Below, in pieces: positions 1 through 64,000 of a stretch of 64,000 nt of DNA. The notes below the pieces were generated by a model that saw only the letters and a program-made list of their open reading frames with translations, searched no databases and was not told where the DNA came from. The DNA comes from Bdellovibrionia bacterium. Its GTDB lineage: Bacteria > Bdellovibrionota > Bdellovibrionia > Bdellovibrionales > JAGQZY01. Each line of letters begins with the position of its first letter. Within the stretch, counting starts at the first letter, position 1. Where the stretch lies: positions 186,001 to 250,000 of the forward strand of contig JAUICP010000004.1 of assembly GCA_030427805.1 (NCBI GenBank). The letters run 5' to 3'. The translations under genes and the position numbers were made by a program.

Positions 1-1
1 C

Positions 2-994
2 ACCATAATTAGCCCTCTCGTTGCTGAGAATAGTCCGCACACCAATTTGCGTAACAAGAGACTCCTTATCGCGGAATCTGTTAAGAAGTTGCAAAACCTC
101 TCGAAGAACGCACTCGGAGGAACCGGAATTAAGCTTGATATTGCTAGTTCCGAAGAAGAGGCCAAGAAACTTCTTACAGAAAATGAGTACGACACACTAA
201 TAAGCTCTACTGAGTTTATAGAACTCATGCCATTTGCTAAAGAAAAGAGTCCGGATATTCGTTGTGTTTTGATGACCCACGAGCCCGTAAGCACCTATCT
301 TCCGACGCTCAGGGATTACCCAGACATAGAGAACATCATTGCCCGGTCTGAGGATGATCGCGCCTTTACAATCAAAAACTTAATTACCACAGTCAATAAA
401 ATGGCTAACGCCGACATCTTTGGCATTGATAAATACCTCAATTGGGGTGTTTCGGTCTTTTCTCAAAATATTCGCTCAAGTCAAGATCGCAAAACAATGA
501 TCGAAGAGATGGCCTCTCATCTTAAAAACATTGGATTGAGAAAGACCCTTATTGGTCGCTGTGAATCGGTCGCTGAAGAGCTCCTTATGAACGCGATCTA
601 CGATGCTCCCACTTCACCCGATGGAAAGTCGAAGTACAATCACCTCGACCGCAAAGAAATCGTCGAGTTAGAACCTTACGAGGAAGCCACTTTTAAATAT
701 GCCTGTGATGGTATGTATGTGGCGGTCAGTGTCTCCGATCCCTTTGGGGGACTGACAAAGAAGGTTATTCTCGACTACTTAGAAAATAATTATCTCGGGG
801 CTGGTGGACAAATTGATTCCAGCAAAGGGGGCGGAGGACACGGTCTTCACGTGATCGTTGAAAGCTCTGATCTTTTGATATTTAATGTGAAAGAGTCTAC
901 TAAAACAGAAGTTATCGCCCTTTTTCAAATCGGAAAGACTGGATCGATGGACGGCAAGAATCCATCATTTCAATTCTTTTACGAGCACCTCTAA
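2..994 (+). CDS. Receiver-like plus HATPase (RsbW-type) protein, 5' end outside window
   Basis: The first usable start in the window is TTG at 47, but the frame stays open to base 2, so the gene probably begins upstream of the window. The N-terminal ~120 residues look like a degenerate response-regulator receiver domain (start RLLIAES, later RCVLMTHEP). The C-terminal half is a GHKL/HATPase_c domain of the anti-sigma type: an N-box with EELLMNAIYDAP at about residue 180 and a glycine-rich G-box with GGGGHGLHV at about 270. Such proteins bind ATP and either phosphorylate STAS anti-sigma antagonists or sequester sigma factors; which applies here is unknown. A STAS-like protein lies at 25.5 kb, but no link is shown. 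It converges on the SGNH gene with a 38-bp gap. Confidence 0.7.
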   Translation, partial: TIISPLVAENSPHTNLRNKRLLIAESVKKLQNLSKNALGGTGIKLDIASSEEEAKKLLTENEYDTLISSTEFIELMPFAKEKSPDIRCVLMTHEPVSTYLPTLRDYPDIENIIARSEDDRAFTIKNLITTVNKMANADIFGIDKYLNWGVSVFSQNIRSSQDRKTMIEEMASHLKNIGLRKTLIGRCESVAEELLMNAIYDAPTSPDGKSKYNHLDRKEIVELEPYEEATFKYACDGMYVAVSVSDPFGGLTKKVILDYLENNYLGAGGQIDSSKGGGGHGLHVIVESSDLLIFNVKESTKTEVIALFQIGKTGSMDGKNPSFQFFYEHL

Positions 995-1032
995 TCGCCC
1001 CTTTTAATTTTCTCAATTTATTATATTGAGAT

Positions 1033-2223
1033 CTATTCAGAGCCAAGAACCTTCGGCTTTATTATATCTAAAATTCTGTCAGCCAATATTCTATGCCCCT
1101 TGATATTAATATGAACATTATCACATTCAAAATCTCCGCCAAAAAAATTGCATCCGAGGCCTTCTTCGGCATAGGTGTCGATCATGTAGGATTCAAAATC
1201 AAAGAAGTAAACAAAATCATTTTTTTCTGAAAATTCGAGAAGAACATCTTTTATGTTGTGGCTCGAGATCGAACTTAAATAATCTTGATCTTTCGCTCGA
1301 GAGAGATCAAAGTAAGCCTCTTTAAAATGGCCATCATCAAGCTTTTTGCGGGCTTTAGATATTTCAGGGCAATATGACCATTTTATACCCTTATCGCTAC
1401 ACCTCTTCACCGTCTCGGACTCTAAAAGATTTCCAATTTGGTGAACGAGTAATACTTTTATGCCACGGTTTCGACTATCCTCAATAACAACACGCAAATT
1501 GTTCGCAAAATGTTGAGCGATGATTTGTTGATTTTTAGCGATATCGGCTTTTTCAACTTGGCTTGCCGTAATATTCTTTAAAAATAGAGAATTGATAACG
1601 AGACTTAACCCGGTATAAATTCTACTTTTGCCCTGAACAAAGTTAATAACATCAATGAGCCACGGGTTTTTTCGCAAGAAAATAAAGTTTTTCGGAGTTC
1701 TCAAGCCTAAATTGATGACGTCATTGTGTCCGGCATAAATAATAACCCACTGCAATTGAGTTCGGTCCATTTGTTGGTAGCAATGCCGCAAATACCAAGA
1801 GTCTCTCCCCTCGGCTCCAGCATTAACAAACGAATAATTGAGTGTCGAAAGAGCAGAATCCTTTTTAAATGCCTCTTCAATAAAATGGGGAAACGTCGAA
1901 TGGGAGTTAGGCCAAAGTAAATTACTGCCACCAAAAAAGGCGATGTTCGTTCCTTCGGACATGCAGGGGTCATAAAAGTCTAAGGAGTGGTGATTCTGCT
2001 CGAAACGAACAATCCCCAGTTGGTTTTCGTGAAAAAAATCCTCTGAATACTTATATTTTGCCAGGGGTTTAAGCCCAGCCAAGGCGAGTATTCCTTCTAG
2101 GCAAAAAACCAACACTCCAAAAAGGAGCAAGAATGCTAGCCAATAGGATAGCTTTTTGCGCAAACTCAAGGGTTCGTGGCTCTGTACATGACTCAACTCT
2201 CGCCTCCAAAGAGATGATTCCAT
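1033..2223 (-). CDS. Membrane-anchored SGNH/GDSL hydrolase-like protein
   Basis: A 396-residue protein with a short cytoplasmic N-terminus, one membrane segment at about residues 26-50 and a long extracytoplasmic domain. SGNH blocks are visible: block I FFGGSN with the nucleophile Ser at about residue 100, block II around GAEGRDS, block III AGHND, and block V DNVHINIKGH carrying the Asp-x-x-His pair. The family cleaves or transfers acyl esters on lipids, carbohydrates or cell-wall polymers. Substrate cannot be read from the sequence; an envelope-side O-acyl esterase or transferase is plausible because the domain is tethered outside the inner membrane. No operon partner is evident. Confidence 0.75.
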   Translation of the reverse strand: MESSLWRRELSHVQSHEPLSLRKKLSYWLAFLLLFGVLVFCLEGILALAGLKPLAKYKYSEDFFHENQLGIVRFEQNHHSLDFYDPCMSEGTNIAFFGGSNLLWPNSHSTFPHFIEEAFKKDSALSTLNYSFVNAGAEGRDSWYLRHCYQQMDRTQLQWVIIYAGHNDVINLGLRTPKNFIFLRKNPWLIDVINFVQGKSRIYTGLSLVINSLFLKNITASQVEKADIAKNQQIIAQHFANNLRVVIEDSRNRGIKVLLVHQIGNLLESETVKRCSDKGIKWSYCPEISKARKKLDDGHFKEAYFDLSRAKDQDYLSSISSHNIKDVLLEFSEKNDFVYFFDFESYMIDTYAEEGLGCNFFGGDFECDNVHINIKGHRILADRILDIIKPKVLGSE

Positions 2224-2349
2224 AGTATTTCAAAGCACCGAATTAAACACCTCGACCAAGATCCATATCTTCTTTCTTTTAAAGCCTTTTAAGGGGGCGA
2301 AAGCTAAAAACTCGCCTCTAAAAACTCGGGGTAATGTCCGAAAAGAATT

Positions 2350-2901
2350 ATGGATGGGACTATGAAATTTAGAGAAGCTGCAAAGATATTTTGGGACTAT
2401 TTAAGCATTCAATCGAAGGTTAAAAGCCACCTCGATGTCGTGCAATTTTTAAGAAAACTCCCCCTTTTTGAAGGTCTTTCTGAACGCGAACTCGCCCGGC
2501 TCAATGAAGTGCTTTATCATCGTTCTTACCAAACTGGCGAGAGTCTCTTCGAATACGATCAGCCTGGCGCTGCTCTTTTTATCATTCAATCCGGAGAAAT
2601 TTCCATTGAAATCCCATCGGGCGAAAACCGATTTACACAAGTCGCCGTTCTACCTTCTGGATCATTTCTAGGTGAACTGGCCCTATTAGATGATAGCCCG
2701 CGTTCCGCTTCGGCGCGAGCCCTCAAGCAAACAGAGTGCTTTTCTCTTTTTCGAGCTGATCTTCACAAATTAGTAGAAACCGACCCTGAGATCGCAACGC
2801 GAATTTACAAAGCTCTTGCGACAATTGTTGGAGAGAGACTCAAAGCAACTAACGAATTGGTGAACCATCAAGATGAAAATAGTCCGCAGAAAATCGCATA
2901 A
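2350..2901 (+). CDS. Cyclic nucleotide-binding domain protein
   Basis: A 183-residue protein with a central cNMP-binding beta-roll at about residues 35-150. The phosphate-binding cassette reads GELALLDDSPRSASARA, close to the Crp/PKA consensus (GELALL..xPRxATxxA). It has no helix-turn-helix, so it is not a Crp-type regulator; an N-terminal helical stretch precedes the domain. The last 29 bases overlap the next gene, a polytopic permease, suggesting coupled translation and perhaps cyclic-nucleotide control of that membrane protein (inference). Start: ATG 2350 is used, but ATG 2362 is equally possible because neither has a strong ribosome binding site. Confidence 0.8.
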   Translation: MDGTMKFREAAKIFWDYLSIQSKVKSHLDVVQFLRKLPLFEGLSERELARLNEVLYHRSYQTGESLFEYDQPGAALFIIQSGEISIEIPSGENRFTQVAVLPSGSFLGELALLDDSPRSASARALKQTECFSLFRADLHKLVETDPEIATRIYKALATIVGERLKATNELVNHQDENSPQKIA

Positions 2902-4195
2902 CGAAGCCGAAAGAAAAAAGCGAGGCCTCTTTGTCTATTCGGTCAGCCTTGTTCTCGGCCTATCAAGTCTTGTTTATCTTGTATATGCGTTAAGTTCCCT
3001 TATTTTACCGATCATAACGGGTGTTTTTTTAGCCTATGTCTTTCGACCGCTTATGAATGCTAAAGGGATTTCAAAAATACCTAAACCCCTCAGAGCCATT
3101 GGAGTTCTCACATCACTCGTTGCCTTCATTGCTTTCTTGTCTACGACCGTTGCCAAACAAATACCAGGTGATGAAGATACCCTCGTTCTCCAAGTTAGGG
3201 CCCAGTACAAATTAAATGCTAAATATGAGCAGATCATGGGACTTGGTGAAGACGAAAAAAAGGGCAATTTCTTATATCAACTTCTTGGTAAAGAACTGAA
3301 CCCGATGATGAAGTCCATCAATAGCTCACTTCACCTCGAGCCTGAAGAAGAAAAGCGCATCGAATACATGAGTTCAAAATTCAACTATGTCGATCCCATT
3401 CCAGATAAATACTACCAATATTTCCTCGCGAACAAGAGCCGCAAAGAAGCAGCAAAAAAAGCTGAGATCGAAAAAGAAGCTGAAAAAACGTCTTTGGCAG
3501 CTACCAATCCCGAACTAGAAACTCCTCTAGAAAAGTCAGAAAGCGAAAGTTCCTTGCTAGCGACGATCGCACAAACCTTCTCCCATTGGCTCGTGGCTCC
3601 ACTTCTATTTATATTCCTACTCTTCGACCAAGGGCAGATTCTAAAGTGGTTTATCGGCTTAGTTCCCAATCGTTATTTTGAACTGACATTGACTGTCGTT
3701 AACCAAGTGGACCTTGCAATTGGTAAGTACTTGCGAGGAACTCTTATGCAGTGCTCACTAGTTGGTTTGAGTTTGAGTATTGGACTTTTTCTCGTCGGGG
3801 TGAATTTAAACATGGCGATACTCATTGGTACACTCGCAGGACTTGCCAATGCCATTCCATTTCTTGGTCCCTTTCTTGGACTTATTGCCGGTCTTGGTTA
3901 TGCTCTTGTGGCAGAGGATATCAGCCCCATTCTCCCCTTCCTCGATCCTGAACATATTTTCTTAGCTGTTTTAGTCGTCGTTGGTATTGCTCAACTTCTT
4001 GATAACGCCGTCTTTCAACCCGTTGTACTAGGAAATGCGGTCAACCTTCACCCCATCGTGGTGGTTGTCGGCGTCTTGGGAGCATCGATTATATTTGGAT
4101 TTGCAGGAATGCTATTAGCGATCCCAGCCATCGTTGTGGCTAAGGTTATTATTGGAACAACACTCAAGGAGTTAAAGGCCTACCAAATCATCTAG
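2873..4195 (+). CDS. AI-2E family transporter (PerM/YdiK-like permease)
   Basis: A 440-residue polytopic membrane protein. Two hydrophobic N-terminal segments (about 20-50 and 70-90) are followed by a soluble, charged stretch (about 100-235) and then five or six membrane segments, ending with a typical family tail containing DNAVFQPVVLGNAVNLHP and a following GFAGMLLAIP. That tail is diagnostic of the AI-2E/UPF0118 family; members export diverse substrates and the autoinducer name should not be taken literally. The charged Lys/Glu-rich insertion at about 190-220 is unusually long. The gene overlaps the cNMP-binding gene by 29 bases and is followed 16 bases later by another membrane protein. 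Confidence 0.8.
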   Translation: MKIVRRKSHNEAERKKRGLFVYSVSLVLGLSSLVYLVYALSSLILPIITGVFLAYVFRPLMNAKGISKIPKPLRAIGVLTSLVAFIAFLSTTVAKQIPGDEDTLVLQVRAQYKLNAKYEQIMGLGEDEKKGNFLYQLLGKELNPMMKSINSSLHLEPEEEKRIEYMSSKFNYVDPIPDKYYQYFLANKSRKEAAKKAEIEKEAEKTSLAATNPELETPLEKSESESSLLATIAQTFSHWLVAPLLFIFLLFDQGQILKWFIGLVPNRYFELTLTVVNQVDLAIGKYLRGTLMQCSLVGLSLSIGLFLVGVNLNMAILIGTLAGLANAIPFLGPFLGLIAGLGYALVAEDISPILPFLDPEHIFLAVLVVVGIAQLLDNAVFQPVVLGNAVNLHPIVVVVGVLGASIIFGFAGMLLAIPAIVVAKVIIGTTLKELKAYQII

Positions 4196-4211
4196 ACTGG
4201 ATTAAACAACA

Positions 4212-5015
4212 ATGCTTCAACACCTTAAACGACTCAAATATTATAAATATCTTTTTTTCTTTAGTACAACCGTACAAATATTTGTCGTTGTTTGTGGCCT
4301 CTATTTTTTATTTCAGCAATTCACGATTGAAACGAGCTTTGAAGATCAATTTGCCACTCTTGAGCGTAATCAAGAACTCTATTCTCAACTCAAAAAACAG
4401 GTGACTCAAAACCCATACCCACAAAACGAAAACCCACAAAAGCTAAAAGCATTCTACATCTCCATGGGTAAAATTGAAAACTTGGTCCAGCAAATTGGAC
4501 ACCCAAACCTCACATCTTCATACAGAGAATTCGAAAGTAAGCCCCAGTCCCCCATGAATCTTCTCAACTATGAAGAGGCCATCGCCGGGCAAAACCAAAC
4601 CACGCTCTATAAATTATTTAGCCAAAGCCAGAGCAATAAGAATGTGGTTATTATCTTGGGAATTCTGAGTCTCTTTTTTGGTCTCATTCTGCCCTTAATA
4701 ATAATTGCTCAGGTGGCAAAGCTCTTGCGCAAAGTGCAGAAAGACATCAACGACAAAGCGGTACAAATTTCTTCGGACTGGATTCGCGAAAAAAATCGCC
4801 ACGGTGATGACGCTTTTAAAAATGTAGAGTTCTGGGCAAAGATTGGCTTAACAAGTATTGGCCAAAGCAGTCAAATGAGCTCAAACCCCGTTGCTATTCT
4901 TGTCGGTGACTTAGCTCTACAAATTCGCGCAGAGCTCGATCGTCAAAATAGCGAGCCTCCCACGAACGAAAATAAAGACGACTCTTCGGATAAAGACAAT
5001 ATTCATTCACTCTAA
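4212..5015 (+). CDS. Two-TM membrane protein of unknown function
   Basis: A 267-residue protein, third gene of the run starting at 2350. Membrane segments at about residues 12-34 and 148-172 bracket a ~110-residue extracytoplasmic domain rich in Gln/Asn; the C-terminal ~90 residues are cytoplasmic and end in an acidic tail. This resembles the layout of a sensor or methyl-accepting protein truncated after a HAMP-like linker, but no signalling domain is recognisable. No family recognised. The close spacing suggests it works with the upstream permease. Confidence 0.6.
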   Translation: MLQHLKRLKYYKYLFFFSTTVQIFVVVCGLYFLFQQFTIETSFEDQFATLERNQELYSQLKKQVTQNPYPQNENPQKLKAFYISMGKIENLVQQIGHPNLTSSYREFESKPQSPMNLLNYEEAIAGQNQTTLYKLFSQSQSNKNVVIILGILSLFFGLILPLIIIAQVAKLLRKVQKDINDKAVQISSDWIREKNRHGDDAFKNVEFWAKIGLTSIGQSSQMSSNPVAILVGDLALQIRAELDRQNSEPPTNENKDDSSDKDNIHSL

Positions 5016-5030
5016 AAAACCACGGGCTTT

Positions 5031-6047
5031 TTAACTGCCCTTCTCCCCTATCTTAAAATCAAAGAGAACCGGGTTATGGTCGCTCGGAAAGACATTCTTT
5101 TGGTCGAGTGTCAGCGGTACTGGTAGATCGAGTCCCATGGAATCTTTAAAGCGAAAAACCTTTACCTTTTCGAGATCGAGAATGCTTGAAAACTTCTGTG
5201 AAACAAAAGCATAATCCAATTGAATTTTATGAACTTGAAATCGTGGACGAACATTGAAAAACGTCGCCCGATCATCAAATTCTTTTTCTGCGAGTTCGAG
5301 AACGTCTTCGAGGTCAGTGACCTCGTATATTTTTTTAAACTCTGGATCGGTCATATTGCGCGTGGCATTCCCATTGAAGTCACCACATACAAAAATAGGA
5401 ATCTCCCCAGAATAGGCTTCGTCGACTTCGTGATATATCTGCAACAAGGTCTCAAACTCAGCTCGTCGTCTTTCTTTACCGTCGGGATCAATTCCGTCGG
5501 GATCAAGTTTTGACTTAAGGTGGGTCAGTAAAAAGACGGATTGAATTTCATGGGTGTCTTGTGAAAAAAGGTGGAGCTCTGATACATCTCGAGAAAAGCG
5601 GTGACTTCCCCCACTCGGAACAAACTCGGGATACCCTGTTCTTAAGGAGTCTTCTTCGTGGGAGTAAAGATAGCCGATTTTTCTATCTTTATTCGATCTC
5701 AGGTCGTAATTGAATGGCAGGGATTTTCGCAATAAAAAACCGACATCGATGGCTCTATCTGAATTCCCTGACTCAAGAATGCATTTATATCTGTTTCCAA
5801 GGAAGTAATTGTTGAAATTTTCAAGGGATTCGAGTCCTCCAACTTCAGTAAGGAGGATCAAATCAGGATTCATGACCTCAAAGTTGTAGGATAGCTGTTT
5901 CAGCTTTTTAAGTTCTTTATTCTTGTATATGGAGTGGCTATAGGACTGCCATTGGTCTTCAGATAAATCTAAATAGTTTTCTGGCAGATCCCCCTGTAAA
6001 AATAAGTACAGGTTTTCGGCGTTGAGTAAAGAAACACTAATTTTCAT
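5031..6047 (-). CDS. Endonuclease/exonuclease/phosphatase (EEP) family protein
   Basis: 338 residues from the chosen start. ATG at 6047 is preceded by an AGGGGA ribosome binding site; an in-frame ATG 30 bases upstream lacks one. EEP motifs: NAENL near the N-terminus, LILLTEVGGLE (catalytic Glu), VCGDFNGNA (Asp and Asn), and SDHNPVLFDF (Asp-His) near the C-terminus. The fold performs metal-dependent phosphodiester hydrolysis on DNA, RNA, inositides or sphingolipids. No signal peptide is visible, so a cytoplasmic nuclease role is more likely than for the secreted EEP protein at 35.3 kb. It converges with the upstream gene with only 15 bases between. Confidence 0.75.
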   Translation of the reverse strand: MKISVSLLNAENLYLFLQGDLPENYLDLSEDQWQSYSHSIYKNKELKKLKQLSYNFEVMNPDLILLTEVGGLESLENFNNYFLGNRYKCILESGNSDRAIDVGFLLRKSLPFNYDLRSNKDRKIGYLYSHEEDSLRTGYPEFVPSGGSHRFSRDVSELHLFSQDTHEIQSVFLLTHLKSKLDPDGIDPDGKERRRAEFETLLQIYHEVDEAYSGEIPIFVCGDFNGNATRNMTDPEFKKIYEVTDLEDVLELAEKEFDDRATFFNVRPRFQVHKIQLDYAFVSQKFSSILDLEKVKVFRFKDSMGLDLPVPLTLDQKNVFPSDHNPVLFDFKIGEKGS

Positions 6048-6097
6048 GATTCCCCTTCTCGTGCTAACATAGCACAATTTGCATCGAGGGTTTAGCT

Positions 6098-7084
6098 ATG
6101 AAAGAGAATCAGGGGAATTTTTGGCTTTTAATCGTCAGCCTCAGCCTTTTTGCTCTGGCTTTCTTTTTTTACAACGAAGACACTTCTCATCCCCAAGAAC
6201 GTGAGATTGAAACTCCTCAACCCCAAATTGCCTCCACTCCTGAGCCCCAGCCTCAAACCATTTCACCAACTCCTTCAAATAAAATTGTAGGCAAAAAAAC
6301 CACAAATAAGCCCAGCCCTTTAAAAAAGCGGAATTCAATGAAGGACTTCTCACCATTAAAAAAAGAGAAGAAAGCAGGAGGACCGGCCTATAAATTACCC
6401 AAAGGAACCGTGGGCTTTAAAGTTGTTAAAGGCAAAGCCATCGCCTTTGGCGACATTGTTCTTGGTAATACATCCCCTCAATTCGAAGGAAAAATTGGAG
6501 CAGCCAAATTACCTCGCCCGCAAACATGGTATTTACCCATTCCGTTTGCCATTGACCCCAAACTTCCCGAGGACCAAAAAACAGATATTCAAGACTCTCT
6601 TATCTATTTGGTAGAAGCAGTGGGCCTTGAGTTTGTTGAATACGATGGATCTCAAGAAGACGTGCTCTATTTCACCGACAACGACCAGCACTGCTACTCA
6701 TACTTGGGTATGATTGGCGGAACACAACCCATTTATCTTTCACCAGGCTGTGGGCCCCAGGCTATTCTTCACGAAATGCTTCACGCCTTGGGTTTTGTTC
6801 ACGAACAAAACCGAGGCGATCGCGATTCGTTTCTGCAAATTCTTTGGCAAAACATTCAAACCGATTACCACATTCAATTCATGAAAGTACCCGAAGATCT
6901 TATGGAAAATTACGGAGCATCGGAGTTCGATTATGAGTCCATCATGCTCTATGAGGATCATTTCTTTGCTAACAAAAGAGGCAAAAAAACCATGAAATCT
7001 AAAACTCAGCGTCAAATTCGACCGATTCAAAAAGGATTGAGCACCCGCGACATTGAACGAATTCAAAATCTCTATGGCCTCTGA
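6098..7084 (+). CDS. Astacin-like (M12A) zinc metalloprotease, membrane-anchored
   Basis: 328 residues: an N-terminal hydrophobic anchor or signal (about 8-25), a Pro/Lys-rich linker (about 30-95) and an astacin catalytic domain. The zinc signature is complete: HEMLHALGFVHEQNRGDR at about 225-242 (His225, Glu226, His229, His235) and the Met-turn SIMLYE at about 285. Astacins are endopeptidases; bacterial ones are usually secreted. The linker would let the domain stand off the envelope. It is followed by another HExxH gene and sits in a block of secreted proteases, consistent with degradation of prey or environmental protein (inference). Confidence 0.9.
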   Translation: MKENQGNFWLLIVSLSLFALAFFFYNEDTSHPQEREIETPQPQIASTPEPQPQTISPTPSNKIVGKKTTNKPSPLKKRNSMKDFSPLKKEKKAGGPAYKLPKGTVGFKVVKGKAIAFGDIVLGNTSPQFEGKIGAAKLPRPQTWYLPIPFAIDPKLPEDQKTDIQDSLIYLVEAVGLEFVEYDGSQEDVLYFTDNDQHCYSYLGMIGGTQPIYLSPGCGPQAILHEMLHALGFVHEQNRGDRDSFLQILWQNIQTDYHIQFMKVPEDLMENYGASEFDYESIMLYEDHFFANKRGKKTMKSKTQRQIRPIQKGLSTRDIERIQNLYGL

Positions 7085-7181
7085 TTGCTCCCTAGGACCT
7101 ATTATTGGGACTTTTTAATTAGAATTAATGTTATTAATGGGATTCCGACACAGAGTAACGAAAAACTTTTGCAAAAAACCT

Positions 7182-7210
7182 TTGAAACTTTGGTCCAGTC
7201 TACTTAGCAT
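7182..7210 (+). promoter_or_regulatory. Candidate sigma-70 promoter for the HExxH protein gene
   Basis: TTGAAA and TAGCAT separated by 17 bases, ending about 50 bases before the start codon of the gene at 7262. Five of six and four of six consensus matches respectively. Prediction by eye only. Confidence 0.35.
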
Positions 7211-7261
7211 TTTTTCCGTTAAATCCAGGGACATGGATAACAATCCGGAGGGGGATAAATA

Positions 7262-8203
7262 ATGAAAAGTTTTATCATCAAAGTTTTAGTCGTACTTTCA
7301 TTCCCATTCCTTGCAATGGCCAATAGCCAGCAAGAAATGGCCTACGTAGATAGCTTAGTGGATATCATCGATCCAGCGGCTCATCATGGAATCGTAGAAG
7401 AAAACAATCTTTGGTATCCACCAGGGGTCGAAGTCAACGGTATGACTGAAGAGATCTTTAATCAGGTTCTCGATCACGTTTACCAAGTATACGAGCCGAT
7501 CTTTAAAGCTCGTGGCGCTGAATTTGTTATTGAGCGACGTTGGAATGACGGAACGGTTAACGCGTTCGCAAGACAAGTTGGAAACCGTTGGATCATTAGA
7601 ATGTTTGGTGGTCTTGCAAGACACGAAACAATCACTCCAGACGGCTTCTATTTAGTTGCCTGTCACGAAATTGGTCACCACCTCGGTGGAGCTCCTAAGT
7701 ACAATGGTACTGGTTGGGCTTCTAACGAAGGTCAATCCGATTATTTCGCGACTCTGAAGTGTTTAAGAAAAGTTTGGGCTCAAGACGATAACATTGGTTA
7801 TGTTGAGTACATGTGGGCCATGGAAAGTCCTTTTGTTGACGAATACGCCATGGAAATGTGTATGAAGGCTCACCAGGACCCTAGAATGCAAGCTCTTTGT
7901 GGCCGCATGTCAATGGGTGGACAATCTCTTGCTTTCCTTTTTCAAGCATTGAGAAGACTTCCAACTCCGCCAAAGTTCAACACTCCTGATCAAAGCAAGG
8001 TAAGAAGAACTTCTGACTCTCACCCACAACCTCAGTGTCGTATGGATACATACTTCCAAGGTGCTCTTTGCCCAATCAGTGCAAACGAAGGTGTTGATGA
8101 CAGAGATCCAATTCCAGGCACTTGTAACCGAGCTAGCAGCCACCCATATGGACTTCGTCCACTATGTTGGTTTGCTCCTGAATCAGCTTTTACTTTTTTC
8201 TAA
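7262..8203 (+). CDS. Secreted HExxH putative metalloprotease
   Basis: 313 residues with a signal peptide (about 1-20, ending AMA). The zinc-site motif is HEIGHHLGG (His135, Glu136, His139), followed at about 156-162 by EGQSDYF, where Glu156 or Asp160 could be the third ligand in a gluzincin-like arrangement. Ten or so cysteines in the C-terminal 150 residues suggest disulfides and an extracellular location. The family is not recognised by name. The ribosome binding site is strong (GGAGGGGG) and a strong terminator follows at 8220, so this is probably a well-expressed single-gene unit. Confidence 0.7.
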   Translation: MKSFIIKVLVVLSFPFLAMANSQQEMAYVDSLVDIIDPAAHHGIVEENNLWYPPGVEVNGMTEEIFNQVLDHVYQVYEPIFKARGAEFVIERRWNDGTVNAFARQVGNRWIIRMFGGLARHETITPDGFYLVACHEIGHHLGGAPKYNGTGWASNEGQSDYFATLKCLRKVWAQDDNIGYVEYMWAMESPFVDEYAMEMCMKAHQDPRMQALCGRMSMGGQSLAFLFQALRRLPTPPKFNTPDQSKVRRTSDSHPQPQCRMDTYFQGALCPISANEGVDDRDPIPGTCNRASSHPYGLRPLCWFAPESAFTFF

Positions 8204-8219
8204 TTCTTGATTGAAGTTT

Positions 8220-8257
8220 TAGGGCTACAACAATAGAGTTGTAGCCCTAGGTTTTTT
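8220..8257 (+). terminator. Rho-independent terminator
   Basis: A perfect 12-bp stem (TAGGGCTACAAC with its complement) around a 6-base loop, followed by GG and six T. It closes the HExxH gene and ends only 13 bases before the next start codon at 8270, so the next gene's ribosome binding site lies directly after the T-tract. Confidence 0.9.
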
Positions 8258-8269
8258 GAGGAGAACTCT

Positions 8270-8731
8270 ATGAACAAAATAATTATATTTTTAATGAGTT
8301 TATCGAGCTTAAGTTGCTTTGGTTCAGAAAACCTCAAAAGCCCTGATTACGTTGAGTGTAACGACTCAAGAAACTATCTCAGAGTTGTCTTTAATAGAGA
8401 TAAAATCTCTGGCAAAACCTCGATGAAATACACCCGAAGTGCATTTCGTCCCCAAGAAGATCGCGCCGTCGCGGCCGAAGGTGATGAGATCCTTCTTTCT
8501 GACACGCCGATCGGCACCCTAGTTACAGCTGAAGATAAAAAGTTCAATTCAACGGCAGGCAAGGAATTAGTATCTTTTCTAATGCCGAAGGTAAATATCG
8601 ACGGAATTAGAACAGAAGCTCATTTTGCGACTTCGGTATTCGAGAGTTCCCTCGAAATGCAATCCCAGTCAGAAGTCATTCAGAACAATTTCTCTTTTCC
8701 TGTTGAGTGCAAAGCATTACTCACTAATTAA
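8270..8731 (+). CDS. Small secreted protein of unknown function
   Basis: 153 residues with a signal peptide (about 1-19, LSCFGSE region). The mature part has two cysteines (in YVECND near the N-terminus and VECKALL at the end) that could pair. The start has a clear GAGGAG ribosome binding site. The protein looks beta-rich and mixed-charge; no family recognised. Its placement between two secreted protease units suggests an envelope or secreted role. Confidence 0.6.
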   Translation: MNKIIIFLMSLSSLSCFGSENLKSPDYVECNDSRNYLRVVFNRDKISGKTSMKYTRSAFRPQEDRAVAAEGDEILLSDTPIGTLVTAEDKKFNSTAGKELVSFLMPKVNIDGIRTEAHFATSVFESSLEMQSQSEVIQNNFSFPVECKALLTN

Positions 8732-8835
8732 CTCACTGACTCAAATAATAAAGACTCGACAAAGATCGAGAAGGCGCTAAGCTTTGTTCTTGAAGGCAGG
8801 GACAGCCTTCCCATATTAAATTCAAGGAGGGGTTT

Positions 8836-10545
8836 GTGAGTCATCTTAGAATGACTACTTCCCAGGTGACGAACCTGGCGATGAGTCTAATATTATCTTT
8901 TTCATTCGTATTTTTGTTACTCGATTCTGCCAACGCAGACAGCTCGAGAGCGGCCCGAAGAAAACTTCGAAAAGCGATGATTGAGCAGCAACAAAACCAA
9001 GATTTCAGCTTGAAGAGGGCTTTAAGCCGAATTTCTGTCAAAGCGCTGCAGGATTCAATTGAAGACCTACAAGCGGCCGAAGAGACCTGTGATGAAAAAA
9101 GGCAAACACCCAATTCAGCTCGCTATGTAACGACCTATGATAGCGCGGGACGCCCCTGTAAACTCTATGATCTTTCGTTCCCCACCCTGCAAACCCTCTT
9201 TGCCAAGAAAGCGGTCAGTACCATTCCGGTCGAACAGTTTTCTTCTGAGGACTATTGGAACTGGTACCGAGGCAATTTCGACGAAGTGATTGCAAAGTAC
9301 AATTCAAACAAAAAAGAAATCACTCCTGAAGATCTCGATCAATTCTGGGGAGAGGGTGTTGATTTTAATCAGCTTCCGCAAAGTGCCCGTGGAGGTGAAT
9401 TTACCCTCGCGGATATAATTCCTGCTCAAAACTTTCAATGGGACTCAGAAACAACTCAACTCTTCAATCAGATCGGTTCTGCAAACAGAGATCCACTTCT
9501 TAAGTCACTCATGAACGACCCCAATGAGTTAATGGAAAATACTAAGCTTAAGTGGGATCCATTAAAAAAAGCTTACGATGTCTTTATCTCATTTGATTTC
9601 TTACCCCTCAAAGGCCCGATTAGCCTTGTTGATTACAATAATCAGTATGCTCTTGGCATGCAGTCGCTAATTCGATACGTCTTAGAAACTTCAATTGTTA
9701 ACCTCGCACAATTCATTCCTGCAAAAACTCCACGTCGAATTGTCCAAGTTGTTTTCAGTGATGTTTTCACGGCCCTTGATCACCTTTACAATTATCAGAT
9801 CACTCGCCTGAAAGAGACTCTCAAAGCCAACAAATCTAATAAGTTGCCGACAAAGAACTCTCCGCAGTTAATCGAAAAAAGTCTTAACTTAGTTTATGCA
9901 TCGGGAACTGACGTTTTTTCACAGCTCTTGGTCACCTACATCCAAACTCGCGAATTGGATCTCAGCGATATTGAGTCCATCGGTGAGCAAGCCCGCTTTA
10001 CTGAGCAAAAAGTCTTTCGTGGGAACAAAGGACGCATTCACAATAGCTTGGTTAAAGACATGGGTTGTGATACTGAAATCATAATGGACCACTATGCTGT
10101 ATGCAGAAAAAATGGTGGCAGACAGGGTGTCTATTCTCTTTTGAGCGAAACAAGCCTAGGCTTTTACAATATGGGAGCGACTCAAATTTACGATTATTCG
10201 TTTCCGGCCAAGAGAGCACTTTTTAGGGGCCTTTCATACCTTCTTTCAGCGGCCATTCGCATTTGGTCTCCTTTGGGCTACGTCATTTCCTTCTCCATAG
10301 GCGATGTCTTTAAAAACTATGCTTTTGCTGGAATCCAAGACGAAGCTATCTTTTTGCAGAGAATTGAAAACGGCAGCATTGACCCTCGCTTCGAAAACCC
10401 ATTTGATTCTAAAGTTCTCAATTGGGTTCGAGGTCAAAATATGAATCCTTTGATTCCTCGAAGCGCAACAACCACCGATTCTATAATTCAAAAAAATCAA
10501 TATTTACTCGATCAAATTACAAATAAAGGAGCCCAAGGTGAATAA
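8836..10545 (+). CDS. Secreted 569-residue protein of unknown function, coupled to a subtilase
   Basis: Begins with GTG at 8836 behind a near-perfect AAGGAGG site. Signal peptide about 1-35 (hydrophobic run ending ANA); the early mature part is basic (SRAARRKLRKAM). No known domain recognised. Around residues 455-495 a mildly hydrophobic stretch could be a membrane or core segment. The stop overlaps the GTG start of the following subtilase by 8 bases, so the two are translated together. Because that subtilase lacks a propeptide, this protein could be its chaperone, inhibitor or substrate (inference). Confidence 0.65.
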   Translation: MSHLRMTTSQVTNLAMSLILSFSFVFLLLDSANADSSRAARRKLRKAMIEQQQNQDFSLKRALSRISVKALQDSIEDLQAAEETCDEKRQTPNSARYVTTYDSAGRPCKLYDLSFPTLQTLFAKKAVSTIPVEQFSSEDYWNWYRGNFDEVIAKYNSNKKEITPEDLDQFWGEGVDFNQLPQSARGGEFTLADIIPAQNFQWDSETTQLFNQIGSANRDPLLKSLMNDPNELMENTKLKWDPLKKAYDVFISFDFLPLKGPISLVDYNNQYALGMQSLIRYVLETSIVNLAQFIPAKTPRRIVQVVFSDVFTALDHLYNYQITRLKETLKANKSNKLPTKNSPQLIEKSLNLVYASGTDVFSQLLVTYIQTRELDLSDIESIGEQARFTEQKVFRGNKGRIHNSLVKDMGCDTEIIMDHYAVCRKNGGRQGVYSLLSETSLGFYNMGATQIYDYSFPAKRALFRGLSYLLSAAIRIWSPLGYVISFSIGDVFKNYAFAGIQDEAIFLQRIENGSIDPRFENPFDSKVLNWVRGQNMNPLIPRSATTTDSIIQKNQYLLDQITNKGAQGE

Positions 10546-11911
10546 ACTCTTTTTAGCACTTATAACGAGCTTTGGCTTTTATGCCAGTGCCTCCACAGTA
10601 TCAATCGTAGATTCGGGAACCTACTACGATCACGATTTTTTCAAAGGTATGGCGTGGGAAAACACCCAAGAAATTCCGGGCAACTTTATTGACGATGACG
10701 ACAACGGAAAAGTCGATGATGTCAATGGTTGGAACTTTGCCGAAAACATGGACCGCGTGTTTTTTCAGGAACACATCTCAAAGATCCCGAAAGACACATT
10801 CGACCTCTTCTTGACCGTGGACAAGATTCAATCAAAATCCGCTACAAAAAAAGAAGAAGAAGAATTCAATGAAATGATTAAAAACCTAAGTAATCGCGAA
10901 AAAAGACAATTGGCCAATCGCTTAAACTTTTATGGTCAATTTTCACACGGTACTCACTGTGCCGGAACTGTAGCCCTCGGTAATGATCAAGCTAAAATAC
11001 AAACGGCCCGAGTTTTTCCTGACCAAGCTCCGCCACAATTTCATGAAGATGTTCTTTCACCCCAAGGTTTTTGGGACTGGATTGACCCCCGTGTTTGGAT
11101 TTACAACCTTATTGCTGCTGCCAATTCGCAGCAGTTCCTCAATGTTGCGAAGTACCTCGATAACACGGGCTCAGATGTTGCGAATATGAGTTTGGGCGTG
11201 CCATTAAAGATGATCGTCGGAAGTATTATTGGCATTTTTGGAAAACCGAGTGATGAGAAATTATCAAAAGAAGTTCACCGCGCCTACCAGCGCTTCGAAT
11301 CCAAGGGTCAAGAGTGGTTAGCCGCCAGCCCTAATACTCTATTTGTGGTTGCCTCAGGTAATGATGGATCCGATAACGATATGTTCCCGACCTTCCCTTC
11401 TAATATGAAGGCTGACAACATGATTTCTGTTGCAGCGACTAAGGGTGACTTTGAATTGGCAAGCTTTTCAAATTGGGGTAAAGAATCCGTCGATATCGCA
11501 GCTCCTGGTGTTTCGATTGTAAGTGCTGTGCCTGCACCCGATTCTGATATGGTCCTTCCCATGTCTGGAACTTCAATGGCAGCTCCCATTGTGACTATGG
11601 TGGCCTCAAGAATCAAAGACATCAATTCTGACCTCACACCTTTACAAATGAAGCAGATTCTCATGCAAACCGTCGATAAGAGGAGCTGGCTTGAAGGAAA
11701 GGTCGTATCGGAAGGAATTCTCAACGAAGAACGTGCTGTACGCGCCGCCGAAATTTTTGATGGCGTAATGAGTATTGAAGAAGCGGTTCACCAAGCATTC
11801 ATGGAAATGCCATTTATTGAGGAGCCCATCACAGTACCGACGGATGTTTCTCAGTCTATTAGCCCGCTTTCTCCAGATGCCAGAGACTTAGTAAATTCTC
11901 TCGTATTCTAA
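10538..11911 (+). CDS. Secreted subtilisin-like (S8) serine protease
   Basis: 457 residues from GTG 10538 (ribosome binding site AAAGGAG). Signal peptide about 1-18. Catalytic triad: Asp25 in IVDSG, His137 in SHGTHCAG, Ser346 in SGTSMAAP; oxyanion Asn275 in ASGNDG. Two oddities: Asp25 lies immediately after the signal peptide, so there is no inhibitory I9-type propeptide, and ~110 residues separate Asp and His, including a Lys/Glu-rich helical insertion (about 97-125). An Asp-rich loop (DDDDNGKVDD) may bind calcium. It overlaps the upstream 569-residue gene by 8 bases. Confidence 0.9.
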   Translation: MNKLFLALITSFGFYASASTVSIVDSGTYYDHDFFKGMAWENTQEIPGNFIDDDDNGKVDDVNGWNFAENMDRVFFQEHISKIPKDTFDLFLTVDKIQSKSATKKEEEEFNEMIKNLSNREKRQLANRLNFYGQFSHGTHCAGTVALGNDQAKIQTARVFPDQAPPQFHEDVLSPQGFWDWIDPRVWIYNLIAAANSQQFLNVAKYLDNTGSDVANMSLGVPLKMIVGSIIGIFGKPSDEKLSKEVHRAYQRFESKGQEWLAASPNTLFVVASGNDGSDNDMFPTFPSNMKADNMISVAATKGDFELASFSNWGKESVDIAAPGVSIVSAVPAPDSDMVLPMSGTSMAAPIVTMVASRIKDINSDLTPLQMKQILMQTVDKRSWLEGKVVSEGILNEERAVRAAEIFDGVMSIEEAVHQAFMEMPFIEEPITVPTDVSQSISPLSPDARDLVNSLVF

Positions 11912-11940
11912 TATTCTTGCTTAAAACATAGATTTTTTTG

Positions 11941-11971
11941 AAAAGGCCGAATTGATTTCGGCCTTTTTTTT
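11941..11971 (+). terminator. Rho-independent terminator after the subtilase
   Basis: AAAAGGCCGAA and TTCGGCC arms with a 5-base loop and an eight-T tract. It falls in the upstream extension of the nth reading frame, which supports the downstream nth start at 12006. Confidence 0.88.
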
Positions 11972-12005
11972 GACACATTCTACCAGGAGCAGTAAAAGGG
12001 TCTCT

Positions 12006-12656
12006 ATGTTAAAGCAAGAAAGAGCCGACTTCATCAATGAACGACTTGAAAAGTTGTTCCCGAAAACTCCAATTCCACTTGATCATACCGATGCCTATAC
12101 ACTTCTCGTCGCGGTCCTACTCTCTGCCCAATGTACAGACGTTCGAGTTAATCAGGTCACGCCTGCTCTTTTTAAAAAGGCCAATACTCCACAAAAAATG
12201 GTCAAACTCTCTGTCAATGAGATTCGCGAAATCATAAAACCCTGTGGACTTTCTCCCAGAAAATCAAAGGCGATATGGGAACTTTCAAAAATCCTCATTG
12301 AAGAACACGACGGAGAGGTACCAGAAAGTTTTGAAGAGCTCGAAAAACTACCAGGCGTTGGCCATAAAACGGCGTCGGTTGTCATGGCCCAAAGCTTTGG
12401 CCACCCGGCTTTTCCAGTAGACACTCACATTCACCGACTGGCGCAAATCTGGAAACTCACCAATGGCAAGAACGTCGAAACTACCGAAAGGGATTTGAAA
12501 AAACTCTTTCCGGAAGACCGCTGGAATAAACTTCATTTGCAAATCATCTTCTACGGCAGAGAATACTGTCCCGCTCGTACCTGCAATGGCATTCGTTGCG
12601 ACTTGTGTAAAGAACTCTTTCCCAACCGCAAAACCCCACTCAAAGCCAAAAAATAA
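12006..12656 (+). CDS. nth: Endonuclease III (DNA glycosylase/AP lyase)
   Basis: 216 residues from ATG 12006; upstream in-frame codons overlap a terminator. Removes oxidised pyrimidines and nicks AP sites in base excision repair. The helix-hairpin-helix LPGVGHKTASVV contains the catalytic Lys at about residue 120, and the catalytic Asp is in FPVDTHIHRL at about 138. The C-terminal cysteine loop reads CPARTCNGIRCDLC, spacing C-x4-C-x4-C-x2-C instead of the classical C-x6-C-x2-C-x5-C of E. coli Nth, so the [4Fe-4S] cluster may be bound differently or absent. Confidence 0.92.
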   Translation: MLKQERADFINERLEKLFPKTPIPLDHTDAYTLLVAVLLSAQCTDVRVNQVTPALFKKANTPQKMVKLSVNEIREIIKPCGLSPRKSKAIWELSKILIEEHDGEVPESFEELEKLPGVGHKTASVVMAQSFGHPAFPVDTHIHRLAQIWKLTNGKNVETTERDLKKLFPEDRWNKLHLQIIFYGREYCPARTCNGIRCDLCKELFPNRKTPLKAKK

Positions 12657-12672
12657 ACCTATTTTACAAATC

Positions 12673-12960
12673 TCCACCACCACTGCCCTTCCAGCAGTTG
12701 TGAATTGCGTTTTTTCTCTGGTTGGGGGTTATACCCCAAAATCGACGAGTCCCGCAGCTTAGACGTGCCTTCGAGTTACATTCCCATTTCTCGTCAGTCC
12801 TCGGGCGAGAATGAAGTTCTCGCCCTACGGAGATCCTCGAAATGGGTGTACCTTCGAAGGCATGTCTAAGTGAGGACTGTCTGAGGAGATTTTCGGAGGT
12901 AATAACCCCCAACGAGAGAATCAATGCGAATCGCCACTGCTGAAAAGGCAGTGGCGATGG
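12673..12960. repeat. Large (~290-bp) imperfect palindrome between nth and hemF
   Basis: Nested inverted matches run through almost the whole gap. From the outside in: CCACTGCC 12680-12687 with GGCAGTGG 12947-12954; CAGCAG 12692-12697 with CTGCTG 12937-12942; a perfect 12-bp match 12721-12732 with 12902-12913 (GTTGGGGGTTAT); 12758-12775 with 12852-12870 (CTTAGAC-TGCCTTCGA type); CCCATTTC 12783-12790 with 12839-12846; and at the tip a 9-bp stem 12803-12811/12817-12825. The right end carries its own 11-bp hairpin (about 12930-12958). Likely a MITE-like or REP-like element or the gene for a long hairpin RNA. No protein-coding signal is convincing inside it. Confidence 0.75.
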
Positions 12961-13012
12961 GGATTGAACTAATAGTTGGTTTTGTGGTTGAGGGGGTTTT
13001 GTGTTTTTGGCT

Positions 13013-13816
13013 TTACCAGGCGACCAGGGGAGGCATTGAGCACAGGATGGCTTTAGGGTTACCACCTGATTCAAAACCGAATTTGGTACCGCGATCATAT
13101 AGTAGGTTGAACTCAACATAGTGGCCGCGAAGATGGAGTTGAGTTTGTCGATCTTCTTCGGTGTAGGTTTCAGTGATTCGTCTTTTGTAGATAGGCATGA
13201 TAGCTTCGGTAAAAGTGTCGCCAACAGATTTCCACATTGCGATATCTTTATTAAAATCTCCGGAATTCACATGGTCAAAAAAGATTCCGCCGACTCCGCG
13301 CTCCTTTTGCCAATGCTTGATGTAAAAATACTCGGCCGCATTTTGCTTATATTTTGGATAGAGATGCTCACCATGGGGATCAAGGCAGTCCTTAGCCACT
13401 TTGTGAAAGTGATCCGTGTCTTCATCGAAAACAAACCCCATGGGCGTTAAGTCGTAGCCCCCACCAATCCAGAACTGATCACCTGATTCGATGTATCGAA
13501 TGTTAAAATGTACTGTTGGCATTTTCGGGTTTTTCATATGGGTAATTAAACTCACCCCTGTCGCAAAAAAAGGCAAATCTTCGTTGCTGAGCGGAGTTTT
13601 ATCGCCCTGTACACCAGACCAATTCACTGCGGCCTTTTCGAAGACTTCGCCGCGCAAAACGGACATCTCTCCTCCGCCAGATCCCTTATTGTAGTCCCAT
13701 GTTTCCCGCTGAAAACTCCCGCCGGTTTCGATTGACTCAAATTCTCTACAGATATGGTCCCTGAGGCCCTTTAGGTAACCAATCAACTCTTCTCTGCGAT
13801 TTTCAGTATTTTCCAT
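13013..13816 (-). CDS. hemF: Aerobic coproporphyrinogen III oxidase
   Basis: 267 residues from ATG 13816 (ribosome binding site AAGGGG); earlier in-frame codons run into the rhomboid promoter region and are unlikely. HemF oxidatively decarboxylates coproporphyrinogen III to protoporphyrinogen IX using oxygen. Family motifs: GSGGGEMSVL, GVSLITHMKNP, IGGGYDLTP, KERGVGGIFFDH and YVEFNLLYDRGTKFG. The protein stops right after SMPPLVAW, whereas E. coli HemF (299 residues) continues about 25 residues after the equivalent Pro-Pro-x-x-x-Trp. The stop codon is about 50 bases from the palindrome, so the tail may have been lost by rearrangement there. Confidence 0.92.
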   Translation of the reverse strand: MENTENRREELIGYLKGLRDHICREFESIETGGSFQRETWDYNKGSGGGEMSVLRGEVFEKAAVNWSGVQGDKTPLSNEDLPFFATGVSLITHMKNPKMPTVHFNIRYIESGDQFWIGGGYDLTPMGFVFDEDTDHFHKVAKDCLDPHGEHLYPKYKQNAAEYFYIKHWQKERGVGGIFFDHVNSGDFNKDIAMWKSVGDTFTEAIMPIYKRRITETYTEEDRQTQLHLRGHYVEFNLLYDRGTKFGFESGGNPKAILCSMPPLVAW

Positions 13817-13942
13817 GGATTTTCCCCTTTTTTGATATATTGGCTGCTCTATACTAAGAGTCAAATATTGGGCCAAAAAAACACGCCATAGTATTGAATA
13901 AAAATTTAGAATGAGACATTCTGTAGATCTCAAAGGACGATA

Positions 13943-14788
13943 ATGACTCAAGGCAAACCAAGTCTCTGCTGGAAATGTAATAAACTAATGGGGGTCGCTG
14001 ACAAATGCCCCTATTGTGGAGCTCCTCGTGCAAAAGCACTCGTAGGATTGAGCCGTATATTTAGGGCTGCCAGCCAAAGAGGCGTTCTCGCAACCGAATT
14101 AATCTTCTACTATTGTATTCTTGTTTTTATTGCTTCCCTTGGAGTCACGTTTCTCTTCACTGGTTTTTCAGGAATGATTTCGGCAATTATGACTCCTCCA
14201 AGTGCTACACTCTACCTTCTTGGTTTGAACTCTCCGGCCGTTTTTCAAGGTGCTTGGTGGGGCCCTCTTCTCGCTTGCTTTTTGCACATCGGAATTTTTC
14301 ACATCGCATTTAACTTGTACGCCCTAAAAATGCTTGGAAATCTATTTGAACCGGTTGTCGGCGCAATGAGTTTTTTCTGTATCTTTCTTCTTTCCGGAAT
14401 TGGCGGCATGCTCCTCGCAGCCAGTAATGGAGTGGTTTCGGCAGGAGCCTCTGGCGGAATTATGGGACTCATCGGTGCAGGTATGGTCATTATCTACTTT
14501 AGGGGTGGTGGCTTTAGAGATCCGGTTTTTCAGGGACTCCTACAGTGGTTGATCTACATCGGACTGTTTGGTGTTTTAGCACCCATGATTGGCCTGCGAA
14601 TTGATAACTGGGGACACTTTGGTGGCTTAGTGAGTGGCGCTGTTCTCGGTTTCTTTTGGCAATCTCAAGCGACAAAAGCAGTATTTAGCATCTTTTCAAG
14701 AGGAGTTACTTATCTTGGAATCCTAGCTCTTCCTATTGCCTACTACTTTTGCGTTAATAATATCTTGCCAGCGATAATGAACAATTAA
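13943..14788 (+). CDS. Rhomboid intramembrane serine protease with N-terminal zinc ribbon
   Basis: 281 residues; start ATG 13943 behind AAAGGA. A short zinc ribbon (CWKC at about 10-13 and CPYC at about 22-25) precedes six membrane segments. Rhomboid motifs: HxxxN in HIGIFHIAFN, GASGG with the catalytic Ser at about residue 172, and the catalytic His in NWGHFGG near residue 228. Rhomboids cleave single-span membrane proteins within the bilayer. A zinc-ribbon cytoplasmic head occurs in several bacterial rhomboids and may recruit substrate (inference). Divergent from hemF. Confidence 0.9.
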   Translation: MTQGKPSLCWKCNKLMGVADKCPYCGAPRAKALVGLSRIFRAASQRGVLATELIFYYCILVFIASLGVTFLFTGFSGMISAIMTPPSATLYLLGLNSPAVFQGAWWGPLLACFLHIGIFHIAFNLYALKMLGNLFEPVVGAMSFFCIFLLSGIGGMLLAASNGVVSAGASGGIMGLIGAGMVIIYFRGGGFRDPVFQGLLQWLIYIGLFGVLAPMIGLRIDNWGHFGGLVSGAVLGFFWQSQATKAVFSIFSRGVTYLGILALPIAYYFCVNNILPAIMNN

Positions 14789-14828
14789 TCCGAGTGGCTA
14801 CAAAGAATTTTTAAGAAACTAAGACGAC

Positions 14829-16703
14829 TCAAGCGACTCTCAAGTGGCTATGGGCTTTCGCTTTCGGGAACCTCAAGATAAAGCACGTGTTAGGGGCCCC
14901 CGGATCATAAATTAGGTCACCACCGTGGGATTCCATTATTTTTTTCGAGATGCTGAGGCCAAGGCCTGTTCCCTTCCCTACCCCTTTTGTCGTAAAAAAG
15001 GGCTTCATCACTTTTTCAATAAGCTCTTGAGGAATTCCATGTCCAGAGTCTTCGACGTAGATAAAGTCATCATCGAGACTCTCACAGTAAGAGAGGCGAA
15101 TCCAAGGTTTTTTATGCCCTTCAATCGCATCAGAAGCGTTCACTAAAAGATTCACCAATACCTGTGAGACTTCAACCACGCGCCCATTGATATTTTGACT
15201 CTCTTCAATTTCGGATTGTCTCAATTCGATGGAGTGATATCGAAAGGCTTCACTGGTCAAACTCAATGATTCCTCGAAGAGATCTTTGAGTGAAAAGCCC
15301 TCGATGGGATCATTTTGTCCATCGCGAGAAAGTTTTTTCAGCCCTCCAATGATTCGGCTAATTCTCAATCCCATAGATTCAATCCGCTCGACTTTTCTAA
15401 GGATTTGCTTCTTTGACTTCTCCGTCTTCCAGGACTCGCCCCTTAGTAATTTCTTAGCTTGGGTGGAAAATCCAAGTATGATCGAAATGGGATTGTTGAT
15501 TTCGTGAACAAGGCTTGCCGAAACCTGCCCCAATGACGAAAGTTTGGCTTGGCTCTTGAGCTGGTTTTCTTGCTGCTCTAAGGCCTCCATTAAATGATTG
15601 GCTTCAGTCTTATCAATGATGACCCCATCCCAAACAACTTCAAGGTCCGTGCGATAGGGTTCAGAAGAAATGTGAACATACTTTTTCTCTCCAGATGCGC
15701 TCAGAGTATTGCCTTCCCAATGAAATTTTTTAAGGTTTTTTGCAGACTCTTCGACCTTAGAAAAGAAATCGATTCGATCTTTCTCAGTGAGCGGAGCAAA
15801 GGCTAATTGTGAGTCCCTAAGAATTTCTTCTGGTGGCACCCCGAAAATTTCAAAACAACGGTCGGAGAGGTATTTAAAATAAAATTCACCATTATTTTTG
15901 CGAGCAAAGCGGAATATAACTACGGGAGCATTTTTAGCAATACGCTCCATCTGGTAGCGCTTATCCTCTAGTTGAGAGTTATCCTTCAGAGAAATGGCAA
16001 AAGCAGAGCGTCCTAATACATCCACTTTATAGATTGAAAACTCTATGGGTTTATTGGTTTTGCCCGCAGACAAAAGGTGACTTTCAGATTTATAGATACC
16101 CTGTTTGCGAACAGTTCTATGGATTCGCTTTAACTCACTCAGCTTATTAGCAAGGCTCAACTCTGAATAATCAAATATCTCATCGATCCCCTTGTAGAGG
16201 ACGGATTCGATAGAATCGAAAGCCCCCAAATTGAGGAAGGCTTTATTACAATAAACTAACTTCGCCTTTTCGAGCATTAGGATGGGGTCCGGATGACTGT
16301 CATAGACACTACGAAACGGCTCTACCCACAAAGGAATAACAACGTTAGATTGCTGGCTATTGTTTAAGCGGGCCAACAAATAGGGCTCATCGTTTTGCGA
16401 AAATAGAAGCTTACGATTGACCTTCCATTCAGATTCAGCCTTTTGAGAAATATAAAAATCGTCGTTTTGCTCGGTGAGCTGACTCTTAAAAAAAGTCACA
16501 TCTTTCTGGTGGCGACCGAGAAGAATACTCGGCTTACCGGGCAAATCCAGGTCTGTATGGCCACAGATACGATCGCGACTCGTCCCAACAAGGGCGGCAA
16601 ACTTCTCGTTACAATCGACATAGATCCCTACTGAGTTCTTGAGATAGGAGGGCTCTTTGTATGATTCTAGTTTTAAACCGAGCGGTTTACGATTCGCGAT
16701 CAT
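14829..16703 (-). CDS. Soluble PAS-domain sensor histidine kinase
   Basis: 624 residues without membrane segments, so a cytoplasmic sensor. Three PAS-like regions (about 20-90, 150-215 and 250-370), then HisKA with the phospho-acceptor His in SLVHEINNP near residue 400 and a HATPase_c domain: N-box LVNLLVNASDAI, G1 DSGHGIP, G2 GVGKGTGLGLSISKK. HExNNP H-boxes are typical of the NtrB-like kinases that often pair with sigma-54 activators. No response regulator is adjacent, so the partner is elsewhere. Confidence 0.9.
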   Translation of the reverse strand: MIANRKPLGLKLESYKEPSYLKNSVGIYVDCNEKFAALVGTSRDRICGHTDLDLPGKPSILLGRHQKDVTFFKSQLTEQNDDFYISQKAESEWKVNRKLLFSQNDEPYLLARLNNSQQSNVVIPLWVEPFRSVYDSHPDPILMLEKAKLVYCNKAFLNLGAFDSIESVLYKGIDEIFDYSELSLANKLSELKRIHRTVRKQGIYKSESHLLSAGKTNKPIEFSIYKVDVLGRSAFAISLKDNSQLEDKRYQMERIAKNAPVVIFRFARKNNGEFYFKYLSDRCFEIFGVPPEEILRDSQLAFAPLTEKDRIDFFSKVEESAKNLKKFHWEGNTLSASGEKKYVHISSEPYRTDLEVVWDGVIIDKTEANHLMEALEQQENQLKSQAKLSSLGQVSASLVHEINNPISIILGFSTQAKKLLRGESWKTEKSKKQILRKVERIESMGLRISRIIGGLKKLSRDGQNDPIEGFSLKDLFEESLSLTSEAFRYHSIELRQSEIEESQNINGRVVEVSQVLVNLLVNASDAIEGHKKPWIRLSYCESLDDDFIYVEDSGHGIPQELIEKVMKPFFTTKGVGKGTGLGLSISKKIMESHGGDLIYDPGAPNTCFILRFPKAKAHSHLRVA

Positions 16704-16769
16704 ATTGATCTTTATCGGAATTTAACGGGTTTTTGTTTTGCCTGTTAATGATTTAATACTATCTAAATC

Positions 16770-16967
16770 TTACTCTGAGGCTTCGTAGGGAGAGAATACG
16801 AGCTTCATTGACCGAAACTCGTGGAGCTCATCTTCAAAACTGACAATGCGTTCTGATTCGGATTGATTCGTTTTCATTCGAGCATCAATGAGAGACATTG
16901 TAAGTCCCAAAACAAAACTAAAAATCAAACTGAAAACAGTCAGAAGCATGCGTCGATAATTCACCAT
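16770..16967 (-). CDS. Small single-TM protein
   Basis: 65 residues: a basic N-terminus, one membrane segment (about 8-26) and a charged soluble tail rich in Glu and Ser. It lies between the histidine kinase and a TetR gene on the same strand. No convincing ribosome binding site is seen before ATG 16967. No family recognised; it could be a spurious frame, though the topology is gene-like. Confidence 0.42.
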   Translation of the reverse strand: MVNYRRMLLTVFSLIFSFVLGLTMSLIDARMKTNQSESERIVSFEDELHEFRSMKLVFSPYEASE

Positions 16968-17024
16968 GCTAGGCTATCGGCCTGAAATGTACCCTGCTTA
17001 ATTGAATTGTGAGTTTTTCTTAAC

Positions 17025-17615
17025 TTAATGCAAATTAGGAAAGCTCGGAATAATATCCTTCAATCCCTGGCGCGCTATGCTGATGAGATAATCCTTATTT
17101 GGATTAATCTGAGATAGCGTGTTGAGTCCCATGCAAAGGCCTACAAGAGCTCGAGCTTTCCCCTGAACGTCAAAATCTTGGGGTACTTCGGACTTAGCCT
17201 TTGCATTCTCAAGGGAACGGACAAAAAATTCTTCTTTAAGCTTTGTTAACTCGCGAACATCTTCTTGGACTTCGCTTCCTAAGAAAGGTGCTTCAATGGC
17301 ACTTCGAACAAGAAGACAACTTTTACACTGGCTCGGATCACTTTCACGATCAATAACCTTAATAAAGTAATCGCTGATATCATTCATGGGATTATCAGTA
17401 GATACCAATTGATCCTTCATAAATTCTTTGTAGCGACTTAAAACTCTTCTAAACAAATTCTTCTTATCTTTAAAAACCGAATAGAGACTAGCCCTTTGAA
17501 CACCCATGGCGTCCACAAGATCTTGGACCGATGTTCTTTCATACCCTTTAGACCAAAAAACCGATGTCGCCTTATCGAGAGCAACGTTCTCATCAAACTG
17601 CCTAGTTCGAGCCAT
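17025..17615 (-). CDS. TetR/AcrR family transcriptional regulator
   Basis: 196 residues; start ATG 17615 with a TTGGAG site. The N-terminal helix-turn-helix at about 15-60 is typical: ATSVFWSKGYERTSVQDLVDAMGV followed by SLYSVFKDKKNLF. The C-terminal ligand domain contains a CKSCLLV pair of cysteines near residue 100, the arrangement common in the TetR_C_16/YxaF-like group. It is transcribed away from the 176-residue gene at 17872; the 256-bp gap between them probably holds its operator. Confidence 0.9.
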   Translation of the reverse strand: MARTRQFDENVALDKATSVFWSKGYERTSVQDLVDAMGVQRASLYSVFKDKKNLFRRVLSRYKEFMKDQLVSTDNPMNDISDYFIKVIDRESDPSQCKSCLLVRSAIEAPFLGSEVQEDVRELTKLKEEFFVRSLENAKAKSEVPQDFDVQGKARALVGLCMGLNTLSQINPNKDYLISIARQGLKDIIPSFPNLH

Positions 17616-17871
17616 TTCTACTCCAATATTTTAGATCAATACTTTTTGTTTATCGGCAGATAATCCCTATCAACCAGATAACTTCTAGATTCTTAACACT
17701 ATATTAACAATTAAGGAAATTGAAAAATCATTTAATTTTGTTTAGGCCCAAGGCTAGCCCAGGCGTTCAGTGGTCCTTAAACAATTTGCAGCTAGGGAGA
17801 AGGGATGTAGCGCGTCGCAAGCTTGAACTCTCCCCTTCTCGATCACCTAATTATATTATATCACTAGCGAA

Positions 17872-18402
17872 ATGGATATGAACTCAAGAATCGATGTAGA
17901 AGCGGAACTCCTTTTTAAAAAAGGCAGCTCTATAACAACAGAAGCTTCCTTTAGGGAGGTCTTCGACTTGATCTGTTATAAAAGCGAAGTCATCGAACCT
18001 AGAGCGTCAGCTCTCCTACTTGAATACAAACCTGGAGCGAGCCAGCTGCCCCACTTTCCGAGCTTTATTGAAATCTGCGGAGCTAACACTGTCGACAAAA
18101 ATTTAATGTCTCTCGACGAGGTTCTTAACTTCCATCCCGACCGTGTTGTTTTAATAGTTCGAGACCAGGAATTGGAAGAAGCTCAAAAGTCTGTGTACGA
18201 TTTTTTAAAAAATGACCCCATTCTTGAAGAGTCTTTAAAAAAATCACTACGGATCTATTCGCTTATGGCCAATAGAGACCCAGTTCTCGCAGCCAGAGAA
18301 CTTCTCGAATCTCTTGCTGAAATTATTTATCCCCACGAATTTGAATATGGCCATCAAAAGAAACTTTGGAGCCACTCAGCAAGCACCTTCTACGAGGCTT
18401 GA
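17872..18402 (+). CDS. Protein of unknown function
   Basis: 176 residues, apparently soluble and cytoplasmic (no signal peptide). Mixed alpha/beta composition, with a stretch near 95-110 (HPDRVVLIVRDQ) that looks like a core beta strand. No family recognised. It is divergent from the TetR gene, with a long AT-rich leader, so it may be the TetR target. Two ATG codons (17872 and 17878) are possible starts; neither has a strong ribosome binding site. Confidence 0.6.
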   Translation: MDMNSRIDVEAELLFKKGSSITTEASFREVFDLICYKSEVIEPRASALLLEYKPGASQLPHFPSFIEICGANTVDKNLMSLDEVLNFHPDRVVLIVRDQELEEAQKSVYDFLKNDPILEESLKKSLRIYSLMANRDPVLAARELLESLAEIIYPHEFEYGHQKKLWSHSASTFYEA

Positions 18403-18413
18403 ATTTTTCGCCT

Positions 18414-19904
18414 TTAGATAGAGACTTCCGCAGCTTTTAATTGCTTCAGTCCATAGAATTGTAGAACCGCAAAACCAACGAGAGCACAAGCAATACCAAT
18501 ACTTGCTGATACAGCTGGATTGATCATCTCTCCTTGCACCTGGGTGGTGTATAGATAAATAACAAAGTGAACCATCGGCCCCAAAAGACTTGCCGTAATA
18601 GCGGCTGTTTTTGATAAATAGCGATCGCGAAATAGAATCCCCAAACCAAAAGGCACGATCGAAGCGGCGATCAATCCGTAAATACCAGCCTGGGCAAAGA
18701 GTCCAACCAGCTTCGGTGGATTAATTGCCAAAAGAAAGGCCCCTAAGCCCATGGCAATTAGAATCCATCGACTGGCGGCCAAAGCGCGATCTTCTCGCTG
18801 TTTATCATTCCATTGCTTGAATACTTTTTTACCAATAGGTCCTAAGAAAATATCATTGGCTGCAATACTCGATGCACCCACAAGGATTCCATCTAAGGTA
18901 CTCATTCCGGCAGCGAGAAGTGCAATACTCACAAAGATTCCAACAAGTGGAGAAAATGCCGCTTGGATGTACTTTGCGACAACGGCGTCTTGAATTCCAA
19001 GTGCTGGCATTTCAAGTCGTGCGTAAAACCCCACAATCAGAATTGCCGCAAATATAATGCTGACGACGGTTCCAACAAACAAGTAAGGCTTTAGATCTTT
19101 ATCAGATCGAAGATAAAGAGCCTTGAGTAAAATATGTGGCTGACAAACAATTCCTAAGCCCACGACAAAACTACAAAGAAAAACATTCCAGAAGTTCGAA
19201 AAAAGTGGACTACTCGCATTTGTAGCCTGGGTCAAAAAAGGATCGATAGCTTCGAGTCGAAGCGCAAAAACACCCAACCCGTCACTAAAATAATGGAATC
19301 CACTACCCACCAGGAGGAAGGCAATTCCCACCATCATCATACCCTGAAGTGTATTGGTATAGGCATGGGCATAGGTTCCGCCAATGATGATATAGGAGAA
19401 TACGACCGTGACGATGAGTACGAGAGACCAAAAATAATCGAGACCCAGGGTGGCCTGCATAACTAAGGCCGAACCTTTAACAATAAGTACAACAAAAGTA
19501 ATCGAAAGGATCAGGTTGAGAATCGCGAAATAAGTTCCCAACATCGGGCTATCGTAGCGGTGGCGAATCCATGCTGGTAGAGTCAGAGCTCCCGTCTTTA
19601 AACCCATTTCTCTAAAACCCTTAGAAAAAACAAACAAGGCCGTCAAAAAACCGAGGGGCGATGCAATTGCAAAATGAATAAATGCGCTCAATCCGCTGGC
19701 GAAAACAAACCCCGGATTGATAATAAAAGTCGCCGAACTGGCGATCGAGGCTGCGAGGGTAATTCCAACCATGATGGGACCCATATCTCCACCGACGGCA
19801 AAACTCTTAAACCCTTTTGTTTTCTTCATTCCGATGAAGGCGAGAACAAATGTAAGAGCTACGTAGGTTAAAAATAGTGCCCAAGCGATTGTTTGGTTTT
19901 CCAT
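18414..19904 (-). CDS. Sodium:solute symporter (SSS family)
   Basis: 496 residues from ATG 19904, chosen because GGGGAGG lies just upstream; the frame remains open 28 codons further but without a site. About 13 membrane segments. SSS-type features: GG at about 38-39 in FAVGGDMG, ASIASSATFI, a GGTYAHAYTNTLQG segment in TM6, and LLAAGMSTLDGILVG resembling the conserved sodium site. The family couples sodium to uptake of sugars, amino acids, pantothenate or acetate; substrate unknown. It converges with the upstream gene with 11 bases between. Confidence 0.85.
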   Translation of the reverse strand: MENQTIAWALFLTYVALTFVLAFIGMKKTKGFKSFAVGGDMGPIMVGITLAASIASSATFIINPGFVFASGLSAFIHFAIASPLGFLTALFVFSKGFREMGLKTGALTLPAWIRHRYDSPMLGTYFAILNLILSITFVVLIVKGSALVMQATLGLDYFWSLVLIVTVVFSYIIIGGTYAHAYTNTLQGMMMVGIAFLLVGSGFHYFSDGLGVFALRLEAIDPFLTQATNASSPLFSNFWNVFLCSFVVGLGIVCQPHILLKALYLRSDKDLKPYLFVGTVVSIIFAAILIVGFYARLEMPALGIQDAVVAKYIQAAFSPLVGIFVSIALLAAGMSTLDGILVGASSIAANDIFLGPIGKKVFKQWNDKQREDRALAASRWILIAMGLGAFLLAINPPKLVGLFAQAGIYGLIAASIVPFGLGILFRDRYLSKTAAITASLLGPMVHFVIYLYTTQVQGEMINPAVSASIGIACALVGFAVLQFYGLKQLKAAEVSI

Positions 19905-20101
19905 GGTCCATCCTCCCCGAGGATCTCTGGGTAGTACGACTTCCATCCCCTGTCCACTGGATTCGTGGCGCAAGTGCAAAATTATCAAGATATAGTTATG
20001 ACCATAAGCGTAAACGAGATAAAAATGACAAGCCTATGAATTTTGGACCAAGGGAATACTGAAAGAATTCTGAATTTTAAAATTAGATCGATACAAGTAT
20101 A

Positions 20102-21475
20102 GTGGACTCTATGTCCAAGAATAGTCAGCCACCCAAAGGCTTTTTTACTCGCTCTATGAAATTGATCAGCATGGCTACTCGAGTCGCCAGCCAAGAGATG
20201 AGTAATAAAGTTTTTGGTGGTGAAGAAGGAAGTGAAAGCCAAGTAAAGACTCGAGTCGCCCAGGCAAAAGCGATCACTGAAGTTCTTAGTCAGCTCAAAG
20301 GAGCTGCGATGAAATCAGGTCAGCTCCTCAGTATTGATGCGAGTGACTTTCTTCCTCCCGAGGCGGCGGAAGTTCTTGCTCAATTACAAAACAGCGCCGA
20401 GCCCATGGACTTTGAGATCGTCAAAGAGCAGATAATAGATGACCTTGGCGAAGAAAAATTAAAGCTCTTCGAAAATCTGTCTGAAGAGGCTGAAGCAGCT
20501 GCTAGTATCGGCCAAGTTCACAGCGCCCATTACAAGGGCGAAAAACTCGCTGTTAAAGTTCAGTACCCGGGTGTGGCCGATTCCATTGAGTCCGACCTTT
20601 CTCTCCTCAGAAAAATTGCTAAGAGTTTTTCGACCATGTATGGCAAGTCCGTGGACTTGGCTCCGACTTTTGCAGAGATCGAAAGAGTCCTCATCAATGA
20701 GGCAGACTACACAAAAGAACGAGCTAATCTTGAACGCTATCGACATTTTGTCGGGAATGATCCCGATTACATTGTTCCACGATCCATTCCCGAACTCTCC
20801 GGAAAAAAAGTTTTGAGTATGACCTGGGAGGAGGGCCATCACTTAGGAACTTGGATCCGTCGCAAACCGAATAAAGAAGACAAGGAGCGCATCGGCGCAA
20901 TCGTTCTCGATTTATTCTGCAAGGAGTTTGTGGACTGGGGTTTTGTACAAACCGACCCCAATTTTGCCAACTTTCTCATCACCAATGACAGCCGCAAAGT
21001 GATTCTTATCGACTTTGGAGCGACCCTTGAATACAGCGAAACCTTTCGCCGAGAATACGCTCAAATTCTTTTGGACCTCACTTCTAACGATTCTGAAAAG
21101 ATGTTTAAAAGTGTCGTCGAATTTGAGCTACTCGATGAGAGAGAAAGCGATGAAACCAAAGAAAAGTTTAAGAAAATGCTTCAGGTCAGTCTCAGCCCCT
21201 TTTCAAAAGACCTTCAGCCCTTTGATTTTACTGACGTGGACTTCGAAAAGGATACGCGCCAAGCCGCCATTGAATTTTCGAAGAGCTTAAAGTACTCAGC
21301 GCCCCCTCGCAAAGTCTTGTTTCTGCACCGAAAACTTGGTGGTATTTTTAATCTGATGAAGAAATTAGACATTCGCTTGGATTTAATGCCCTATTGGGAG
21401 CGAATGACGGCACCGGCGCAAAATTCCTACCAGTTTAAGACGCCCAGTGATCCACCACTGGAACAAATCCAGTAA
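20102..21475 (+). CDS. ABC1/ADCK (UbiB-like) atypical kinase
   Basis: 457 residues; GTG 20102 or ATG 20111 could be the start. The family hallmark KxGQ is present in MKSGQLLS at about residue 75, followed by the ATP-binding core: AAASIGQVH (Ala-rich loop), KVQYPG with the VAIK-type Lys, Glu in the INEADY motif, and QTDPNFANFLI plus LIDFGA, equivalent to the catalytic and DFG loops. UbiB-type proteins support ubiquinone or other isoprenoid lipid pathways; bacterial AarF-like members outside ubi operons are of uncertain role. It has no C-terminal membrane pair, unlike E. coli UbiB. Confidence 0.88.
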   Translation: MDSMSKNSQPPKGFFTRSMKLISMATRVASQEMSNKVFGGEEGSESQVKTRVAQAKAITEVLSQLKGAAMKSGQLLSIDASDFLPPEAAEVLAQLQNSAEPMDFEIVKEQIIDDLGEEKLKLFENLSEEAEAAASIGQVHSAHYKGEKLAVKVQYPGVADSIESDLSLLRKIAKSFSTMYGKSVDLAPTFAEIERVLINEADYTKERANLERYRHFVGNDPDYIVPRSIPELSGKKVLSMTWEEGHHLGTWIRRKPNKEDKERIGAIVLDLFCKEFVDWGFVQTDPNFANFLITNDSRKVILIDFGATLEYSETFRREYAQILLDLTSNDSEKMFKSVVEFELLDERESDETKEKFKKMLQVSLSPFSKDLQPFDFTDVDFEKDTRQAAIEFSKSLKYSAPPRKVLFLHRKLGGIFNLMKKLDIRLDLMPYWERMTAPAQNSYQFKTPSDPPLEQIQ

Positions 21476-21546
21476 AATCCTATCGACGAAAAGCACCTTT
21501 ATAGAGAATCCTGTAAACACCAGTGGACGTTTATTAGGAGATTTTT

Positions 21547-22113
21547 ATGAAAGCCATGCAGATTTACCTCATTACTCTTTTAATCATACTTTTTTCTCTG
21601 GTCAGCAACATCGCCCGTGCCCAAAGTTTAGCTGCCAGCGAATATGAAATTAAAATGCCCATGACTCAAAAGGGTAACTTAGAGTTCGGCGGTGGATTTG
21701 GCATGAGTTACAACTCGGACGAGGAAGTTGAATTTGAAATCTCACCTAAACTCGAGTTTTTTCTCTTTGATCAACTCAGCTTTGGAGGCTTCGCCTCTCA
21801 AGGGTCTTCAGAGTCAGTGAACACCCTCTCCATGGGACCGAGCATGAGTTACTACTTTCTTAACTTCAATTCCATGGGACTCCATTTTTACGCCAACCAA
21901 AGTTTTGCCATCCAACAGAGAGAAAGTCGCCTCACAGAAGACTCAAAACTGACCGAGAGCCTCCTTCTTGGCGAGACGAGCCTCGGACTCAAATACTTTT
22001 TCTTGCCCAGTTTGGCCCTTGGAGCAGCCATTCACTACCGCTATGGGCTTTCTTCAACACGCTCACCATTAAGCCCCTGGGTGAGTAAGAGCTTTCTCTC
22101 TTTCTATTTTTAG
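21547..22113 (+). CDS. Predicted small outer-membrane beta-barrel protein
   Basis: 188 residues; strong TTAGGAG site before ATG 21547. Signal peptide about 1-25 ending ARA. The mature part alternates Gly, aromatic and polar residues in strand-sized steps (LEFGGGFGMSY, LSMGPSMSYYF, LLGETSLGLKYFF) and ends in Phe (SFLSFYF), the classical C-terminal signature for BAM-inserted barrels. Probably an eight-strand barrel. Function unknown. Confidence 0.75.
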   Translation: MKAMQIYLITLLIILFSLVSNIARAQSLAASEYEIKMPMTQKGNLEFGGGFGMSYNSDEEVEFEISPKLEFFLFDQLSFGGFASQGSSESVNTLSMGPSMSYYFLNFNSMGLHFYANQSFAIQQRESRLTEDSKLTESLLLGETSLGLKYFFLPSLALGAAIHYRYGLSSTRSPLSPWVSKSFLSFYF

Positions 22114-22145
22114 GTTAACCGCTAAATTACTATTATTATTGAGCT

Positions 22146-22162
22146 TTGGCACTCCGATTGCT
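22146..22162 (+). promoter_or_regulatory. Strong candidate sigma-54 (RpoN) promoter
   Basis: TTGGCAC at 22146-22152 and TTGCT at 22158-22162, giving GG-N10-GC. This matches the -24/-12 consensus at all but one position. Predicted transcription start is about 22173, upstream of two small overlapping reading frames and of the cNMP-EAL gene at 22536. Confidence 0.65.
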
Positions 22163-22194
22163 TTTTAAGGGATTAGGATGAAGGAGGTCCCATT

Positions 22195-22248
22195 ATGCAC
22201 CAGGGATGGAGGCTCAATGTTTTTTCCAGGGCTACACATAATAGATAA
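22195..22248 (+). CDS. Possible 17-residue leader peptide
   Basis: Encodes MHQGWRLNVFSRATHNR. The only reason to propose it is its translation signal: AAGGAGGT at 22181-22188, six bases before ATG 22195, in a transcript starting near 22173. It overlaps the 71-codon frame at 22217 in another frame. It could be a leader controlling that frame, or chance. Confidence 0.3.
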   Translation: MHQGWRLNVFSRATHNR

Positions 22249-22432
22249 AGATCAAAGGATCCAAGATCCTGAAAATTTAGATCCTCGTTTAAAAGCAAAA
22301 CCGGGATTCGAAAATAAGCCCAAGCCACCTTTTAGTCCTGAAAATGAGGGCGATCTGCCTGGCATAAGGGCTAAAAAAAATCAGTTTCATTCTGAACACT
22401 GTCTTAAGAAAAAGGCTAACACCCCGGAATAG
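22217..22432 (+). CDS. Possible small protein, 71 residues
   Basis: ATG 22217 follows GGAGG by four bases; the frame also opens at ATG 22178, but that is only a few bases from the predicted sigma-54 start. The product is hydrophilic, Pro/Lys-rich (NKPKPPFSPEN) and has one Cys; no signal peptide, membrane segment or family recognised. Supported mainly by the promoter and ribosome binding site upstream. Confidence 0.4.
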   Translation: MFFPGLHIIDKDQRIQDPENLDPRLKAKPGFENKPKPPFSPENEGDLPGIRAKKNQFHSEHCLKKKANTPE

Positions 22433-22535
22433 CTCTTCTTTTCTCGAGACGCCCCTTCCAAAAAAAATTTTTTTTAATTTCAAAGTGATCCGATAAGCAC
22501 TTATGGGCGGCTAAACTGCGCCGCGTGGGGTTTTA

Positions 22536-23780
22536 ATGGTCAATGTGCCAACATATAAAGTCTACGAGCCTGGAGAAATCATCTTCAATGAAGGTGATAT
22601 AGGCGACTGCTCTTTCTTTATTGAAGAAGGACAGGTAGAAATATTTTTGGACCGAGATGATAAGAATCATACTCTTGCCGTACTCGGTGAGAATGAGATT
22701 TTTGGCGAAATGGCGATCATCGGTAAACTCCCCCGCTCTGCAGGAGCTCGGGCACTCACTCGTTGTAGCCTTGGTATTATTCAAAAAGAACAACTCAGTG
22801 ACCGAATGAAAGAAGCCGATCCCGTTATTGCGATGATCATTCGAGTTTTAATCCAGAGATTGCGTCGAGAAGTTATCGGACCGCAAGCTGAAGATCGTCG
22901 CAAGAAACAAACTAATGAAGACGAAAAACGCCGCCTCAAAGTCATTCGAACGACGACGGCTGAAGAAGAGAAGTACGCTCTCGGTAAAATTAAAATGGAA
23001 GCCCTTCTCCGCAATGCCATTCCTAATAATGAAATGGAAATGCACTTTCAGCCTATTGTTCACTTAAGATCCGGGCGAGTTGCTGGATTTGAAGCTCTTC
23101 TTCGCTGGAACAATCCCGCATCTGGACTCGTTTACCCAGATAGTTTTATTAATGTCTGCGAAGAAACCAATTTGATAATTCCAATTGGTCGTTGGGTCCT
23201 CGAAGCCTCTTGTCAGGGTTTGGCTCGCATTCAAAAAAGAGTGAATCTTTCGTCGGTCGCAGCACTTCCTTTTGTCAGTATCAATGTTTCGGGTCGTCAA
23301 CTTCACGACGAAGGTTTCTTCGATTGCCTCGAAAGAGCGCGCACATCGGCGGGCCTAAAGCCTCAGCAAATTAAACTAGAAATTACTGAGCAGATTTTTG
23401 TTCAAGGTCAACGGGCCCTCGAGTGGGCTGAGAAAGCTCACTTTCTTGGCTATACTCTCGCACTCGATGACTTCGGAACGGGATATTCGAGCTTTCAATA
23501 CTTGGGAATGTTCCCCCTCGATTTTATTAAAATTGATAAGTCGTTCATTATGAAAATGCTCGAAGAAGAAAAGAGTCTTGTTATTGCTCGAGCCATTGTG
23601 AATTTGGGTCAAAACTTTAATATTCCTGTAATTGCAGAGGGAATCGAAGATGCCGCCCATGCCCAGAATCTGATTTCGATGGGCTGTGATTATGGCCAGG
23701 GATTCTACTTCTCTAAACCGGCTTCTATCGAAGATACCATTAAAAACTACCAGCAAAAAAAGAAGCAATCGGCCGCCTAG
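22536..23780 (+). CDS. Cyclic nucleotide-binding domain fused to EAL (c-di-GMP phosphodiesterase)
   Basis: 414 residues. The N-terminal cNMP-binding domain (about 8-120) has the cassette FGEMAIIGKLPRSAGARA. A charged linker (about 120-155) leads to an EAL domain (about 165-405) with a full catalytic set: FEALLRW, INVSGRQL, EITEQ, ALDDFGTGYSS, DFIKIDKSF, VIAEGIE and QGFYFSKP. An active c-di-GMP phosphodiesterase is expected, gated by cAMP, cGMP or another cyclic nucleotide. No membrane segments. The start ATG 22536 has only a weak GTGGGG site. Confidence 0.92.
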   Translation: MVNVPTYKVYEPGEIIFNEGDIGDCSFFIEEGQVEIFLDRDDKNHTLAVLGENEIFGEMAIIGKLPRSAGARALTRCSLGIIQKEQLSDRMKEADPVIAMIIRVLIQRLRREVIGPQAEDRRKKQTNEDEKRRLKVIRTTTAEEEKYALGKIKMEALLRNAIPNNEMEMHFQPIVHLRSGRVAGFEALLRWNNPASGLVYPDSFINVCEETNLIIPIGRWVLEASCQGLARIQKRVNLSSVAALPFVSINVSGRQLHDEGFFDCLERARTSAGLKPQQIKLEITEQIFVQGQRALEWAEKAHFLGYTLALDDFGTGYSSFQYLGMFPLDFIKIDKSFIMKMLEEEKSLVIARAIVNLGQNFNIPVIAEGIEDAAHAQNLISMGCDYGQGFYFSKPASIEDTIKNYQQKKKQSAA

Positions 23781-23834
23781 GCTCCCCTTTTATTTCCACA
23801 AAATTTTTAAATTCGATTTCTCAAGAGTTCCCTA

Positions 23835-24272
23835 CTATTTGTAGATAAAAAATAATCCCATTCCGACGAGTCCCACACCCATGATTCGGGCCAAGCTCAA
23901 TGAATTTTCTGGAGCGCCTAGAAGAGAGTAATGGTCCACCAGCAATGAAACCCCTAGTTGCCCCGTTAGAAGGGCTACGAAGAAAACCGTCGCTCCCAAT
24001 CGGGGGACCAAATAGATTCCGGATATTACAAATATACAGCCGAGTAAGCCTCCAAGATAGGCATACCAGGGAACCGATGAAAGCTTTTTCACCTCGGGCC
24101 ACTGAAAACCCATAGCGATAAACAGACTGAAAAGAAGAACAGCGCCACCCGCAAAATTAACCAGAGCCGCAAACACAGGTAGACCTGTGCCATGGCTGAG
24201 CTTTGCATTGATAAGGGGCTGTAGTGGAAGTAAGCATCCCACTAAAATTCCAATTATAACAAACCAAAACAA
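23835..24272 (-). CDS. DMT-superfamily transporter, DUF606/YdcZ-like
   Basis: 145 residues, five membrane segments. Start is TTG 24272 with GGAG upstream, three bases after the queG stop, so it is in an operon with queG. Motifs of the half-size DMT family: LQPLINAKLS near residue 20 and GQLGVSLLVDHY near residue 105. Such proteins usually dimerise, often as antiparallel pairs. Substrate unknown. Confidence 0.8.
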   Translation of the reverse strand: MFWFVIIGILVGCLLPLQPLINAKLSHGTGLPVFAALVNFAGGAVLLFSLFIAMGFQWPEVKKLSSVPWYAYLGGLLGCIFVISGIYLVPRLGATVFFVALLTGQLGVSLLVDHYSLLGAPENSLSLARIMGVGLVGMGLFFIYK

Positions 24273-24275
24273 AAC

Positions 24276-25307
24276 TCACTCTCCTTCTAGTTGTTCTAAG
24301 GCCCACTGAGCCGTATCGCCCAGCTTGTGGTGATTCAGGTAAGAAGCGACGAGCTCGCGAAGACTCTTAATTTTTGCATTTCCGATCACGACAAGGGCAT
24401 TTCTTCGCAACTTATTACCAGCGGCTCGCATCAGAGGTGTCCCTCGCAGTGATTTTTGTAACTCTCTATTTGAAGACTCGAGGACCCACCTGAGTTCTTC
24501 CATCTCTGGCTTTGAGACATCGAGATTCATTTCTTGTTTCTCGTCGAGATCATAGATTTTTTTATTCCAAGGGCAGACGGTTTGGCAGAGGTCGCATCCA
24601 AATAACCACTTGCCCACTCCGGCTCTCAAGTCCTTAGGAAATTCTCCGGGGCTTTCGATCGTCAAATAAGAAATACACTTGGAGGCATCTAAGACTCGTG
24701 GCTCAACAAAGGCGTCCGTGGGGCAAACATCGAGACACCGGGTACAGGTTCCACAGTGATCGGGATGGGGCTCAGATTGAATTTTAGGAACTTCCAAACT
24801 CGTGAGTATCTCTCCTAAGAGAAAAAAACTGCCCTGCTTGGGGTGAATAATACACGTGTTTTTTCCGAGCCAGCCAATCCCCGAGCGATAGGCAACCTCT
24901 CTTTCCATGAGTGGTGTCGAATCCGTGACACAGAGAAAATGTTCCTCTGGAAATGCCTTCTGCAACTCTTCAACAATGGAGTTGAGCTTCTCTTTGAGCC
25001 AATGATGATAATCTCTACCGCGGGCATAGCGCGCAATCTGACTTTCTTGTAGAGGAAACTCGTCAAAGCTCTCGGGGTGATCGACATAAACATAAGAGCC
25101 GACGAATACCGTTTTGAAATCGGGCCAATGGGTTTGCGGATCGAGTTTGGCGTTTCGGTGGGACTTCATATAACTCATATCCCCTTGGTAGTTCGACTGC
25201 AACCAAGAGTCATAGGCCTCACTCCAATGGGATTTCTGGAGCCGACAACTACCAAATTGGCTGAAGCCCCTAGCCAAGAAGAGATTTTCGATTGAAGTTA
25301 AATCCAT
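24276..25307 (-). CDS. queG: Epoxyqueuosine reductase
   Basis: 343 residues; ATG 25307 with GGGAG upstream. QueG uses cobalamin and two [4Fe-4S] clusters to reduce epoxyqueuosine to queuosine in tRNA, the last step of the pathway. Two ferredoxin-type clusters are visible: CGTCTRCLDVCPTDAF and, ~50 residues on, CDLCQTVCPW with an additional Cys in DASKC. Upstream, GWLGKNTCIIHPKQGSFFLLGEI is the conserved family block. Slightly shorter than E. coli QueG (379) at the C-terminus. Followed by the DMT transporter. Confidence 0.93.
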   Translation of the reverse strand: MDLTSIENLFLARGFSQFGSCRLQKSHWSEAYDSWLQSNYQGDMSYMKSHRNAKLDPQTHWPDFKTVFVGSYVYVDHPESFDEFPLQESQIARYARGRDYHHWLKEKLNSIVEELQKAFPEEHFLCVTDSTPLMEREVAYRSGIGWLGKNTCIIHPKQGSFFLLGEILTSLEVPKIQSEPHPDHCGTCTRCLDVCPTDAFVEPRVLDASKCISYLTIESPGEFPKDLRAGVGKWLFGCDLCQTVCPWNKKIYDLDEKQEMNLDVSKPEMEELRWVLESSNRELQKSLRGTPLMRAAGNKLRRNALVVIGNAKIKSLRELVASYLNHHKLGDTAQWALEQLEGE

Positions 25308-25466
25308 GCTTCAGTCTCCCTTTTGCTTTTGCCGGAAACAAGGGGATTCACGACCCTGGTCCAGCAAGGGACTAGAATCAAGGGACTCTCTCTCCTTCAA
25401 CTGTCACTTCAAGACCACATGCCTTATGATTAAGAGCAGTAAAGCTCATCTTTCAAGGAGTGATTT

Positions 25467-26219
25467 ATGGCTTTTGAACTTCATGGACGCGTTCTTTTCC
25501 TCAAAGGAAACTTGCTCTCAGCAGAAGACTTTCCACCAACGCCTCCCTTTTTACAGCTTGAAGTAAACCTTGAAGGTGTCGAATACATTAACTCCGATGG
25601 ATTGAATGCCTGGAAGAAATGGATCTCTAAATTTAGAAGCGACCAAATTATAACTCTGACCCACGTCCCTAACTTCTTTTGGCAAAGAATGCGCCTTCAC
25701 GATGGAGCGATCCCCAACAATTCTAAAATCGAAAGCATGTATGTCCCCTGTTACTCCGAATCCCTAAGCATGGAACATCAAGCTCTGATGGAAGTTGGAA
25801 AAAACCTGATCATCACCGATGATTCTGTGATTGTTCAATACGACTTTTCGCAAATCACCCCAGCGGCCACCGACTGGTTTGTTGATGTTGTGGATGAGGG
25901 TTATTTTCACTTTTTACTCGAAGTGGACCTGCGCTTTAAGAGCAGCCAAATCGAGCAACCCGAAAACAAATTGGGCATCGAACAAGAGTTTATCGAGGAC
26001 CTAAAGCCACTTTGGAATCCCAAGGAGTTTGAAAAAAATGTTCGCGACATGCGCGAACGCATAGCCCGTCGCATTGGAAAAGATGAATTGGAGCGCCTTG
26101 AGAAAGTGGCGCAAAAAATAGGGATTGCCGACCCTCAATTTTCAAAGATTTTTGTCAGTGGCGACGACGATTCGAAACCCACATCTTCACGGAAAATGTT
26201 CGATACCTTAGATACTTAA
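25467..26219 (+). CDS. STAS-like domain protein
   Basis: 250 residues; AAGGAG site before ATG 25467. The first ~100 residues resemble a STAS fold: LEVNLEGVEYINSDGLNAW matches the region around the phospho-acceptor Ser of anti-sigma antagonists (Ser-Asp-Gly-Leu). A second similar block may lie at about 105-160. The remainder is helical and charged. It may sense or relay phosphorylation in partner switching; the HATPase protein at the left window edge is one possible, unproven, partner type. Confidence 0.55.
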   Translation: MAFELHGRVLFLKGNLLSAEDFPPTPPFLQLEVNLEGVEYINSDGLNAWKKWISKFRSDQIITLTHVPNFFWQRMRLHDGAIPNNSKIESMYVPCYSESLSMEHQALMEVGKNLIITDDSVIVQYDFSQITPAATDWFVDVVDEGYFHFLLEVDLRFKSSQIEQPENKLGIEQEFIEDLKPLWNPKEFEKNVRDMRERIARRIGKDELERLEKVAQKIGIADPQFSKIFVSGDDDSKPTSSRKMFDTLDT

Positions 26220-26316
26220 ATCCTATCGAAATTACCCGCCCCCCGGGAATTTATTTTAAAATGGAGTCATTGAGACACCATTTTGGCCTTTCAAATGAAC
26301 CCAGAGGCCCTCGCTT

Positions 26317-26333
26317 TTGGCGTTTAACTTGCA
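26317..26333 (+). promoter_or_regulatory. Candidate sigma-54 promoter of the peptide/radical SAM cassette
   Basis: TTGGC at 26317-26321 and TTGCA at 26329-26333, GG-N10-GC. Predicted start near 26345, leaving about 128 bases of untranslated leader before ATG 26473. The 253-bp gap from 26220 holds no gene. Elements around it, such as the alternating A+T-rich and G+C-rich blocks, could include activator sites, but I cannot define one. Confidence 0.55.
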
Positions 26334-26472
26334 CCATTAAAGAAAATGTAAAGATCCCTAGAGCCGGAATGCACCATTCTTGCTATTTTGAATCTTTGGG
26401 ACTAGTCTTTACGGCGTAGAGCAGAAATGCGCACTATTTAAGTTCTGCAAAGTTAAATAAGGGTTGGGATTC

Positions 26473-26748
26473 ATGAAAAAAAGAGACTTTCTAAAGAAAT
26501 TTGTAGCCGGTGGAATTATCGCAGCAGCTGGTTTAGTCAGTAAAAATGCCAATGCGCGTCAAGGCATGACTGATGAAGAGCTCGCCGAGCTCGCAATTCT
26601 TCTCCTCGAATCAGACGATGTTTCTTCCGTTGAGGATTTGAAAAATATCCGTTCAGTTCAAGAACTGACTCCAGCGCAGCAGCAGCGTTTGGCGGCAATT
26701 ATTCGAAGAGGTGCTGAAAAGCTTCTTCAAACGTCTCCTTGGGCGTAA
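26473..26748 (+). CDS. Small exported peptide, possible RiPP-like precursor
   Basis: 91 residues from ATG 26473; the frame opens at TTG 26464, but the ATG is preferred. The N-terminus is Tat-like: KKRDFLKKF (Lys-Arg variant of the twin-arginine motif), a hydrophobic Gly/Ala/Ile run and a likely cleavage after NANA. The ~60-residue mature part is acidic and helical, with no Cys, and ends TSPWA. It lies 12 bases before a radical SAM gene and shares its promoter, the arrangement expected of a peptide and its modifying enzyme. It could instead be a Tat-exported partner subunit. Confidence 0.65.
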   Translation: MKKRDFLKKFVAGGIIAAAGLVSKNANARQGMTDEELAELAILLLESDDVSSVEDLKNIRSVQELTPAQQQRLAAIIRRGAEKLLQTSPWA

Positions 26749-26760
26749 AGGGTTCTCAAT

Positions 26761-27579
26761 TTGAAAGCAAAAGAAGTTTATGTTTTGCTTTCAGACCTTT
26801 GTAATTTCAAATGTGAGCATTGCCTCAACAGTTCGGGCCCGCAAAGTCAGCGATGGCGCCTCAGCGAGCCCGAAATTCAAAAAATTTGTTCCGATATCAA
26901 TGCTGATCCACAGGTTCAGCAAATTCACTTTTCTGGTGGCGAACCGAGCCTCCACTTGGATTGGCTCAAACTCTTTAAAAAGAACCTCCGAGAGGACGTC
27001 ACCTGGGCGATGACCAGCAATGGATGGTTTGGCTCGAGGCTTCCCGACTTTTTTGAAGGCCTCCATTTTGACAAAATTTCTCTCAGTTTTGACTCTTACC
27101 ACCTCCCCTATATCAGCGCTGAAAAATTAACCGAAACGGCATTGAAACTAAAAGACATGGAAATCGATGTCGATATCCTCTTTACCTTTGAGGGGCCAAA
27201 AGACTTACTCCTCACCAAAACCTTTAAAGATGCGGGCATACCAGTACAGTTTTGCCAAATCGTTGAAAGTGGCCGACACGACAAAGAGGTCCATCAGGGC
27301 AAGAGCCTGCAGACCGGTTGCCCTTCTCTGCCCCAAGAATCACGAGCCCTAGAAAAAATTAATTACATTCCCGGTAAAGGTTATACCTACTGCTGTGGTC
27401 CTTTGGCTTTTGACTCCCACAGAGAGGACTCTTTTTTATACACGGGAGAGTTAAAAAACATGGGTGAAACTCCCTTGTACAAAGAACTCACCTCTGAAGC
27501 TTTTTTTACGAGCTACCAAAAGAGCGATCAGTCGATTTGTCACTTCTGTGTCAACTACCTGTCAAAGGCTCCTCAATGA
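26761..27579 (+). CDS. Radical SAM enzyme with SPASM/twitch-like C-terminus
   Basis: 272 residues from TTG 26761; no other start precedes the cluster motif. The radical SAM core carries CNFKCEHC (Cx3Cx2C, residues ~13-20) and the GGE motif FSGGEPSL at about 60. The C-terminal third has further cysteines (GCPS, YCCGP, and CHFC near the end) that could ligate an auxiliary iron-sulfur cluster, as in peptide-modifying SPASM or twitch enzymes, though shorter and not clearly consensus. Substrate is inferred to be the preceding 91-residue peptide. The stop overlaps the next start by four bases (ATGA). Confidence 0.85.
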   Translation: MKAKEVYVLLSDLCNFKCEHCLNSSGPQSQRWRLSEPEIQKICSDINADPQVQQIHFSGGEPSLHLDWLKLFKKNLREDVTWAMTSNGWFGSRLPDFFEGLHFDKISLSFDSYHLPYISAEKLTETALKLKDMEIDVDILFTFEGPKDLLLTKTFKDAGIPVQFCQIVESGRHDKEVHQGKSLQTGCPSLPQESRALEKINYIPGKGYTYCCGPLAFDSHREDSFLYTGELKNMGETPLYKELTSEAFFTSYQKSDQSICHFCVNYLSKAPQ

Positions 27580-29000
27580 GTTTTTATTCAAAAGCACTTC
27601 TGATACTGATTTCTATATTATTTTTAAGTTCCTGCGATCTCAACAAACGTTCTCACGAAACCTATCGCGTCGGTCTCCGCCTGATCCCCAAGGCCCTCTC
27701 TCCCTGGGATAACCAGGTTAACACCAACCTTCTTATCATGCTTCAGCTTTACATCCCACTTTTTGAAGTGGTTGGGTCGGAGCAAATTCGTTCTCGCCTC
27801 TTAGATAAAAAACGCACTCGGGTTCTCGACGAAACCCATTCAAAATTCATGATGTGCCTTAACAAGGACCTAAAATTTTTCGACGGCAGCCCCGTTACAA
27901 TTGACGACTTCAAAAATTCGCTTCTGAAAGCCCATGGGAAGATTCAAGCTCTTCCGCAAATTGAAAAAATAGAAAACGAGAAAAACTGTTTAAAAGTCAG
28001 CCTCAAAGAGGTCGACACCGATTACTTCCGCAAACTAACGAGTGTTGCGACAAGCATATTTAAATCGAACACCCTTGAAAAAGACATTCCAATTGGGGTT
28101 GGCCCTTATTCTATTAAACTCAGCACTAATGACCAAATGATTTTAGATCGTAACAATATCTTTCCGAGCCAATTGCGACGACTTGAATTTGTTAAGTATG
28201 ACTCAAGTCTCGATGAAGAGGAGTTATCTCGCATTCATGATCTCAACCATGTTTACCAACTCCCGATCCCACCCGATCGAAAATTAACTTACCGAAGAAT
28301 CGAACGGCCTTCTTTAAAGTCCTACATACTGTTTTACGGCAACGCCTCATTAAAAGATCGACTCCTCTTTGCCGCTTGTCTGTCGAAACATCCTATTTCA
28401 GAGGTCTTTGGTTTAAAGCTCCAACCGGTCAAAGGTTTCTTGCCGCCACCTCTACTTGGAAGCTTTATTGATGAAGGCCCCAAATATGGTTCATGCCCCA
28501 AGATGAAAACGAAAAAAGAATTTCGCCTGGTTCACTTTAACAAAGAAGTGATTCGGTCTCTTGAATTCTTTTTTCAAAAAAACCAAGACAAACTTCCGTT
28601 TAAAATCAAAGTCGACTTTTTGCCCTTTGAAAGGGTGCCCGAACTCGTATTTTCCCACGAAAATGTGATCACTCTTATCGGCTTTGACTCCTCGGGCTCT
28701 TACAACGCCCTTCTCGACGGATCTTCCTCATTTTTTAGGAGCTTTGTCGGCAATCAACGACTGACGAAAAACGAAAACAAAACTCTCGATGAATATCTCA
28801 GTCAGGCACTGGATGCAAAAAAGCTGAAGAGCAAAGAGTTTTTCTACAAAAAAGCCCACGAAGTTCTATTGAGTCGACATTACTTCTTACCGCTGGGCCA
28901 GGACATACTTATTCAATTTTATCCATCTTTTATAAAAAAGGTGAGCTGGGCTGATCCTTACAGCCCATTTCCTTTGTATAGCTTTTTTGAAATTCAATAA
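27576..29000 (+). CDS. Family-5 extracellular solute-binding lipoprotein (peptide-binding type)
   Basis: 474 residues. ATG 27576 overlaps the radical SAM stop (ATGA), showing translational coupling. A lipobox LSSC puts the lipidated Cys at about residue 20. The mature part follows the SBP_bac_5 pattern: a start like YRVGLRLIPKALSPWD, a charged-residue cluster around FFDGSPVTIDDFKNS, then GVGPYSIKL at about 185, and a C-terminal HEVLLSRHYFLPLG. Family members bind oligopeptides or nickel for ABC importers, but no permease or ATPase is adjacent. The stop codon abuts an insertion sequence, so downstream genes may have been separated. Confidence 0.8.
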   Translation: MSFYSKALLILISILFLSSCDLNKRSHETYRVGLRLIPKALSPWDNQVNTNLLIMLQLYIPLFEVVGSEQIRSRLLDKKRTRVLDETHSKFMMCLNKDLKFFDGSPVTIDDFKNSLLKAHGKIQALPQIEKIENEKNCLKVSLKEVDTDYFRKLTSVATSIFKSNTLEKDIPIGVGPYSIKLSTNDQMILDRNNIFPSQLRRLEFVKYDSSLDEEELSRIHDLNHVYQLPIPPDRKLTYRRIERPSLKSYILFYGNASLKDRLLFAACLSKHPISEVFGLKLQPVKGFLPPPLLGSFIDEGPKYGSCPKMKTKKEFRLVHFNKEVIRSLEFFFQKNQDKLPFKIKVDFLPFERVPELVFSHENVITLIGFDSSGSYNALLDGSSSFFRSFVGNQRLTKNENKTLDEYLSQALDAKKLKSKEFFYKKAHEVLLSRHYFLPLGQDILIQFYPSFIKKVSWADPYSPFPLYSFFEIQ

Positions 29001-29052
29001 AAACTGACCCCGTTTAGTGTGTGTATCTCTATCAATATGCTTGGTACCCTAA

Positions 29053-29955
29053 ATGCAGTATCTCTTATCAATGAAGAGATACTGCACGAAATGTCCACAA
29101 CAACACAGCGAAATTCGAAAACACGGATTTTTCAAACGAAAATCCGACTATAAATTCATCCAACGATTTAAATGTATTCGTTGTAATACCACTTTTTCCA
29201 AAGCTTCAACACAAAAGTGTATCCATCAAAACAAAAGGCACCTAAATTCAATCATCCTCAAACTCATCGCCAGCAAGAACTCCCAGAGACGAATCGCACT
29301 TCTTCTAGGCATTAGTAAAAATACAGTCGCTAGGAAAATTCAATTTCTAGCCCGGATCGCCCGAGAAAAAAATCGACAACAGTTAATCCAAAGTTCGTCA
29401 GTTCAAGAGATTATTTTCGATGACATGGAAACCTTCGAGCACAGTAAAATGAAACCCTTAAGTATTACGGTTGTCGTCGAAAAGTACACTCAAAGAATCT
29501 TGGGAGCCAGAGCCTCCATCATGCCCGCCAAGGGCCTCCTTGCAAAAAGGTCTCGAAAAAAATACGGAAGAAGAAAGGACCAAAGGCACAAAACGAGAGA
29601 GCAACTTTTTCAGGACCTTAAAAACACAATTGGGTCTCCTGCTACGATCGAATCCGACCAAAATCCCCATTACATTAAAAGTGTTACTCGACATTTCCCT
29701 GAGGCTAACTACATCCAGTATCGAGGGAGAAGAGGATGTGTCGTTGGTCAAGGCGAACTCAAAGAAGGAGGCTTCGATCCTCTTTTTTACCTCAATCACA
29801 CCTGTGCCATGATTCGAGATAATTTGGGTTGTTTGGTAAGAAGAACCTGGTGCACATCTAAAACAATTCACTATCTTCAGGATCGTCTTGATATCTACAC
29901 TTATTTTCACAACAACTTCCTATTGAAAAGCCGAAAGAAAGCAGCCCTCTCTTAG
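29053..29955 (+). CDS. IS transposase (zinc ribbon, helix-turn-helix, DDE)
   Basis: 300 residues from ATG 29053, or 294 from ATG 29071. N-terminal zinc ribbon (CTKC at about 12-15 and CIRC at about 44-47), a helix-turn-helix (SQRRIALLLGISKNTVARKI, about 78-97), then a DDE-type catalytic core: Asp in IIFDDME, Asp in IESDQNPHY, and probably Glu in GQGELKEGG before LNHTCAMIRDNLGCLVRRTW. The organisation resembles IS1/IS1595-type transposases; family not certain. ATG 29071 sits in the loop of a 13-bp perfect hairpin. Looks intact. Confidence 0.85.
   Translation: MQYLLSMKRYCTKCPQQHSEIRKHGFFKRKSDYKFIQRFKCIRCNTTFSKASTQKCIHQNKRHLNSIILKLIASKNSQRRIALLLGISKNTVARKIQFLARIAREKNRQQLIQSSSVQEIIFDDMETFEHSKMKPLSITVVVEKYTQRILGARASIMPAKGLLAKRSRKKYGRRKDQRHKTREQLFQDLKNTIGSPATIESDQNPHYIKSVTRHFPEANYIQYRGRRGCVVGQGELKEGGFDPLFYLNHTCAMIRDNLGCLVRRTWCTSKTIHYLQDRLDIYTYFHNNFLLKSRKKAALS
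29054..29086 (+). promoter_or_regulatory. Hairpin enclosing a transposase start codon
   Basis: A perfect 13-bp stem (29054-29066 with 29074-29086) around a 7-base loop that contains ATG 29071-29073. If translation begins at 29071, this structure would present or sequester the start codon; if at 29053, it sits just inside the gene. Confidence 0.7.
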
Positions 29956-29984
29956 CTCATTTTATAAAATGAATCTAAATTCTT

Positions 29985-30156
29985 TGTTTGTGGAACGAGG
30001 AGAATCATTCTTTGTGGAAAGTGTTATGGGGGTTCATTTTTAGGGCTCTTGCCAGCCGGATGCGACCCGGGCAAGAAGGGCAGGAGCCCGGCCCTAAAAA
30101 TGGACTCCCAGGATACTTGGAACAATTAGAACCTGATTCTCATCATCCCACAAACA
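29985..30156. repeat. 172-bp imperfect palindrome inside the IS
   Basis: Matching arms from the outside: TGTTTGTGG 29985-29993 with 30148-30156; GAGAATCA 30000-30007 with 30134-30141; the 12-bp CATTTTTAGGGC 30035-30046 with 30091-30102; inner CTTGCC 30048-30053 with 30070-30075. The outermost right arm overlaps the right terminal repeat. Non-coding; it may be a structured transcript or an end-protecting structure. Confidence 0.75.
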
Positions 30157-30173
30157 CAGGAATATGGGTCAGT

Positions 30174-31097
30174 TTAGGGGTAATTCGTTACGTTTCGGCC
30201 GTTGATCGGCTGAAGAGGGCGATTGTTTGAACTGTACTTTTTACGAAATGCGGTCAGCTGATCCATAGACATTTCTAGAGGAGTGTTCAATACCACCCAA
30301 CGGACCCCTTCGGTACAAGGAGGAGACGTCAATGACCCCTGATACTCGTAATAACTGAGCCTGGCCGGTAGAAAATCGGCAGGGTTAAGAAGAGCATCTG
30401 GCACGGGAACTTGAACCCCTTTTTGCTTTGGCCAGCGATTCCAAATTTCAGTTGCTGAAGTTAAGGGTGAGCCTTCTTTAATAAAAATAGCAACGACGGC
30501 AACATCTCCTTCGGGAGTACTGTGCTTAAGGTGAACCTCCATGGGAAAACCACGCTTAGACAACTTATGTTCACTCGGTGAGTGAAAGTGAACTTCATTA
30601 AGTTCATACTCTTTGTTATCTATTAGAAACTTATTGTTTTTAGAAAAGTTCACCTGAAGGGTTCGCCCATTATCGACGAGAGACCAAAGGGATGCTGAGT
30701 AATTAAAGCTGATCGGCTTTTCGGCGGATGGCTTTCTCCACACGAGGTTGATCGGACTTTGCCTATTGCCCTTTGAACAATTCTGCCACGTCGGCTTCAT
30801 CGCTCCCCATTGCTTTGGCCCAGCATCACCGGTGTAAGTCCAGTTCATATTTTCGGCATCCATTTTCGTCATCATGGCAGAAACTTGAACTTCTTGGTCC
30901 AATTGTTTTTGCCCAAAGGCTTGTCCTTGATCGGGATTGGCACTTGTTTTTTGATCAGAGGTTGCAGCCGCATTCTCAGCAGGAGCCTTAGCATCTTCTG
31001 CCGATTCTTTTTTACTGTGACTTCCGAAAAGCGAGCAATTCACGAGGAATAAACTTAAGGCAAATACTAACAGAAAATTGTTTACTTTATATGTCAT
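30174..31097 (-). CDS. Alpha-class carbonic anhydrase lipoprotein
   Basis: 307 residues from ATG 31097 (AGGGG upstream); an earlier in-frame ATG at 31151 lacks a site. Lipobox LVNC near residue 20, then an Ala/Lys-rich linker to about residue 85. The alpha-CA domain contains zinc ligands in VHFHSPSEH and MEVHLKH, the NRQSPINL block and GSLTSPPCTEGVRW. It interconverts carbon dioxide and bicarbonate at the envelope. The protein ends at NVTNYP just after the conserved PLQPINGR; the stop codon TAA is completed by the IS end, so a few C-terminal residues may have been altered by the insertion. Confidence 0.93.
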   Translation of the reverse strand: MTYKVNNFLLVFALSLFLVNCSLFGSHSKKESAEDAKAPAENAAATSDQKTSANPDQGQAFGQKQLDQEVQVSAMMTKMDAENMNWTYTGDAGPKQWGAMKPTWQNCSKGNRQSPINLVWRKPSAEKPISFNYSASLWSLVDNGRTLQVNFSKNNKFLIDNKEYELNEVHFHSPSEHKLSKRGFPMEVHLKHSTPEGDVAVVAIFIKEGSPLTSATEIWNRWPKQKGVQVPVPDALLNPADFLPARLSYYEYQGSLTSPPCTEGVRWVVLNTPLEMSMDQLTAFRKKYSSNNRPLQPINGRNVTNYP

Positions 31098-31259
31098 GTT
31101 GAGAACCCCTGTTGTTTTCTTTATTCTCATCAATTGCATGACAAACTGCAATCACAGCCCGACCTAAGTAAGAGACTCAATCAAACTAATTGTTCACATT
31201 AACGCAGAGTTAATTTATTATTTCTATATAGTTAAATTAACTCCTTTTCGAGGTTCTGG

Positions 31260-31778
31260 ATGATTCGAATTGCTCTACTTATTCTTTTTCCACTTCTTCT
31301 TGCACTCAACGCGACTGCTTCGGAAAAAGCCCTCCTCCTTGCTGCGCTCAAAGGAGATTCCGGCCAAGTTGAGAGCTTATTAGGCCAGGGAATTGACGGA
31401 AATTTTGCCAACTCGAAAGGCTTAACCGCCCTGATGCTCGCCTCTCTCAAGGGTCATGGCGCGGTGGTAGACGCCCTCATTAAATCGGGCGTCGAAATAG
31501 ATCAGCAGGATGCTTCGGGCCTGACAGCCCTTATGGCGGCTTGCAAACAGGGTCACGTCGATGTCGCCAACAAACTCCTTACAGCGGGAGCAAATATCAA
31601 TGCGACCAACTCGAAAGGGGCCACCTGCCTTTTTCTAGCTGCCAGTGCAGGTAAAAAAGCAATTGTCGAACTAGCCCTTTCAAAAGGTGCTGATAAATCT
31701 ATAAAAAATTCGGCAGGAGTGACAGCGAAGGAAGCTGCAACCATGTCAAACCACTCTGGGGTCGCAGACCTCTTATAA
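31260..31778 (+). CDS. Exported ankyrin-repeat protein
   Basis: 172 residues; GAGG six bases before ATG 31260. Signal peptide about 1-21 (ending NATASE). Four ankyrin repeats follow: KALLLAALKGDSGQVESLL, GLTALMLASLKGHGAVVDAL, GLTALMAACKQGHVDVANKLL and GATCLFLAASAGKKAIVELA, with a C-terminal cap. Periplasmic ankyrin proteins bind other proteins, for example protecting catalase in Pseudomonas AnkB; the partner here is unknown. Confidence 0.88.
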   Translation: MIRIALLILFPLLLALNATASEKALLLAALKGDSGQVESLLGQGIDGNFANSKGLTALMLASLKGHGAVVDALIKSGVEIDQQDASGLTALMAACKQGHVDVANKLLTAGANINATNSKGATCLFLAASAGKKAIVELALSKGADKSIKNSAGVTAKEAATMSNHSGVADLL

Positions 31779-31816
31779 GCCTTTTAGGAATCAATATTGC
31801 TCTATAGTTTCAGCGA

Positions 31817-32239
31817 GTGATGTGTTTGCTGAAAAACTGGCTAAATGGGCCTATAGAGAGAGAAATTGCTAAGTCCTCTGTTGTGAAATTGGACAGTCGC
31901 CGCCAAATCGGCGCGAAGCTCATTACTATATTCACAATACTTCTTATCTTACTCACTGGCCTCAGCGCCACAGCCTATGAGCGCCATGGCCCTACAAATT
32001 TTAGAGTATCCTTTAAAAACGAGTCTCGAGTAAAAATGAATTGGAAATCCCCCTTAGCAAAGCGCTACGTTAAGAAGTTTCTTATCTTTAGAAACGACGT
32101 CTATTTAGGCTCTACTCGAAAAACATCCTATGTCGACTACGTCAAAACAAAAGGGCATTACCGATACAAAGTAGTCACTGAAAAATGGGATGGAAATCTC
32201 ACCCGATCGACAAAAACCTTAAAAGTTCGCTTTGAGTAA
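31817..32239 (+). CDS. Exported FN3-like domain protein
   Basis: 140 residues in the open frame; GTG 31817 or ATG 31820 are possible starts. A hydrophobic signal or anchor at about 33-52 ends near TAYERHG; the long basic N-terminal extension is unusual for a signal peptide, so a later start is possible. The mature ~85 residues resemble one fibronectin type III domain: PTNFRVSF, VKMNWKSP, YRYKVVTEK. Unknown role. It converges with the PilZ-like gene with an 18-bp gap. Confidence 0.6.
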   Translation: MMCLLKNWLNGPIEREIAKSSVVKLDSRRQIGAKLITIFTILLILLTGLSATAYERHGPTNFRVSFKNESRVKMNWKSPLAKRYVKKFLIFRNDVYLGSTRKTSYVDYVKTKGHYRYKVVTEKWDGNLTRSTKTLKVRFE

Positions 32240-32257
32240 TTACCGATTATTTGGATT

Positions 32258-34252
32258 TTAATTTTTTTTCTGTTCTTCTTCTTTTGTAAGCTGATACTGC
32301 TCGAGAAGCCATTGACGAATAAAACGATTAATTCCATCATCCATCCCGAAGAAAGTAAAGTGGCTCAGGTATTTATTACTGGTAGGAGACTCTTTTTCAT
32401 TTCCAGCACATTTGGCTAAAAGCTCTGGTCTTTCATTTTGCTTGGGCGACCAAAGAAGAAACTTCCTAAACTCTCCCTCGCGAATAGCTTCTGTATACTT
32501 GATAGACAAGCTGACTTCTGAAACCGCTTCGACATGAATTGGTGTCCCCTCTTGAATGGGATGTGCTTGTGCATCGAAATCGACTCGAACAGGACTGTCT
32601 TTGGCAAAAAGGCTCGGCAAAAAGAGTTTGAGCTTGCGCAAGAAGTAACGAATATCGAGTGGCTCCATGATGTAGTCAGAAAAGAACAGTAGCTCGTCGA
32701 CTTGCTCATGCATAACAACCGGGCTACTCCCCACCACAAAATATGGAATCTTTACTGGTGCATTTGGGTCGCGTGAAAAGGGTTTAAGCCTCTCATTGAG
32801 GTTCACCCAATACTCTTGGTCGCGCCCCATAACAATTCGTTCACTCACAAAAATGGCATTGATGACTTTTGGAAGAGTCGACTTGCCCTTCATGTAGTCG
32901 ACAACTTCTTCATGAAAAGCCCGACGAAGTTTAATACAGAGCCGTGGCTTCCCCTCGTGAACCTCCATATTACTCTCTACGAGAGTTATGATTTCTCTCT
33001 GAGTGGTATTGCGAATGCTTATTGTGTAACGGCTTTCAACGTGTTGACTCCAGTACTTTTGCACCTTCGCTCGTTGAGAGCCATCGACCGCAGTCATACA
33101 TATCGTTTTAAATCTCTGCAATTCGTCGTAATTAAAACCAAAAAGAGTTTCACGACCACTAATTTTAGGCTCAATTTCCAGAAGCATCTCGCCTCTTGAG
33201 TCGTAAATAAGTGTGACCAAATCAGTGGCTTTGTCGCCACTGTAGTTAGCCCTTTTAATTTCGTCAGCCGCAGAATAAGGATCGAGATCCAAATAAAAAT
33301 CGACCAAGTTTTCATAGGTGGCGATTGCCGTATTGAGGTAATCTGCGGCAATGGTTTCTTTAAGCCGTTTTGTAGTTTCAGGATTTTCACTAACGACAAC
33401 AATTCCTACCGTAGCCCCTAAATCGTGATCCGTAAGATCAACGACACCCTTTTTCTCAGATTTTTGAATATTTTCGCGCATCGCCTTAATGCTATTATTA
33501 TTTATTCCAAAGTAGGTATAGGAAGCTACAAACTTAGATTTGTCACTCGGATGGGCTCGACAGTCGATACAACGGGCGAAAATACCATTTTTAATATCGG
33601 TTCCAAATATTTCACCATAAAACTTTGAAATTGACCCCACGGCTACCTTGGCTTTAACGAATATTTGAAAACCCAATTCAGAAATTTGAATGAGATCGTG
33701 ATCCTCGATCATTTCAACCGGAGTCACAGGTTTTTCTTTATAAAGCTCTTCTTTTTGTAGGGCCTCTAAGCCCTGTATGGCCCATTTAAATCGCTCCTTA
33801 CAAACGAGTCGATCAAAAGGCTTAAAAATAATGTTATCGATGAAGCCATTGAGAAATGGCTTAACGCTGACTTCTTCTGCTTCTCTAGCCACAAAAACAA
33901 CACCCATTCGGTCACGCGCTCCGAGAAGTTTTTTACTTTTAAAATAATCACTCATTTTTTTAATGAGCGACATATGTTTCGGACCTAAGATTCGGTGGTC
34001 AGAAATGATCAGCGGAATTTCTGTTGGGAACTTTTCGATTCGTTCCTCGTTTTTGATAATGGAGTCTGCAATATCCTCATCATCATCAACTTGAAGACCT
34101 TTACCTTTGATAAAAGTTGTCTCAAACCACTCTGTAATTTCTTTGATATTATTGAGTTGAATGGCCCTAATATCCTCATCATAAGAAGAAAGAATAGCCT
34201 TGAGTTCACCAAATGTTGAAGCGTCACTCTCGATGACGATGACCCATTTCAT
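32258..34252 (-). CDS. Receiver-like protein with two PilZ-like regions
   Basis: 664 residues, no membrane segments. The first ~170 residues form a receiver-like domain (MKWVIVIESDAST, IISDHRILGP, FIDNIIFKPFD) in which the phospho-acceptor is uncertain. Two later blocks look alike: one around 195-275 ending SYTYFGINNNSIKAMREN, one around 575-655 ending SHFTFFGMDDGINRFIRQ. Both resemble the C-terminal strand and helix of PilZ c-di-GMP-binding domains, but the RxxxR motif is not evident. A second receiver-like region occupies the middle. Probably a cytoplasmic signalling scaffold. Confidence 0.55.
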   Translation of the reverse strand: MKWVIVIESDASTFGELKAILSSYDEDIRAIQLNNIKEITEWFETTFIKGKGLQVDDDEDIADSIIKNEERIEKFPTEIPLIISDHRILGPKHMSLIKKMSDYFKSKKLLGARDRMGVVFVAREAEEVSVKPFLNGFIDNIIFKPFDRLVCKERFKWAIQGLEALQKEELYKEKPVTPVEMIEDHDLIQISELGFQIFVKAKVAVGSISKFYGEIFGTDIKNGIFARCIDCRAHPSDKSKFVASYTYFGINNNSIKAMRENIQKSEKKGVVDLTDHDLGATVGIVVVSENPETTKRLKETIAADYLNTAIATYENLVDFYLDLDPYSAADEIKRANYSGDKATDLVTLIYDSRGEMLLEIEPKISGRETLFGFNYDELQRFKTICMTAVDGSQRAKVQKYWSQHVESRYTISIRNTTQREIITLVESNMEVHEGKPRLCIKLRRAFHEEVVDYMKGKSTLPKVINAIFVSERIVMGRDQEYWVNLNERLKPFSRDPNAPVKIPYFVVGSSPVVMHEQVDELLFFSDYIMEPLDIRYFLRKLKLFLPSLFAKDSPVRVDFDAQAHPIQEGTPIHVEAVSEVSLSIKYTEAIREGEFRKFLLWSPKQNERPELLAKCAGNEKESPTSNKYLSHFTFFGMDDGINRFIRQWLLEQYQLTKEEEQKKN

Positions 34253-34301
34253 AATATTATTCTGTTTACAAAACCCAATAAATACAAGGATTTAAAGTAA
34301 T

Positions 34302-34330
34302 ACCGGGCTTTGACATTAATCAAGCCCGGT
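34302..34330 (-). terminator. Hairpin downstream of the OMP gene
   Basis: ACCGGGCTT and AAGCCCGGT form a 9-bp stem with an 11-base loop. It lies 54 bases beyond the stop of the barrel gene at 34384 (minus strand). The following T-run is weak, so termination is likely but not certain. Confidence 0.5.
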
Positions 34331-34383
34331 TGGGAACTAACGTGAATACTTGGTCTCTAGCTTAAACAGCCTTCTATCGGACC

Positions 34384-35112
34384 TTAGTAGTGAAAGGTGT
34401 AACCAATGATTCCCTGAATACCCGTCATCGTCGTACCAAGGTCTCGATTATCTAACTCGATCTCGGCACCAGGTGCCGCTTGAGTGAGTGAACCACTTGG
34501 AAAAGTTCCACTGGCCTCATCTGTAGTGTTTCTTTCAATATAATGAATTCTCATATTGGCTTCGAGATTTAAACAATGGGAGCCCGCTGAATCAAAACAA
34601 AATTCCACTCCGAGTCCAACGAGATAACCAAGGTTCGAACCACTAAACTTTGCACTAATGTCGTCGGTGTTAACTTCTTTGATTTCACCGTTAATCTGGC
34701 CCCAACCAATTCCAACTTGTGTGAAAAACTTAATCGTTTTGTCTTCAAGCAAGTGATAACGAAGAATTGGGTAAATTGAGTAACCGAGAAGATTGTATTC
34801 GTACTTGCCAATAAAACCAGCATTTTGCCCGCCAGATCCATCAGTGGCCGTGTAAAAAATGGCGGGTCTTAAGAGGTAAGCAAATGAAGATTGCGAGGGT
34901 CTATAACCGAGAGTTAAAACTCCTTCGTAGGCATCACTGAGAGACGAAGTTGAGATCCCCCCCGCTCGTGCATTGGCTCGAGTGATCAGAGTATTGATAT
35001 CGCTTTGATCGGCTGTTGAATAGCCGAAGTGGGCTCCAAAAATGAATTGTTGTGCTTCAGCTTGAAATGCGAAACTTGTAAGAAAAACGACGAGTAAAAC
35101 CTTTAATTTCAT
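34384..35112 (-). CDS. Predicted outer-membrane beta-barrel protein
   Basis: 242 residues; GGGAG before ATG 35112. Signal peptide about 1-20 ending AEA. The body alternates short strands with Gly/aromatic content (FIFGAHFGYST, GVLTLGYRPS, FFTQVGIGWGQ, LGYLVGLGVEF) and ends in IIGYTFHY, with a terminal Tyr as in BAM substrates. It resembles the OmpW/outer-membrane protein beta-barrel family; two cysteines (FCFDSAGSHC) may form a disulfide. Function unknown. Confidence 0.8.
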   Translation of the reverse strand: MKLKVLLVVFLTSFAFQAEAQQFIFGAHFGYSTADQSDINTLITRANARAGGISTSSLSDAYEGVLTLGYRPSQSSFAYLLRPAIFYTATDGSGGQNAGFIGKYEYNLLGYSIYPILRYHLLEDKTIKFFTQVGIGWGQINGEIKEVNTDDISAKFSGSNLGYLVGLGVEFCFDSAGSHCLNLEANMRIHYIERNTTDEASGTFPSGSLTQAAPGAEIELDNRDLGTTMTGIQGIIGYTFHY

Positions 35113-35277
35113 TCTTTATCTCCCGGTGACCCCTCTATTTTTCTTAGAACTTGGCTTCTCGTCAAAACTAAATGTATTTACCATCCCTTTGTCGGAGGTC
35201 AGGAATAGATCTTGCTCTTACTCGGAAAAGAAATATCCGAAAAGCCCCAAGGGGAACTGAAAAGTTGTGGTGAAATA

Positions 35278-36483
35278 ATGAAGCCCTTATATTGTGTTTT
35301 AACTCTCCTAATTATGACAATGGCCGCCCAAGCTGAAGAAATTACAGTTCTCCACTATAATATTAAGGAACTCGACAGTCACAAAATTCAAACTTGTGAA
35401 GCTTTATTCGACCTTGGACAGCTCGAGGCAGCAGGGCAAATTATTCGCCAGATCAACCCGGACTTCTTTTCGATCAACGAAATGCAATACGACCTACCTG
35501 GGGTCCCGAATTCACAGTTTAAAAGCCGTGGTGAAAATGTAGATCGATTTCTCGAAAAAGTCGGCGTCGACTTTGATCACATTAGCTTTAACCCAGCCAA
35601 TACTGGAATGAAGGCAAAAAAAGATGAGAATGGAAATTATGTGCGCAAACCGGGCCCCGGCCAAACCGATCGCTTCGCTGATCCAGTCAACTTCGGACTC
35701 TTTCCGGGGCAATATTCTACGGCGGGCGCCAGTCGTTTTCCCATCAAAAAAGAAGTTGTTTTAACTGAACTCCCAATAAAAGTATTTAATCCCGATTTCG
35801 ATCCCACAAAGTTTCAACAAAAAGACGGAAAGCCCTTACCGGCCGACATGGAACTTTTTGACAAGAACTTTACAGACATTACCCTTGATGTCGCCGGTGA
35901 GGAGGTTCATTTTATATTACTTCATACGGTTCCGGGCTTTGGCTTTGGCAACCCCAATTCCATCAATCCGCAAAGAAACTACCTACAGCTGGCTTTCTTG
36001 GAGTGGTATCTCACTGGAAAAACCGATTTCCCTGTACCGCGTGATATCGGAGTTGAACCCCTTAAACCTGGAAGTAAGTTTATAGCTCTAGGCGATTGGA
36101 ATGTTGACTCGAGAGATGAGAATCCGGGAGCCCAAGTCATTAACCGTCTGGGAGAAGCCTTTAAATACTGGCTTCCGACACCTGAAGTGACCTATCGCAG
36201 TCAAAGTTTTCGCCCTGAGGAATTCACCCGGCAGTTTGATTATATTTTGGTGGGTCCTGGCTTTGAAATTGTGGCTTCTGGTGCGGTCCGCCCCGAAGCA
36301 AAGCGTATTGAGCGTGGTTGCAAACAAAAGCCTGACATGCCAATTCCTCCTGGTTTTGTGCGCATTCGCTATCAAAATGAAGCGGGACAGAATTGCTTTG
36401 CCGATGTGGCTAAAGACTATGCCGTTTCAAAGACGGGATCGGATCATATCGCCATCTGGAGCAAATTGAGGCTGATTCGGTAA
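35278..36483 (+). CDS. Secreted EEP-family nuclease or phosphatase
   Basis: 401 residues from ATG 35278; the open frame begins 22 codons earlier but the signal peptide starts here. Signal peptide about 1-19 (TMAAQAEE). EEP motifs: LHYNIKEL, FFSINEMQYD (catalytic Glu), LGDWNVDSRDE (Asp and Asn) and GSDHIAIWSKL (Asp-His). Secreted EEP proteins degrade nucleic acids or phospholipids outside the cell, which fits prey degradation (inference). Confidence 0.8.
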   Translation: MKPLYCVLTLLIMTMAAQAEEITVLHYNIKELDSHKIQTCEALFDLGQLEAAGQIIRQINPDFFSINEMQYDLPGVPNSQFKSRGENVDRFLEKVGVDFDHISFNPANTGMKAKKDENGNYVRKPGPGQTDRFADPVNFGLFPGQYSTAGASRFPIKKEVVLTELPIKVFNPDFDPTKFQQKDGKPLPADMELFDKNFTDITLDVAGEEVHFILLHTVPGFGFGNPNSINPQRNYLQLAFLEWYLTGKTDFPVPRDIGVEPLKPGSKFIALGDWNVDSRDENPGAQVINRLGEAFKYWLPTPEVTYRSQSFRPEEFTRQFDYILVGPGFEIVASGAVRPEAKRIERGCKQKPDMPIPPGFVRIRYQNEAGQNCFADVAKDYAVSKTGSDHIAIWSKLRLIR

Positions 36484-36555
36484 CAATATTTTGACCACGC
36501 CCGTCTTAAAGATTTGATTTTTGGATCAATTTCTAGATTTTAGCCTTTCCTAAGC

Positions 36556-36572
36556 TGGCATCGATATAGCAT
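36556..36572 (+). promoter_or_regulatory. Weak candidate sigma-54 promoter of the cytochrome gene
   Basis: TGGCA at 36556-36560 and AGCA ending near 36571, with GG-N10-GC spacing. The -12 half is TAGCA rather than TTGCA. A start near 36582 would leave ATG 36588 almost leaderless and favours ATG 36609. Confidence 0.3.
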
Positions 36573-36608
36573 TATTGAGAATACTTAATGAAACGTGAGG
36601 ATCTATCT

Positions 36609-37121
36609 ATGAAATCAGGTTTACAATCTGAAACTAAGAGACGTATTTTAAAACCCCTAGGCATTGTGCTACTCGCCTTGGCGGCTAGTCTTCTTCTCAC
36701 CCGCTGCGGTAGTGAAAAGGATAATAACACTGATACTCTGGAGCCGACCTTCTCTTCGATCTACACCAATGTTTTGGTTTCGAATTGTGCTAGCTGCCAC
36801 GCTCCGGGAGAGGCGGCCTATGATACTAACATGGTTGAAATTGATTTAACCAGTAAAACGACTGCTTATAATACCATTCGTAATGGTGTCGTTACTGCAA
36901 CTACTGCAGACCCAACTTGTGCGGGATTAAACTATATTTCTGCAGGCAACGCCAATGCCTCTTACTTCGCCGCAGTAATTGATACTGGAATAAATCCAAC
37001 TTTCAATTCTGGAGGATGTGCCGCCCCTACTAACACCCATGTCAATGGATCCGTCTCCTTAACCGCCGATGAAGAGGATGCCATTGCCACTTGGATTAAC
37101 CAAGGGGCTGCTAACAATTAA
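36609..37121 (+). CDS. c-type cytochrome-like lipoprotein
   Basis: 170 residues from ATG 36609 (GAGGAT upstream); ATG 36588 is the alternative. Lipobox LLLTRC places the lipidated Cys near residue 33. One heme-attachment motif CASCH follows at about residue 62, in the setting SNCASCHAPGEA, which resembles planctomycete-type and DUF-containing c-type cytochrome domains. A clear axial Met is not identified. Two further cysteines (PTCAG, GGCAAP) may form a disulfide. Probably an electron carrier or redox-linked envelope protein. Confidence 0.75.
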   Translation: MKSGLQSETKRRILKPLGIVLLALAASLLLTRCGSEKDNNTDTLEPTFSSIYTNVLVSNCASCHAPGEAAYDTNMVEIDLTSKTTAYNTIRNGVVTATTADPTCAGLNYISAGNANASYFAAVIDTGINPTFNSGGCAAPTNTHVNGSVSLTADEEDAIATWINQGAANN

Positions 37122-37145
37122 TCGAATCGTGCGATTTGCTAATTT

Positions 37146-37175
37146 AAAAAAGAGGCTTCTAAAGCCTCTTTTTTT
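37146..37175. terminator. Bidirectional rho-independent terminator
   Basis: AGAGGCTT 37151-37158 and AAGCCTCT 37162-37169 with a 3-base loop, A-run before and T-run after. It serves the cytochrome gene on + and, by its A-run, the large minus-strand gene ending at 37174. Confidence 0.85.
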
Positions 37176-40100
37176 ATTTCCACTGACTGAGGACGCCGGC
37201 AAAGGAGCGTAGGCTTTGCCAACGGGGCGCTCCCTTCTGGATCAAAAATCGAGGATCTCCAGAGATACTGTACTTTTCAAACCACTGGCTAAACCCCTGT
37301 GGCCCCAACTCTAAGTACTTGCGCAAGAGTAAGAGCTTAATGCGCTGACTTTCAAAAACAATCTGTCGCTCTTTAAACTTCTTGTAAAGTTCCAGTTGCT
37401 CGTCGAGCACATCAATGTACTTTTCTTTATTAGCCTCATCTTTTGAATAGATTCCAGAGAGAACAAATTCAGAGAGCCCCTGGAAGTAGGCATTCGATAA
37501 ACCTCCGGCCAAATCATCACTGAAGTCATCGAGAATCGAAAAGATTTGTCCACGAATCTGTCGAGATTCTTTTTTCGTTTTTAAGCTGAGATCTAAGCGG
37601 TACAGACGATTGCGCAAACGATACTCGTGCCAGTTCGCCGGTTTAATATTAACCTTTCCCAATTTTGGCCCTACATCACTGAGCATTTGCCAATTACTAT
37701 CCAGTTGTGCCTGGGTGGGCGCCTGGCTGGCTCGAATAATTAATCCGCTCAGTATGAGGCGAATGCGCAATTGATCATCCCCTTTGAACTGGCTCGATAA
37801 GTTAAGAGCGCGATTAAAAGATGTCAGTGCCTGGTCTTTTCGACCGAGCTTCATAAGTGAGTAACCGTAGCTGAGCCTTAGTTTGACCTCTTCACTGGCG
37901 GGGATTTTCTCGCCCGTTTGCAAAAAGTTTTCATAGGCATTGGCACTATTCGAAAATTGACCCGCCTGATAGGCGTAAAATCCGGCGCGCTCAAAGAAAA
38001 TGGCTAGCTCCCGACCCTGCACTTTTTTAGAGTCAATCAAGGCCATCAACCGGGCATAGGCCTTTTTGGCATCCAAATTATAGTAGAGACTTCGCGCAAA
38101 AAAGTAATTGTAGGCCACCTCTTCGTCGTTCGACTCGAAGCTATAGGCTTCGCGCTTTTTAAAGTACTCCACCGAGAGACCAAAATTTTGCGCCTCAAAG
38201 TGCAGCAAACCGAGATTATTTAACGCCGAACTGCGAATGCGTTCGTTGTCTTGGGCCAGGTCTAAAGAAAGCATGAGGTGTTTATGGGAGCGAGAAAAAT
38301 ACTCTTCGTTAAAACCATCTTCACTCTGACTGGCTAAAACCATCTGATATTTGATCCAACCCATTAAGAGGTGCCTGATGCTGGAATTCAGGTTGGCATC
38401 CATGCCATCAAGATAGGCGTAGGCATCTTCGAGGGCATCGGCACTCTTTTTTGAACCCTGGGTATCAAGAATTAAAAGGAGGGCTTTAACAAACTCATAG
38501 TTTTCTTTAGTAAAGTTTCTTTTTTGTAAGAAGGCGTAGCGCTCATCGAGCTTCTTGCGCTGACCATCTTTAACCATGGACACCACGTAGGAGTAATGAG
38601 ATTCCAGATCGTCCGTATAAAGAAGGGATCCATAAAACTGGCTTGTCGAATAGCGGATTTTACCTCGGTGGAAATTTCCATAGGCCTGATCGAGCATGGC
38701 GTAGATGTACTGTTGTCTGGCAAAATAGAACTCGGTTTGAGATTTTTTCGTCAAGTTAAACCAATTAGTCGCAGCAAACCCTAGCAAATCGGTCTGACCC
38801 GCCTGGGCCAAGCGAATCACGGCTCTGATAAACATGGCCCGCATTAAAAAGTAGTCGTCCTTGCGTTGAGAAACAAAACCGTTAAATTCTTTGTACTTTT
38901 GATTTCTTTTCTTAACATCCTCTTCGCCAACCATTTCTAATAAATTGAGTTCCGACTGAATCAGGGCCGACTCGGGAATTTTTGAAATCTTGTTTTGCAG
39001 GGAGCGAATACTGCGATCGTATTCGAGGTCACTGAGTACGGCAGAGGCCTCAGTCATGTATTGAAAAAGGTAATACACTCGAGCCTGACTATTCAGTTGA
39101 GCGCCATTGAGAAGAGTCGAAAGCCAATTCACCCATTGATAACTGAAATCAGCTTTATTCATGTAGAAACGCCTAGCCACTTCAAAAAATAAATAAACAT
39201 CTTCGGGACTCTTTAGGCGACTGACTCGCACGGCCTTAAGACGCTTACGGGCTAAACCATCATTGCGCAGTAATGAAGCGTAGAGAGCATCAAGAATTTT
39301 TCGCACTTGAAGGTCAGCTCCACTACTTCGAGATTGCCGCTGTAATCCACCAACGAATCGACGAAATCGATTGGTCACTTCGCTGCCACCGAGTTCTTCT
39401 TCGGCCTTTACAGAGCGTACAAAAAATTCCAGGGCTTTAAACTTCTTTTTGAGTCCGGCCGATTTTAAGCCTTCTAATAAGTCTATGGCGGCACTGTAAT
39501 TTTCGGCTAAAACGTGATTGCTAATTCGACGAACCATAAAGTCGTCAGCACCCTTCGTCCAATTTTTAAAGTAAAGAGCATTGAGAATAAGAAGGCGGTC
39601 AAAGTAGCTGCGGCTCGAAGCATGGGCATCCCAAAGCTGGGTCATATTCCAGCGCGAGGGTATGACACCGTCCAAGGGAGCTTGGTAGACATCGAGAGAC
39701 CCTTGATAGGCGCAGGTTACAAATAGAAAAACCTTTGAAGGCTCTGGGAAACTACAATTGGATTCTTGAGACGTTAACTGCTGTGGAAAAATATCGCCAG
39801 TGGCTTTAAGGGCTTCTTGAGTGGCAATTCTAAAGATAGCGGAGTCATCGTTGGCATCGATCACCTGATCTTTATTCGAATCGCTCAAATAATGGGAAAA
39901 ATAAATATACTTTCCATCCATCGAAAAGCGAGGAAAGCCCGACTGTCCCGGAATCGAAAGATTGATCTTTCGCGGCTCGGCCACTCCCATGCGAATGATG
40001 TGAATATTTGCGCCCTCACTCCCCGACTTTAAAAATACAATATACTTCTTATCGAGGCTCAGTCGAGCGGCGCGAAAGGCTTCATTGAGTATAAGTTTCT

Positions 40101-40623
40101 TAGCTCCGGACTCGATATTGTGAAGAATCAGTTGACTGGTTGAAGAACCGACTTTGTACTTTCGATAGGCAACCTCATTATTGCTAATCCACTGAGGATC
40201 GGCATTACTATCGAGCCCCTGGGTAATACAGTTTGGTTTTGAGCCTTTGGTTTCGACAATACAGATTTGCCCGCGAGCTGTGTTCCCATAATAGGTCAGG
40301 GCAATCTTCTCACCATCTGGGCTCATCTCGGCCTGATCACTATCAACATTCAGCGATAGTAAACTTTTAGCATCGCTACCATTGCGGTTTTGAATAAAAA
40401 CCCGGGGCACCAAATTGATCTTACGAGTGTAGACCATCTTTTCGTTAGAGGTCGACACACTGGATTGGTAGTTGTCGTAGGGGCCAATTGTTAATTTTTC
40501 AAGAGGAATCAACCTCTGAGTTTCGGCCTCTTTCAGTTTGGCGTTGGTTTGTGCCTGAACCTCGGCAATGAAACCCAGTAAAAACAAAATCAGTGCAATT
40601 GACCTGAGTCGAACTAGCAACAT
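37174..40623 (-). CDS. Secreted TolB-like propeller plus TPR protein
   Basis: 1149 residues from ATG 40623, chosen because GGGAG lies eight bases upstream; the in-frame GTG at 40629 would sit too close. Signal peptide about 1-25. The first ~300 residues form a PD40/TolB-type beta-propeller (repeats such as DQAEMSPDGEKIALTYYG and SGFPRFSMDGKYIYFSHY). The remaining ~800 residues are helical repeats of TPR type (for example SALNNLGLLHFEAQNFGLSVEYF and VKLRLSYGYSLMKLGRKDQALTSFNRAL). A periplasmic scaffold is likely. It is followed in gene order by the lipoprotein/AsmA-like pair on the same strand, 15 bases apart. Confidence 0.85.
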   Translation of the reverse strand: MLLVRLRSIALILFLLGFIAEVQAQTNAKLKEAETQRLIPLEKLTIGPYDNYQSSVSTSNEKMVYTRKINLVPRVFIQNRNGSDAKSLLSLNVDSDQAEMSPDGEKIALTYYGNTARGQICIVETKGSKPNCITQGLDSNADPQWISNNEVAYRKYKVGSSTSQLILHNIESGAKKLILNEAFRAARLSLDKKYIVFLKSGSEGANIHIIRMGVAEPRKINLSIPGQSGFPRFSMDGKYIYFSHYLSDSNKDQVIDANDDSAIFRIATQEALKATGDIFPQQLTSQESNCSFPEPSKVFLFVTCAYQGSLDVYQAPLDGVIPSRWNMTQLWDAHASSRSYFDRLLILNALYFKNWTKGADDFMVRRISNHVLAENYSAAIDLLEGLKSAGLKKKFKALEFFVRSVKAEEELGGSEVTNRFRRFVGGLQRQSRSSGADLQVRKILDALYASLLRNDGLARKRLKAVRVSRLKSPEDVYLFFEVARRFYMNKADFSYQWVNWLSTLLNGAQLNSQARVYYLFQYMTEASAVLSDLEYDRSIRSLQNKISKIPESALIQSELNLLEMVGEEDVKKRNQKYKEFNGFVSQRKDDYFLMRAMFIRAVIRLAQAGQTDLLGFAATNWFNLTKKSQTEFYFARQQYIYAMLDQAYGNFHRGKIRYSTSQFYGSLLYTDDLESHYSYVVSMVKDGQRKKLDERYAFLQKRNFTKENYEFVKALLLILDTQGSKKSADALEDAYAYLDGMDANLNSSIRHLLMGWIKYQMVLASQSEDGFNEEYFSRSHKHLMLSLDLAQDNERIRSSALNNLGLLHFEAQNFGLSVEYFKKREAYSFESNDEEVAYNYFFARSLYYNLDAKKAYARLMALIDSKKVQGRELAIFFERAGFYAYQAGQFSNSANAYENFLQTGEKIPASEEVKLRLSYGYSLMKLGRKDQALTSFNRALNLSSQFKGDDQLRIRLILSGLIIRASQAPTQAQLDSNWQMLSDVGPKLGKVNIKPANWHEYRLRNRLYRLDLSLKTKKESRQIRGQIFSILDDFSDDLAGGLSNAYFQGLSEFVLSGIYSKDEANKEKYIDVLDEQLELYKKFKERQIVFESQRIKLLLLRKYLELGPQGFSQWFEKYSISGDPRFLIQKGAPRWQSLRSFAGVLSQWK

Positions 40624-40638
40624 CGACACTCTCCCAAA

Positions 40639-40893
40639 TTACTTTTTAACAGTCGAATTAAATTCAGAGTTAATAACGTTGAGCAATTTTTTTCTTCGCT
40701 TGTCAGTCGATTCTTTTGAGAAAAAAGAAGGACCTCTTTTTTCGAATTTCTTGCTGATTTTTTTCTCGAAAGAAGACCATTGAACAGCTGATTCCTTTTC
40801 CATGACTGTTTCACGATTCACGAACTTTGGTTTGAGCGCAACTGAGCACGCGCTGAGAGAACTCATAAGCGCTATCAAAATAATTAATTTCAT
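40639..40893 (-). CDS. Small lipoprotein coupled to the AsmA-like protein
   Basis: 84 residues; the ATG at 40893 overlaps the stop of the 1114-residue gene (ATGA). Lipobox SLSAC with Cys16. The remainder is very basic, Lys/Ser-rich and mostly helical. Its position after an AsmA/YdbH-like gene recalls E. coli ydbH-ynbE, in which YnbE is a small OM lipoprotein that binds YdbH. Sequence similarity to YnbE is not visible, so the analogy rests on gene order. Confidence 0.72.
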   Translation of the reverse strand: MKLIILIALMSSLSACSVALKPKFVNRETVMEKESAVQWSSFEKKISKKFEKRGPSFFSKESTDKRRKKLLNVINSEFNSTVKK

Positions 40894-43800
40894 CGTACCG
40901 GTATTCCTTTCAATATTTCCCGAACGGGCTTCAAACTTTCTAGCACGATCGGACTGATATGAACTCCATATATATTAAAAAACTGATCCTGTTCTGAAAA
41001 GGCAATTCCAAGATCTAAAAAGCCTTGTCTAAAATCCAATGTGACGCGAGAGGGAGCAAAGCCCACAAAAGAGCGAGCCAAATTAATTTGATCGTCCTGA
41101 TAATTAGGGTCTACTGCGTTGAGAAGGGCCCGTAGTGAATTCGAACTCATTTTTAAGACATCCACGCGACCGTTAACCAGACCTTCAGTCATATTAAATT
41201 CAACACCCGACCTTAGGCTAATCTCGTCTCCTTCTAAGTTTAACCCCTTGGTGAGAGAATCTTTCAAGATAGAATTCAACTGAACTTCGGTCATTCTTCC
41301 TAACATGCCTACCGCAAGCTGGGAGGGACGGAAATCTAAAACAAATTCTCCATCAACGTGACCACCCTTCGGTAAAACAAAATCGAAATCGTGAATAGAA
41401 AGAAGGTTTTGATCGACCGATAGATAACCGTAAAAAGGCCCCAGCTTTTTTCCTTCGAGAATGAGTTCGTCAAAACTGACACGGTTGGATTGTTTTAAAA
41501 GAGGCTGAACTTGCTTGTACTCGACTCGAGCAAACGGGTTTCGCGTCAAAGGATTTAAAAACAAAATATTATTCTTATCAATGCTCAAAGATTCCTTGAA
41601 AGGAATGGGGCCCCTTAAATTCTTCAGTGAGAGTTTTGGACTGAGAACCGAAAAGTTAGAAAATCGAACGCGCCCATCGATTTCAGCTTCTTTGCCCCTT
41701 CTGACCCCAAGGCTAAACGGCACAAGTATTTTGCCCGTCAGTGTGTAGCCAGGTATCTTTACACCCTTCTTTCCGGGATTCATCGAAACCCGTCCCTGTA
41801 ACTGGGCATTTTTTTGTTTGAGATTGGATTGACCGCTGACTCTCACACTAAAAAAGCGATCTCCCACGTCCAGGTGAGCTCGCACGACCTCTAAGAGTGT
41901 GCCATTGGTAAAATCTAGCTCGATGGCAGACTTTATCTCACCGACCGATTCAAAACTTGAGTCTGCCCGCGCCAAAGACAGACCCTCGTTTTCGATATTC
42001 ACCCGCAAGCGTCCACCTTCAAAATTTAAGTAGTCGCCATTAAACTCAAAGTTTCCTGATAACTCGCGCATGATAAAAAGCTTTTCGCTGACCAATTGGG
42101 GAAGACTAAATGTGATCAAACTATTGATACGATTATTCTTCTTGAATTTAATATCGGCATCCACATTCATCGACTCCGAAGCAGCGAGGGCAAACTGACC
42201 TTGGCCCTCTTCCCTTTGGGTTAACTTTAAATTGCTGTTGATATCAATAGCGTACAAAGACTCCATGCCCTCAAACTGCATTAGATCTGCAATTTTTCGC
42301 CGACTTTGAATATTTCCTTGAGATTCAAAGTCCCAAGCTCCTAGGGCTTTTAACTTTTTACGAACGTCTTTCGGAAACAAATCCATGGCCTGAAAAAAAC
42401 CAAGCTTGTAATCAAGGGAAACTCCTCTGGAATTTTCACTCAATCCCACTTGAACCCGTCCGTGCTCAACTTCACCCGATTTAAATATAAGGCTCGAAGT
42501 CATCTTCTCTAATTCTTTGCCAACATTCCCATCGGCTAACAGTTCCATGTCCCTAATATCGGCCATTTCTTTAAACTGAAATCGCGGGGAGGTAAGTTCG
42601 AGCGAAGTTTCATAGTGGTCGGCTTCGGCTTTGAGACTCAATCCCAGTTTCATGCTCTCAGACTGGATCCCCTGAAATTGAAGCCCCTGGATTTCATGGT
42701 CAGAAATTAACTGGGGGTTTGCTTGCAGAAGTTTAGACACATCGACTGAACCCTTGAGACGAGAAAACGCTTTGTCGTCGCCCCCAGTCACATCGTAGTT
42801 CAAGCGAATTCGCTTTTCTTTATCCGAAAGTGTTAGGGCCGTTCCGGCTTTTTCTAACCACTCATTAGTGGTCATCCTCAGTTCAATTTTTTTAGGTACA
42901 AAGGCACTCAAATCTTTTAAAAGAGATACTTTCTTTGCCAAAGGCTCTAATTCGCCGAATAAACTGATGCGGCTTTGCTCCTGACGATCAATAAAGGTTT
43001 CGGAGGTGAGGCGAAATATATCGACATCATTAAACGCAATTTGCGAATCCACTTTGACCTGATTCAATTCTTTATTGAGACTGATAAACCCAGCGATATT
43101 GGCAGAAACATCAGATCGCAAAAAACTGGATTCAATGATTGGGAGATCGACTTTGACATCAAAACTATTAAAGTTATCGTCTCTGGGCCGAATTTTTAAA
43201 CTGGCACTCGATTTATAGAGTCCGATTAATTTTTCTTTCAACTTGCCCTTTTGCGTGTCCACGACCATCTGTGGAAAATCAACTTCGGCAGAAAGACCCG
43301 GCCGACTCAGTAGTGCTTGGGTCAGTTCCGTCAAGTTTGAAAATTCGTAGGTGTCTGTCCAACGAATGAGTGGTTGAATCGTCGACGCTTTAACATCTAA
43401 AACCGAGCTATCACTTTGACTCTGCATCTTCAACTGTGAAAGTGAAGTGCGCAATTCAGTTTTTTCTGACTTTAGAAGCCATCGGTTATCTTTTACTCTG
43501 TACTCTAAATTGAGATTGATATTGGAATTGTGGGATAGGTAGCTTTCAAAACTTAACTCGGAATTTTTCGTAAAACTCAATTCAGGAGTCCTGTCTTCTG
43601 ACAGAATGCTAATTTGCTGATTGAGGGAAAACTTTTGCTCCGCAAAACTCATCTGACCATTGATATTAAGTGACTCAATAACCAATCGAGCTTGTCCAGA
43701 GTCAGTTTTAACTATTAGATCTGTTTTTAAGTCAGAAATATTTATTTTTTCGATTCCGAACTTAAAACTCATTAGAAAAAGCTCAGTCAGCTGTTTGAGG

Positions 43801-44234
43801 GGATTAAATTCCTCGTCGTCGTCATGATCAGCGAATGGGTCATCATCCTCTTCTTCAGAAGACGCTTGAAACTCTCCTTTGAGACTCGCCTGATTCATTC
43901 GTATTTCTGAAAACTGAAGAGAGCGACTCCAAGGGGAGAAATCAAAAAGAACCACCACATTCGGGAAACTCAATTCAAAAGGATTTTCACCACCCTTCGA
44001 AATTTTTAGCTCCGAAAACTCCCAACTTTTTAGTGGAATAATTTTGTAGTTGGCTGATTCCAATTCAATTTCGAAAAAGTCTTTTAGAAAATTCTGACTT
44101 TGCTCATAGACCAACTCGCCACCCGATTCGGAGTAAGACGTGTAATAAACAAAGCCAAAGAGTCCAATTAAGCTCACAAAGATAAGAGCTAAGAAACCTA
44201 AAATGCCGTACTTAAGAATTTTGCGGAAATTCAC
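40890..44234 (-). CDS. AsmA/YdbH-like intermembrane protein
   Basis: 1114 residues: an N-terminal membrane anchor (about 10-32) and a long periplasmic body. Segments rich in alternating polar and hydrophobic strands (for example VFQFSEIRMNQASLKGEF-like blocks) and a C-terminal region with LNSILKDSLTKGLNLEGDEISLRSG and DFRQGFLDLGIAF agree with the repeating beta-groove architecture of AsmA, TamB and YdbH bridges that carry phospholipids between membranes. An acidic low-complexity stretch lies at about 128-142. The 3' end overlaps the small lipoprotein gene. Confidence 0.72.
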   Translation of the reverse strand: MNFRKILKYGILGFLALIFVSLIGLFGFVYYTSYSESGGELVYEQSQNFLKDFFEIELESANYKIIPLKSWEFSELKISKGGENPFELSFPNVVVLFDFSPWSRSLQFSEIRMNQASLKGEFQASSEEEDDDPFADHDDDEEFNPLKQLTELFLMSFKFGIEKINISDLKTDLIVKTDSGQARLVIESLNINGQMSFAEQKFSLNQQISILSEDRTPELSFTKNSELSFESYLSHNSNINLNLEYRVKDNRWLLKSEKTELRTSLSQLKMQSQSDSSVLDVKASTIQPLIRWTDTYEFSNLTELTQALLSRPGLSAEVDFPQMVVDTQKGKLKEKLIGLYKSSASLKIRPRDDNFNSFDVKVDLPIIESSFLRSDVSANIAGFISLNKELNQVKVDSQIAFNDVDIFRLTSETFIDRQEQSRISLFGELEPLAKKVSLLKDLSAFVPKKIELRMTTNEWLEKAGTALTLSDKEKRIRLNYDVTGGDDKAFSRLKGSVDVSKLLQANPQLISDHEIQGLQFQGIQSESMKLGLSLKAEADHYETSLELTSPRFQFKEMADIRDMELLADGNVGKELEKMTSSLIFKSGEVEHGRVQVGLSENSRGVSLDYKLGFFQAMDLFPKDVRKKLKALGAWDFESQGNIQSRRKIADLMQFEGMESLYAIDINSNLKLTQREEGQGQFALAASESMNVDADIKFKKNNRINSLITFSLPQLVSEKLFIMRELSGNFEFNGDYLNFEGGRLRVNIENEGLSLARADSSFESVGEIKSAIELDFTNGTLLEVVRAHLDVGDRFFSVRVSGQSNLKQKNAQLQGRVSMNPGKKGVKIPGYTLTGKILVPFSLGVRRGKEAEIDGRVRFSNFSVLSPKLSLKNLRGPIPFKESLSIDKNNILFLNPLTRNPFARVEYKQVQPLLKQSNRVSFDELILEGKKLGPFYGYLSVDQNLLSIHDFDFVLPKGGHVDGEFVLDFRPSQLAVGMLGRMTEVQLNSILKDSLTKGLNLEGDEISLRSGVEFNMTEGLVNGRVDVLKMSSNSLRALLNAVDPNYQDDQINLARSFVGFAPSRVTLDFRQGFLDLGIAFSEQDQFFNIYGVHISPIVLESLKPVREILKGIPVR

Positions 44235-44294
44235 CTTTAAAGGGTACCAAGTGCTCTTAGAAATTTTAAGTCTTTACAGGTATTTGGATCACTT

Positions 44295-45008
44295 TCAGTG
44301 ATGCACACTAGCCAGGCTCAAAGTCTGGGTCAGCGCCACTTCAATACTCAGAGCCTGGGGACCCAAGTGACGAACTTGCGCTCCCCGCTCAACCAGGCGC
44401 TCTTGTTCTTTGAGCAAAAACCCACGCTCGGGCCCGACAATGGCCAATGCCGATGAGTCGATGCGAGGCCAAGAGTACTTGGGACCTGGAACGGCTAAGT
44501 AAACGGGCAAATCATTAAAATAAATATCCCATTCGCAATTGAGTAGGTTATCAAAACTCGGAATAAAGTGAATTTTCGGAAACAAACTCCGCCCCGTTTG
44601 CTCCATGGCGAGCAAGATGGGCTTAACCAGGTGATCCATCGAAAGGAACTCACTTTTCCAGTAGTTCTTATCCACATTAGCTCCTCCGATGAAGAAGATC
44701 TCTGTGACTCCCAACTCGACCACTGTTTTTATTTTTCGCGACAAGGTTTTAGGTCGCGATAGGGCCATGGCTAATTTCCAAGGATTGGCCTCTGGAGCCG
44801 GAGCTTCCGATACAATACGGGCTCGAAGGCTTTGACTTTGGATATCGATAATTTCAGCTTGCCCGACCGATCGATTGACCCCGGCGAACTGAAAAGTACC
44901 ACCTAGCCCCAGTTTTAACTGACCGAGAATATGCTCGAATGCCCTTCCCTTGAGCTCAAACTCAAACTCACTCAAAAATTGCTCAGAAAACACTAAAACT
45001 CTGTTCAT
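44295..45008 (-). CDS. rsmE: 16S rRNA m3U1498 methyltransferase-like (RsmE family)
   Basis: 237 residues from ATG 45008; the frame is open further upstream but overlaps the divergent secreted-protein gene. SPOUT-fold methyltransferase that normally methylates U1498. Family cues: N-terminal MNRVLVFSE, then the knot motifs AIVGPERGF (consensus GPEGGF) and LGPQALSIEVALTQTL (consensus LGxRILRxETA). Both substitutions fall in the SAM-binding knot, so activity or specificity may differ. No strong ribosome binding site. Confidence 0.8.
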   Translation of the reverse strand: MNRVLVFSEQFLSEFEFELKGRAFEHILGQLKLGLGGTFQFAGVNRSVGQAEIIDIQSQSLRARIVSEAPAPEANPWKLAMALSRPKTLSRKIKTVVELGVTEIFFIGGANVDKNYWKSEFLSMDHLVKPILLAMEQTGRSLFPKIHFIPSFDNLLNCEWDIYFNDLPVYLAVPGPKYSWPRIDSSALAIVGPERGFLLKEQERLVERGAQVRHLGPQALSIEVALTQTLSLASVHH

Positions 45009-45096
45009 TTGTAGACAGCCTATCAAATTTTCTTGCCTTTTTCTGACAAAAGAACTGAGATTAAATCCACACCATTTACCGATGAGGTTGATTCTT

Positions 45097-45414
45097 ATGA
45101 TTAAAAGCACAGTTTTTGTTTTTCTTTTGGTTTTCTCTCTTGCAGCTCTCGCCGAGAAACAGGGCGGAGGGAAGAATTTTTCTGATGTTAAAGCCCAAGC
45201 AACGGCCAATATCGACCAGCGCATTGCCAACCTCCAAGAGGCAAAAACCTGTATTTCAGGGGCCGCTGACAAGGCTGCTCTGAAGACCTGTCGCCAAACC
45301 CTTAAGTCCAAGCAGAAGTCGATTAAATCTGCACGAATGGGTAAGAAAATGGACCGAATGAACAAGCGAATGGATAAAATGAAGGCCAAAAAAGAGAAAA
45401 TGGACGAAGAATAG
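45097..45414 (+). CDS. Small secreted basic protein
   Basis: 105 residues from ATG 45097 (GAGG upstream); an ATG at 45082 is possible. Signal peptide about 1-19 (ALAEK). The mature part is Lys/Ala/Gln-rich and helical with two cysteines (AKTCIS and LKTCRQ) that could pair in a helical hairpin, and a tail of repeated MDRMNKRMDKMKAKKEKMD. Function unknown; it resembles small periplasmic helical-hairpin proteins. Divergent from rsmE. Confidence 0.65.
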   Translation: MIKSTVFVFLLVFSLAALAEKQGGGKNFSDVKAQATANIDQRIANLQEAKTCISGAADKAALKTCRQTLKSKQKSIKSARMGKKMDRMNKRMDKMKAKKEKMDEE

Positions 45415-45500
45415 GCCCCTTTTTGAATTAATTTCATGAAAGATTGTTCATTTATTTCAGCAAGATAGAATCCTTTGCAGAATTATGACGCATAGCGTAT

Positions 45501-45530
45501 AAAGCTCCTCTACCCCAAAGGAGCTTTTTT
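45501..45530 (+). terminator. Terminator-like hairpin overlapping the S41 protease ribosome binding site
   Basis: AAAGCTCC 45501-45508 pairs with GGAGCTTT 45520-45527 around an 11-base loop, followed by T to 45530. The ribosome binding site AAAGGAG (45517-45523) for ATG 45532 lies in the loop and 3' arm. It can act as a terminator for the upstream gene, an attenuator, or a translational switch. Confidence 0.8.
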
Positions 45531-45531
45531 A

Positions 45532-47976
45532 ATGTCTCGCTTACTCAAAAACATAATCACTCCGCTCGTTCTCATCTTTTCGATGGGACTGGTTATCACT
45601 CCGGGGGCACTGGCTCTCGATTCCAAGCAAAAACAACTCGATGTGTTTCGAGGAACTCTCGTTCATCTTCAGCAGAACTATGGAATGCAGGACTATAAAG
45701 AGCGGCACTTGGGACTCAACTTTGAGGAAATCACAAAGCTCTTTTCGAAAATGATCAATGAGGCGACGACTCTGGAGGAAGTTTTCGGTATCGCGGAAAA
45801 GAAGGATCGAGAGATTCTCAGCCTCGAAGAATTCGAACAATTAATGATTGGGTTAGCGGCTATGTACAAAGATGGCCATACCAATATTTTAAGAAACAGT
45901 CGCAATTACTATACCCTGGGACTTGAAGCCTCCGCCATCGGCGAACGACTTTATGTCACTGGTTTTGATGCGGAACTTTTTCTACCCGAAGCTTCAACTC
46001 ACCCAGTATCCGTGACTGACGAAATTACTCATATCAACGGTATTCCCGTATTAAAACTGGCTCGAGTGAATGCCCTTTATATGCCGGCGGCGACTGAAAC
46101 GAATCGCGTTGGCACGGCTTTGAAAAGTTTAATTAATGTCAGCCATCGCTTCTTACCGTCTAAAAAAGAAGGCGAAAACGTAGAACTCACTTTCAAACAG
46201 CACCCTTCACGAGGCGGAAGAACTTATACTGGCTCTTATTACTGGATCAACGCCAACGAATTACGCGATCTTAAAGATGACATTCGCGTGGTTTACCCCG
46301 ATCGTCCTGCCCAAGGTGCTACTGAAGCTGAGTGGATTGAGTACTATGCCCAGGTTTTAAAGGCGACTTCGGAAGCCGTTGAAAAGTACAGAGCCGAAAA
46401 TGCAGACAATGAAAATAGCAATGATGATGGCCTGCCATTAGATCTTCTCGCTGGCGAACGAGAACGCTTACAAAATTTTATTTACGGTCGAAGCTCGACG
46501 ACGGACAGCTATCTCTATGCAGGAATTATGAGTCTTGGACTCGATCCCAGTAAAGTGAGAGATATTGGCATTCTTATTAATGACTATCTCGAAAAGAACG
46601 GAAAGAATAAGGTCACTAGACTTCGCGCTTTACAACTTGATTTGCGCCTCAGTGACCTTCTTCCAAATGCCCCAGAGGCTCGAGTTGAAGTCGCCTACTT
46701 GCGCCTACCGAGCTACTCACCATCTTCTTTTGACGATGTGATGACCGAAATTGCCTGGATTCAATTAGCCATTCGCCAAATGAAATCGGCCGACGTTTTA
46801 ATCATTGATCACACTCACAATGGTGGAGGTTATAACTACTACGGAACCCAATTTCTCAGGCAGTTTGTGACCATGGATCCTGAAAATCCAAAAGACCTTG
46901 AGGCCCTTAGAATTAACCTTCGGATTAACGCACAAGTTTTAAGAACCTCAAGACAGTGGAGCGACGGTGTTGGGTTTAACGGTGAAGTTGCCAACTTTAC
47001 AAGGGATTTTGTCAACGATTCTCTTCACGATGAATGGGAACAAAAAATTAGAGATGGAAGGGGTGCTGCCTGGTCCGGCCCTCTTCCGTTTATGACACCT
47101 GGATTGAGAAACTCAACGACGCTTTCTTCAATCTTTACGCCCCATCATAAGTGGGAAACCTATCAGGGTCCTATTTTCTTTGCCAATGACAAAGGTTCTG
47201 CGAGTAATGGAGATTTTGGCGCTAAGATTATGCAGATGAACAACAGAGCCCTTATTTGGGGTGAGCGCAGTGGAGGTCTTGGCGGACCCGTATGGGGAAG
47301 TGTCGATAGCATCCCTGGCCTTTATATGTACCTACGCTGTACCCAGGGTGAGTGTTTATTCCCTCAAGGTGTCGCCCCTATTGAAAACGTTGGTGTAAAG
47401 CCCGATATTGAACGCGGTATTCGCATTGAGGATCTCCTCGACAATTTTAGAAGCTATGCTAGAGAAACTCTGATCGGCGCTATGATGCATTCCGGGAATG
47501 TCGAAAAAGAAAAAATAGCTGAAGCCGTTGAAAACATTCGTTCGACGGATCGATATGTACCTGATGCTATTAAACAAGCCATCGCCAATCTTGAAGAAGA
47601 GATCATTAAACTCAATGAGAGCGTCCTGCCAGATATCTCCCAGCCAGGAAGCATTCAAACCTACTACGGCAGGCTGGCTCTTCTTATAAAGCAGGCTAAA
47701 TCAGAGGCCGATCTTGAGGTTCACGATTTTGATAATGTGGGAATTATTCATCCAGCTCTCGCATTGAACCAAGATTACGCAGACGTTTTTCTCACTGACT
47801 TCACAGAGGCTCTTGAAATCTCCAATCGCCTTCGAGAAATGCTACAAATGGACAAGTATCAGGGTATTCAGGCCGAACTAAAAGCCATGATTCAAGCCTA
47901 CCAAGCCACACGGGACTTTCAGATGCTTCCTTTTGAGACGGCTCCTCGCAGCTGTCAGAGTCATTTTGGTATTTAA
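45532..47976 (+). CDS. Exported S41-family (C-terminal processing) peptidase-like protein
   Basis: 814 residues; signal peptide about 1-28 (ALA). A PDZ-like or N-terminal region with HINGIPVLKLARVN at about 165-180 precedes the S41 core: VAYLRLPSY, LIIDHTHNGGGYNYYG and FFANDKGSASNGDFGAKIM, where the Ser in SASNG (near residue 560) is the likely nucleophile, followed by GERSGGLGGPVW. The protein is longer than Prc/CtpA because of a large N-terminal domain and a ~170-residue helical C-terminal extension. Expected to degrade envelope or prey proteins. Confidence 0.85.
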   Translation: MSRLLKNIITPLVLIFSMGLVITPGALALDSKQKQLDVFRGTLVHLQQNYGMQDYKERHLGLNFEEITKLFSKMINEATTLEEVFGIAEKKDREILSLEEFEQLMIGLAAMYKDGHTNILRNSRNYYTLGLEASAIGERLYVTGFDAELFLPEASTHPVSVTDEITHINGIPVLKLARVNALYMPAATETNRVGTALKSLINVSHRFLPSKKEGENVELTFKQHPSRGGRTYTGSYYWINANELRDLKDDIRVVYPDRPAQGATEAEWIEYYAQVLKATSEAVEKYRAENADNENSNDDGLPLDLLAGERERLQNFIYGRSSTTDSYLYAGIMSLGLDPSKVRDIGILINDYLEKNGKNKVTRLRALQLDLRLSDLLPNAPEARVEVAYLRLPSYSPSSFDDVMTEIAWIQLAIRQMKSADVLIIDHTHNGGGYNYYGTQFLRQFVTMDPENPKDLEALRINLRINAQVLRTSRQWSDGVGFNGEVANFTRDFVNDSLHDEWEQKIRDGRGAAWSGPLPFMTPGLRNSTTLSSIFTPHHKWETYQGPIFFANDKGSASNGDFGAKIMQMNNRALIWGERSGGLGGPVWGSVDSIPGLYMYLRCTQGECLFPQGVAPIENVGVKPDIERGIRIEDLLDNFRSYARETLIGAMMHSGNVEKEKIAEAVENIRSTDRYVPDAIKQAIANLEEEIIKLNESVLPDISQPGSIQTYYGRLALLIKQAKSEADLEVHDFDNVGIIHPALALNQDYADVFLTDFTEALEISNRLREMLQMDKYQGIQAELKAMIQAYQATRDFQMLPFETAPRSCQSHFGI

Positions 47977-48120
47977 GATCTAGACAGTCGTCATAAACTT
48001 AGACGACTGTCAGTTTCATTGTTGTCCGAATAGAATTTTGACAGCAGCTTCTTTTCAGAACTTTTACAAGTAGTCTTAGGCACTTAGACCAAGTGTATTA
48101 TATTGAGACCAGATTCATAT

Positions 48121-48137
48121 TTGGGCCCTAGCTTGCA
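48121..48137 (+). promoter_or_regulatory. Candidate sigma-54 promoter of the VWA lipoprotein gene
   Basis: TTGGG at 48121-48125 and TTGCA at 48133-48137 with GG-N10-GC. Predicted start near 48148, about 30 bases before the GTG start. The -12 half is perfect and the -24 half has TTGG but not the following CAC. Confidence 0.45.
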
Positions 48138-48178
48138 ATAGATATCACCAAGGTGAGTATAAAAGTTAGGAGTAGAGT

Positions 48179-49519
48179 GTGGTTTCTCTAATAAAAGAAA
48201 GAAAGCTTCGAAGGATTGAGCTTATCATTCTATTGATTCTAAGCCTGTTCGCAACAGCGGCCTGCTCTAATGCAAAGCAGTTTTCTGAAGTCGAAGAGTT
48301 TTCTAAGATTAGTCCCGATGGAACCAATGGTGGTAGTGATACCGACACTGACGGTGATGACGATAGTGATGGAGACAACGACGGCGACTCTGATGACAAC
48401 GACGGCGACGATGACGATGGCACCAATCCAACACCGACTCCTACGCCAAATGCCACTCCGACACCAACTCCGACGGCGACACCAACTCCGACGGCGACGC
48501 CGACACCAACTCCAAGCCCAACTCCAGCCTATGAAGAGGCTTGTTTTGAAGAAAACTTTATGCAGCCTAAAGAGGCTATTACTAAAAAAGTAGATATTTT
48601 ATTTGTAACGGATACTTCAAGTTCTCTCGATGGCGAAAGAAAAGACGTCGCAAGGGGAATTAGCAGCTTTATACAAGGTCTCGGCGCTGATGTTGATTAT
48701 CGCGTAGCGGTTATGTTCGGTCATATTAATAGTAAATACTCTGGAGCTTTGTATCAGTATAGAAACGAAGCCCTTGTTCTCGATTCACAAAAATTGAGTA
48801 ATGCGCAAATTGAAGCGGGCCTGAACGCAAAACTCACCAATACTAAGGATGAAGGTGTGAGTGATGGTGGCGAGGCCATGCTTTACTCTTTAAATAAATC
48901 CATTCAACCGCAGCAATACCAAACGATCCAATCTCAAGGTTTTTACCGAGATGATGCCGCTCTTGCCATCGTTTTTATCTCCGATGAGAACGACATCTGT
49001 GCTGTTTACCCCAACGGAGTTACTCCAGTAAGAGATCCAAACAACAAAGAGATCCCTGCTTTTAGAAACTACTGTGAAGGAAAGCTCACTCCGACGAGTC
49101 TTTACAAGCAACTTGAGTTAATGGCAGCGAAACGACCTTTAGTATTATCAAGTGTTATTTATACCGACCCTAATAGAGTGCCAAGCGGTGGCGAAAATGA
49201 GGTTGGCTATGGGCTTCTCGAAATTACTAAGCTCAATAACGGTAAACTGATTGACATACGTGACGACAATATCGCCATGGGCCTCAAAGACCTAGGTACT
49301 CTCACACAAACTCGACTGAATTTACTCACAGCTTTTAAGCTCAAATACGGATTGGTCGTATTAAAGGATACCATCAAGGTCTACGTTGACGATTTGTTGG
49401 TTAACTCCATGTTCAACGAAGTCACTCGCACGGTTCAGCTGAATGAAGACATGGCTGGAAAATCCGAATCAGCCGTTAAGATTAACTACTGTGCATTAGT
49501 ACCTAAGACTTCAAATTAA
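48179..49519 (+). CDS. VWA-domain lipoprotein with Asp-rich and Thr-Pro-rich linker
   Basis: 446 residues from GTG 48179 (AGGAG upstream). Lipobox FATAAC with Cys near residue 29. A ~30-residue run of Asp/Gly/Ser (DTDGDDDSDGDNDGDSD type), similar to thrombospondin-type calcium loops, precedes a Thr-Pro repeat linker. The VWA-type domain begins near 138: DILFVTDTSSSLDG carries the MIDAS DxSxS motif. It presents a metal-dependent adhesion domain at the cell surface on a stalk, a plausible attachment or adhesion protein. Confidence 0.85.
   Translation: MVSLIKERKLRRIELIILLILSLFATAACSNAKQFSEVEEFSKISPDGTNGGSDTDTDGDDDSDGDNDGDSDDNDGDDDDGTNPTPTPTPNATPTPTPTATPTPTATPTPTPSPTPAYEEACFEENFMQPKEAITKKVDILFVTDTSSSLDGERKDVARGISSFIQGLGADVDYRVAVMFGHINSKYSGALYQYRNEALVLDSQKLSNAQIEAGLNAKLTNTKDEGVSDGGEAMLYSLNKSIQPQQYQTIQSQGFYRDDAALAIVFISDENDICAVYPNGVTPVRDPNNKEIPAFRNYCEGKLTPTSLYKQLELMAAKRPLVLSSVIYTDPNRVPSGGENEVGYGLLEITKLNNGKLIDIRDDNIAMGLKDLGTLTQTRLNLLTAFKLKYGLVVLKDTIKVYVDDLLVNSMFNEVTRTVQLNEDMAGKSESAVKINYCALVPKTSN
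48450..48530 (+). repeat. Short tandem repeats encoding Thr-Pro linker
   Basis: Imperfect 18-base units related to ACACCAACTCCGACGGCG encode TPTPTA-like repeats. The tract is in frame with the lipoprotein, so length changes in multiples of three would alter stalk length without breaking the gene. Confidence 0.8.
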
Positions 49520-49550
49520 TCCATGGGGGTCTAAAGTCACCCCCAAGCCT

Positions 49551-49579
49551 TTGACAAAGATGCAGAAGCTTCCCAAAAT
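49551..49579 (+). promoter_or_regulatory. Candidate sigma-70 promoter for small lipoprotein gene
   Basis: TTGACA (perfect) and CAAAAT with a 17-base spacer, ending 23 bases before ATG 49603. A GGGGGT/ACCCCC hairpin at 49525-49544 lies just upstream and may end the VWA gene's transcript. Confidence 0.45.
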
Positions 49580-49602
49580 TAAATCTGTTTGGGAGGTTTA
49601 CT

Positions 49603-49809
49603 ATGAAATTAATCGGCCTAGTTGTTTTACTCGGTTCTATGTTCCTCGGCGCTTGCGCCTCTGGCCCAAATTCTAGTAGCTCTTCTACCAATCACACCCG
49701 TCGCAACGATAACTCCGGTTGTTTTACCGAGTGTGATGAGCGATATGCCGCTCGCCCTGAGCGCCTGCAATCTTGCAAAAAGATTTGCCGACAATTTAGC
49801 TCGAACTAA
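49603..49809 (+). CDS. Small Cys-containing lipoprotein
   Basis: 68 residues; GGGAGG before ATG 49603. Lipobox FLGAC with Cys18. A Ser/Asn linker is followed by four further cysteines in CFTECDERYAAR and SCKKICRQF, giving two Cx3C pairs, the twin Cx3C-type arrangement of small helical-hairpin proteins with two disulfides. Function unknown. Confidence 0.72.
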   Translation: MKLIGLVVLLGSMFLGACASGPNSSSSSTNHTRRNDNSGCFTECDERYAARPERLQSCKKICRQFSSN

Positions 49810-49989
49810 ATAGTCAAAAATAATTATGCTGCGCGTTAGTCATATCTCCTGCCTTTCTGTCAAAAAAACCCAGTAATTTCATAGATTTTTTACCTGGCGA
49901 AAAAAAGTATCTGTACCTGGTTCCATTTTGGGTTATTAAGGCCTCAGCAATTTAAGGGTTTTGAAGGTTGCTAAAAGGGAGAAAAGTGT

Positions 49990-50595
49990 ATGAATAAAAT
50001 TTTATTAATTCTAGCGGCACTTCTTGTTTCAGGTGTATCTCAAGCAAGGAGCTATTATCAAGATTCTGCCACACTACATGATTGTGGAGGACGCATTGAA
50101 CTGAGAGAGTCGGCGCAGAACCTTCACATTCAAATCGACAACAATCGTCGTTGTGACGAAATGATTGTTAGAGCGAGTCGTTATGGTCGAGTGATTAAGC
50201 GTTATACCTTAAGAACTGGTGACTCTAACTGGACGCTTAGTAATTCTATGTGGCGCGAGCTACAAAGAGATGGCTCTATCTATTTCGAACTTAACGGTTC
50301 ATGGGGAACTTCAGATACTATTAATCTAAGGATTCCTCGATACGACGATCGCTATGACCGTGATCGCTACGATCGTGACCGTTACGACAGAGATAGATAC
50401 GACCGTGACCGCTATGATCGTGATCGCTATGACCGAGATCGCTATGATCGACGCCCTGGACAGTGTGGTGGACACACGTCTCGTGGAACGACTGGCTACG
50501 GTTACACGAATAGCTGTAAATGCGCTTACTACCGCTACGGTCAGTTCCAGTACCATGCTGCCGAGTATAATTGCTCATCAAGACGTCGCTACTAA
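49990..50595 (+). CDS. Secreted protein with YDRDR tandem repeats
   Basis: 201 residues; GGGAG before ATG 49990. Signal peptide about 1-20 (SQARS). A ~95-residue N-terminal region with two Cys is followed by six perfect YDRDR pentapeptides (about 120-150) flanked by variants, then a Cys-containing C-terminal region (QCGGHTSR, SCKCAYYR, YNCSS). The repeat is highly charged with alternating Asp and Arg, suggesting an extended or self-associating segment. No family recognised. The repeat is encoded by near-identical 15-base units. Confidence 0.7.
   Translation: MNKILLILAALLVSGVSQARSYYQDSATLHDCGGRIELRESAQNLHIQIDNNRRCDEMIVRASRYGRVIKRYTLRTGDSNWTLSNSMWRELQRDGSIYFELNGSWGTSDTINLRIPRYDDRYDRDRYDRDRYDRDRYDRDRYDRDRYDRDRYDRRPGQCGGHTSRGTTGYGYTNSCKCAYYRYGQFQYHAAEYNCSSRRRY
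50341..50452 (+). repeat. Coding tandem repeat, 15-base units
   Basis: Six 15-base units encoding YDRDR plus partial flanking units. Synonymous changes between units (gac/gat, cgt/cgc) show they were not copied very recently. Confidence 0.88.
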
Positions 50596-50618
50596 AAAAC
50601 CTAAGCACTAATTATCGC

Positions 50619-50652
50619 AAAAAAAGGTGGCTCCCTATGGCCACCTTTTTTT
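50619..50652. terminator. Rho-independent terminator
   Basis: GGTGGC 50626-50631 and GCCACC 50640-50645 within an A-run and T-run, extending the stem to about 11 bp. Probably bidirectional for the repeat-protein gene and the rhodanese gene. Confidence 0.85.
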
Positions 50653-50708
50653 ATGCTTTCTCCCAAACTATGATTCCATTTAATTCCACTCCATGAAATC
50701 AAATAGGA

Positions 50709-51026
50709 CTAAGATTCCGTGGGATAGCCCTTATCCTTCCAAATCTCAATTCCGGCATCTGCGATGCAGACTACATTATCATGCCCCATAGCTAAAAGAG
50801 TCTGATAGGCTTTCTGCGCACGTCCACCCATACCACAGTGGATGAATATCTTCTTGTACTGCCGCAACTCCTCCGATTTATCCCCGACTTCGTCATGGGG
50901 AATATTAATGGCCCCTTTAATGCGAGATTCAGCAAATTCCTCAGGCGAGCGAACATCGAGAATGACTTCACCCGCATGCAAATCTTTGGATTTTTCGTAA
51001 AGTTGATCTAAATTCCATTCAGCCAT
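50709..51026 (-). CDS. Single-domain rhodanese
   Basis: 105 residues; AAGGAG before ATG 51026. One rhodanese domain with CDC25-like fold: VILDVRSPEEFAESRIKGAINIP and the active-site loop HCGMGGRAQ, with the catalytic Cys at about residue 64. Transfers sulfane sulfur to cyanide or thiols; in GlpE-like single-domain proteins the physiological acceptor is uncertain. No signal peptide, so cytoplasmic. Confidence 0.9.
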   Translation of the reverse strand: MAEWNLDQLYEKSKDLHAGEVILDVRSPEEFAESRIKGAINIPHDEVGDKSEELRQYKKIFIHCGMGGRAQKAYQTLLAMGHDNVVCIADAGIEIWKDKGYPTES

Positions 51027-51342
51027 TTCAACTCCTTTTTAATTATATAGCTTCTCTTTAAAACAAACTGACTGTCTAGCTCTAATGCCTAGCCCAAGAC
51101 TCTGTTTCACATAGAGACGGCAAATTTGCTCTTATTCCCACAATTTAGATTCTTATCCCAGTCTGAAATAGTTCCCTCTTGGAACCAGTCTCTTTAAGAA
51201 TGCAAAACAAGTAAGGAAAATAAAATTGTGAGAGGCCTCCCATTTTTGAATTCTAAACATCAAGCTTCCTTAACTCGATCACTGTCACAGGTAGCCCTAA
51301 ACTGAATGTAAGAAAGAAGTGTAAAGAACAAGGAGACCCCCT
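51027..51342. other. 316-bp non-coding gap
   Basis: Between the divergent rhodanese and diguanylate cyclase genes. It contains only a short hairpin (GTTCC-ctctt-GGAAC near 51170) and the AAGGAG ribosome binding site of the downstream gene. I see no confident promoter, repeat or small gene. Confidence 0.6.
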
Positions 51343-52455
51343 ATGAAAAAGTGGATGCAAAAGCTAGTAGATCAATTTGAATTCGATTGGCCCGAGGATT
51401 CAACGAGAAGTCCGGAGGCTAAAGCTGATTTTGAAATTTCAGAAGACCGTGCCACTCTTCTCTACTTTATAGATACCTATAATAAGCACTTGGTCGAAAT
51501 CGACTCCCAACCCGTAAGAAAAGTGCGGGAAGTTCTAGATCAATTCGCTAAAGAACTTGTGAATCCCAATTCTAATATGGATCGAGTGCTCTTTAGATTT
51601 CGCCAATTCTTTTCGTCCTACCGAATTGACGAGTACACCTATGTACAAAAAACCTTTGATGACTTCAGAGGAATTATCTGGGACTTTATCGATCAACTTT
51701 CAGAAGACCTCTGTGCCGAGAAAAAAGAGGATGACGAAATCAATAAAAGCTTAGAACTGTTAAGAGAGGCGGTCGAGGCCAACTCTATTGATAGCCTTAA
51801 GAATCAAGCTCGATCATTTATCGACGAATACATGGAGCATCAATCCAATCGCGAAGATCGACGATCAAGGCGAATGAGTTCGATTAAAAGAAACCTGGCC
51901 CTTGTTAAAAAGCAACTCAGTGATGCAAATATTAAGATGCGAAAAGACCACCTCACAAACGCCTATAATAGACAGAGCTTTGACGAGCAGCTCAACCAGG
52001 TTCTAAAAATGACTGACATGGCAAAGACCCCTCTCAGCTTGATCTCGCTAGATATTGATCATTTTAAGAAATTTAACGATACCTATGGTCACGCCGTAGG
52101 CGATTACATTCTCGTTGAGTGTGTCAAAATGTTAAAAGAAAGCTTCGATTGCGAAACAGCCTTTGTCGCAAGAGTAGGCGGAGAGGAGTTTAACGTCCTT
52201 CTCCCTGGTAAAACCATAGAGGAGGCCACCGCCAAGGCGAAATACTGCCTTTCAAAAATACGCGGAGAAGTCTTTCTTAAGGATGACTTGGAACTTAAGT
52301 TTACAGTTTCAATGGGTATTGCTCAGTACACTGGGAGAGAGAATAAAGAAACCTTCCTCAAACGGGCTGATGATGCCCTCTACGAATCAAAAAACACAGG
52401 TCGAAATAAGTTTACAATTTCGAAACCTAAAAACCTACAAGTAAGAGTTGCTTAA
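51343..52455 (+). CDS. Diguanylate cyclase (GGDEF domain) with helical N-terminus
   Basis: 370 residues; AAGGAG before ATG 51343. The first ~200 residues are helical and charged, with a coiled-coil-like stretch before the catalytic domain (about 205-362). The GGDEF motif reads GGEEF near residue 281, a functional variant. Substrate motifs DHLTNAYNRQ and SLDIDHFKKFNDTYGHAVGD are present. The inhibitory I-site RxxD five residues upstream is absent (CETA). Makes c-di-GMP; the EAL protein at 22.5 kb would oppose it. The N-terminal domain is not identified. Confidence 0.92.
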   Translation: MKKWMQKLVDQFEFDWPEDSTRSPEAKADFEISEDRATLLYFIDTYNKHLVEIDSQPVRKVREVLDQFAKELVNPNSNMDRVLFRFRQFFSSYRIDEYTYVQKTFDDFRGIIWDFIDQLSEDLCAEKKEDDEINKSLELLREAVEANSIDSLKNQARSFIDEYMEHQSNREDRRSRRMSSIKRNLALVKKQLSDANIKMRKDHLTNAYNRQSFDEQLNQVLKMTDMAKTPLSLISLDIDHFKKFNDTYGHAVGDYILVECVKMLKESFDCETAFVARVGGEEFNVLLPGKTIEEATAKAKYCLSKIRGEVFLKDDLELKFTVSMGIAQYTGRENKETFLKRADDALYESKNTGRNKFTISKPKNLQVRVA

Positions 52456-52492
52456 CTAATCCTCTTGTTTTCTTTACATTCTTCTTTTTCTT

Positions 52493-52520
52493 AGCGCCGA
52501 TTTAACAAGTCGGCGTTTTT
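52493..52520 (+). terminator. Rho-independent terminator after the diguanylate cyclase
   Basis: AGCGCCGA and TCGGCG arms with a short loop and a T-rich tail. Confidence 0.75.
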
Positions 52521-52609
52521 ATTTATAACTGCAACAAATATCTACGAACACCTATGTGTTAAACAAATGTTTTTTCGTCTGCACTCATCTGTAAATCATA
52601 GCAAATAAC

Positions 52610-52626
52610 TTGGTTCTCGCTTTGCA
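52610..52626 (+). promoter_or_regulatory. Candidate sigma-54 promoter of the YD-like/subtilase pair
   Basis: TTGG at 52610-52613 and TTGCA at 52622-52626, GG-N10-GC. Predicted start near 52637, about 23 bases before ATG 52660. The -12 half is perfect; the -24 half lacks the CAC after TTGG. Confidence 0.5.
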
Positions 52627-52659
52627 AATTACTACAGGCAAAGGCAAAAGAGGTTAACA

Positions 52660-53646
52660 ATGAAGCCAAGTATTCAATTCGCATTACTAACAATCTTTAT
52701 ACTATTAAGTTTTCAAGCGAGAGCTTGGGTCAACCCTACTGATGGGAGTTTTCGGCTAGAGGTTGAGCTCATACCAGGCTCACTTAAGGCAAACTATAGT
52801 AATAGAAGAACCACTCATGGAGTCTTGGGGCTTGGCTGGTGCACACTCTTAGACCTTAATATCGTATTCTTTGACGACGACCAAATCATACTCGATAAGT
52901 GTAGCCATCGCGAAGTTTTTAAAAAGCCCCACCGTCATTCAAAAATATATTTCAATCAATCGCGCGAAGAATCCATTCGATTTGATCGCGGCCAATTCTA
53001 TTATCTCCAAAAAGGACAGGTGCGCTCCCTTCTCGTCAGTAAAAAGTACTTTACGAATTCCCCTAAGAAGAGAATTGAGCTTTACTTTCTTCGTCGAGGG
53101 TTTCGTCCTCGTGATATAGCCATCCAAGAAAATTCACAGGGACGTGTCAGCAGGATAAACATTAGGGGATTCGAGGTCTCACTCAGTTATTCAAATTCTA
53201 GTCTATCATCGGTTCAAAACCAGAAAGAACGTCTCGATTTCAACTGGGACCAACTACAAAATATCAATTCCGTGAAAAGAAATGGCCTGATCCTTCTTTC
53301 TCTCAACTACGACGGAGAGGATCGTGTTAGCTCTTTAAAAAGTTCCCAGTGTGAACTCATTTATAGCTACAGTGTTCCGCAAAAACACTTAAGCAAAACT
53401 CGATTACTTAAAAAGTGTAAAAAGCAAGAACCACTTCTTGTCGATTTCTTTAATCACTATCAGCAAAGCTCCCGAGAGGGAGGTTTAAGTCTTTCATCGA
53501 TGGAAGTCAAAAAACATCAATTCACCAATAAAAAGCTAAACCTCCATGTGACTAAATTTCAGTTTAAGGAGGTTTTACAAAAAGAACGTCCCCTCGAACA
53601 AAGAAGACCCGTATTTAACAAGAGGAGGATTTCGAATGAAACCTAG
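52660..53646 (+). CDS. Secreted YD-repeat/RHS N-terminal-like protein
   Basis: 328 residues; AGAGG before ATG 52660. Signal peptide about 1-22. The mature N-terminus resembles the cap of RHS/YD-repeat proteins: YSNRRTTHGVLGLGW matches the conserved SxxxxxGxLGxGW entry, and later segments (GRVSRINIRG, LSLNYDGEDRVSSL) look like single YD strands. Far too short for a full RHS barrel and without a toxin tip. It overlaps the following subtilase by 11 bases and shares its putative sigma-54 promoter. Confidence 0.6.
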   Translation: MKPSIQFALLTIFILLSFQARAWVNPTDGSFRLEVELIPGSLKANYSNRRTTHGVLGLGWCTLLDLNIVFFDDDQIILDKCSHREVFKKPHRHSKIYFNQSREESIRFDRGQFYYLQKGQVRSLLVSKKYFTNSPKKRIELYFLRRGFRPRDIAIQENSQGRVSRINIRGFEVSLSYSNSSLSSVQNQKERLDFNWDQLQNINSVKRNGLILLSLNYDGEDRVSSLKSSQCELIYSYSVPQKHLSKTRLLKKCKKQEPLLVDFFNHYQQSSREGGLSLSSMEVKKHQFTNKKLNLHVTKFQFKEVLQKERPLEQRRPVFNKRRISNET

Positions 53647-54814
53647 TACCTATTTACTACTGACCGCTCTTATTCTATTTGGTTTTAACACGAAAACTCC
53701 ACTTGCAAAGGACCGCGGTTTGAGCAACCACGGTTCCCCTCATCCGCAAAAAGATGACTTCAACTGGGGATTAGAATCGATTCGGGCCGATAAAAATTTA
53801 AAACAATCCCAGCAACAAAAAGAGATCATCGTTGCTGTGATTGATACGGGCGTGGATAAAAACCACGAATATTTAAAAGAAGCTCTCTGGAAGAATCTGG
53901 GAGAGGTGGGCAAAGATCATCTTGGTCGTAATAAAGAGACAAACGGCATTGATGACGATAAAAATGGATTTGTAGATGATTTCCAAGGATGGAATTTTAC
54001 TGAATCCAACAACGACATAACGGACTACCATGGACACGGCACCCATATTGCTGGAATCATCTCTGGTCGCCACCCGCAAAACAAAATTCGCACGAGTCTC
54101 ACGACCCAAACTAAACTGATGGTCCTGAAGTACTACGACCCAAACAAAGCTTCAGTCGAAAACCTACGCAACACCATCAAAGCCATTCACTACGCCGTAA
54201 AAATGGGAGCTCATATTATCAACTATTCAAGCGGTGGCATAGAACCCAGTCGTCTTGAACAAAAGGCTATTGAATGGGCCAATCGAAAAAATGTACTCTT
54301 TGTAACTGCTGCAGGTAACGAAGCCTCCAATCTCGACGAAAAAGGATACTACCCGGCCGATTACGACCTCCCCAACATACTTTCAGTAACTGCCCATGAT
54401 CGTCGCTACCACGTTCTCAGTTCCAGCAATTACGGAGCAAAAACCGTTGATATTGCAGCCCCTGGCGAAGACATCCTCTCCTGCCTCCCCGGGAGCAAAT
54501 ACGGATTGATGACAGGAACTTCCCAGGCCACAGCTTTCGTTTCGGGACTCGCAGCCATGATACTTGCCAAATACAATCGCTTCTTGGCGCCATTTGAAAC
54601 CAAACACTATATTTTAGAGTCCCTTAAAAGAGAAAAAGCCTTGATGGGAAAGACAAAGACCGAGGGCCGCATTGAGGTATTGCGTGCTCTAAGTATGCGT
54701 GGAAGTAGCGCCGATAGTAGTGGCCGCGGCATCGATGAACAGAGTCAAAAAATAAAGGAAGAGAAACTCATGTCTCTTCCTTTGATTAAAGCTTTAAATA
54801 ATCCGTTTAATTAG
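53636..54814 (+). CDS. Secreted subtilisin-like (S8) serine protease
   Basis: 392 residues; GAGGAGG before ATG 53636. Signal peptide about 1-24. Catalytic Asp70 (VIDTGVD), His134 (HGHGTHIAG), Ser296 (TGTSQATAFVSG) and oxyanion Asn228 (AAGNEA). Only ~45 residues lie between signal and catalytic domain, too few for an I9 propeptide. A DDDKNGFVDD loop may bind calcium. A ~65-residue tail after the Ser block is Lys/Ser-rich. Overlaps hflC by 4 bases at the 3' ends (convergent). Confidence 0.9.
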   Translation: MKPSTYLLLTALILFGFNTKTPLAKDRGLSNHGSPHPQKDDFNWGLESIRADKNLKQSQQQKEIIVAVIDTGVDKNHEYLKEALWKNLGEVGKDHLGRNKETNGIDDDKNGFVDDFQGWNFTESNNDITDYHGHGTHIAGIISGRHPQNKIRTSLTTQTKLMVLKYYDPNKASVENLRNTIKAIHYAVKMGAHIINYSSGGIEPSRLEQKAIEWANRKNVLFVTAAGNEASNLDEKGYYPADYDLPNILSVTAHDRRYHVLSSSNYGAKTVDIAAPGEDILSCLPGSKYGLMTGTSQATAFVSGLAAMILAKYNRFLAPFETKHYILESLKREKALMGKTKTEGRIEVLRALSMRGSSADSSGRGIDEQSQKIKEEKLMSLPLIKALNNPFN

Positions 54815-55791
54815 CGATCGAGGACCTGAAAGAACTTCGAGTCAGTCGATAGCAAAAGGTTACTATCGTCCTTGATAGATTTTTTATAGGCCTCAAGACT
54901 GCGTGTGAAACGGTAAAAACCTGGATCGCGACCCAATGAGTTTGCGTAAATGGCTGTGGCTTTAGCCTCCGCTCGCCCCTTAATTTCTTGCACTTTGCGA
55001 TAAGCTTCTGATTGAATGCGAGCAAGATCGCGATCGGTTTTACCTTCGATCTTAGCACGCTCCCCTTTACCAAAAGATCGAATCTTCTCGGCAATTCTTT
55101 GTCTTTCAGAAATCATTCGAGAATATACTTTTTGTTGGACGCTAGCCTCGTACGAAATTCGCTTGAGTTGCACATCAATAATCTGAATACCGAGGGGTTC
55201 TAGCTCTGGTTTTACTTTTTGCACAATCATGGCACTGAGTTGCTCACGCCCGGTTTCGATTTTCTCAATCTCACCAGTAATTTCTTCAGCCTCGGCAATG
55301 ACGGCTGACTCTTCCGCTGTCGCCCCCTTTTGTGCTTCTTCGATTTTCTTACGGCGCTCTTCGAGGACATCAATTATGGTATTAGAGTTCCTCACTGCCT
55401 CAACTAGATTTTGCGAAGAGATCACATCGCGGGTGACACCATCAAGAATGGCGTCGAGACGAGTTCGAGCTCCCCTTTCGTTTTGCACCGTTTGAATAAA
55501 CTTCAGCGGGTCAACAATCTTCCAGCGGGCGGTAGTATCGACTTCGATATACTTTTTGTCTTTCGTTGGAATCTGATTCGGAAACCCATCCCAACTCAAA
55601 ATACGTAAATCGATCATGCGCACGTCTTGAATAAATGGTGTTTTAAAATGGAGTCCCGCCTCATTCACCGACCGAATGGGTTTTCCAAATTGCGTGATGA
55701 CCGCTTGCCGGCCTTCGGAAATCACAAAGGTGGCTGAATAAACGAGGATCACAATTAATACGAGTAAAGCTGGTAAAATATATTTTTTCAT
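54811..55791 (-). CDS. hflC: HflC, SPFH/band-7 regulator of FtsH
   Basis: 326 residues; AAGGAG upstream of ATG 55791. One N-terminal membrane segment (about 4-25), then an SPFH domain: EGRQAVITQFGKPIRSVNEAGLHFKTPF, VDTTARWKIVDPLKF, and a coiled-coil with SAMIVQKVKPELEPLGIQIIDVQLKRISYEASVQQKVYSRM. HflC pairs with HflK (encoded just upstream) to form a large periplasmic assembly around FtsH. A 26-residue Glu-rich stretch in the coiled coil (about 148-175) is an insertion relative to E. coli. Confidence 0.93.
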   Translation of the reverse strand: MKKYILPALLVLIVILVYSATFVISEGRQAVITQFGKPIRSVNEAGLHFKTPFIQDVRMIDLRILSWDGFPNQIPTKDKKYIEVDTTARWKIVDPLKFIQTVQNERGARTRLDAILDGVTRDVISSQNLVEAVRNSNTIIDVLEERRKKIEEAQKGATAEESAVIAEAEEITGEIEKIETGREQLSAMIVQKVKPELEPLGIQIIDVQLKRISYEASVQQKVYSRMISERQRIAEKIRSFGKGERAKIEGKTDRDLARIQSEAYRKVQEIKGRAEAKATAIYANSLGRDPGFYRFTRSLEAYKKSIKDDSNLLLSTDSKFFQVLDR

Positions 55792-55806
55792 TTCCTGACC
55801 CTCTCC

Positions 55807-56802
55807 TTATTTTGTTGAATTGGCCCCGCCAGGGTAAACTGGCAAGATTCCTTTAATCTCAGGGTCGATAATAGTCATTGATTTAGCTCGGCTATAGACT
55901 TCCTCAACGGCCTCAAGGTAAAGTCGATCCCTGGTGATCTTCGGAGCCTTTCGATATTCGGTGAGAACATCCTTAAAGCGCTGGGCATCCCCTTCAGAAC
56001 GATTCACAAGAGCTTCAGCATAACCTTCAGCTTCGGCCACTTTCTGCTCGGCCTTACCACGAGCTTCGGGAATGACTTTGTTGTAGTACTTCTCGGCTTG
56101 GTTAATCGCCTGCTCTTGTTCTTGCTTAGCTTCGTTCACTTCGTTGAACGATGGCTTAACCGCCTCAGGTGGATTCACATCTTGAAGTTTGATCGAAACG
56201 ACTTTCAATCCAATATCATACTTATCAAATATTTCTTGGGTGAGCCGTGCCGCTTCTAGGGCAATCTCCGTACGACCTACAGTCAAAACATCATTAACAA
56301 GTCGATCGCCAACCACCCGACGCATAACGGCTTCAGAAATATCGCGAATATTTTGGACGGGTTCACGAATATGAAACAAAAACTTTTTCGGATCGGCGAT
56401 TTGAAATTGCGTAATCCATTCCACATCGGCGACGTTGAGATCCCCGGTCAACATCAATGACTCGCCATCAAAACCAGCTTGAGAGTATTGGGTTCTCTTG
56501 CCTCGTACACTCTGAGTACGAAATCCAAACTCTTCTTGCAGAACCAATTTGGTTTTAATCTTGATCGCCTTATCAATTCCAAAGGGAAGTTTAAAATGAA
56601 GACCCGGCTGGGTCGTCTGACTGTACTTTCCGAATCGCAAAACGACAGCTTCTTCATCGGGTTGAACCGTATAGAATGATGACATGACCAATGGAATGAG
56701 TAGAATGACTAAAATTAACAGCAACGGAAACTTTGGATTCCGTTGGAAGTATTGCTGCAATTTTCTCATATCTTGATCAAATTGACCTTGATTGTATGAC
56801 AA
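55807..56802 (-). CDS. hflK: HflK, SPFH/band-7 regulator of FtsH
   Basis: 331 residues from TTG 56802, preceded by AAAGGAGG at ideal spacing. A short N-terminus replaces the Gly-rich leader of E. coli HflK; one membrane segment (about 25-45) leads to the SPFH domain (PDEEAVVLRFGKYSQTTQPGLHFKLPFGIDKA). The C-terminal coiled coil has GKAEQKVAEAEGYAEALVNRSEGDAQRF. It is 15 bases upstream of hflC in one operon. Confidence 0.93.
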   Translation of the reverse strand: MSYNQGQFDQDMRKLQQYFQRNPKFPLLLILVILLIPLVMSSFYTVQPDEEAVVLRFGKYSQTTQPGLHFKLPFGIDKAIKIKTKLVLQEEFGFRTQSVRGKRTQYSQAGFDGESLMLTGDLNVADVEWITQFQIADPKKFLFHIREPVQNIRDISEAVMRRVVGDRLVNDVLTVGRTEIALEAARLTQEIFDKYDIGLKVVSIKLQDVNPPEAVKPSFNEVNEAKQEQEQAINQAEKYYNKVIPEARGKAEQKVAEAEGYAEALVNRSEGDAQRFKDVLTEYRKAPKITRDRLYLEAVEEVYSRAKSMTIIDPEIKGILPVYPGGANSTK

Positions 56803-56823
56803 GGTTTCCTCCTTTATAGCAGA

Positions 56824-58581
56824 TTAGATCGAATGGCTTTGATCTTTTTGCAATTCCCACATTCGATTATAAAAACCGTTTTTAAGCAACAAATCCTCAT
56901 GACGACCCTTTTCAATAATTTTTCCTTGATTAAGGACGATGATGAGATCTGAATCAACTATTGTTGAGAGTCTGTGCGCAATGACAAGACTCGTCCTTTT
57001 TTCTGAAATTTTCTTAATTGAGTCCTGAATTTGACTTTCGGTCCTCGAATCGAGAGCCGATGTGGCTTCGTCGAGAATGAGTATTGGCGGATTCTTTAAA
57101 AAAGTTCGCGCGATAGCGACTCTTTGCTTCTCCCCACCGGATAGCTTTAACCCTCGTTCACCCACCTGAGTCTGGTATTTTTCGGGAAGACTCTCGATAA
57201 ATTCACTTATTTGGGAGAGTTCAGCGGCATGTCGAATTTGTTCGGGGCTCGCTCCTATTTTGCCGTAGGCAATATTGTACTCAATACTATCGTTAAATAG
57301 AACCGTATCTTGTGGAACGATTCCAATTTGACTGCGCAAAGAGTCTTGGCTGACCTGCTGAATATTCTGGCCATCTATTTCGATACTTCCATCACTGGTT
57401 TCATAAAAACGGTATATGAGTCTCGCGATTGTCGACTTGCCCGATCCACTCGGGCCAACAACAGCGACGGTTTGGCCCGGTTCGACCTTGAAGCTTACAT
57501 TCTTCAGGATTGATCGATTAGAGTCATAGGAAAACGAAACGTTTTTAAATTCAAGACTGCCATTTGCGACAATGAGCTCTTTTGCGTCCGGTAGGTCTTG
57601 AATTTCCTTTTCCTCTTCGAGAAGGCTATACATTTTTTCCATATCGACAAAACTTTGCTTGATCTGACGATAAACGAATCCCAAAAAGTTGAGCGGCATA
57701 TAGAGTTGCATTAAATAGGTATTGACCAATACAAAATCTCCAATAGTCATCTCGCCTTTTTCAACATTCATAGCCGCAAGAATCATTACCGAAGTTAATC
57801 CAATTCCAATAATAAAACCCTGCCCAATATTGAGTAGCGAAAGGCTTCCTTGGCTTTGAATGGCTGCCTGCTCATAACCTAAAAGAGAGTCGTTGTAACG
57901 GCTGTACTCGTGCTTCTCATTGCCAAAATACTTAACCGTCTCATAGTTAATTAAACTATCAATCGCTTTGGTATTGGCCTTAGAGTCACTCTCATTCATG
58001 CGACGACGGAATTTAAGGCGCCACTCTGTTACAAATATTGAAAAGAGTACGTATCCAAAGACACAAACAAAAGTAATCGCTGCAAAAGGCCACTCAAAAC
58101 TATAGAGTAAAATACCGACTACTAAGGCAATTTCTAAAAGAGTCGGCACTATATTGAAAAGCATAAAACTAAGGACAAACTGAATGGCCGAAACACCACG
58201 CTCGATGACTCTCGAGAGGCCCCCTGTTTGGCGATTCAGGTGAAATCGCAAAGACATCATGTGAAGATGCTTAAAGGTTTTTAAGGCGGAGGCCCTTTGT
58301 GTATAGGCAGAGACACGAATAAAAAAGAAGTCCCGCAATTCGCCGAAGGCTTGTGATAGAACTCGAGTGACTCCGTAACCGAGAATGAGAAATAGAGGCA
58401 GAACGAGTGGCGTCGCATCCATCTGGTCGATGGCCTTAGCGTAAAATTGGGGTACTAAGACATTGGCTACCTTTGCGAGAACCAGACACAACACTGCAAG
58501 CACGACACGCGGCCTAAGATCTTTTCTCTCCGGACTCCAGATATAACGAATGAGTTGTTTGGCAGTATTTTTATGATTCAT
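56824..58581 (-). CDS. ABC exporter, Atm1/HMT-like half transporter
   Basis: 585 residues: six membrane segments (about 25-300) then one ATPase domain. Walker A GPSGSGKST, signature LSGGEKQRVAIA, Walker B ILILDEATSALD and H-loop IAHRLST. The cytoplasmic loop contains RQTGGLSRVIERG, a hallmark of the Atm1/ABCB7 class (glutathione/iron-sulfur or heavy-metal conjugate exporters), rather than of MsbA. Works as a homodimer. It is upstream of hflK-hflC on the same strand with only 21 bases between, so it may be in that operon. Ribosome binding site at ATG 58581 is weak. Confidence 0.9.
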   Translation of the reverse strand: MNHKNTAKQLIRYIWSPERKDLRPRVVLAVLCLVLAKVANVLVPQFYAKAIDQMDATPLVLPLFLILGYGVTRVLSQAFGELRDFFFIRVSAYTQRASALKTFKHLHMMSLRFHLNRQTGGLSRVIERGVSAIQFVLSFMLFNIVPTLLEIALVVGILLYSFEWPFAAITFVCVFGYVLFSIFVTEWRLKFRRRMNESDSKANTKAIDSLINYETVKYFGNEKHEYSRYNDSLLGYEQAAIQSQGSLSLLNIGQGFIIGIGLTSVMILAAMNVEKGEMTIGDFVLVNTYLMQLYMPLNFLGFVYRQIKQSFVDMEKMYSLLEEEKEIQDLPDAKELIVANGSLEFKNVSFSYDSNRSILKNVSFKVEPGQTVAVVGPSGSGKSTIARLIYRFYETSDGSIEIDGQNIQQVSQDSLRSQIGIVPQDTVLFNDSIEYNIAYGKIGASPEQIRHAAELSQISEFIESLPEKYQTQVGERGLKLSGGEKQRVAIARTFLKNPPILILDEATSALDSRTESQIQDSIKKISEKRTSLVIAHRLSTIVDSDLIIVLNQGKIIEKGRHEDLLLKNGFYNRMWELQKDQSHSI

Positions 58582-58644
58582 GAAAGTTCTTTTGTTACTC
58601 GTACTCGATAGATTGTCGAAAACTTCAACCGTTGACTTTGCTCA

Positions 58645-59220
58645 CTAGCCAAACCGCCCACACCACTGTGGGGGTACGACAAGGCGCTTAAGTTGATTAA
58701 GACGCATCACTAAAAACTGCGTCCCCGCCTGTAAACGAATTCTTTGATATTTCACAGAGCGATCCGTAAGAATCGAAATCTTTGCCCGCCCTTTGTAGTC
58801 CGTCTGACTCATTCCTTTTTGCCGACCAACGGACCACTCTAAACGGCGATTCCGCAGGGGCGATAACTCAGAATGATAAACCTGCTCGACGGTCCCCTCT
58901 GATTCTCGACATCGGATATCAAGGTGAACTACCGTGAGAAAATGGTCGTGACAAAGTACGGGATAACTGAAGGCATCCTTTTGCATGCAAGGATTAAAAG
59001 TTTTCTCTTGTATTCCAAAGCGGTGGGCATAGTCGTGAAAGCCCAAACGGTCTTCGAGGAGCGCAAATTTAATCATGGGTTCCCGGCGATACTGCCCGCC
59101 CCCGTGGAGGTTCGTTCCTTTTTTCGGCGGCAAAACATTCTTCTGCGGGCGATGGGTCGGCTGAAAACTCTGACAAGCTCCCAAAAAAACCAAGAGAATT
59201 AGTAAATGAGCTAGTTTCAA
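58645..59220 (-). CDS. Lipoprotein of unknown function
   Basis: 191 residues from TTG 59220, which overlaps the stop of the TSUP transporter (TTGA). Lipobox FLGAC with Cys16. Four further cysteines (FNPCMQ, VLCHDH, DIRCRES, PQWCGRF) suggest two disulfides. A beta-rich body; no family recognised. Coupled translation with the transporter suggests a related role. Confidence 0.65.
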   Translation of the reverse strand: MKLAHLLILLVFLGACQSFQPTHRPQKNVLPPKKGTNLHGGGQYRREPMIKFALLEDRLGFHDYAHRFGIQEKTFNPCMQKDAFSYPVLCHDHFLTVVHLDIRCRESEGTVEQVYHSELSPLRNRRLEWSVGRQKGMSQTDYKGRAKISILTDRSVKYQRIRLQAGTQFLVMRLNQLKRLVVPPQWCGRFG

Positions 59221-59960
59221 ATAAACCCCTCTCCCTCGAGGACCTTGTAGTATATGCGCAATACTGCGGCAAACAGAGCGATCTTATAAAGCCAGATAAA
59301 AAAGTTCTCAGAAATCTTACCCAAGAGCTTTACGCCGATGCGACTCCCTACAATAGATGCGAGACTCAAACCCAATATAAGCATCCAATACTCCCCATAA
59401 TCAAAGCCTAGGGCGAGAAAAGCAGGAATTTTTGTGAAGTGAACCGCGAGCTGGCAAAGAGCTTTAGTAGAAACAATCTCCTCTTTGCTCATATCGTCCC
59501 GCAAAAAAAAGACGGCCTGGAAGGGACCAGTGGCACCCACCAAAATGCCTAAAAAACCAGCAACCAATCCCACTCCTGCAAATAGTGGAATAGGAAGTTT
59601 CAGTGGAGGTAACTTCTTAGGTTTAAAGAGAACATAGAGAATAAGGACCGATATCAGTAATAAGGGCAGGGTCTTGGAGTCGATGGATTTCACTAAATAA
59701 ACGGCACCTAGGGCCCCAAAGGGAACTCCCACACAAAACCAAAGGAAGATTTTTTTGTGCAAGTGACTCTTTAAGAACAGGGCCCGCGATCCGTTACTGA
59801 CCATTTGGGCAATACCATGGATTGGAATGAGGACATTCCAGGGCAAAAAGAAGGTCATGATCGAGAGAAGGGTTACCCCGCCCGCCATGCCAATCACTCC
59901 CGATAAAACGGCCGTGGCCACGGCGATGAGGCTGAGAACAATCACATGTAAGAGAGTCAT
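59217..59960 (-). CDS. TSUP (TauE/SafE) family transporter
   Basis: 247 residues, eight membrane segments. Family motif GVIGMAGGVTLLS near residue 20, repeated as GFLGILVGATGPFQAVFF near 135, as expected for the duplicated TSUP fold. Members export sulfite, sulfoacetate or other anions. The 3' end overlaps the lipoprotein gene by four bases. Confidence 0.87.
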   Translation of the reverse strand: MTLLHVIVLSLIAVATAVLSGVIGMAGGVTLLSIMTFFLPWNVLIPIHGIAQMVSNGSRALFLKSHLHKKIFLWFCVGVPFGALGAVYLVKSIDSKTLPLLLISVLILYVLFKPKKLPPLKLPIPLFAGVGLVAGFLGILVGATGPFQAVFFLRDDMSKEEIVSTKALCQLAVHFTKIPAFLALGFDYGEYWMLILGLSLASIVGSRIGVKLLGKISENFFIWLYKIALFAAVLRIYYKVLEGEGFI

Positions 59961-60037
59961 GCCCTAAGGGACCAACTATTCTTCTGGATGTCACGAAGTA
60001 AATTTAAACTAAGGTCTATATCTAGAATAGAGGTCAT

Positions 60038-60484
60038 TTGATTGACCTGAGATCAATAAATGAAAAAATAGAGTCTATGGAGCGAAGAAACACACCGAAA
60101 CCAGTTGATGGACAAGTTGAACGTCGCGGAAAAGACCGTCGAGTCATTCCCCGGTTTTCTAATTCTGAATTTAGAGCGGCCCTAAAGTTTGTCGATGTCT
60201 TTTTTAAGGCCTATATTTTTATGCTACTCGCAGCCTTAGTTCACGAGGTGTACTACGGCTTTCAATTGGGAGGCAAAGGGACAACTCGCGGAATTTTCTT
60301 TGGCGTGGTTCTATTTACTCTCGCGGTTCTGGCCTTTCGCTGCCAAAGACGGCTGAAATCCTATTTTGAGAATGAGTCCATAGCCCGCCTCGTCCAGTTC
60401 ACCAAATCCGGGGCCATGAACCTACTCATCACTCTCGCCACTGCCGCCATCCTCTACGGCTTCACCGTCATCTTCCGCCATTAG
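60038..60484 (+). CDS. Small three-TM membrane protein
   Basis: 148 residues from TTG 60038 (GAGG four bases upstream); ATG 60077 is an alternative. A basic soluble N-terminus (about 1-45, with RRGKDRRV) precedes membrane segments at about 55-76, 83-100 and 125-145. The RRGKDRR element is typical of proteins that carry a short positively charged cytoplasmic tag; function unknown. Confidence 0.6.
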   Translation: MIDLRSINEKIESMERRNTPKPVDGQVERRGKDRRVIPRFSNSEFRAALKFVDVFFKAYIFMLLAALVHEVYYGFQLGGKGTTRGIFFGVVLFTLAVLAFRCQRRLKSYFENESIARLVQFTKSGAMNLLITLATAAILYGFTVIFRH

Positions 60485-60545
60485 GTGCCAGGCACCGAAT
60501 GGTAGCGCACCTGCGTAACCACTCGGTAGGTGCCTCCTTTTAAAA
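60485..60545. repeat. REP-like imperfect palindrome after the membrane-protein gene
   Basis: GGTGCC-a-GGCACC at the gene end is a small perfect palindrome, and GGCACCGAATGGT (about 60490-60502) pairs with ACCACTCGGTAGGTGCC (about 60519-60535) apart from a 3-base bulge and one mismatch. Resembles a REP element or terminator cruciform. No T-tract on the + strand except the following TTTT. Confidence 0.6.
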
Positions 60546-60885
60546 ATATACCCATGTGATGACAACTTGGTTTTGGCTCGTCTCCATTAAGCAATAGAGT
60601 GTTCGCAACTCCGTACACCTAATCGTTTGGACAAAAATCTTTTTCTGGATTTCTTATTTTTAATTATGATCACCTATTCTCGGTGATTTTTGACAACTTC
60701 CTCTCTTTTTGTCTAAAACACTGTTTTGCATGCGCTAGAGAGCACCTTATTCTGTGGAAAAGTTTTTAAAGTACCGAAAAGTAATGTGCGAGTTCGTATT
60801 TAAGAGGTAGAAGTTTCTTAAACGAAGAAGGCTTATCTTCTTAGTAAATAACTCCGATCAAAGATTCTGCGATAAGGTTGATTTC
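60546..60885. other. Non-coding leader region of the GNAT gene
   Basis: About 340 bases without a gene. A candidate promoter lies at 60690-60719 (TTGACA, 18-base spacer, TAAAAC). Just upstream, ATCACC 60669-60674 and GGTGAT 60682-60687 form an operator-like inverted repeat with a 7-base spacer. No other feature is clear. Confidence 0.5.
60690..60719 (+). promoter_or_regulatory. Candidate sigma-70 promoter with upstream operator-like inverted repeat
   Basis: TTGACA at 60690-60695 and TAAAAC at 60714-60719 with an 18-base spacer. The ATCACC/GGTGAT inverted repeat at 60669-60687 is three bases before the -35, a position suited to repression or activation. The leader to ATG 60886 would be about 160 bases. 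Confidence 0.4.
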
Positions 60886-61332
60886 ATGAACGAACTGACG
60901 GCTGTCTACAGCCAAGAACCAGAAACTCAAATGCAAGCACTCAAAGAGCTTTACGAAAAAGTTTTTGATACCCGTTGGGACCAAAGAATTTTTCAAGAAA
61001 AGCGAGTGACTTTTGATCGCTGGCTCTGTCAGATCATGTACCATCACGATCAGCCCGTTGCTTTTAAACTGGGTTACTTTTTTGATAAAGACACCTTTAG
61101 AAGTTGGCAAGGTGGAGTTATTCCTGAGTTTCAAGGCCAGGGGATTGCTAAGATTTTGATTCGCGATCAAGAGCGCTGGGTCCGTGAACAAGGTGGAAAA
61201 ATCATTCAAACGCGGTCTTTTAATCGCTTTAAGAACATGATGATTTTGAACCTTAAAATGGGTTACGACATTACGGGGAGCCTCGAAGGCGAAGCTGGCG
61301 AACCTAAAATCGAATTTTCGAAGCAGCTTTAG
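60886..61332 (+). CDS. GNAT family N-acetyltransferase
   Basis: 148 residues; AAGG before ATG 60886. The acetyl-CoA-binding motif A is WQGGVIPEFQGQGIAKILI (V-x-P-x-x-Q-G-Q-G-I-A), at about 85-103, followed by the usual helix and the motif-B region KNMMILNLKMGYDITG near 121-136. Substrate unknown; could be a small amine or protein N-terminus. Confidence 0.87.
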   Translation: MNELTAVYSQEPETQMQALKELYEKVFDTRWDQRIFQEKRVTFDRWLCQIMYHHDQPVAFKLGYFFDKDTFRSWQGGVIPEFQGQGIAKILIRDQERWVREQGGKIIQTRSFNRFKNMMILNLKMGYDITGSLEGEAGEPKIEFSKQL

Positions 61333-61484
61333 GAAGTTAAAGTCCAAAGCTGAAGGCTGAATCGAATTCACTTGCGCTCATTTTGGGAGGAACCCTATGA
61401 CAGGCTCCAGCTCACCCATTTTTCCCTATTATTTTCGATAATTTAGCCAAATCAGCCCATTTTTTATGCACTGTGATTTTAAGC

Positions 61485-61513
61485 TTGCCCTATGGCGCTG
61501 GAGCCGTTATAAA
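61485..61513 (+). promoter_or_regulatory. Promoter of the tRNA-Asp gene
   Basis: TTGCCC and TATAAA separated by 17 bases; the predicted start is about 17 bases before the tRNA 5' end. Consistent with a strong stable-RNA promoter. Confidence 0.55.
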
Positions 61514-61536
61514 TTCTAGCTCATTCCTTGTAGCGG

Positions 61537-61613
<77 letters not shown>

Positions 61614-61734
61614 TTTTTCATTACATTTTTTAGCCCACCCGAGATTCCAAAAGGATTCTCAAACCTTATTTATTTTAAGAAGACGAACCAAGAGACTGTG
61701 ATATTTCAAGAAATGTCGCAAAATTTCAGATCAA

Positions 61735-61763
61735 GGTAACCAATCGGTAACCGGCTGGTAACC
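61735..61763 (+). promoter_or_regulatory. Three GGTAACC repeats at 11-bp spacing (operator-like)
   Basis: GGTAACC at 61735-61741, 61746-61752 and 61757-61763, each separated by 4 bases, giving an 11-bp period (one helical turn). This is the architecture bound by OmpR/PhoB-type response regulators (heptamer plus 4). It lies about 80 bases before the small gene at 61841. Confidence 0.6.
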
Positions 61764-61840
61764 ACCCCAGAACCTCTGAAAATGGCTGTATTCGGGCGCT
61801 TTGGAAGATTCAAGAGCACTGTCGAACCCGGGAGGTTTCA

Positions 61841-62044
61841 ATGTTTACCAATTTCATCAAATTAATTTTAATCTATAGCGCCATTCATCTCGGGATGAAT
61901 GTTTCGGAGCTGATCTTTTGCCATAAGGGCCAATGCACTGATGTGCTCCAGAATGCCTACAAAAATGTTTTGGAAATCGACTGGAAGCCGATTTCTGTTT
62001 TTCCAGAAGAAGCCAAAAGATTCAAAAATACTGCCGTCGAATAA
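61841..62044 (+). CDS. Small single-TM or secreted protein
   Basis: 67 residues; GGGAGG before ATG 61841. A hydrophobic N-terminus (about 4-20) may be a signal or anchor; the rest is soluble with two cysteines (FCHKGQC). No family recognised. It is preceded by the GGTAACC repeat array and converges on the copper ATPase gene 38 bases away. Confidence 0.62.
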   Translation: MFTNFIKLILIYSAIHLGMNVSELIFCHKGQCTDVLQNAYKNVLEIDWKPISVFPEEAKRFKNTAVE

Positions 62045-62082
62045 GACGGCAGATCAATTTAAAATCATGTAAATGTAGACAA

Positions 62083-64000
62083 CTAGAGTTTGCCACTTCG
62101 TAACCTTAGGGCATTTCCTATAACAGATACTGAGCTTAGGCTCATAGCTAGGCTTGCGAACATAGGGCTTAATAGTAGACCCATGAATGGATATAGTAAT
62201 CCTGCTGCCAAAGGCACTCCAAGTGCGTTATAGAAAAACGCAAAAAATAGGTTCTGTCTGATATTTTTCATGGTTTGTTGACTCAACTTGTGAGCTTTCA
62301 CAATTCCCATTAAATCACCTTTAACGAGAGTGACGCCAGCACTTTCAATGGCTACATCAGTTCCTGTACCCATCGCTATACCTACATTTGATTGAGCCAA
62401 TGCAGGCGCATCGTTAATTCCATCACCAGCCATTGCCACTCTTCGTCCTTCGTTTTGGAGCGATTTAATTACTTCACTTTTTCTATCCGGCAAAACATCG
62501 GCCTCGAACTTATCAATTCCTATTTTGTCTGCGATGGCTTTAGCAGTGTGTTTATTATCTCCAGTCAACATGATCACTTGGATTCCCTTTTCATGGAAAT
62601 AAGAAATAGCATCTTTGGTTGTCTCTTTGATGGGATCACTAACAGCGAGAGTTCCTGCAAGTACCCCATCAATAGAAATGAACATAACGCCATTCCCAGT
62701 TTTTTGTAATTCTTCAGCTTCTTTGATGGCTTCAGTTGCATCAACACCATGCTTTTCGAGAAGCTTTTTATTGCCAACTAGGATGTCATGCCCATCTATT
62801 CTTCCAAATAAACCCATCCCAGTAATTGAATCAAAATCTTCAACTTGTTTTAGAGATACTTGGCGTTCTTTTGCTTCTTCCAAGATAGCTCTAGCCAAAG
62901 GATGCTCACTCACACTTTCGATGGATGCGGAGAAACTCAATACTTGATCTTCTGAAAAATTATTTTTTGTATAAATTTTCGAAAGCTTAGGTATACCAAC
63001 TGTCAATGTGCCTGTTTTGTCTACAACAAGAGTGTCGATTTTTTCTAAAACCTCCAGCGCTTCAGCATTTTTAATCAGAACACCATTTGTAGCCCCTTTG
63101 CCAGTTCCAACCATTATTGACATCGGAGTTGCTAGTCCCAGAGCACAGGGACAGGCAATAATTAGTACGGCCACAGAGTTCAAGATCGCATAAGTGAAGG
63201 CCGGTTCGGGTCCCCATATCGACCAAACTATTGCGGTAGCGATAGCTATTAAAACAACGGCTGGAACAAAATAGGATGAGACAGTGTCAGCTAGTTTTTG
63301 GATTGGGGCACGGCTACGTTGCGCTTGTGAGACCATTTTCACAATTTGGGAGAGCAATGTGTCCGATCCTACTCTGGTCGCTTTCATCAAAAAAGTTCCA
63401 GTACCATTGATGGTCGCACCAGTTACTGGACTTCCGACCTCTTTTTCTACTGGAATCGGTTCACCCGTGATCATGGATTCATCTAATGAACTCTTCCCTT
63501 CAATAACTTCACCATCAACAGGCACTTTCTCACCAGGCCGAACTCGCAATAAATCACCCAGTTGAATATCTTCAATTGATATCTCTTCTTCTAGACCATT
63601 ATCGAGAACTTTCTTAGCCGTTTTTGGAACTAGGCCGAGAAGTGCTTTAATTGCGTTTCCTGTCTGACTTCTTGCTCTTAACTCCAGAACCTGTCCCACT
63701 AAGACGAGAGCTGTAATGACAGCGGCGGCCTCAAAATAAAGAGGAACGAACCCTGCGTGAACTTTTAAATCCTCAGGGAAGAGAGATGGAAAAAACGTGG
63801 CAAAGACACTATAGCCATACGCCACTCCAGTTCCCAATGCGATGAGTGTGAACATATTGAGATTTTTGTTTTTGATGGATTCCCAGCCTCTTTGAAAAAA
63901 CGGAAAGCCTCCCCAAAGTACGACGGGACTAGCGAGAATCAACTGTAAGCCTGCATAAACCCAAAAAGGCATAGAGTGCTGGACTGGCTGACCAGGGATC
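62083..64000 (-). CDS. copA: Cu(I)-translocating P1B-type ATPase, N-terminus outside window
   Basis: The frame runs past the right edge: residues IPGQPVQHS precede the first in-window Met (ATG at 63972) without a stop, so the N-terminal metal-binding domain(s) and first membrane helices are missing. 629 residues are visible from that Met. P-type features: actuator TGEPIP, membrane metal site [12 protein letters not shown], phosphorylation motif DKTGTLT, ATP-site SEHPLA, and hinge [12 protein letters not shown]-terminal [11 protein letters not shown] and [15 protein letters not shown] (MxxSS) are the Cu(I) transport signature. Exports cytoplasmic copper. Confidence 0.93.

Follow-up and report, generated by a model that had tools for sequence, protein, structure and literature searches.

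In relatives of Bdellovibrio a previously undescribed, phylum-wide gene cassette appears to make and to sense a modified exported peptide. The anatomy of the genomes points to a RiPP-type autoinducing peptide system in which a family-5 solute-binding lipoprotein (SBP5) is the receptor subunit of a histidine kinase (HK). We assign this reading a probability of roughly 60%. Further-reaching, and with about even chances of being right, is the view of a phylum-wide Gram-negative pheromone system: interchangeable maturases (EpeE-like radical SAM (rSAM) enzymes with or without a GNAT, or YcaO proteins) would produce peptide signals of distinct chemistry, and co-evolving SBP5 receptors would relay these via a sensor kinase to sigma-54. 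Each genome of this predatory phylum would thus run several private channels.

Modified ribosomal peptide pheromones are mainly a Gram-positive theme. If true, the cassette would add a novel mode of peptide signalling to those of Gram-negative bacteria, family-wide among Bdellovibrio relatives, and a signalling language for which seemingly nobody has ever looked. Two types of maturase would act on signal-bearing precursors within one circuit, and multi-core precursors point to the mature signal. The predictions are immediately testable, i.e., the residue which is changed, the peptide bound by each SBP5, and autoinduction of the operons. A search of the open-access literature (subscription papers and preprints were outside its range) found no description of the cassette.

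The cassette in the focal genome

The window, i.e., the whole stretch of DNA analysed, has a length of 64 kb and corresponds to G000:C7:186001-250000, G000 being the focal genome. The cassette and the adjoining insertion sequence (IS) comprise the following features.

26318-26333, + strand: sigma-54-type -24/-12 element TGGCGTTTAACTTGCA (GG-N10-GC; score 13/15, shuffle p 0.01)
about 10 nt upstream of ATG 26473, + strand: ribosome-binding site AGGG of the peptide gene
26473-26748, + strand: putative precursor peptide gene, 91 aa (ATG 26473, stop 26748; no Cys)
26473-26556, + strand: signal sequence of the peptide, residues 1-28, cleavage site between ANA and R
after residue 28, + strand: exported part of the peptide, RQGMTDEE...LLQTSPWA, Cys-free
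26761-27579, + strand: rSAM enzyme, 272 aa, EpeE/YydG-like, TTG start
27391-27396, + strand: codons C211-C212 of the rSAM CC motif, C212 aligned with the H-donor Cys223 of EpeE
27576-29000, + strand: SBP5 lipoprotein, 474 aa, lipobox LSSC, proposed receptor subunit
29001-30175, + strand: IS, transposase 29053-29955

The initial annotation had described these parts correctly: a GG-N10-GC promoter, a 91-residue exported peptide without Cys, a 272-residue rSAM protein with a Cx3Cx2C core and extra C-terminal cysteines (Pfam Radical_SAM, E 1.6e-11), and a family-5 solute-binding lipoprotein (Pfam SBP_bac_5, E 4.4e-8), the start of which at 27576 lies inside the ATGA overlap with the rSAM stop. It had also called the peptide Tat-like. 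The export signal stands, yet its Tat character is weak, and Tat export was rejected because the peptide has KR in place of the twin arginine (RR) and homologous peptides lack the motif. Upstream of the cassette the window encodes a conserved 250-aa protein (25467-26219) which matches no Pfam family.

A second genome of the same genus (MAG record JAUHWN010000036.1, locus L034) carries the same cassette behind an identical sigma-54 element. Identity to the focal genome is 96-97% for rSAM and SBP5, and 96-97% or better for all three ORFs. The dN/dS ratios are 0.031 for the peptide, 0.052 for the rSAM and 0.034 for SBP5. Thus, all three cassette genes are under purifying selection and have been kept although the IS insertion is old.

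Two types of maturase and their putative precursors

The Cx3Cx2C motif of the rSAM enzyme corresponds to C14, C18 and C21; the C-terminal cysteines are located at 187, 211, 212, 260 and 263. By sequence and by fold the nearest solved relative is the peptide epimerase EpeE/YydG. A profile of the rSAM aligns with this family along the full length (E 1.3e-39, the next family following at 1e-12), and the top nine PDB matches of the predicted structure (pLDDT 84) are all EpeE (E about 1e-11, TM about 0.7). The auxiliary-cluster cysteines C187, C211, C260 and C263 align with EpeE and are invariant or nearly so in the family, and the CC motif is kept in nearly all of 21 homologs. Its second Cys, C212, is equivalent to Cys223 of EpeE, as the CC motif aligns with CA in the C223A mutant chain 8ai3. 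Cys223 supplies the H atom during epimerisation (PMC5682303). Asp210 of EpeE, located via 8ai6 (D210A), aligns with a non-conserved position. Further, the NCBIfam YydG model TIGR04078 is matched by 20 of 21 family members, none of which reaches the cut-off (focal rSAM 54 bits, cut-off 300 bits). For these two reasons we say that the focal enzyme probably works like the YydG epimerase, and do not class it as one; the peptide may undergo a different rSAM reaction. A viperin-like defence enzyme was considered and rejected, with 40.7 bits against an NCBIfam viperin cut-off of 180 and EpeE being far closer.

The comparison with the epeXEPAB operon of Bacillus (formerly yyd) is instructive. Common to both are the rSAM cluster together with the C-terminal auxiliary cluster, the conserved Cys223, and a small peptide gene adjoining the enzyme. 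Apart from Asp210 and the YydG cut-off, the differences are that cassette precursors bear a signal peptide, and that SBP5 and HK take the place of the EpeP protease and the EpeAB transporter, neither of which was seen in the homologous loci inspected. EpeE is apparently leader-independent (PMC8326336). The initial annotation had suggested that the Cys-free core may represent a different class. The core is indeed Cys-free; a new class is not needed, since epimerases require no Cys in the substrate and an EpeE-like epimerase would explain it.

At E<1e-20 the rSAM profile delineates a clear group throughout the phylum, with members in 19 of 369 genomes. Within the order the E-values of full members are below 1e-70, a single degenerate copy has 2e-28, and generic rSAMs are at 1e-17 and weaker. 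The gene order recurs: signal-bearing small protein, rSAM, GNAT, SBP5, and an HK with two transmembrane (TM) helices. The GNAT is either a gene of its own or a fusion with the rSAM, and some loci lack it. The pairing of an exported small peptide with a peptide-modifying rSAM, originally suggested for the window, is supported by this recurrence and by the likeness of the enzyme to EpeE. A contig scan with degenerate patterns recovered 2 of >20 known loci and is therefore uninformative on occurrence outside the phylum. One rSAM-GNAT fusion homolog (L040, G052:C6, 5913-7367, - strand) lacks the cysteines of Cx3Cx2C and is possibly a pseudo-maturase. Two SBP5 genes lie beside it; opposite are an MFS-like protein, a third SBP5 and a kinase.

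SBP5, kinase and exported peptide also occur together with a second type of maturase. A kinase-led search of the focal genome retrieved two operons with SBP5, kinase, exported small peptide and a YcaO maturase; a third YcaO operon is located at C7:2555-6916. The focal genome carries four parallel operons, the focal rSAM cassette and three with YcaO, each with its own proposed receptor. When the order was searched for Pfam YcaO, SBP5 and kinase were found beside 18 of 20 short-form loci inspected; two short-YcaO loci are without SBP5. Because these loci were chosen by PF02624 alone, the shared SBP5 and HK are not due to search bias. As in TOMM/azoline systems (YcaO, SagD/McbD), the YcaO of the sister operons has a SagD-type domain and the precursor cores end in Cys/Ser/Thr motifs. 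Different from these systems, the sister operons have a lone short YcaO (300-350 aa), a signal-bearing precursor, SBP5 and kinase, and neither a dehydrogenase nor an ABC exporter was seen in them.

The phylum contains predators, and autoinducing RiPP antibiotics are known. Both points can be counted for the notion that the cassette makes an epipeptide which is antimicrobial or acts on prey, that SBP5 and kinase serve autoinduction or self-protection as in the nisin system, and that signalling is secondary to killing. The epipeptide made by EpeE, which perturbs membranes in B. subtilis (PMC8326336), favours this notion as well. However, no exporter, protease or immunity transporter was seen in the loci inspected, the cores are very short and diverse, and several parallel operons with receptors of their own exist per genome, e.g., the four mentioned above. 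We consider a primarily antimicrobial role as rather unlikely, though it is the strongest competitor of the signalling proposal.

What, then, is modified? Where upstream sequence is available, rSAM loci have a signal-bearing peptide ORF adjoining maturase or SBP5, and so have nearly all YcaO loci. A leave-one-out profile of homologous peptides recovers the focal peptide with E 2.7e-4, mostly via the signal part; after removal of the signal sequence the match has an E of only 0.93, and the mature parts are divergent among homologs. By profile the homology of the mature peptides is no more than moderate. Tandem cores are present in several precursors. In G217 the unit RAVAATM occurs three times, G184 and G187 encode 312-aa proteins with AIAWA repeats, and the third YcaO operon of the focal genome has DTQPCxxCxxP twice. 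The repeated units match single C-termini elsewhere (AARQAVAATIGQ in G158). At L131 (2519-3457) and L134 (2908-3846, both operon-oriented) 312-aa exported proteins with AIAWA/TITWG repeats replace the short precursor.

The peptides further segregate according to maturase. Cys is present within the last 30 aa in none of 19 rSAM peptides and in 14 of 20 YcaO peptides (p 3e-6), the latter count including two small ORFs which are doubtful or without a Cys/Ser/Thr motif (G002_L163, G000_L082). In the clade ordered YcaO-peptide-SBP5-HK the C-terminal motif is P[ST]C, with Cys replaced only by Ser; in another YcaO operon (G082) Thr replaces the motif Cys. Cys, Ser and Thr are the residues cyclised by YcaO enzymes. 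Tandem cores, the Cys dichotomy and the C-terminal Cys/Ser/Thr motif mark the small exported proteins as the probable precursors.

One may argue that rSAM or YcaO modifies SBP5, the kinase or a small molecule instead, and that the small exported protein has an accessory role or regulates the kinase. The length of some peptides (312 aa) and the poor definition of others in some YcaO operons are compatible with this. Yet tandem cores, a Cys dichotomy which matches the enzyme chemistry, and the position beside the maturase fit a substrate, and we regard a different target as improbable. A maturation protease, the lack of which next to the cassette the initial annotation had noted, is absent from all loci inspected. 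The signal peptide of the precursor renders a dedicated exporter unnecessary.

Binding protein, sensor kinase and sigma-54

The focal SBP5 reaches 33.1 bits in Pfam SBP_bac_5 (cut-off 32.4). Its model (pLDDT 86) has the fold of OppA, DppA and NikA (best E 3e-25), and the pheromone binder PrgZ is among the profile matches (E 3e-14). According to the initial annotation the lipoprotein captures or returns the product. This part is not supported. In agreement with that annotation, the flank in the window has no ABC permease; beyond this, neither permease nor ATPase genes are beside SBP5 in any of the homologous loci inspected in full. Instead, SBP5 is constantly accompanied by a sensor kinase with two TM helices, and for both reasons sensing fits better than capture or return. 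SBP5 proteins usually serve ABC importers, and the fold matches include metallophore binders of the NikA and CntA types; nevertheless, with a kinase as the neighbour and no permease seen, uptake of the modified peptide as a private nutrient, metallophore or peptide carrier was rejected as very improbable.

A chance neighbourhood of three unrelated genes, which the focal genus alone would permit, is refuted by the co-occurrence in other genomes that the initial annotation had proposed to check: an SBP5 gene is present within 1.5 kb in 20/22 rSAM-family loci over the phylum and in 14/15 short-YcaO loci (34/37 combined), compared with 0/36 control loci consisting of generic rSAM and classical YcaO (Fisher p 1e-17). 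In the SBP5 tree, rSAM and YcaO operons are on the two sides of one branch, with a single change (96/85), as expected if the receptor follows the chemistry of the ligand.

The kinases have two TM helices which flank a periplasmic loop of about 90-125 aa in 32 of 33 cases. Genes for NtrC-type sigma-54 activators adjoin 13 operons; in one YcaO subclade all eight operons have them 3' of the kinase, and in five other operons they lie upstream. Within the order, sigma-54 sites (at least 12/15) precede 11/26 operons, compared with 30/267 gene starts of the background (p 2e-4); upstream of operons outside the order no good site was found. Near-identical YcaO-SBP5-HK-NtrC operons exist in genomes of different families (L153, G121:C59; L159, G083:C13), which suggests a recent transfer of a whole signalling channel, or contamination.

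Wherever the contig continues, the full rSAM loci of the order all have an HK, except in the focal genus. There, in both genomes, the IS occupies the position of the kinase; the focal locus has no GNAT either. The IS starts at 29001, immediately 3' of the SBP5 TAA, is framed by a 10-bp inverted repeat (AAACTGACCC, 29001-29010 and 30166-30175), and is found, diverged, at the same site in the same-genus genome. The presumption that a partner gene was lost here is supported, as the HK of related full rSAM loci lies 3' of SBP5, exactly at the junction taken by the IS. Consequently, the signalling circuit of the focal genus is locally incomplete. A kinase operating in trans was looked for in the focal genome and rejected: the best matches to the kinase of G027 align in the kinase domain only. 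Two of the top matches are members of the YcaO operons; another, at C7:264067, is close to an NtrC-type regulator, and no link to the cassette was found. The IS itself has a single ORF with a zinc-ribbon-like N-terminus, for which Pfam gave no clear transposase match, and around 30040-30110 it contains a long G+C-rich hairpin.

The genes present and their conservation, the relationship of the enzyme, the topology, and the promoter and regulator neighbourhood suggest the following course of modification, cleavage, binding, phosphorelay and autoinduction. The small protein would be made with its signal sequence, and the EpeE-like rSAM would modify its C-terminal part in the cytoplasm, most likely by converting L- to D-residues; a GNAT, where present, would add a second change. 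Export by the general pathway and trimming would release a short C-terminal signal. The SBP5 lipoprotein would bind this signal and hand it not to a permease but to the periplasmic domain of the HK. The kinase would phosphorylate the NtrC-type regulator, which in turn would activate sigma-54 promoters including that of the cassette, closing an autoinduction loop. In the sister operons YcaO would act on the C-terminal Cys/Ser/Thr within the same circuit. In the focal genus peptide and receptor may use a kinase encoded elsewhere, or may be kept for another use.

Individual elements of this proposal have precedents. In the nisin NisRK and Agr systems one gene cluster provides both a peptide and the histidine kinase that senses it. 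These systems are Gram-positive, whereas the cassette is Gram-negative, has rSAM or YcaO as maturases, and would read its peptide by a periplasmic binding protein with a sigma-54/NtrC output. In LuxP-LuxQ, TorT-TorS and ChvE-VirA a periplasmic binding protein is the input of a kinase and is not used for transport; in the cassette this protein belongs to the oligopeptide family 5, and the operon itself contains the gene for the proposed ligand. Lipoproteins of the PrgZ type in Enterococcus are SBP5 proteins which bind a peptide pheromone, as is proposed here; PrgZ delivers its peptide to Opp import and to a regulator inside the cell, in contrast to the membrane kinase of the cassette.

Small HPt/DHp-like proteins (HRHDLKGSIRNLRFILDELEHDD) are encoded just upstream of the peptide gene in L139 (3859-4089), L140 (2943-3185) and L141 (172-420), and, on the complement strand, in L165. 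They are possibly part of a phosphorelay or regulators of the kinase.
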